A stretch of DNA of 22,585 bases, taken from the IMG/VR virus record IMGVR_UViG_3300028571_000133, positions 1 to 22,585 of that record. One strand, written 5' to 3'. Shown one piece after another: positions 1 through 22,585 of the stretch (positions are counted from its first letter, which is position 1; every line of letters starts with the position of its first letter). The notes under the pieces were generated by a model, which saw only the letters and a program-made list of their open reading frames with translations, was not told where the DNA came from and did no database searches. Origin of the DNA: a virus. Made by a program: the position numbers and the translations under genes.

Positions 1-2
1 AA

Positions 3-140
3 TTGTATGGAAACTCAGTTTATGTGGATAACAACAATAAAGTTTATATTGGTAATGACTTCACTATATATCAATCAGCGGGTTATAATAGGTTTATACG
101 ACTAAACTCAGATGGAACAAGTAATACCACATTATCATAA
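3..140 (+). CDS. 3' end of a delta-60-repeat (DUF5122-like) beta-propeller protein, partial
   Basis: The reading frame is open from the window edge to the TAA at 138-140, giving the last 45 residues of a protein. The tail contains NRFIRLNSDGTSNTT, which resembles the delta-60 repeat consensus (R-[IF]-x-R-L-N-x-D-G-[ST]-x-[DN]-T-T). Such repeats form beta-propellers in surface and structural proteins. Its place directly upstream of a virion operon suggests a tail-associated or adhesin protein. The start and most of the repeats lie outside the window. Frame 1 is also open to about position 105, but its translation shows no recognisable motif. Confidence 0.6.
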   Translation: MYGNSVYVDNNNKVYIGNDFTIYQSAGYNRFIRLNSDGTSNTTLS

Positions 141-163
141 AGATATAATACATTGTAATTTAG

Positions 164-733
164 ATGGAAGAACAAATTCAACAACAGATATCACAACTTC
201 TGAAACAAGCAATTCAGAAAGAGATACTATTGCCCCGTCAATCCTTGACTTACAACGGACAAGAAAAACCTGTAAATACAAAATACCAAAGACCCCTTCC
301 ATCACCGAGATCTAACACGGGGGAACTTGTAAATTCTGTCGATGTATATTTTGAGACCGACTTTGAAGATGGTGATGCTAACATCGTTGTAGATTTTGGA
401 GCTGCTGATTATTGGGAGTTCGTCAATTATGGTAGAAGACCATCTATGAAATATCCCCCTTTGTCTATTATTGAAACTTGGGCAGCTACCAAACCAGTTC
501 AGAGATATAGAAATGATTTTGGTCAGTTTATATCTAATAAATCAAGAGCCTTCCTAATTGCGAGATCCATCAAAGAGTATGGATTTTATGGTATTAATTT
601 CCTTGATACGGCATACAAAAATGTAGAGAGAGAACTAATAGAAAATGCTTCACAGTTGGTGTTAGAATATTTTACAAGAAAAATAAGCAATTCACGGATT
701 GTATTACGAACAGATTCAAATAGACCCCAATGA
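164..733 (+). CDS. putative head-tail joining / tail-completion protein (HK97 gp10-like)
   Basis: This 189-aa protein starts with a Gln-rich helix (residues 1-22). A core around residues 60-135 contains VDFGAADYWEFVNYGRRP and then KYPPLSIIETWA. An aromatic 'xY-W-x-F-V-x-x-G' segment followed by a proline-rich loop and a helix is typical of gp10-like tail-completion or minor tail proteins, which sit at the neck and set tail-tube assembly. It is the first complete gene of the virion operon. Its TGA overlaps the next ATG (ATGA at 730-733), which implies translational coupling. The family assignment is from motif recall only; another small connector protein would also fit. Confidence 0.5.
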   Translation: MEEQIQQQISQLLKQAIQKEILLPRQSLTYNGQEKPVNTKYQRPLPSPRSNTGELVNSVDVYFETDFEDGDANIVVDFGAADYWEFVNYGRRPSMKYPPLSIIETWAATKPVQRYRNDFGQFISNKSRAFLIARSIKEYGFYGINFLDTAYKNVERELIENASQLVLEYFTRKISNSRIVLRTDSNRPQ

Positions 734-2247
734 GTGTAATAATTACAAAAACCCCAAGTCAGTTTCAGCCCGTATTATCTGACGATATATTCTTCACAGT
801 AAGTGCCGATACCACTAACACCTTCAAGTTCCGTTATGTCTATGATGTATTTGTTGATGGACAAATTATATTTGAGGGTAAAGCAACCCCCAATCCATTT
901 GGTCTTGGTATCATTGACCTACAACAGGTATTGGAGAGTTATGTGTCAAATAACCCAATAGCCTTAGCTGACACCACACCGATATACACCCATCAGACAT
1001 TCCCTTTTTCTCGTCCTTATGAAGATGAGACCATTTCGTATTTTATCAAATGTGGATATGAGTATGCTTCATCACCATTAGATACTGTAACGGGTTTTAC
1101 CGGTGTCGGTAATGGTGTGGGTATCCCTGAACTCCAAAGTGATTCTTTTAAGACCTTTAGATCAACGATGGGTACAAACCCTCGTGCGGTACAGCAATCG
1201 TTCAACTACGACCCCTTTGTCTTATCAGGAACCCCCGTAGGTATTGACCCCACAACCACAGGATTGTTTTTGACCAACTCACCGAGAATTAGGAACATAG
1301 AGGACGATGAATATTATACCCTTGCATTTACCAATTACTATTTAGATCCATCAACAACAGGGTCATCGTTATCGGAGCCGTATTATGTCCAATATAAATT
1401 CTATGATAGTGACGGGGTCGAGATCACGGGAACTACCTATGATAATATCTTATCAAATGGTGGAGGCCCAAGAACGGATTGTAATAATGTCTATCAACAA
1501 TTATTTCTTATTGACCCGATATCAGGGGCAAGTTTCAATACCCTTTATGTAGGAGCAGGCCCTGAGAACATAGATAATTTCCCACCAAATTGTGCTCAAT
1601 ATACCGTTCAGTTGTTCGGTCATTTTACTGGTTCTACAAGTCCAATTCAACCATCACCAACCCCTACCCCATCAGCAACACCAGGAGCCGTTACACCAAC
1701 TCCCACACCCACTCCAAGTTCCACTCCAATATGTTCAGGATGTACCACTTATCAATTAACCTATACTGGTGATTGTGAGGGTATCGGAACAGCAACTATT
1801 GTAAATTGTAGCACGGGAGCAAATCAGAATTTGATATTGAATTGTGGTATTGAATACGAGGTATGTTCTTGTTCATTTCCATTTACCAGTGGTGATGTCA
1901 ATACCGTAGTGGGTGGAGCTTGTAATCCAAATCCTACACCTACACCATCGGGGACACCAACCCCTACACCGACACCATCACAGAGTGTCTTTTCATATCT
2001 TGGTAGGGCACTTGTAGATGCTCCTGATTCTGCAACAGCGTGTAGCACCTATACCTCATCGAGAGGATACCAATCAAATAAATCCTTACCCCTTCTAACT
2101 ACGGGAGATTTTCTTTATGATGTATATCCTGGTACCCCCACAGTTGGAGGTAATCAGTTTGTAGCACTCAAAGTTGGTGGAGTAGGAACCGCATACTGGT
2201 TCCAAGTACAAAATGATGGGGAAATAATAGATAACGGAACCTGCTAA
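730..2247 (+). CDS. modular tail/surface structural protein with two Pro-Thr linkers
   Basis: This 505-aa protein has four visible parts. Residues 1-300 are a beta-rich virion-like domain (conserved feel around IIDLQQVLESYVSNN and FIKCGYEY). Residues 305-333 are a PTPTP linker. Residues 334-398 are a Cys-rich module with about nine cysteines. Residues 400-418 are a second PTPTP linker leading to an 87-aa C-terminal module with ACSTYTSSRGY and ALKVGGVGTAYWFQV. The linkers look like flexible spacers carrying exchangeable display modules. The gene is coupled to its upstream neighbour by ATGA and lies 3 bases before the next gene. A tail or baseplate surface protein is the best guess; no enzymatic motif is seen. 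Confidence 0.55.
   Translation: MSVIITKTPSQFQPVLSDDIFFTVSADTTNTFKFRYVYDVFVDGQIIFEGKATPNPFGLGIIDLQQVLESYVSNNPIALADTTPIYTHQTFPFSRPYEDETISYFIKCGYEYASSPLDTVTGFTGVGNGVGIPELQSDSFKTFRSTMGTNPRAVQQSFNYDPFVLSGTPVGIDPTTTGLFLTNSPRIRNIEDDEYYTLAFTNYYLDPSTTGSSLSEPYYVQYKFYDSDGVEITGTTYDNILSNGGGPRTDCNNVYQQLFLIDPISGASFNTLYVGAGPENIDNFPPNCAQYTVQLFGHFTGSTSPIQPSPTPTPSATPGAVTPTPTPTPSSTPICSGCTTYQLTYTGDCEGIGTATIVNCSTGANQNLILNCGIEYEVCSCSFPFTSGDVNTVVGGACNPNPTPTPSGTPTPTPTPSQSVFSYLGRALVDAPDSATACSTYTSSRGYQSNKSLPLLTTGDFLYDVYPGTPTVGGNQFVALKVGGVGTAYWFQVQNDGEIIDNGTC
1642..1728 (+). repeat. PTPTP linker-coding tract 1
   Basis: Degenerate CCA/ACN codon repeats encode residues 305-333 of the 505-aa protein (PSPTPTPSATPGAVTPTPTP core). 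Codons vary along the tract, so the repeat is kept at protein level more strictly than at DNA level. It separates the conserved N-terminal domain from a Cys-rich module. Confidence 0.85.
1927..1983 (+). repeat. PTPTP linker-coding tract 2
   Basis: A second Pro-Thr tract in the same gene encodes residues 400-418 (NPTPTPSGTPTPTPTPSQ) and joins the Cys-rich module to the C-terminal module. Confidence 0.85.
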
Positions 2248-2250
2248 ATT

Positions 2251-2784
2251 ATGGGAGTAATACCACAACCAATACCTACCGGATACACAGAGGGTAATTG
2301 TGTTACCTATCAACCTGTGTCCGAGATATTCACCTTCAATGTAGGATGCCAACCTACAAGGTCATCTAACCAACATCTTCAACTGATGTTCCAAAACAGA
2401 TATGGTCATTTTGACTACTACACCTTCTTTGGTGGTAGGTATCAAGGAATAGGGATTGAAAGACAAACCTATAATCAGTGGAATATAGATTGGGGTAGTG
2501 ATAACCCTAACAAGACCCAATATTCAAGAGGACTGACAGATAGTATGGTCGCTATGAACGAAACAGTCGTGGTGAATAGTGGTTTTATAAATCAACCTGA
2601 TTTTCAGTTTTTAGAAGAATTATATACATCAAACCAAGTATATGAGATACAACCCGATGGTGGTGTAAGACCAGTGAATATTATATCCACTGAATTCGAG
2701 AAAAAGATACAGGGAAACAAAACGATGTTTAACTTAGAACTTACCTACATATATTCCAATAACATACAACTTTTAGGTAAGTAA
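2251..2784 (+). CDS. conserved phage tail/baseplate protein
   Basis: This 177-aa protein contains SEIFTFNVGCQ (about residues 24-34), LQLMFQNRYGHFDYYTFFGG (about 43-62) and a C-terminal beta-rich part ending NLELTYIYSNN. A 'FxNRxGxxDYYTF' segment recurs in tail proteins of Bacteroidota phages, where it may sit in the same chain as the kind of N-terminal domain seen in the upstream gene. The gene starts 3 bases after the upstream stop and ends 1 base before the next ATG, so it is in the same operon. The function is inferred to be structural from context; no enzymatic motif is visible. Confidence 0.5.
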   Translation: MGVIPQPIPTGYTEGNCVTYQPVSEIFTFNVGCQPTRSSNQHLQLMFQNRYGHFDYYTFFGGRYQGIGIERQTYNQWNIDWGSDNPNKTQYSRGLTDSMVAMNETVVVNSGFINQPDFQFLEELYTSNQVYEIQPDGGVRPVNIISTEFEKKIQGNKTMFNLELTYIYSNNIQLLGK

Positions 2785-2785
2785 T

Positions 2786-5362
2786 ATGAATACGCAATTG
2801 TTGGTAAATATCTCTGGTGAGGCGTATGATAGATTGGATATATTTGAGGATATTCCAATTAGTTTGGTAATACAACAGAGTGACCTTACGGATCTAACGG
2901 CAAGGAGAGTTCCCTATTCAAGGGTTCTTCCCATCCCTGATACCGCCAACAACTCACGGATCTTTGAGAATTACTTTGAGGTAAATGGTGTAGATTTTAA
3001 TCCACTTAACCAAGTTCCCTGTGTGGTGCAGTATAGGGGAACCGATATCTTTAGAGGTGTCCTTAGATTACAAGCGGTCATTACAAAAAGGTATGAGAGG
3101 ATCTATGAGATTTATATCTTGGGTGATGTATCTGACTTTGCATCAGAGATAAGGAACTACACCCTACAACAACTCGATTGGACAACCTTACAACACGAAT
3201 TGAACTATTCATCCGTTACCACATCGTGGGAAGCGTCTTATGATACCAATGACGGATTGTTTGGTGGTAGTGTTATATATCCTCTTGTTCATTATGGATT
3301 GGATTATCAGGGTAGTTCTACCACACCAGCGTTTGAGTATTCTTTTGATTTACCGAACTCTTTTTCAACAAGCGGTCATAGTATCAACCCCCTTGTAATG
3401 AAACCGGCTATCAAGGTAAAAACGATCTTAGACAAGATATTTGAGAAGACATCGTACAACTATGTATCTGATTTTTTTGATTCAGAATATTTTCAATCCA
3501 TTTATATGGATACATTCCAAAATGGTCAGTTGGGAATCCAATCAGCAAGTGCCGTAACTAACCAAAATATATTCAGAGTTTATACTAACGATATAAACAC
3601 TCCAAGCCCTGTATTCCAACAAAATACAACCAACCAATTCTTACCCTTGAATTGGAGAACATTACAACCTGACGGGTATAATCCATTGGGTGGTTTTGTC
3701 TTGGGAACAACACTACAGATATCCCCTACCAACGAAGGATATTTCCAAGCACCCTATGCTGGTGATTACTTTTTCAATTTAAGATTAAATTATTCTAACC
3801 CTAACTTTGCATTAGGAGTAAGTCAGTTTTATATTGTTGCTAATAAAAATAGTGATCTAAACAACATAAACATTGGTAGTTTTTTTACTTCATCACAACT
3901 TACCTGTGATCCTTTGGGGGGTCAAAAAGAATTGGATTTATATTTCAGTGCTTCTTGTTTGTCAGGTGAGTTTGTAAAAATCTTTATACTCCTTGAATCA
4001 AGTTCCAATTTTGGAACACAGGTAAAATTGCAGGGATATAATTTCGGGGGTGTAACAGAGAGAAACCCACGATGGGAGTTGTATGAATCACCATTATTGA
4101 GTGGTCAAAATTTGGTAGATTTTTCATTGGGAATATTGAATGTAAATGCGTTTGATTATCTAAAAAATCTAATGACACATTTTAACTTGGTCGTTATACA
4201 AGACGAGGTAGAAAAACAAATACGATTTGAACCCTATAATTGGTATTACAACGACCCTGATAGAACACAAAGGGATTGGACAAGTAAGATAGATTTAAAC
4301 TCCGATTACAAGGTAGAACCATTATCTTTTGATTTATCGAAACAAGTGGTATGGACTAATCAAAGACCAGTGGAAGATTTTCTAAATTTAGATTATTTCA
4401 ATCGTAATGATTTTGTATTTGGTAGAACAAAGTATATCACCAACGATAATGTATTTGTAGGTGATCAGGTCTATGAAACATCATTTGGTAGTGTCCCTAC
4501 ATCAGGACTTACCAACGCACCGAACTTTATTATCCCCAAATTCTATTATCTCAATAACGGACTTGAGGTTCCTTATCAGACACCCCCTCATCTATTCTTT
4601 TGGACTGGTAACAGATATGCGTTTAAAGACAACCTTAAAAAAGTACCAGGTTTTTGGTTCCTAACCAGTGGGGGAACACCCGTACAACAGACCACATACC
4701 CCTGTGTTAGCCACCTAACTAATTTAGATATACAGATCCCTGACCTTGTATCGGATCTAAACTTTGATGGACAATTTGATTTTTTTGGTAATAGTAATAA
4801 CCAACCTCTTATGTTCTCGCCCTTTACCCTGTATAATACCTTTTGGAAGGATTATGTAGATAATTTATATTCACCCGAGACAAGGAGGTTATCGTGTAAG
4901 GTATTTCTAAAACCAATAGAATATGCTGACCTAAGCCTCAGTGATAAAATATTTATCAAGGACGCTTCTTACACTATTGAAAAAGTTGATGGTGCTGACT
5001 TGGTGGATTACAAACTAACGGATGTTCAGTTTATAAAAGATCGTGTCCCTTACGACAAGATAATACCACCAGCACCCGTGTATGCCTTATCAGGTAATAC
5101 CCCTTATCCTGGTTTTGAGCCTGTGTTATCAACGAATTGTTATGTATCAACAGATCAAACGGAGGTCTGTAATGGAACTAGTACAATCAGAACTGTATTC
5201 ACCTTTGGTAGTGGAACCCTACAGAATTTCCGTCAGACATATTTTGATACAGGAACTCAGTTGGTATTAGTTCCGATGGGTACATTCATCCGTCAGACCA
5301 CTTCATCAGATACCTTTGTCGTAATAGATATTTATGGTAGAATATTAGAATCACAATGCTAA
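2786..5362 (+). CDS. large tail/baseplate hub-like structural protein
   Basis: This 858-aa protein begins with LDIFEDIPISLVIQQSDLTD, then a segment on 'RRVPYSRVLPIPDTANN' and FRGVLRLQAV. This N-terminal pattern (declaring 'L-x-x-x-E-D-x-P-I-S-L', then a loop with PxTxxN, then a 'G-x-L-x-L' strand) recurs beside tape-measure genes in Bacteroidota phages. The rest is beta-rich, with a 'FDYLKNLMTHFNLVVIQDEVEKQ' type hub segment near residues 450-475 (described here in part). The last 100 residues look like a separate Cys-containing module. It lies immediately before the tape-measure gene (1-base gap). A role as baseplate hub or distal tail protein is inferred from size and position. Confidence 0.55.
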   Translation: MNTQLLVNISGEAYDRLDIFEDIPISLVIQQSDLTDLTARRVPYSRVLPIPDTANNSRIFENYFEVNGVDFNPLNQVPCVVQYRGTDIFRGVLRLQAVITKRYERIYEIYILGDVSDFASEIRNYTLQQLDWTTLQHELNYSSVTTSWEASYDTNDGLFGGSVIYPLVHYGLDYQGSSTTPAFEYSFDLPNSFSTSGHSINPLVMKPAIKVKTILDKIFEKTSYNYVSDFFDSEYFQSIYMDTFQNGQLGIQSASAVTNQNIFRVYTNDINTPSPVFQQNTTNQFLPLNWRTLQPDGYNPLGGFVLGTTLQISPTNEGYFQAPYAGDYFFNLRLNYSNPNFALGVSQFYIVANKNSDLNNINIGSFFTSSQLTCDPLGGQKELDLYFSASCLSGEFVKIFILLESSSNFGTQVKLQGYNFGGVTERNPRWELYESPLLSGQNLVDFSLGILNVNAFDYLKNLMTHFNLVVIQDEVEKQIRFEPYNWYYNDPDRTQRDWTSKIDLNSDYKVEPLSFDLSKQVVWTNQRPVEDFLNLDYFNRNDFVFGRTKYITNDNVFVGDQVYETSFGSVPTSGLTNAPNFIIPKFYYLNNGLEVPYQTPPHLFFWTGNRYAFKDNLKKVPGFWFLTSGGTPVQQTTYPCVSHLTNLDIQIPDLVSDLNFDGQFDFFGNSNNQPLMFSPFTLYNTFWKDYVDNLYSPETRRLSCKVFLKPIEYADLSLSDKIFIKDASYTIEKVDGADLVDYKLTDVQFIKDRVPYDKIIPPAPVYALSGNTPYPGFEPVLSTNCYVSTDQTEVCNGTSTIRTVFTFGSGTLQNFRQTYFDTGTQLVLVPMGTFIRQTTSSDTFVVIDIYGRILESQC

Positions 5363-5363
5363 A

Positions 5364-8162
5364 ATGGCTGCTACACAAAATATAGGTTTAAGAATAACCA
5401 TCGGTGGTGTTACTGAAAGTGTCAGTAATATAAAACAATTGGAAGATGCTATCACCAAGGCTCGTGAGAAATTAAGTGGTTTATCTATTGGTAGTGATGA
5501 GTTCAGAAAACTAACCAACGAAATCCGTACTGCTCAATCGAGTTTAAAAGACCTCAATAAAGCTGCAGAAGGATTAGAGTTTGATCAAAAATTAGAAGCC
5601 TTTGCTCGTGTCGGTGGTGCTATTACATCGTCATTTGCTGCGGCTCAGGCTGCGGTAACACTCTTTGGTGGGGATTCAGAAAAGGTGGCGGAAGCAGCCA
5701 CAAAAGCACAGAACCTTTTGACCATCGCTCTCACGGCAAGATCCGTAGCAGAGGGGGTCGCAGGACTTAGGACTGTTGCTCTTACGATAGCCACGAAAGC
5801 ATCAACACTCGCAACAAACGCTTCAACGGCAGCCACAAGGGTTTTATATACCACCATAGCCGCTAACCCCATCGGGGCATTAGTTGCGGTTATAGGTCTT
5901 GCCGTTGGAGCACTTATTGCATTTGGTTCATCATCAGAAGAAGCGGCTGATTCACAAGAAGAATTGGAAAAAAGATTAAAACTCACTAACGATCAATTCA
6001 GTCAACAAACAAGTCTGTTAGAAATTCAAGGTGAAAAAGCCTCAAACATACAAAGGATCAAGGTACAACAAGCAGAGGAAAATCTTCAAATTCTACAAAA
6101 ACAATTTGTTAGAGAACAAATTAATAACAGAAATTCAGAAGAAACTGCTAAACTTAGGGAACAAGTAAGACAACAAGAAAATGTTTTGATCCTTGAAAAG
6201 GCACGATTGGAAAAAACAATAAATGACGAGACAAGTGCAGCAGAACAAAAACTTGCTGACAATAGAAAGAAAAACTTTGAAAACGAGAAATCCCGTCTCT
6301 CGGCTCTAATCCAAGTAAGATTGCTGGAACTAAAAGGTATTGAAGCGATACAAAAAAAGGTCGCTCAATTGACAAAAGATGAAAGTGAAATTGAAGAACA
6401 ACTCAAAAAAAATGTTGCTACCGCTGAACAATATGCTAAAGCATTGGATTCACTCAACACATTCGGTATGGAATATGGTCAATTACAAGGTAACCTTATT
6501 GAACAAACTGATGATTTTTATGATGTATTTGACCAATTGAGAATAGGTGCTGAAGGTTATTTTGATATGTTATCAACAGGTAAGGTTGATCTAAACAATA
6601 TTGAAGATGCATTTGGTAATTTTAGAAAAACAATAATTGAAACGAATAAAACATTGTTATCTCCTAGTGAATTACAATTATTGACTGATTATAGTCAAGG
6701 GTATTCCACTTTATATGGGGTGTTGAGTGAATATCAAAAACCCCCTTTTGATCTCAAGGAATATGAACAATTATTAGTGGATTTATCTATTGCTCAAGGT
6801 AACATAGATATAGATCCGTTCGGTCGTACCCCTGAACAGATAGGTAAGGTTAAGGTCAATATTAACGAGTTTTTCAAAGAGGTTGAGACAGATTTTTTAG
6901 ATGCTTATGAAAAATTAAAACTCCCTTCAATTCTTCAAGGTATAACAGATCCCGAGGCTCAGAAAGCAGCCAGAGATGGTCTTAGAGAAACAGGTAAATT
7001 GGTCTTCAAAAACTTGGTAGAAGCAGGACAACAAATTCTAATATTTGAAGATGGTTCAGAGGCAACGAATATAAGTGTTCAGAAACTAAACGCACAATTG
7101 TTGAAATTAGCAGACACGGCAAGGGAAGGATTTGTTTTAGAAAATATTGAAAAATTGGGAGACCAATTCAATATACCACTTAAATCTATTGAGAAAAATC
7201 GTGAGATGTTATTGGATTTAGAAAATGAAATTAACACCAAGAGATTTGACCAACAAAATAAATACTATACTGATGTTGAATTTCTTGAGTATGAATTAGC
7301 TCAAGAAGGAATAGATATTTCCAAATTCAGTTATGAGACCAAGTTGAAGATCCTCAAAGAGTTTTTAGAAAAAGAAGTTATAGCAACCGAAATTGCAGAG
7401 GGTAAAAAAAGAAAAGCACAGGAAGATACAATTTCGGGTATCACCGCTACCATTCAAGCATTCCAATCCGTACTAAATTCTTTAGCTCAAACAACATCCC
7501 AATATTATGCGTTTCAGCTGGATTTACTGGCTAAACAATCCGAAGATGCTCAGGATAAAATAGTTGGTGATTCAAAAGAAGCTGTTGAGCTTAGATTGGA
7601 ACAAGAAAAGATTTTTAACGAAAAAAGAAAACAACTTGAAAAACAAGCAGCCATAACATCCCTTCGTATTTCATTTGCTCAATCCCTTGCTAACACAGCA
7701 GAGGCTATCACCAAAGCACTTGCAGGTGGGCCTGTTGTGGGGGTAATAGCCGCTGGTATTATAGCGGTACTATCAGGGGCTCAAACAGCCCTTATAGGTT
7801 CTCAGATAGCACAGATAAATTCCCTACAAAGGGGTGGTATGATCCGAAAGGCTCAAGGTGGAACTGTGATAGGCCCATCTCACGAATATGGTGGTGTAAA
7901 GTTTCAAGGTGGTGGTATTGAATTAGAAGGTGGTGAAGCGGTTATAAACAGAAGGTCATCTATTCAGTATGGTGGATTACTAAACCAAATAAATCAGGTA
8001 GGTGGAGGAAAACCCCTTACCTCAAACACCTTTGATGATTCAAGGATTGTTGAAGCAATATCTAAACAAAGACAAGAACCCATCAGGGCTTATGTGGTAG
8101 AACAGGATATCTCAAACAAACAGGGTGTAAGTCGTAGGTTGGAACAATTATCACAAATTTAA
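5364..8162 (+). CDS. tail tape-measure protein
   Basis: This 932-aa, largely helical protein sets tail length in siphoviruses and spans the tail tube lumen. Residues 20-115 and about 190-360 are charged coiled coil. Residues 163-188 are a hydrophobic segment (ANPIGALVAVIGLAVGALIA), and residues 788-818 a second one. The C-terminus is Gly-rich with QRGGMIRKAQGGTVIGP, SHEYGGV and EGGEAVINR, the classic C-terminal signature of many phage tape-measure proteins. It is preceded by the large tail protein and followed by head genes rather than tail genes, which is unusual. The long coiled coil, two membrane-like segments and the Gly-rich end make the call strong. Confidence 0.9.
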   Translation: MAATQNIGLRITIGGVTESVSNIKQLEDAITKAREKLSGLSIGSDEFRKLTNEIRTAQSSLKDLNKAAEGLEFDQKLEAFARVGGAITSSFAAAQAAVTLFGGDSEKVAEAATKAQNLLTIALTARSVAEGVAGLRTVALTIATKASTLATNASTAATRVLYTTIAANPIGALVAVIGLAVGALIAFGSSSEEAADSQEELEKRLKLTNDQFSQQTSLLEIQGEKASNIQRIKVQQAEENLQILQKQFVREQINNRNSEETAKLREQVRQQENVLILEKARLEKTINDETSAAEQKLADNRKKNFENEKSRLSALIQVRLLELKGIEAIQKKVAQLTKDESEIEEQLKKNVATAEQYAKALDSLNTFGMEYGQLQGNLIEQTDDFYDVFDQLRIGAEGYFDMLSTGKVDLNNIEDAFGNFRKTIIETNKTLLSPSELQLLTDYSQGYSTLYGVLSEYQKPPFDLKEYEQLLVDLSIAQGNIDIDPFGRTPEQIGKVKVNINEFFKEVETDFLDAYEKLKLPSILQGITDPEAQKAARDGLRETGKLVFKNLVEAGQQILIFEDGSEATNISVQKLNAQLLKLADTAREGFVLENIEKLGDQFNIPLKSIEKNREMLLDLENEINTKRFDQQNKYYTDVEFLEYELAQEGIDISKFSYETKLKILKEFLEKEVIATEIAEGKKRKAQEDTISGITATIQAFQSVLNSLAQTTSQYYAFQLDLLAKQSEDAQDKIVGDSKEAVELRLEQEKIFNEKRKQLEKQAAITSLRISFAQSLANTAEAITKALAGGPVVGVIAAGIIAVLSGAQTALIGSQIAQINSLQRGGMIRKAQGGTVIGPSHEYGGVKFQGGGIELEGGEAVINRRSSIQYGGLLNQINQVGGGKPLTSNTFDDSRIVEAISKQRQEPIRAYVVEQDISNKQGVSRRLEQLSQI

Positions 8163-8182
8163 AAAAAGGTATTTATAGAGAT

Positions 8183-10642
8183 ATGTTAAAGATTATTGAA
8201 TTGGACATAGATCCCGAAATCACTGGTGAAACTGGTGTATGGGAAATTGCTTGGGTCGAGATGCCAGCAATTGAACAAGAACTTATATATTTCTCAAAAC
8301 AGAGATTTTTCAAGGCTCCTGATTATGTATCAGAGACAGCCTGTAGGGCAATCCGTGAAAATGAAAAAAGGGGAAATCCCGCAGCCACACAGATAGGAAA
8401 AATTCGTGGACAGCAGTTATGTAATAAATCAGAGATATCCCTTGAAACAGTCAAGAGGATGAAATCCTTTTTGGAGAGAGCTGCCACATATTATACTGGT
8501 AATTACGATGACAATGGTACAATTGCTTATGACCTATGGGGTGGAGAAAATGGATTGAAATGGGTTGATACCATTCTAAAGTCAGAACAGAAATTTATCT
8601 ATCCAAATAGTGGTGAAGACAAAGACGAGTTTTTATCTCGTTGTATGGGGTCTGCTACTATGGTGGGTGAGTATCCAAGTCAAGATCAAAGATATGCGGT
8701 ATGTCAGAGTTATTATGAAAAGACCGATGAGTTCCAACAATTATCCAATGTAGGATTTGATTGGAGGGTACTTAAAACAGATTATGGTGTAAGGTTGTTT
8801 GAGAATGAAATGAGACGGGGATCTCGTCCTGTAATTTTTGTGCAGGGTTTAGCCCAAAGTGACCTTATAGATTTTACCAACAAATACAGAATCCCCGTAT
8901 CAAATATCAACTCTTACACCACCCGTGAAGAAAAGGTTGAACTTATTGAGAAGATGGGATTACCCCGTCATTATGACGATGACTTTTATGTAAGGGGATT
9001 ATTGGGAAACATCGCAGTTTCTTTTGATTATGAAACAGGTGGATTACCCCCCTACACTTCATATCCGACCACTGGTGCATCGAACGCAATGCTTGTGGAG
9101 CCTATTCTCCCTCCAACATTATTTGACGATTGTGGGTGTTCTGATTTTGCGGAGGTAGGCCCAAGAGGTGGGATAAGAGAAAAGTTCCAACTCTTAGGAT
9201 ACATAGACGGAGAACCTGTATTCTCAACACCTGAGGAAGCTCACTTATATGGCGAACAAACGATGGGGTGTTCAGGTCATCATACCCATACCGATGAGGA
9301 TGGTAACGAGGTTTATATGGCGTGTGAAACTCATCCTATGGTCGATGAAGATATGGGTGTAGAATTGGAAGACCTAATTGCTAAGGGATGGAAGATAGAG
9401 AGTATTGGACCAGTTCAGAACATTGAGGCAATAAATGATCTTGCACGGGAAGCATTTAGTAAGATAACAGAAGAAGAGTTTTACTCTATAAAAACTGACC
9501 CCAATGGTTTTTCAGCACTTGACCAACCCAATGGTAATAAGATAAGATTTATCTATGCTGTAGGCCCTGGTATGGGAGCACAACTAATTAGAACATCCCG
9601 TGACTTTTGTAAGAGGATGCTCGGTGGTCGTCAGTTCGTATTTCGCTATGAAGATATCCTTGAACTAAATGCACAGATAACCGCTGAGGATAGTGATAGA
9701 AAAATTATACCAAGACCCAAAGGAACAAGTCCCTCTATATTCGAGTGGAAAGGTGGTGCTAATTGTCGTCATTTATTCCTTCAACTAATATTCTCATCAG
9801 GGTTACCCGATGGTGGTTATGAAGGTACAATTACCAACGACACCAAAAAGATGGAAAGGGAAGCATCCCTTGTAATGCCAGCAAGCGGTCAGAGTGGTAA
9901 TGTCAATCCAAAGGCAAGACCAGTATCGGGAGATAGGATGGAAGCCTTCGGGATGGAAGAGTTACCCGAATATTGGAATGACCCTGAACTAATACCCGTT
10001 GGATATGTTCAAGGATTACCAGTGTTTGATGATGTGGTGGATGCTCAAGATGCATCGTATTTCCTGAACTGTGGTGGTGTTACAGAAGAGGTAGAATATA
10101 TGGGTAAACAAAGGTTCCAAGCCTGTTCCTATAGAACACAAAAAACTGAGAAACAATCACAGATATTCAAAGCGATTGTTGAAAAGAAAATGATATATAC
10201 ACCCCTTATGATTCCTAACATTTTGATTCCAAGAATGGATGATGTTACAAACGAGAGGTATTATGTAAAATTCAAACCTGAGGTAATTGAAAAGATACAA
10301 CAAAAATTTATGATTGAGCAAAGGCTCAGAGAGACCAACTATGAACATACTGATAGGAAATTTAAAGATATCGTTATGGTAGAATCGTGGATAGTTGGAA
10401 AAGAAAATGATAAGGCTTACGAGTTAGGTTTTACAAAAGAACAAATCCCAACAGGTAGTTGGATGGCGGCTTACAAGTTTTTAGATACCCCCGAGGCAGA
10501 TGAGGTGTGGGAAAACTATGTGAAAAAAGGGAAGATCAAAGGAGCTTCCGTCGAAGGTAATTTTATACTTAACTTTTCTCGTGAAGAAAAAGATGAGTAT
10601 TTATTATCAGAGATTATAAACATCCTAAAAAAAATAAAATAA
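8183..10642 (+). CDS. multidomain head protein with C-terminal XkdF-like maturation protease
   Basis: This 819-aa protein has several recognisable blocks. Residues 1-40 contain GVWEIAWVEMPAIEQE and FSK, the usual start of XkdF-type proteins. Residues 50-180 carry AYDLWGGENGLKWV and LSRCMG...QRYAVCQSYYE, common in phage head-maturation proteins. Residues 366-384 form a His/Cys-rich HHTHT patch. Residues 454-537 contain TSRDFCKRM and GGANCRHLF, like the C-terminal domain of minor head proteins. Residues 660-795 resemble XkdF protease, with candidate catalytic His722 (NYEHTD) and Ser789 (KGASVEGNF). It lies just before scaffold and capsid genes, as head proteases do. The fusion suggests a self-processing head protein. 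Catalytic residue assignments are by motif only. Confidence 0.75.
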   Translation: MLKIIELDIDPEITGETGVWEIAWVEMPAIEQELIYFSKQRFFKAPDYVSETACRAIRENEKRGNPAATQIGKIRGQQLCNKSEISLETVKRMKSFLERAATYYTGNYDDNGTIAYDLWGGENGLKWVDTILKSEQKFIYPNSGEDKDEFLSRCMGSATMVGEYPSQDQRYAVCQSYYEKTDEFQQLSNVGFDWRVLKTDYGVRLFENEMRRGSRPVIFVQGLAQSDLIDFTNKYRIPVSNINSYTTREEKVELIEKMGLPRHYDDDFYVRGLLGNIAVSFDYETGGLPPYTSYPTTGASNAMLVEPILPPTLFDDCGCSDFAEVGPRGGIREKFQLLGYIDGEPVFSTPEEAHLYGEQTMGCSGHHTHTDEDGNEVYMACETHPMVDEDMGVELEDLIAKGWKIESIGPVQNIEAINDLAREAFSKITEEEFYSIKTDPNGFSALDQPNGNKIRFIYAVGPGMGAQLIRTSRDFCKRMLGGRQFVFRYEDILELNAQITAEDSDRKIIPRPKGTSPSIFEWKGGANCRHLFLQLIFSSGLPDGGYEGTITNDTKKMEREASLVMPASGQSGNVNPKARPVSGDRMEAFGMEELPEYWNDPELIPVGYVQGLPVFDDVVDAQDASYFLNCGGVTEEVEYMGKQRFQACSYRTQKTEKQSQIFKAIVEKKMIYTPLMIPNILIPRMDDVTNERYYVKFKPEVIEKIQQKFMIEQRLRETNYEHTDRKFKDIVMVESWIVGKENDKAYELGFTKEQIPTGSWMAAYKFLDTPEADEVWENYVKKGKIKGASVEGNFILNFSREEKDEYLLSEIINILKKIK

Positions 10643-10644
10643 TT

Positions 10645-11412
10645 ATGAACGCAACAGAAGCAATCAACAAAATTGTAGATCTTTTGGGTATCAAATTTAA
10701 ACAAGAATCATTTGCTTCAACAACGCTCATTGACGGACAAACTGAAATCACTAACAATAGTGATTCAGAATTTGCCGTTGGTGATGAACTATTTGTAGCA
10801 GGGGACTCTACCCTAACACCCGCACCATTCGGAACTCACGAAACTCGTGAGGGATTATTGGTAACGGTAGATGAAGGTGCAAGAATTGTAAGAATTGAGA
10901 CCAAAGAGGCCGATAGAGTTGAAGACGCTGTGGAGGATATCCAAGAAGAAAAAGAAGATATGATGTCAAGTGCGACACTTGTAGATGGAACTAAAATTGA
11001 AACCGATGAAGAAGGTGAATTTATGGTCGGTCAGCAATTGTTTGTTATCACTGAAGAAGGTGAAAAGGTAACGGCTCCTGAGGGAGAACATACCACACAA
11101 TCGGGCATCACTGTCGTCGTTAACTCCGAAGGTGTCATCACAGGTGTAAAATACCCTGATGAAACAGGTGAAGGGTCATTAGATAATTCAAGACAAGAAA
11201 TGAAAAAAATGAAGGAAGCTATGACCGAAATGATCTCCGTTATGAAGGAGATGAATAAATTCAGTGAGGAGTTCCACTCATTAAAACAGGACTTTAAAAA
11301 GTTTCAAAAAGCACCCGACAGGGAGCCAGTATTGAAGAAATTCGGTAGTGGTACATCTGAGATATTGGATGCTAAATTGGACTTACTTAAATCCTCAAGG
11401 GGAATCAAATAA
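10645..11412 (+). CDS. putative capsid scaffolding protein with duplicated domain
   Basis: This 255-aa acidic protein has two tandem copies of an approximately 65-residue beta domain. Copy A is at about residues 23-87 (TTLIDGQTEI, VGDELFVAG, GTHETREGLLVTV) and copy B at about 107-170 (ATLVDGTKIE, VGQQLFVIT, GEHTTQSGITVVV). A Met/Lys/Glu-rich coiled coil follows at 181-222, and the C-terminus is basic. Position between the protease-containing head gene and the major capsid gene, plus the helical C-terminus, fits a scaffold. It probably forms the internal core of the prohead and is cleaved by the upstream protease. A head decoration protein is the alternative. Confidence 0.65.
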   Translation: MNATEAINKIVDLLGIKFKQESFASTTLIDGQTEITNNSDSEFAVGDELFVAGDSTLTPAPFGTHETREGLLVTVDEGARIVRIETKEADRVEDAVEDIQEEKEDMMSSATLVDGTKIETDEEGEFMVGQQLFVITEEGEKVTAPEGEHTTQSGITVVVNSEGVITGVKYPDETGEGSLDNSRQEMKKMKEAMTEMISVMKEMNKFSEEFHSLKQDFKKFQKAPDREPVLKKFGSGTSEILDAKLDLLKSSRGIK

Positions 11413-11432
11413 AAATAAGTTTTTTAAAAAAA

Positions 11433-12386
11433 ATGAAAAATCAAAAAACAACTAAAATGAACTTTAACTATGATCTGACAAATTTGCCAGAATATAATAG
11501 TTATGGAGACGATATGTTGATCAAAGCATTCTTGGGATTAACTCTTCCAAGATACTCATCAGTGAGACCTAACCTTAAGGGTACAACCGAGAAGGTAGGT
11601 TTTGTGACCAACGATATCGTATTACAAGACATCTCCTGCGGATTTGATCCAACGGGTGCAACAGTACAGAATCTCGTAACAGTGGATTTATGTAACAAAA
11701 AACTAAACCAACAACTTTGTCCTTATGACTTGTATGATACATACTTGTCTCAGTACTTGTCTAATGCAAATTTCCAAGAGACAGTACCTTTTGAAGAGGT
11801 AATTTTGCAAGACATTACCAATAGAGTTTCTAACGAAATTGAGATTCAATTATGGAGAAATACAATCGCTTCAGGCGGAACTCAATACAACTCACAATGT
11901 TTTGACGGCGTTTTGGAATTGGTATCAAGTGGAAATGGAGCTACTGCAATCGTTTATACCGCTGCAACAGCTGCTAACGGTCTATCTGTATTCACCACAT
12001 ACTACGAAGCAATTCCTGAGAATGTTCTACACAGAGACGACTTAGTACTTTATTGTTCATACGCTGACTACAGAGCACTTGTTGCTTCAATGAGAAACAG
12101 CTCTTTTGTTAACCTATTCACCTTTGATTCAGCTTCAGCTGCACAGGGTCAAGAGTGGAGTGTAATGCTTCCTGGTACTAATGTAAGAGTTATCCCTTCA
12201 CAGGGTCTTAACGGACAATCAAGAGTTATCGGTGGTGCTGCTGGTTACATTATGATTGGTATGAACCAAGAGCTAATGACTGTAAGGTCAATGTACGATA
12301 TGTTTGAAGATATCGTCAAAATCAACCTACACGCCACTTATGGTGTCGGTGTATTTGATGTGGATTCATTCGTATCAGCAGAATAA
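11433..12386 (+). CDS. major capsid protein
   Basis: This 317-aa protein lies directly after the scaffold-like gene. It contains VPFEEVILQDITNRVSNEIE (about residues 115-135), a central segment with ENVLHRDDLVLYCSYADYRAL, and a C-terminal part with PGTNVRVIPSQGL and LMTVRSMYDMFEDIVKINLH. The late 'G-T-x-V-x-V-I-P' strand followed by an 'N-L-x-x-G-x-D' or similar helix-strand pattern is typical of HK97-fold capsid proteins. The start at 11433 gives MKNQKTTKMNFNY; a second ATG at 11457 would give MNFNYDLTNLP. Both follow A-rich sequence, so the start is undecided. Base use is more even than in neighbours, in keeping with high expression. Confidence 0.85.
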   Translation: MKNQKTTKMNFNYDLTNLPEYNSYGDDMLIKAFLGLTLPRYSSVRPNLKGTTEKVGFVTNDIVLQDISCGFDPTGATVQNLVTVDLCNKKLNQQLCPYDLYDTYLSQYLSNANFQETVPFEEVILQDITNRVSNEIEIQLWRNTIASGGTQYNSQCFDGVLELVSSGNGATAIVYTAATAANGLSVFTTYYEAIPENVLHRDDLVLYCSYADYRALVASMRNSSFVNLFTFDSASAAQGQEWSVMLPGTNVRVIPSQGLNGQSRVIGGAAGYIMIGMNQELMTVRSMYDMFEDIVKINLHATYGVGVFDVDSFVSAE

Positions 12387-12411
12387 TAAACCTGAATAAA
12401 AAATAATAATA

Positions 12412-12960
12412 ATGAGTTGTTTTATAACAGAAGGATACGCTTTAGATTGTAGAAATGCATCAACAGGTGGTCTAAAAGCGATTTGGATTCTCGGTAATTC
12501 GGGTAATACAATTTCGGGTTGGAGTGAGAATGTTGATGAAGAAATCACATCCATTTCAGGGACAGGAGTATTCTATAAATTTGAATTGGTAAAGCAATCG
12601 TCTTCATTCAGTGAAGCGATTACCGTAAATACTACAGCACAATCTGTGGTGTTTGAACCAACACTTACAATCAACCTTCCTAAACTCGCACAGAGTTTGA
12701 GAAACATTTTCCAAAATTTGGTGAATCAAAATAACATCTTTGCTATCGTAAAAGATAACAACGACCGTTATTGGTCTTTTGCTTTTGAAAATGGAGGTTT
12801 AGTCACCGCAGGTGCTATCCAAACGGGTACTGCTTACTCTGACCTAAATGGTATGTCTGCACTTACAATCGTAGGTGGAGAACCAAACGCAACACAGGAG
12901 ATCGTTGTTACAACCACATTGGCGGCTGTAATGAGTGGAATTACTGTGAATATTGAGTAA
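12412..12960 (+). CDS. putative major tail (tube) protein
   Basis: This 182-aa beta-rich protein begins MSCFITEGYALDCRNASTGG, then LKAIWILG. It has a KFELVKQSSSFSE strand followed by VFEPTLTINLPKL, then a helix and IFAIVKDNNDRYWSFAFENG. The end has ALTIVGGEPNATQEIV. Small proteins with 'G-x-K-x-[IV]-[WY]' and 'D-N-N-x-x-Y-W' follow capsid genes in Bacteroidota siphophages and resemble tail-tube proteins, which polymerise into the tail shaft. It is the last gene before an intrinsic terminator, so with the capsid protein it ends the main virion transcript, as expected for an abundant protein. The call rests on position and pattern, not on a firm family match. Confidence 0.55.
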   Translation: MSCFITEGYALDCRNASTGGLKAIWILGNSGNTISGWSENVDEEITSISGTGVFYKFELVKQSSSFSEAITVNTTAQSVVFEPTLTINLPKLAQSLRNIFQNLVNQNNIFAIVKDNNDRYWSFAFENGGLVTAGAIQTGTAYSDLNGMSALTIVGGEPNATQEIVVTTTLAAVMSGITVNIE

Positions 12961-12974
12961 TATTTACTAATAAT

Positions 12975-13002
12975 AAGGGGGTGGGAGACCACCCCTTTTT
13001 TT
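12975..13002 (+). terminator. intrinsic terminator after the tail-tube-like gene
   Basis: The left arm AAGGGG(G)TGG and right arm CCACCCCTT form a 9-bp stem with one bulged G and a GAGA (GNRA-type) tetraloop, followed by a run of T ending near 13002. It starts 14 bases after the upstream stop codon. It should end or attenuate transcripts from the capsid/tube block before the accessory fibre genes. Confidence 0.85.
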
Positions 13003-13024
13003 AAAGCCTTGGAGAACAAATAAA

Positions 13025-13387
13025 ATGAAATGGAACGGAAGATATTATAGACCCGCTAATGGAGTGCCAGTCTATTCAAAAAAGGAACAATCTATAACGG
13101 AATTGTTGAAACCTTTAGGGGAAAAAATAGATAAAGGAAATGTATGGAGACCCATACTAAATCAACCTGTAAATGTATTTAAGGACGATACCACACCCAT
13201 TCCTTCACCTACACCAACCAGTAGCGTAACACCTACCCCGAGTATTACACCGACAAGTACGGTAACACCTACTCCAACAACTACACCAACACCAACACCT
13301 TCATCGGTAGTTGAGTATCATCTCCAAGCCGAAAACACGGATAACATCTTAGCAGAAAATTCTGACTTTATAGATATCGAAAATTAA
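13025..13387 (+). CDS. small virion-associated protein with PTPTP linker
   Basis: This 120-aa protein has a basic N-terminal domain (residues 1-54, MKWNGRYYRPANGVPVYSKK, SITELLKPLGEKI). A 39-residue Pro/Thr/Ser linker follows (56-94), then a short acidic tail rich in N, D and E. The gene begins just downstream of the terminator, with a TTGGAG 15 bases before the ATG that could be a weak ribosome site. The linker is of the same type as in the 505-aa and propeller proteins, so it is probably another virion surface component. Its N-terminus looks like an anchoring domain and the tail is too short to be a receptor-binding domain. The precise role is unknown. Confidence 0.55.
   Translation: MKWNGRYYRPANGVPVYSKKEQSITELLKPLGEKIDKGNVWRPILNQPVNVFKDDTTPIPSPTPTSSVTPTPSITPTSTVTPTPTTTPTPTPSSVVEYHLQAENTDNILAENSDFIDIEN
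13190..13306 (+). repeat. PTPTP linker-coding tract
   Basis: An imperfect ACACCTACNCC-type repeat encodes residues 56-94 of the 120-aa protein (for example SSVTPTPSITPTSTVTPTPT). The composition matches the linkers in the 505-aa and propeller proteins. Confidence 0.85.
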
Positions 13388-13409
13388 ATAAATAAAAAAA
13401 TAAAACCCT

Positions 13410-14309
13410 ATGGCTAATACAAAAATAAGTCAATTACCTTCTTTTACTGGCACCGCTGCGGATTTAAGATGGTTCGTAACAAATAACAGCGGAGAAACTG
13501 AAACTTTTAAGTATAGTGGATTTTCAACATCTATCACATTTGGTGAAGGTAGTAATAGTATAAAATCAACAAACGCAACGAGCGCATCGGGAACAAATGC
13601 CGTATCTATTGGAGCAGGAGCAGCAGCATCAGGAACGGGTGGTATATCCATCGGGACTGGTTCTGTATCTGGTGCAGCGACTATTGGTATTGGAAACAAT
13701 TTAAATGGTGTATCGAATGGTGCCATAGCAATTGGTAGTGCGATGTATTCCAACGGACAATTCAACATACAGATAGGAAATGATACGGCAGCAAACACTC
13801 GTGGTATTGTAATAGGTCAAGAATCAAGATCAGGGGGTAATGATAGTATTACTATTGGTAATTCTAACGATCAAAACATGGGTGTTTCAAGTAGTATAAT
13901 AGGTTATAATAATCTCATCGCTATTAAATATTTTGGTGCTGATTATTATGATTTAGGCGGTTCTTATAATAATATTTATGCTGCTGATAGTTTTATAGGT
14001 TTTAGAACCACAGGTAGGTTATACAATACAATATTAGGGGGGTATAATCAAACTATTATCGCATCGGGTAATTCTAATACAATAATCGGTGGTTTTAGCA
14101 ATACTATTTCTGGCACAACATCAGGATCAACTTTGTTGGGAATGAATAATTTTATTCCTACAAGAAACGACGCAACCTTTGCGGTGAATTATGTGATGAC
14201 CAATTACGCAGCACTTGATTTTGTGGATGATACTGCCGCTGCCGCAGGTGGTGTAGTTTTAGGACAAATGTATCATAACGCAGGGGCAATGCGGATAAGG
14301 GTAGTATAA
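13410..14309 (+). CDS. YadA-head-like fibre/spike protein
   Basis: This 299-aa protein starts MANTKISQLPSFTGTAADLR, a common N-terminus of phage tail or fibre proteins. From about residue 55 to 240 it has repeats of the form N-A-[VI]-[SA]-I-G-x-G or [SA]-I-[TA]-I-G-N, as in trimeric-autotransporter (YadA-like) head repeats, which fold as left-handed beta-rolls. The end has DDTAAAAGGVVLGQMYHNAG followed by MRIRV, a short C-terminal cap seen in many environmental phage structural proteins. A trimeric receptor-binding or head fibre is inferred. It follows the 120-aa linker protein with a 22-base gap. No peptidase or chaperone motif is seen. Confidence 0.7.
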   Translation: MANTKISQLPSFTGTAADLRWFVTNNSGETETFKYSGFSTSITFGEGSNSIKSTNATSASGTNAVSIGAGAAASGTGGISIGTGSVSGAATIGIGNNLNGVSNGAIAIGSAMYSNGQFNIQIGNDTAANTRGIVIGQESRSGGNDSITIGNSNDQNMGVSSSIIGYNNLIAIKYFGADYYDLGGSYNNIYAADSFIGFRTTGRLYNTILGGYNQTIIASGNSNTIIGGFSNTISGTTSGSTLLGMNNFIPTRNDATFAVNYVMTNYAALDFVDDTAAAAGGVVLGQMYHNAGAMRIRVV

Positions 14310-14328
14310 TTATTCATCAACAAACATA

Positions 14329-14559
14329 ATGAGTAGAAAAGTCGTAAAGCCTGTTATGTGGAATGATCAGGAATATACTGGTTATGAGATAGTGGGTGTT
14401 GAGTGGATTTTCAATTCAGACACCTTTAATGTGATGACAGAATATTTCTACAATAGACACAACAAAAACATCAGGAAATTGGTGAAACATAATTTCAATG
14501 TAGGTAATGATGTTGATGTAGATGGGGTTATAAATATGGTTCATAAATTACATATCTAA
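14329..14559 (+). CDS. hypothetical 76-aa protein
   Basis: I do not recognise this protein. It begins SRKVVKPVMWNDQEYTGYEI and carries a mix of aromatic and basic residues with an acidic stretch near the end (VGNDVDVDGVINM). It has no membrane segment or Cys motif. Its TAA shares one base with the next ATG (TAATG at 14557-14561), so it is probably translated together with the propeller gene. Given its place between fibre and propeller genes it may be an accessory or attachment subunit, but this is only context. Confidence 0.5.
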   Translation: MSRKVVKPVMWNDQEYTGYEIVGVEWIFNSDTFNVMTEYFYNRHNKNIRKLVKHNFNVGNDVDVDGVINMVHKLHI

Positions 14560-15713
14560 TGGGACAGATTTTTAGTAGAAAACAATTCAGTGATTATCTT
14601 GGTGAGAACCGAGCGATATTGGATATTGTATCAGAAAAAATATTTATTCCAAGTCCTACTCCTACACCAACGCCTTCAATAACGCCGACTCTAACCAACA
14701 CCCCTACTGTAACCCCGACTATTACACCGACAAAAACCTTAACACCAACACCTACCCCAAGTAGTACCCCTAATCCTTTATGGGTTGTAGGTACTAGCTC
14801 AACTAACAAGTTATTATATTCTACCGATGGAATTAATTGGTCTAATTCTACTAATGGTAATAGTATTTTTGGAACTCGAGTTGTGTCTATTGCTTGGAAC
14901 GGAAGTTTATGGATTGCTGGTGGTCAGGGAACTAATGTTTTAGCATATTCTACCAATGGTATTGTTTGGAGTGGTTCTACGAATGGAAATAGTCTTTTTG
15001 ATTCTGTTCAGGCTGTTGCTTGGGATGGTTCTTTATGGGTTGCTGGTGGATCAGGCACCAATAGATTAGCTTATTCTACGGATGGAATTACTTGGTCTGC
15101 TTCCACCAATGGTAATAGTATCTTTACTTCTGTTGGTTATGATGTTGCTTGGAATGGTTCTTTATGGGTTGCTGCTGGATCGGGCACAAATACATTAGCA
15201 TATTCTACGGATGGAATTACTTGGTCTGCTTCCACCAATGGTAATAGTATCATTTCTACTTTTGGTAGAGCAGTAGCTTCGGATGGATCTTTGTGGGTTG
15301 CTGGTGGTTTAGGAACAAATACATTAGCATATTCTACGGATGGTATAACTTGGTCTGCTTCCACCAATGGTAATAGTATTATAAGTGTCCAAGTATTGGG
15401 TGTTGCTTGGAATGGTAGTTTATGGGTTGCTGCGGGTCAGACAACAGATACATTAGCATATTCTACAGATGGAATTACTTGGTCTGCGTCCACTAATGGA
15501 ATTAGTGTTATTTCGACTTCTGCATCGGCAGTTGCTTGGAACGGAACTTTATGGGTTGCCGCTGGGTTAGGCACAAATACATTAGCATATTCTACTGATG
15601 GTCTTGTTTGGAGTGGTTCTACTAACGGAAATAGTTTAATAACAGGAGGAAATGCAACTGGTAGAGCAGTAGCATCAAAACCAGCTCCTGAATTATACCC
15701 CCCAATATTATGA
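14559..15713 (+). CDS. seven-repeat beta-propeller surface protein with PTPTP linker
   Basis: This 384-aa protein has three parts. Residues 1-30 are a short helical N-terminus (MGQIFSRKQFSDYLGEN). Residues 31-73 are a PTPTP linker. Residues 74-373 are seven tandem repeats of 42-45 residues with the core LWVAxGxGTNTLAYSTDGITW. Seven such units should close as a seven-bladed beta-propeller. The S-T-D-G-I-T-W core resembles the Asp-box of sialidase-type propellers but is one residue shorter than the usual S-x-D-x-G-x-T-W. Repeats 3-6 are the closest to each other. A glycan- or receptor-binding adhesin displayed on a linker is the likely role. No catalytic residues of a hydrolase are apparent. 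Confidence 0.75.
   Translation: MGQIFSRKQFSDYLGENRAILDIVSEKIFIPSPTPTPTPSITPTLTNTPTVTPTITPTKTLTPTPTPSSTPNPLWVVGTSSTNKLLYSTDGINWSNSTNGNSIFGTRVVSIAWNGSLWIAGGQGTNVLAYSTNGIVWSGSTNGNSLFDSVQAVAWDGSLWVAGGSGTNRLAYSTDGITWSASTNGNSIFTSVGYDVAWNGSLWVAAGSGTNTLAYSTDGITWSASTNGNSIISTFGRAVASDGSLWVAGGLGTNTLAYSTDGITWSASTNGNSIISVQVLGVAWNGSLWVAAGQTTDTLAYSTDGITWSASTNGISVISTSASAVAWNGTLWVAAGLGTNTLAYSTDGLVWSGSTNGNSLITGGNATGRAVASKPAPELYPPIL
14649..14777 (+). repeat. PTPTP linker-coding tract in propeller gene
   Basis: The tract encodes residues 31-73, including PTPTPTPSITPTLTNTPTVT and LTPTPTPSSTP. It links a small anchor to the propeller. Confidence 0.85.
14778..15677 (+). repeat. seven tandem ~129-bp propeller-blade repeats
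   Basis: Each unit codes for one blade. Units 3 to 6 share long stretches of nearly identical DNA around the codons for YSTDGITWSASTNGNS, which points to recent duplication or gene conversion within the array. Units 1, 2 and 7 are more diverged, as at the ends of an expanded array. Confidence 0.85.
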
Positions 15714-16147
15714 TATACCTATACCAAGATCAAAATAACACAGTCCCCGCTGTTTGTAGCAGGAATGGTTTTTTAATGGATCCAGAATATCTATGGGTAA
15801 TCACCCACAAACTGACCAATACGATGTGGAACTTTATCCCCTTTAGGATTCCACCATCAACGGACTACAAGCCAGGTTATGATTTGTTCTGTATTCAGGT
15901 ATCAGGGGGAACTCAGGTTTATACAGGTGCCACGAGTTGTGCTAACACAGTGAATCTCAATCTAATACCTGGTGAATATTTCATCAACATCTATGAGCAG
16001 TATTCCAATAGTAATCTAAATCCTAATAACGCCGACGATATCGTCTATGAGACACTAATGTTTGTCATTGGGGTCAATCAAAATGAACCCATCACTTATA
16101 GCGGAACGAGCGATATATTTATACTATATAACGAAAATAATGATTAA
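15710..16147 (+). CDS. conserved hypothetical structural protein
   Basis: This 145-aa protein is mostly beta, with CSRNGFLMDPEYLWVITHK at the N-terminus, then WNFIPFRIP and a late GEYFINIYEQYSNSNLNP followed by YETLMFVIG. It may be a small tail or head-surface subunit of Ig-like shape; the 'G-E-Y-x-x-x-I-Y-E-Q' block recurs in phage structural proteins. Its ATG overlaps the propeller gene stop (ATGA at 15710-15713), and its own end overlaps the portal start, so it sits in a tightly coupled string. The function is inferred from location only. Confidence 0.5.
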   Translation: MIYLYQDQNNTVPAVCSRNGFLMDPEYLWVITHKLTNTMWNFIPFRIPPSTDYKPGYDLFCIQVSGGTQVYTGATSCANTVNLNLIPGEYFINIYEQYSNSNLNPNNADDIVYETLMFVIGVNQNEPITYSGTSDIFILYNENND

Positions 16148-17225
16148 AGTAGATAGTTTTTCCTTTAACGGGTATGAGTCCATAGCATTTGTCGAAAAGA
16201 TCCATCGAGGAGAATATTTTGTCAGATGGGGTCTTGATAATATGGAGGTGGAGAGATGGTATCTCTATGCTATGGACGCATCACCTGTTCATAGTGCGGC
16301 TATTCAATCAAAGGTTGATAACGCATCGGGTAGAGGATTTACCAACGATTACAAGATAAATAACAAACAATATCTCAACGATGTTCTAAAACAGATGTTT
16401 TGGGAGTTTATCGTTAGTGGTAATCTATTTTTGGAGATTATTTGGAAGAACGATCGTAGTCAGGGGATATCAGGGTTCAAGGTAATCCCATCCAAGTTTA
16501 TGAGGGCTAAGGCTCCTGACAATGCCGAACTAACAACCGATTCTTGGTTGTTCTGTAGGGATTGGGCAAATTGGAAGCGTGCTGGTATGGTTGAGTTCAA
16601 AGAGTTCAATCCAAATGATTATGAGAACAGGCAGATTCTACATCTCAAACAATACTCACCTGGTTACCTATTTTATGGTGTCCCTACTTATCTTTCATCA
16701 CTTTTAGATATCAGACTATCAAAAGCTATTTCTGAGTACAACCTGGCTAATATTCTCAACGGAGCATCCCCATCACTGTGGGTGCATCTACCACAAGCTC
16801 CTGATTCACAAAATGAACAGGAAGACATCCTTCGTAGGTTAGAGGACAGATATCGTGGAGCACAGAACGCAGGTCGTATCGTGGTATCCTATGGAGACCC
16901 TGGTGAGAAACCTGAGATAACACAGATACAACAGACATTACAATCGGGTATGTTCAGTGAGATCTTCGGACTTGTTAGGGAGAACATTTTATCAGGTCAT
17001 AAGATCCCTGACCCTTCTATCTTGGGATTACCATCACCGACTGGTTTTTCTTCACAAGCGGAGCAGCTTACCACAGCCTTCAATCTGTTTATGAACACGA
17101 CCATATTCCCATTACAGGACTTTTTGATTCGTGAACTCAAACCAGTAATTCAGTTGATTTATCCTGATCAAGAGATTGAATTGAAAATAAAACAAAACAA
17201 AATCCTGAGCACCGATGATCTATAA
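16140..17225 (+). CDS. phage portal protein
   Basis: The portal forms the dodecameric DNA channel at one capsid vertex. This 361-aa protein has the expected features: MDASPVHSAAIQSKVDNASG near the N-terminus, a FWEFIVSGNLFLEII segment, IPSKFMRA, ILHLKQYSPGYLFYGVPTYL with a helix after it, and a C-terminal region with GHKIPDPSILGL then SSQAEQLTTAF. The 'Y-G-x-P-x-Y-L' and 'E-Q-x-x-x-A-F' elements are typical of HK97/PBSX-type portals. I chose the ATG at 16140, which overlaps the upstream stop by 8 bases, over an in-frame ATG at 16062 lying deep inside the previous gene. The length is on the short side for the family. Confidence 0.85.
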   Translation: MIKVDSFSFNGYESIAFVEKIHRGEYFVRWGLDNMEVERWYLYAMDASPVHSAAIQSKVDNASGRGFTNDYKINNKQYLNDVLKQMFWEFIVSGNLFLEIIWKNDRSQGISGFKVIPSKFMRAKAPDNAELTTDSWLFCRDWANWKRAGMVEFKEFNPNDYENRQILHLKQYSPGYLFYGVPTYLSSLLDIRLSKAISEYNLANILNGASPSLWVHLPQAPDSQNEQEDILRRLEDRYRGAQNAGRIVVSYGDPGEKPEITQIQQTLQSGMFSEIFGLVRENILSGHKIPDPSILGLPSPTGFSSQAEQLTTAFNLFMNTTIFPLQDFLIRELKPVIQLIYPDQEIELKIKQNKILSTDDL

Positions 17226-17865
17226 TGTTTTACTAATCACCGAACAACTTTTAAAGCAGAGTTCGCCGATCAACGACAATGTTGATACCAGTGAGCTTAG
17301 ATTTTCTATCAGTCAGGCACAGACAATCTTTATCCAAGAATCATTGGGAACAAACCTTTATCAGTTTATTTTGGAATTGGTAGAAAATGGTGATATTGAA
17401 TTACCACAATATATTCATTACAAGGAATTACTTAGAAACTTTATCCAACCGACCCTTATTAGTTTTGCTTATTATCTGGCATTGGATAATTTTTATTTAA
17501 AATTTATGAACATCGGGTTGGTTCAGAATAGATCAGAACAAGGTAACCCGATTGATATCAGAACCCTTACATATCTTAAGACAAACGCAAAGAACAACGC
17601 CGAGTTCAATGACAACTTACTTCGTCGTCATTTGGTATTCAACAATCAGAATTTCCCACAATACACCCTTACAACAAACAACGGACAGCTTATCCCCGAG
17701 TTCGGTGGAGCATTCAAGTCCTCTATGGTATTACCAAGTAATGGTAGATTCTCATCAAGAAATGGTTCAGGATTGAACTTGGGAAGTGGTGGTAGACATT
17801 CAGGTAGTAATTGGTATGGATGTCCAATTCCTTGGTGGTACGGTGGTACAGGATCAGGGGAGTAA
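17215..17865 (+). CDS. putative head-tail adaptor (connector) protein
   Basis: This 216-aa protein starts 11 bases before the portal stop, so it is translationally coupled. Residues 1-110 are helical, with ITEQLLKQSSPINDNVD, FSISQAQTIFIQESLGTNLY and IQPTLISFAYYLALDNFYLK. This 'A-Q-x-x-x-I-Q-x-x-L-G' pattern occurs in head-completion or adaptor proteins of Bacteroidota phages. The C-terminal 45 residues are unusually rich in Gly, Ser and Asn (LGSGGRHSGSNWYGC) and could be disordered. It ends where the reversed gene island begins; the two 3' ends overlap by 12 bases. Confidence 0.55.
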   Translation: MIYNVLLITEQLLKQSSPINDNVDTSELRFSISQAQTIFIQESLGTNLYQFILELVENGDIELPQYIHYKELLRNFIQPTLISFAYYLALDNFYLKFMNIGLVQNRSEQGNPIDIRTLTYLKTNAKNNAEFNDNLLRRHLVFNNQNFPQYTLTTNNGQLIPEFGGAFKSSMVLPSNGRFSSRNGSGLNLGSGGRHSGSNWYGCPIPWWYGGTGSGE

Positions 17866-18006
17866 GGTCATAGCCTTCTTAATCTTTTCCATCTTTCTTT
17901 TATAGATGTTGGCGTATCTCTTATTACGACCGACATATTGGAAATACATATAAAATGCGTCCCTGTAATCGGTATCTTTCATCAGGTCTTCGTATGTGGG
18001 CTTCAT
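17854..18006 (-). CDS. hypothetical 50-aa basic protein
   Basis: An open frame begins at the ATG at 18006 and ends at the TGA at 17854-17856. The 50-aa product starts MKPTYEDLMKDTDYRDAFY, is rich in Tyr, Lys and Arg, and ends in a basic helix (YKRKMEKIKKAM). It starts 5 bases after the 65-aa gene stop on the same strand, so it probably belongs to the same transcript. Its 3' end overlaps the adaptor gene on the opposite strand by 12 bases. Function unknown; the shape fits a small nucleic-acid- or protein-binding factor. Confidence 0.6.
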   Translation of the reverse strand: MKPTYEDLMKDTDYRDAFYMYFQYVGRNKRYANIYKRKMEKIKKAMTLLP

Positions 18007-18011
18007 CTTGA

Positions 18012-18209
18012 TTAGAGTTTATTTATTGGTTGGATATTAACTTCTACGATGGTAGTATAACCACCTGCTCTATTGGGGTAAGTTTCTTTTGTGTATTTAA
18101 ACAAATCACCATATTGGTTAATCATATTATGAAAACCTTTGATTTTGTGAGCGTGGATACACTTATCATTTTCCATAAGACGAAGGATAATATGATTTTT
18201 CTTTTTCAT
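18012..18209 (-). CDS. hypothetical 65-aa protein
   Basis: I do not recognise this protein. It begins MKKKNHIILRLMENDKCIHAHKIKG and contains AGGYTTIVEV near the end. The single base between its ATG (18209) and the upstream gene stop at 18211 suggests coupling to the 66-aa gene, whose promoter serves both. There is no membrane segment and no paired Cys motif. It is a member of the reversed small-gene island and probably an early or host-interaction protein by context. Confidence 0.6.
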   Translation of the reverse strand: MKKKNHIILRLMENDKCIHAHKIKGFHNMINQYGDLFKYTKETYPNRAGGYTTIVEVNIQPINKL

Positions 18210-18210
18210 T

Positions 18211-18411
18211 TTAGTTATGGGTTTTTTTTACTTGTAGGACTTGGAACAGAGCATCTTGGACTTCCAATCCCTGCTCTTTGAGAAAGTTGATTGTGTGGGT
18301 CAGGTCAGTATCATCGTTGATCTGCTCCTCGTTGGTATAACCAAAAATCTCCTTCAGTCGTGCGATTGTAGATTGTTTGTAGTTCTCTTTGATGTAGGTT
18401 GTGTTTTCCAT
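18211..18411 (-). CDS. hypothetical 66-aa helical protein
   Basis: The product starts MENTTYIKENYKQSTIARLKEIFGYTN, followed by an acidic linker (EEQINDDTDLTHT) and a second helix (INFLKEQGLEVQDALFQVLQ). Two helices joined by an acidic turn could be a small DNA- or protein-binding fold, but no known family is recognised. It lies just downstream of a clear promoter (18440-18471) whose -7 element and ACACCCTAAT box precede the ATG by an A-rich leader. It heads the transcript that also includes the 65-aa and 50-aa genes. Confidence 0.65.
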   Translation of the reverse strand: MENTTYIKENYKQSTIARLKEIFGYTNEEQINDDTDLTHTINFLKEQGLEVQDALFQVLQVKKTHN

Positions 18412-18439
18412 TTTGTTTATTGTTTTTTAGATTAGGGTG

Positions 18440-18471
18440 TAAAGATACTGAATTATTTTTGTTCTACCAAA
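18440..18471 (-). promoter_or_regulatory. Bacteroidota-type promoter P1 with downstream ACACCCTAAT box
   Basis: On the minus strand TTTG (18468-18471) is followed after exactly 20 bases by TATCTTTA (18440-18447). It lies inside the end of the 75-aa gene and drives the 66-aa gene. Directly after the -7 element comes CACCCTAATCTAAAAAAC, shared with the other two promoters of the set. Confidence 0.85.
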
Positions 18472-18680
18472 ACTTTTTTTCGTTGTTGAGTAAAGTAATC
18501 TCCATAATCAACTACCTGATTACCGATCTCGTCAAATTGTTCGTCAAACCAAGATACAGAACCTTCGTCCTCAATCCACTCATTTTCACCTATAAACTCG
18601 TGCCAGTCAAACTTACGCCACATAGCAGCCAACATAATAAGTTGAGTTTCGTTCAGGGTGATTTCTTTTTCTTGTTCCAT
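18453..18680 (-). CDS. hypothetical 75-aa acidic protein
   Basis: The product starts MEQEKEITLNETQLIMLAAMW, with Trp-rich and acidic blocks (KFDWHEFIGENEWIEDEGSV, then SWFDEQFDEIGNQVVDYGDY), and ends in a basic stretch (QQRKKVLVEQK). High acidity with several Trp residues is often seen in phage inhibitors that mimic DNA or bind host enzymes, but that is only a hint. It has its own promoter (18701-18732). Its end contains the upstream part of promoter P1, a compact layout. Confidence 0.65.
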   Translation of the reverse strand: MEQEKEITLNETQLIMLAAMWRKFDWHEFIGENEWIEDEGSVSWFDEQFDEIGNQVVDYGDYFTQQRKKVLVEQK

Positions 18681-18700
18681 TTTGTTTTTTTATTAGGGTG

Positions 18701-18732
18701 TAAAGTTAATGAATTATTTTGATACTACCAAA
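18701..18732 (-). promoter_or_regulatory. Bacteroidota-type promoter P2 with ACACCCTAAT box
   Basis: On the minus strand TTTG (18729-18732), 20 bases, then TAACTTTA (18701-18708), followed by CACCCTAATAAAAAAAC and the ATG of the 75-aa gene. It also lies in the 3' end of the gene before it, as P1 does. Confidence 0.85.
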
Positions 18733-18896
18733 CTAACTTCATCTTTATTTGCTGCGATAAGAGAAAAGAACGCAAGGGCTGATTTATCCATACGAACAAT
18801 ATACCCGTCAGTTGTGATTTCTTTTACTACGCCAGTTTTTCCTTTGATGCTTCCTTCGGTTGTGAAGATTACCTTGTCGTTGATTTGGATTGCCAT
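18714..18896 (-). CDS. small SH3/KOW-like protein
   Basis: This 60-aa product is a compact beta-rich protein: INDKVIFTTEGSIKGKTGVV, then KEITTDGYIVRMDKSA, then a late strand DEVSLVVSK. The 'D-x-V-x-F-x-x-x-G-x-x-K-G-K-T-G-x-V' start is like KOW or SH3-fold domains that bind RNA, DNA or partner proteins. It has its own promoter P3. The size is that of a single domain without extras. A role in transcription or translation control is possible, though only the fold is suggested by the sequence. Confidence 0.65.
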   Translation of the reverse strand: MAIQINDKVIFTTEGSIKGKTGVVKEITTDGYIVRMDKSALAFFSLIAANKDEVSLVVSK

Positions 18897-18923
18897 TTTG
18901 TTTCTTGTTTTTAGATTAGGGTG

Positions 18924-18955
18924 TAAAGATACAACAACGATTTAATCCCACCAAA
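18924..18955 (-). promoter_or_regulatory. Bacteroidota-type promoter P3 with ACACCCTAAT box
   Basis: On the minus strand TTTG (18952-18955), 20 bases, then TATCTTTA (18924-18931), followed by CACCCTAATCTAAAAAC and an A-rich leader to the ATG of the 60-aa gene. It lies between this gene and the divergent zinc-finger gene. Confidence 0.85.
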
Positions 18956-18977
18956 TATATTTTATATTTATTTTAGT

Positions 18978-19268
18978 ATGACTAATTCCAAAGGTGTTGA
19001 AATGGTAGGTAGGACTTGTTCCGTTTGTGGTGAAGAGTTCTTCTTAACAAGAAAAACAGGATTACGATGTAACCCGTGTATCTACAAACTCACAAAGGAC
19101 AACCACTGCAAAAAACTTGTTGACCAACAAGTGAATGGTCATAATGGTCGTCAGCACGATATAGATAGTGCGATAGACCTACTCACCAAACTCGGCTATG
19201 ATGTCTATCAAGATGTAAATGAGCAGTTCTTACAGAGAAGCAAAACAAAATACGGGATTACCTTTTAA
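18978..19268 (+). CDS. small zinc-finger protein
   Basis: This 96-aa product has TCSVCGEEFFLTRKTGLRCNPC, a CxxC...CxxC pair with 17 residues between (about residues 14-36), which should bind one zinc. The C-terminal half has AIDLLTKLGYDVYQDVNEQF and ends KTKYGITF. It is the only + gene within the reversed island and is divergent from the 60-aa gene. A second gene at 20136-20459 has the same layout: CxxC near the N-terminus, then LLxxLGY, then VxxQFxxK. Small zinc fingers like this are common in phage accessory regions; a DNA-binding or HNH-related role is possible, but no HNH catalytic motif is visible. Confidence 0.65.
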   Translation: MTNSKGVEMVGRTCSVCGEEFFLTRKTGLRCNPCIYKLTKDNHCKKLVDQQVNGHNGRQHDIDSAIDLLTKLGYDVYQDVNEQFLQRSKTKYGITF

Positions 19269-19273
19269 TAAAT

Positions 19274-19474
19274 CTACAACAATTTCTTTGTAAATTGAGC
19301 GTGAATAACTTTCAATACAATTAGTTCCTCTTCCATTTCTTTTTGATCTACAGGTACTTCTAATTGATCCTTTAGCATTTCTAATAGATGCTCATAAGCA
19401 GAAATCTCATCGTGAATCAACCTACTAATCATTTTGGTCTGAAGGGGTGTGAAGGTAAAGTTATGTAGTGCCAT
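19274..19474 (-). CDS. hypothetical 66-aa helical protein
   Basis: The product begins MALHNFTFTPLQTKMISRLI and is nearly all helix with an acidic centre (LKDQLEVPVDQKEMEEELIV). There are no Cys, no membrane segment and no recognised family. It ends 5 bases from the 3' end of the zinc-finger gene on the opposite strand. It lies 2 bases after the 73-aa gene on its own strand, so these two and the 50-aa gene upstream probably share the perfect-consensus promoter at 19852-19883. Confidence 0.6.
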   Translation of the reverse strand: MALHNFTFTPLQTKMISRLIHDEISAYEHLLEMLKDQLEVPVDQKEMEEELIVLKVIHAQFTKKLL

Positions 19475-19476
19475 TA

Positions 19477-19698
19477 TTATGGTTTTTTATATTCAGTTTG
19501 AATATGTATGTCAAGTTTCTCAAACTTGGCTACCATATCTTTTGAGTATCCATTTACCACAAAATCTTCAAGCATCGTGGTGGTGCGGATAAGGTCTAAC
19601 ATAGTTGGGCAGATATCACAAGCACCATAGTATTCAAGTGCTAATTTGATTTGTGATTGACGGATTATCTGTCGTTGGTTATCGGGGCGTGCGGTCAT
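19477..19698 (-). CDS. hypothetical 73-aa protein
   Basis: The product begins MTARPDNQRQIIRQSQIKLA, then LEYYGACDICPTMLDLIRTT and a helical end (YSKDMVAKFEKLDIHIQ). The Cys pair in ACDICP is close to a CxxC but has no partner. I chose the ATG at 19698 over a TTG at 19707 that would add three residues. The start lies inside the end of the overlapping 50-aa gene (20-base overlap). It is probably the second gene of the short transcript from 19852-19883. Function unknown. Confidence 0.6.
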   Translation of the reverse strand: MTARPDNQRQIIRQSQIKLALEYYGACDICPTMLDLIRTTTMLEDFVVNGYSKDMVAKFEKLDIHIQTEYKKP

Positions 19699-19831
19699 TG
19701 TTGTCAAAGGTTTTAGAAATTATGGTATCAACACTATCTGTCTCACAAAAGTGTAGGAGTTCAGTTAGTTCCCTTCTTTGTGATGATAATACTGGTAGGG
19801 TCATATACATCGTTTCTTTATTTCGTATCAT
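19679..19831 (-). CDS. hypothetical 50-aa protein at head of a short operon
   Basis: A frame from the ATG at 19831 to the TAA at 19679-19681 encodes 50 residues: MIRNKETMYMTLPVLSSQRR, then ELTELLHFCETDSVDTIISK and a basic end. Support comes from the perfect-consensus promoter that begins 21 bases upstream, with no other ATG before the next gene. It overlaps the 73-aa gene by 20 bases. An in-frame ATG at residue 8 or 10 could also serve. Function unknown; it is short and partly helical. Confidence 0.6.
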   Translation of the reverse strand: MIRNKETMYMTLPVLSSQRRELTELLHFCETDSVDTIISKTFDNNDRTPR

Positions 19832-19851
19832 AGTTTCTGAGTGTTGTTATA

Positions 19852-19883
19852 CAAATATAGTAATATAACTAATCAAAGTCAAA
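19852..19883 (-). promoter_or_regulatory. perfect-consensus Bacteroidota promoter
   Basis: On the minus strand TTTG (19880-19883) is followed after exactly 20 bases by TATATTTG (19852-19859), the full TAnnTTTG consensus. It lacks the ACACCCTAAT box of the P1-P3 set, so it is probably controlled differently. The 50-aa gene starts 21 bases downstream. Confidence 0.85.
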
Positions 19884-19901
19884 TTTCATTAACATTATTT
19901 T

Positions 19902-20129
19902 TCAGTGATTTGGTATTGTGGTTCCGTGTTGTAGGAATCTGTAGTAGAGTTCCTCACCCCGTGCGTGGTGTGGTGGAGGAACCTCTGCCCATCTTTTACC
20001 ATTTAGGATCTTGGTGATGTGTCCTCTTGAACAATCCATAACGGTTGATATAAATTTGTGGGTATGCCCATAGATACCAAAATGTTTGATGAGTTCAATA
20101 TCGTTTCTTGTAAATTTTTGTTTTGCCAT
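19902..20129 (-). CDS. small helix-turn-helix protein
   Basis: This 75-aa product begins MAKQKFTRNDIELIKHFGIY and continues with a second helical block GHTHKFISTVMDCSRGHITKI then LNGKRWAEVPPP (quoted in parts). The pattern 'I-x-x-[VM]-x-x-C-S-R-G-H-I-[TS]-K-I-L-x-G-K-R-W' is that of a helix-turn-helix followed by a basic wing, often found in phage regulators and homing-endonuclease accessory domains. It has no nuclease motif. It lies 6 bases after the 107-aa zinc-finger gene on the same strand, so it is in an operon with it. Confidence 0.65.
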   Translation of the reverse strand: MAKQKFTRNDIELIKHFGIYGHTHKFISTVMDCSRGHITKILNGKRWAEVPPPHHARGEELYYRFLQHGTTIPNH

Positions 20130-20135
20130 AGTTTT

Positions 20136-20459
20136 TTATAAGTTATGTTTTTTATTGAATTGTATATGAACTGGTTCTTTACCAGGTCCTATCTTGTATC
20201 CGAGTGTTTCAAGGAGCATCTGTGATTGGTGAAAGTGAGTTTCCTTCAAGGGGTCTAATTTCAAATAATCCATCTGTGGGTCATTATCTTTTTCTTTTCT
20301 GGTATAATGTATCTTACACTTGGTATCTATCCTAAAAGGACCTGTTTTGGAGGTGTAGAAGCTCTCATCGGGTTTATAAGTACCACAGATTCTACAGAAA
20401 TACTGCCAACCACTATCGGTGAGCATTCTCCGTTTTAGATATTTGTCAAATTCAGCCAT
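20136..20459 (-). CDS. zinc-finger protein with LGY / QF tail
   Basis: This 107-aa product has WQYFCRICGTYKPDESFYTS (CxxC near residues 22-25) and a third Cys in KCKIHYTRK, so a zinc finger of the C-x2-C type with a distant Cys/His pair is plausible. A C-terminal block reads QSQMLLETLGYKIGPG then VHIQFNKKHNL. The layout parallels the 96-aa protein at 18978, which ends with LLTKLGYD and VNEQF. 'K-P-x-E-x-F-Y-x-x-K-x-G' loops occur in phage HNH-like zinc fingers, but no HNH residues are seen. It leads the operon with the helix-turn-helix gene downstream; its promoter is not clear. Confidence 0.6.
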   Translation of the reverse strand: MAEFDKYLKRRMLTDSGWQYFCRICGTYKPDESFYTSKTGPFRIDTKCKIHYTRKEKDNDPQMDYLKLDPLKETHFHQSQMLLETLGYKIGPGKEPVHIQFNKKHNL

Positions 20460-20524
20460 ATCAAATAAATATATGGAAATGTATAAAAATCACAATACAT
20501 AAGTATATTATATAAAAAAACATT

Positions 20525-20665
20525 ATGCGAACAGATAACAAAAAAAGTATTTTAATTGATAAAGACCTTCATCACGATTTTAAGGTATATTGTGTAAAAC
20601 AGGGATTACTGATGCACAAGGTAGTTGAGAAACTAATTGAAAACAAATTAGATTCCCCTTTTTAA
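20525..20665 (+). CDS. 46-aa ribbon-helix-helix DNA-binding protein
   Basis: A 46-aa frame begins at the ATG at 20525 and ends at TAA 20663-20665. It reads KKSILIDKDLHHDFKVYCVK, then QGLLMHKVVEKLIENKL. This is a ribbon-helix-helix pattern: a short beta strand (SILID), helix A (DLHHDFKVYCVKQG) and helix B (MHKVVEKLIENK), as in CopG and Arc-type repressors that act as dimers on operators. It is transcribed away from the reversed island, so it may regulate it. It lies 65 bases from the 107-aa gene start on the opposite strand. Confidence 0.7.
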   Translation: MRTDNKKSILIDKDLHHDFKVYCVKQGLLMHKVVEKLIENKLDSPF

Positions 20666-20715
20666 AATAAAAAACCCCCTTCGTAATATATGGCAGTATC
20701 AGGTGAAGGGGGGGT
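20665..20715 (-). terminator. leftward intrinsic terminator after the 56-aa membrane gene
   Basis: On the minus strand the arms CCCCCTTC (in 20705-20712) and GAAGGGGG (20675-20682) form an 8-bp stem with a 22-base loop, followed by a T-rich run (TTTTTTATTTT). It lies 59 bases after the 56-aa gene stop, which fits transcription to the left. The loop is longer than usual, so termination could be partial. Confidence 0.6.
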
Positions 20716-20773
20716 GTTGAATAACATCCAACTTTTTGTAAGTTATACCAATGGGTGCATTAGTATCTATGTT

Positions 20774-20944
20774 TTAAATATTATTCTTTTTCTTTGAAAA
20801 GAAAACATTTTTGATAATTAATATTACATTTAGTAAAATTGCTGTTGCAAGGGATAATGCTGTTAGGATCTCGATGTAGTCCATAACAACCATAGATAAT
20901 GATGTGGCGGTCATTACATTTGCTATGGTGGTGTCTTTAATCAT
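20774..20944 (-). CDS. 56-aa single-helix membrane protein (holin-like or morphogenesis-related)
   Basis: A minus-strand frame from the ATG at 20944 to the TAA at 20774-20776 encodes 56 residues. It reads MIKDTTIANVMTATSLSMVV, then DYIEILTALSLATAILLNVI and LIIKNVFFSKKKNNI. One hydrophobic helix (about residues 25-46) followed by a Lys-rich end fits a small inner-membrane protein with positive-inside orientation. An internal ATG at 20914 is in frame. A leftward terminator follows at 20665-20715. A + frame over the same stretch also looks hydrophobic (T-rich DNA); I prefer the minus one because of the terminator and positive-end layout. A holin-like role is possible, not shown. Confidence 0.5.
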   Translation of the reverse strand: MIKDTTIANVMTATSLSMVVMDYIEILTALSLATAILLNVILIIKNVFFSKKKNNI

Positions 20945-21098
20945 CCCTATAAGTATCTCAATTACTTTATCATATTATTTTTATTTTATTATTTCTTTTA
21001 TTAATTTCTATCTGATACTTATAATCTTAGATGTGATAAAGGGTTGGCTACTTGACCCTCACAGACAAGAAGGGATTATTAAATCACACTAGCTCCTT

Positions 21099-21343
21099 CC
21101 AAGGGACTTGTGAGCGTTGTGAGCCTCAAAAGACATTAGGTCTATAAGGTCAATCCACCCATCTCTACCAATAGAGTATTACTCTGGTGGGGGCAGGGGG
21201 GGACTTGATTTTCTAACCTAAAAGACAAATATCCCTTCTTGGAAAACAAGTATATAAAGACATATACACTCACCTACCAAGTCCCTAACTTAGAAGAAGG
21301 TGAGAGTATTAGAACCCATAGGAGTAACACTATGGGTTTTTTT
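21099..21343 (+). ncRNA. candidate structured non-coding RNA ending in an intrinsic terminator
   Basis: No convincing gene is present, yet inverted repeats are dense. AGGGACTTG (21102-21110) can pair with CAAGTCCCT (21278-21286), extended by GTGAG (21110-21114) with CTCAC (21269-21273) across a short bulge. Inside this, CCACC (21155-21159) pairs with GGTGG (21186-21190), AGAGT (21173-21177) with ACTCT (21181-21185), and GTATAT (21250-21255) with ATATAC (21262-21267). The + strand ends in a strong terminator (21313-21343). A second copy of GGGACTTG (21200-21207) could compete for the same partner. No family is recognised and no promoter was found. A DNA-level role such as a packaging site is the alternative. 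Confidence 0.35.
21313..21343 (+). terminator. rightward intrinsic terminator before the packaging genes
   Basis: Arms AACCCATAG (21313-21321) and CTATGGGTT (21330-21338) form a perfect 9-bp stem with an 8-base loop (GAGTAACA), followed by seven T. It lies 40 bases before the ATG at 21384. No certain gene upstream on this strand uses it, which supports an untranslated transcript. Confidence 0.85.
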
Positions 21344-21383
21344 ATTTAACTTAATGTATTTATTGTTATATTTATTCTATATA

Positions 21384-21623
21384 ATGGCTAATTTTCACGA
21401 TATATCAAAGGATTTTTTTAAGAAGGACTACACCGAAAGGTTGATCCTAATACAAGAATTATTTAAGGACTTACAAGAAAACATAATAGACAGGGAGGTA
21501 TCGAAGATGGTATTACTTGATCTATTGGAGGTATTCCTATTACAAGCAGAGGAAAAAGAAGATTATGAAACTGCGATGGTAATAAATGAAATAAAAATAT
21601 TATTGGAAAAAACAAATGTGTAA
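21384..21623 (+). CDS. hypothetical 79-aa helical protein
   Basis: The product begins MANFHDISKDFFKKDYTERL and is nearly all helix (LILIQELFKDLQENII, then LLDLLEVFLLQAEEKEDYET). A longer frame from a GTG at 21300 would run through the intrinsic terminator, so the ATG at 21384 is the more credible start. It ends overlapping the next gene by 8 bases. It has no recognised family. Its place before the terminase small subunit suggests an early or packaging-linked role. Confidence 0.65.
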   Translation: MANFHDISKDFFKKDYTERLILIQELFKDLQENIIDREVSKMVLLDLLEVFLLQAEEKEDYETAMVINEIKILLEKTNV

Positions 21624-21873
21624 TTGTAAAAAGAAATCTGTATCTCTCAACAATCTAAAAAACCAAGAGGTACTCAATATTGCAAAGGAATTGTATGATA
21701 CAATCATAACACAGAAAACCTTTGATGAGATGAACGATTTTGATTGGTTGGAACTATATCAAGGATGGAGTATGTTATATCCACACGCATCGACTAAACC
21801 ATCAAAACAGGGGGTATTGGATGACATACGCAACTCCCTACAATTTTTAAAGAAGAAAAATGGAAAACGATAA
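21616..21873 (+). CDS. hypothetical 85-aa protein with N-terminal Cys pair
   Basis: The product begins MCNCKKKSVSLNNLKNQEV and continues with LNIAKELYDTIITQKTFDEM and DWLELYQGWSMLYPHAS, mostly helix. The MCxC start is unusual and could bind a metal or form a disulfide, but there is no matching second Cys pair. It overlaps the upstream gene by 8 bases and the terminase gene by 14, a sign of translational coupling. The family is unknown. Confidence 0.6.
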   Translation: MCNCKKKSVSLNNLKNQEVLNIAKELYDTIITQKTFDEMNDFDWLELYQGWSMLYPHASTKPSKQGVLDDIRNSLQFLKKKNGKR

Positions 21874-22282
21874 ACCAAAAAGGGGGAGACCAAGAGTGGA
21901 GACAAAGATCAATCCTCTATGGAAAGATATAATGTTAGAAGCTGGTGCAAAAGGAAAACATACCACAGATATTCTAATTGACTTGGGGATCAGTTGGAAT
22001 GGTCATTATGCTATGATGAGTAGAAATGATGGTTATAAGCAAACCTATAGTGAATTTCTAAAATTAGCAGAGAACTATTGGTTCAATTTAGCACTTCAAG
22101 CAATGCAAGAAAACGGGGGTAATAGATTCAATACAAGGTTATGGGAAACCATTATGAAGAACAGGTTCAGGGATAATTGGAAGACAGAAAAATATGTCGA
22201 TATAAAAAGTGGTGGTGAGAAACTACAGAGTGATAACAAAATCCAAGTGGAGATAATAAAAACAAAGTTGGAGGGTGAATAA
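21860..22282 (+). CDS. terminase small subunit-like protein
   Basis: This protein probably recognises the packaging site on phage DNA and recruits the large subunit. The 140-aa product has a basic start (KPKRGRPRVETK), a helix-turn-helix-like segment (residues 33-60, HTTDILIDLGISWNGHYAMM), a central helix (FLKLAENYWFNLALQAM) and a typical end: LWETIMKNRFRDNWKTEKYV, then DIKSGGEKL and IQVEII. 'K-N-x-F-x-x-x-W-x-x-K' followed by 'S-G-G-x-x-[IL]' is common in phage small terminases. It overlaps the next gene by 8 bases. The large subunit is not the next gene, which is unusual. Confidence 0.75.
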   Translation: MENDKPKRGRPRVETKINPLWKDIMLEAGAKGKHTTDILIDLGISWNGHYAMMSRNDGYKQTYSEFLKLAENYWFNLALQAMQENGGNRFNTRLWETIMKNRFRDNWKTEKYVDIKSGGEKLQSDNKIQVEIIKTKLEGE

Positions 22283-22585
22283 CTTTAAGATTTTATCAGG
22301 GGATTGTTTTGAACTTATAGAGGATATAGAAGACAATTCTATTGACCTTGTTATTACATCACCCCCTTACGCAGATATTATCAACTACGGAAAAGATATA
22401 TCGGTAAAGAAACCCACAGAGTATGTGGATTGGATACTACCCCTTTTCAAGGAAATACAGAGGGTTTTAAAACCGAGTGGTAGTTTCATACTAAACATCA
22501 ACGATAATTGTTCTAATGGGTTAAGAAACCCATTCATTTATGAATTGATATACCGCAGTCAAAAGGAAACCAAACCAGTTATGGT
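22275..22585 (+). CDS. DNA methyltransferase (SPPY-type), 3' truncated by window
   Basis: The frame continues to the window end (103 codons). It begins NNFKILSGDCFELIEDI, then DLVITSPPYADIINYGKD, a TSPPY motif IV as in N6-adenine or N4-cytosine methyltransferases, and EIQRVLKPSGSFILNIND, a typical strand-turn after it. Motif IV near the N-terminus means motif I (SAM binding) should follow later, as in the beta class. A stop at 22257-22259 leaves GTG at 22275 as the only usable start; it overlaps the terminase stop by 8 bases. Phage methyltransferases of this type protect DNA from host restriction or act in regulation. Confidence 0.8.
   Translation, partial: MNNFKILSGDCFELIEDIEDNSIDLVITSPPYADIINYGKDISVKKPTEYVDWILPLFKEIQRVLKPSGSFILNINDNCSNGLRNPFIYELIYRSQKETKPVM

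Follow-up and report, generated by a model that had tools for sequence, protein, structure and literature searches.

Promoter early stem-loops (PeSLs) were reportedly described in work of 2010 (Arbiol) and 2014 (Comeau). One account presents them as mobile regulatory cassettes of T4-type phages (PMC4503421). The start-associated sequences (SAS/ESAS) of cluster K mycobacteriophages are 13-bp, GGGATAGGAGCCC-like elements located upstream of start codons, about half of them with 17-bp inverted repeats (PMC3203893). Integron gene cassettes rely on palindromic attC recombination sites and an integron integrase. The published promoter of the Bacteroidota primary σ factor consists of TTTG at −33 and TAHHTTTG at −7 (PMC6847099, PMC7366714, PMC9723704), and transcription starts 4-5 nt past the −7 element (PMC6847099).

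The turnover of accessory genes in phages is very fast, and how a new arrival comes to be expressed with its neighbors left intact is rarely visible. Here, we analyze an island of small genes in a phage record of IMG/VR (IMGVR_UViG_3300028571_000133); "the window" refers to the whole stretch of 22,585 nucleotides that was analyzed. In this island, promoters seem to be cut at the cassette border, so that each exchange would rebuild a promoter.

Three Sites of Identical Architecture

The sequence TTTG-N20-TAnCTTTACACCCTAAT is present three times, as exact matches, on the minus strand of the window, with TTTG at positions 18471, 18732 and 18955. These sites (P1-P3) and one further predicted promoter of the island are as follows:

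18431..18471, minus strand: P1; TTTG 18471-18468, −7 element TATCTTTA 18447-18440, CACCCTAAT 18439-18431, ATG 18411
18692..18732, minus strand: P2; TTTG 18732-18729, −7 element TAACTTTA 18708-18701, CACCCTAAT 18700-18692, ATG 18680
18915..18955, minus strand: P3; TTTG 18955-18952, −7 element TATCTTTA 18931-18924, CACCCTAAT 18923-18915, ATG 18896
19852..19883, minus strand: canonical TTTG-N20-TATATTTG promoter of Bacteroidota type, lacking the box and preceding the 19679-19831 gene

As can be seen, 20 bases separate TTTG from TAnCTTTA in each of P1-P3, followed by CACCCTAAT and an A-rich leader that extends to the ATG. The identical architecture proposed in the initial annotation, which was made from the sequence alone, was thus borne out. 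When up to three mismatches to the full TTTG-N20-TAnCTTTACACCCTAAT pattern were allowed, the same three matches and no others were retrieved from the window, while 100 dinucleotide shuffles of the same composition contained none. Among the 13-mers listed as occurring at least three times in the window, all those from outside the box belonged to a 129-bp coding repeat at 14816-15601, and only 2 of 100 Markov surrogates contained any 13-mer in three copies. Given the absence of matches in shuffles and the rarity of such recurrence in surrogates, a chance origin of the three sites was rejected.

P3 is located in a divergent intergenic region, back to back with a plus-strand gene that starts at 18978. 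At P1 and P2, TTTG begins 19 nt before the end of the stop codon of the preceding gene, and the −7 element begins 5 nt past the stop. The earlier placement of these two promoters inside the 3′ end of the preceding gene therefore holds for the −33 element and most of the spacer but not for the −7 element. The P1 and P2 spacers share GTAG-A--AAAATAATTCA; the spacer of P3 differs.

Relation to Host Promoters

The likeness of P1-P3 to the Bacteroidota primary-σ promoter consists in TTTG, a distance of 19-20 nt (exactly 20 in all three, within the range of 19-21 nt sought), TAnCTTT-, a following CA and a short A-rich leader. The claimed agreement with this promoter type was thus upheld for TTTG and its spacing but not for the −7 element, TAnCTTTA, which has A at the last position of TAHHTTTG, where the host G is nearly invariant. 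A further difference is the fixed CCCTAAT extension of the phage sites, which is not general in hosts: among 53 canonical promoters of Bacteroidota contigs, the −7 element was mostly followed by C (74%) and then A (62%), which agrees with the box, while CCCTAAT was not conserved.

We searched 84,980 species genomes with an extended pattern in which the eighth −7 base could be A or G. The search retrieved 102 stretches, nearly all from Bacteroidota among the matches listed. The eighth base was G in 74 and A in 6 of the 80 host loci that were re-read, and for 71 of the 80 the start codon of a 60-codon frame lay within 150 nt, compared to 58% for random points. The G form was enriched in Bacteroidota genomes (28 matches in 148 genomes, 10 of them from one genome; 0 in the control), while the A (TTTA) form was at chance level (3 matches in 296 Bacteroidota genomes; 2 in the control), which makes the promoter strength of the phage sites uncertain.

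In one Bacteroidota genome (G069; L219, 185-461), three tandem TTTG-N20/21-TAYCTTTGCACCC promoters precede a 16S rRNA gene, and the same trio is present at three places in that genome. From this position of TAYCTTTGCACCC, upstream of 16S rRNA, TAnCTTTnCACCC has the look of a strong start region of the host. The phage sites resemble these rRNA operon promoters in TTTG-N20/21-TAYCTTTGCACCC and differ from them in having A where the hosts have G, so that the phage box has the appearance of such a start region, apart from one atypical base.

We infer from these comparisons that P1-P3 work like primary-σ promoters of Bacteroidota despite the atypical base. Transcripts would start ca. 4-5 nt past the −7 element, with leaders of ca. 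16-24 nt; for P1, the rule of PMC6847099 predicts a start at about 18434-18435. The promoter type and the leader also suggest that the phage host belongs to Bacteroidota.

Genes of the Island and Its Flanks

The genes of the island and the genes flanking it are the following:

18978..19268, plus strand: divergent flanking gene, 96 aa, conserved in L162 (86%); L160 has a different gene in its place
18714..18896, minus strand: cassette gene behind P3, 60 aa, family not confident (weak KOW-like hint)
18453..18680, minus strand: cassette gene behind P2, 75 aa; the L010 protein is 98.7% identical and has the same box and leader
18211..18411, minus strand: cassette gene behind P1, 66 aa, without family
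18012..18209, minus strand: fourth cassette gene, 65 aa, with a leader remnant AAAACCCATAACTAAAATG only and no box
17854..18006, minus strand: last island gene, 50 aa; kept in L160 (82%) and L170 (64%)
17215..17865, plus strand: conserved gene on the other flank, 216 aa, adjoining the portal gene; query for relatives

Each site precedes a different small gene, and the initial proposal of one promoter per small gene is well supported by the sequence and also by the comparison with relatives. Relatives of the fourth cassette gene have a box in front in L162 and a box-like start in L170. Pfam, PHROGs and PADLOC gave nothing firm for the small genes of the window.

Outside the island, positions 20525-20665 encode a 46-aa protein with, by eye, a ribbon-helix-helix DNA-binding look; it is kept in L021, L161, L163 and L164, beside a 107-aa zinc-finger-like gene. 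The 129-bp repeat at 14816-15601 is a tandem repeat of about six copies within a 384-aa gene (14559-15713), whose product has repeated 43-residue units (AYSTDGITWSASTNGNSI...) after a Thr-Pro-rich linker. This product, which may vary by repeat recombination, resembles a receptor-binding protein or a tail decoration protein. A methyltransferase gene begins at 22275.

Box-Type Promoters in Related Phages

With the conserved gene 17215-17865 as a query, eight related loci were found. The related contigs are a handful, all of them metagenome fragments, and the phage record itself is a 22.6-kb fragment. When looked for in related phages, as the initial annotation had suggested, the pattern recurs in rows before small genes. 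L162 (the L022 record) has the same flanking genes as the window and four boxes in front of four small genes, only the last of which is common to both phages; L010 likewise contains a row of box-type promoters. L160 has one box gene at the same place, with a P3 region that is 89% identical and a promoter that is kept while both neighboring genes are replaced. The P3 promoter is also kept in L162 while the neighboring genes change. In L010, a DNA methyltransferase gene (5911-6747, matching PADLOC type II methyltransferase models) lies directly behind a box, so the cassettes are not restricted to tiny genes without known function.

The layout of L184 is the same with another repeated box, GTAAGACACTTAACAACTATAAAAACTA, a similar form of which is found once in L165. 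This second repeated box with its long leader (TTTGTAAGACACTTAACAACTATAAAAACTATAACTATGGAAAAC; L184 5233-5798, L165 11814-11841) stands before different small genes and is apparently the counterpart, in another phage lineage, of the box of the window. L163 to L165 have per-gene promoters whose starts are short and partly leaderless. The ATG lies only 4-5 nt past the −7 element at L164 12859 and 12312, L184 4868 and 4614, and L021 4661 and 7011, and transcripts from these promoters would begin at the start codon or immediately beside it. Bacteroidota reportedly have few leaderless mRNAs (PMC7366714, PMC6847099).

Among phage records, no isolate matched the capsid, the portal was at most ca. 25% identical (Nonlabens phage P12024S), and the P1 region had no convincing match. 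The box is not a common viral motif with promoter context: of the 53 viral contigs in which it is present, most have it in unrelated sequence and lack a TTTG at the required distance. Broader leader scans returned mainly chance matches. In two unrelated viral contigs (L187 3423, L188 5156), a −33/spacer-like TTTGGTAGCAGCAAAATAATTCA lies directly before a terminator-like hairpin (GAGGGGACTTGACTCCCCTC with a T-run), which is probably a coincidence.

Separate Histories of the Two Promoter Halves

The new result of the comparison with relatives is that the two halves of each promoter have different histories. The stretch from the P2 box to the P1 box (18413-18708) is 97.3% identical over 297 bp to L010 6747-7043, while structural proteins common to the two phages are 55-63% identical. 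The P1 spacer is identical to that of L010_e at 20 of 20 positions, and the box, leader and first codons of P1 match L162_c at 45 of 45 bases, there before an unrelated gene and behind an unrelated spacer. The P2 spacer matches L184_b, which has a different box, at 19 of 20 positions and also resembles L170_a, while the P2 leader is like that of L010_d. The P3 spacer is closer to L162_a and L160_a than to its siblings in the window.

We compared, half by half, 31 promoters of the islands in the window and in eight relatives; 23 of them have leaders of at least 12 nt. Among these 23, 20 pairs were alike in the spacer only, 25 in the leader only and 5 in both. Over all 31 promoters, there were 33 spacer links and 30 leader links, compared to 0-2 in shuffled sets. 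Spacer and leader similarity are thus largely uncoupled. Seven of 11 identity breakpoints, hand-picked from five relatives, non-independent and overlapping gene starts, fell within the zones from −7 to ATG, a count equalled by 3 of 748 circular shifts. Where cassettes are adjacent, the −33 element mostly overlaps the stop codon before it or adjoins it. As judged from these alignments, the −33/spacer half goes with the gene upstream, and the −7/box/leader half goes with the gene downstream. The modular cassette of promoter, box and small gene proposed initially is thus retained as gene-by-gene modularity, but its unit is not simply promoter plus box plus gene, the promoter being split.

A Proposed Seam for Cassette Exchange

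We consider it probable, though far from certain, that P1-P3 are host-type promoters for one accessory gene each and that their box doubles as a homology seam for the exchange of single-gene cassettes. The host RNAP with the Bacteroidota primary σ factor (−33/−7) would read every promoter separately. The box TAnCTTTACACCCTAAT and the A-rich leader would be the −7/start region and, equally, a stretch of homology for cassette exchange between phages. The −33 element and the spacer are located at the 3′ end of the upstream gene or directly past it, while the −7 element, box and leader precede the downstream gene. Because the former half remains with its upstream gene and the latter travels along with the gene that it precedes, crossing over within the box would swap the gene and rebuild a complete promoter. 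Exchange is likely driven by homology, in co-infected cells; no particular recombinase is proposed. Since any mosaic assembled gene by gene would be expected to have breakpoints at gene starts, the box may mark the junctions and not cause them.

The box could instead be an operator or an initial-transcribed sequence that a single factor, of phage or host, recognizes, with the genes switched together and the mosaic being ordinary. It does exceed host conservation, CCCTAAT not being a consensus of the 53 canonical promoters; the box copies consistently have A as the eighth −7 base, which is rare in hosts (6/80); and the small protein encoded at 20525-20665 resembles, by eye, a ribbon-helix-helix repressor. 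That protein, however, is also present in the box-less relatives L161, L163 and L164, the box is neither a palindrome nor a direct repeat, and the same layout exists with another box in L184 and L165. Shared regulation would also leave unexplained both the 45/45 identity, A-rich leader included, before unrelated genes and the uncoupled promoter halves. We regard it as unlikely, though deserving weight as an explanation of the island; a shared regulator that reads the box is possible and would be compatible with cassette exchange.

Copying of a promoter before neighboring genes of one genome, with later gene replacement by unrelated processes, would account for the similarity of the P1 and P2 spacers (z 5.6) and for the three nearly identical own leaders of L184. 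It is an improbable history for the window, whose promoter halves are closer to those of other phages than to their siblings (the P1 spacer to L010_e, the P1 leader to L162_c, the P3 spacer to L162_a and L160_a). It is also conceivable that the repeated box led short-read assemblers to join cassettes that are not neighbors, given that the relatives are all metagenome contigs and that the sequences shared at the joins can be no longer than 17-45 bp. The cassette identity of 97% rather than 100%, the small differences between boxes (CACTCTAAT, CACCCAAT, CACCCTTAA) and the recurrence of the layout in independent contigs with other boxes make such an artefact very improbable.

A wider proposal can be made, which we advance as a possibility that is on balance doubtful: in Bacteroidota phages generally, every accessory gene would be flanked by a lineage-specific seam dividing the promoter among neighbors, and any arriving single-gene cassette with the same seam would be expressed at once; box A (ACACCCTAAT) and box B (GTAAGACACTTAACAACTATAAAAACTA), as different seams, would define separate exchange communities. 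The boxes could serve as a handle for finding accessory-gene islands and possible anti-defence genes in uncultured Bacteroidota phages, the methyltransferase cassette of L010 being an example that bears on the latter, and they also yield a set of compact candidate promoters.

Comparison with Known Systems

For integron gene cassettes, with their palindromic attC sites, the comparison covered folding at the box, which shows no stem-loop, within a phage record that is a 22.6-kb fragment. Like SAS, the box is a short, asymmetric sequence that recurs in related phages, immediately ahead of many genes that belong to different families. It differs from SAS in that the box TTTACACCCTAAT is not a GGGATAGGAGCCC-like 13-bp element, holds the −7 promoter element, lacks an inverted repeat or a stem at the sites and carries identity breakpoints.

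PeSLs are the closer parallel, with a repeated early-type promoter between small accessory genes that is tied to gene shuffling among related phages. A repeated promoter between accessory genes is likewise found in the island, and so is shuffling with junctions at the element, the latter in a small and partly non-independent set. In contrast to PeSLs, P1-P3 have neither a stem-loop (fold z-scores of 1.24, 1.32, 0.17, 0.13 and -0.13) nor a terminator, no terminator-like site being found between cassettes. The promoters here are also of the Bacteroidota −33/−7 host type, and they are split at the cassette border, with the −33 half in or adjoining the end of the upstream gene. Since P1-P3 have no stem-loop, we do not class the system as a PeSL, though it would work like PeSL cassettes.
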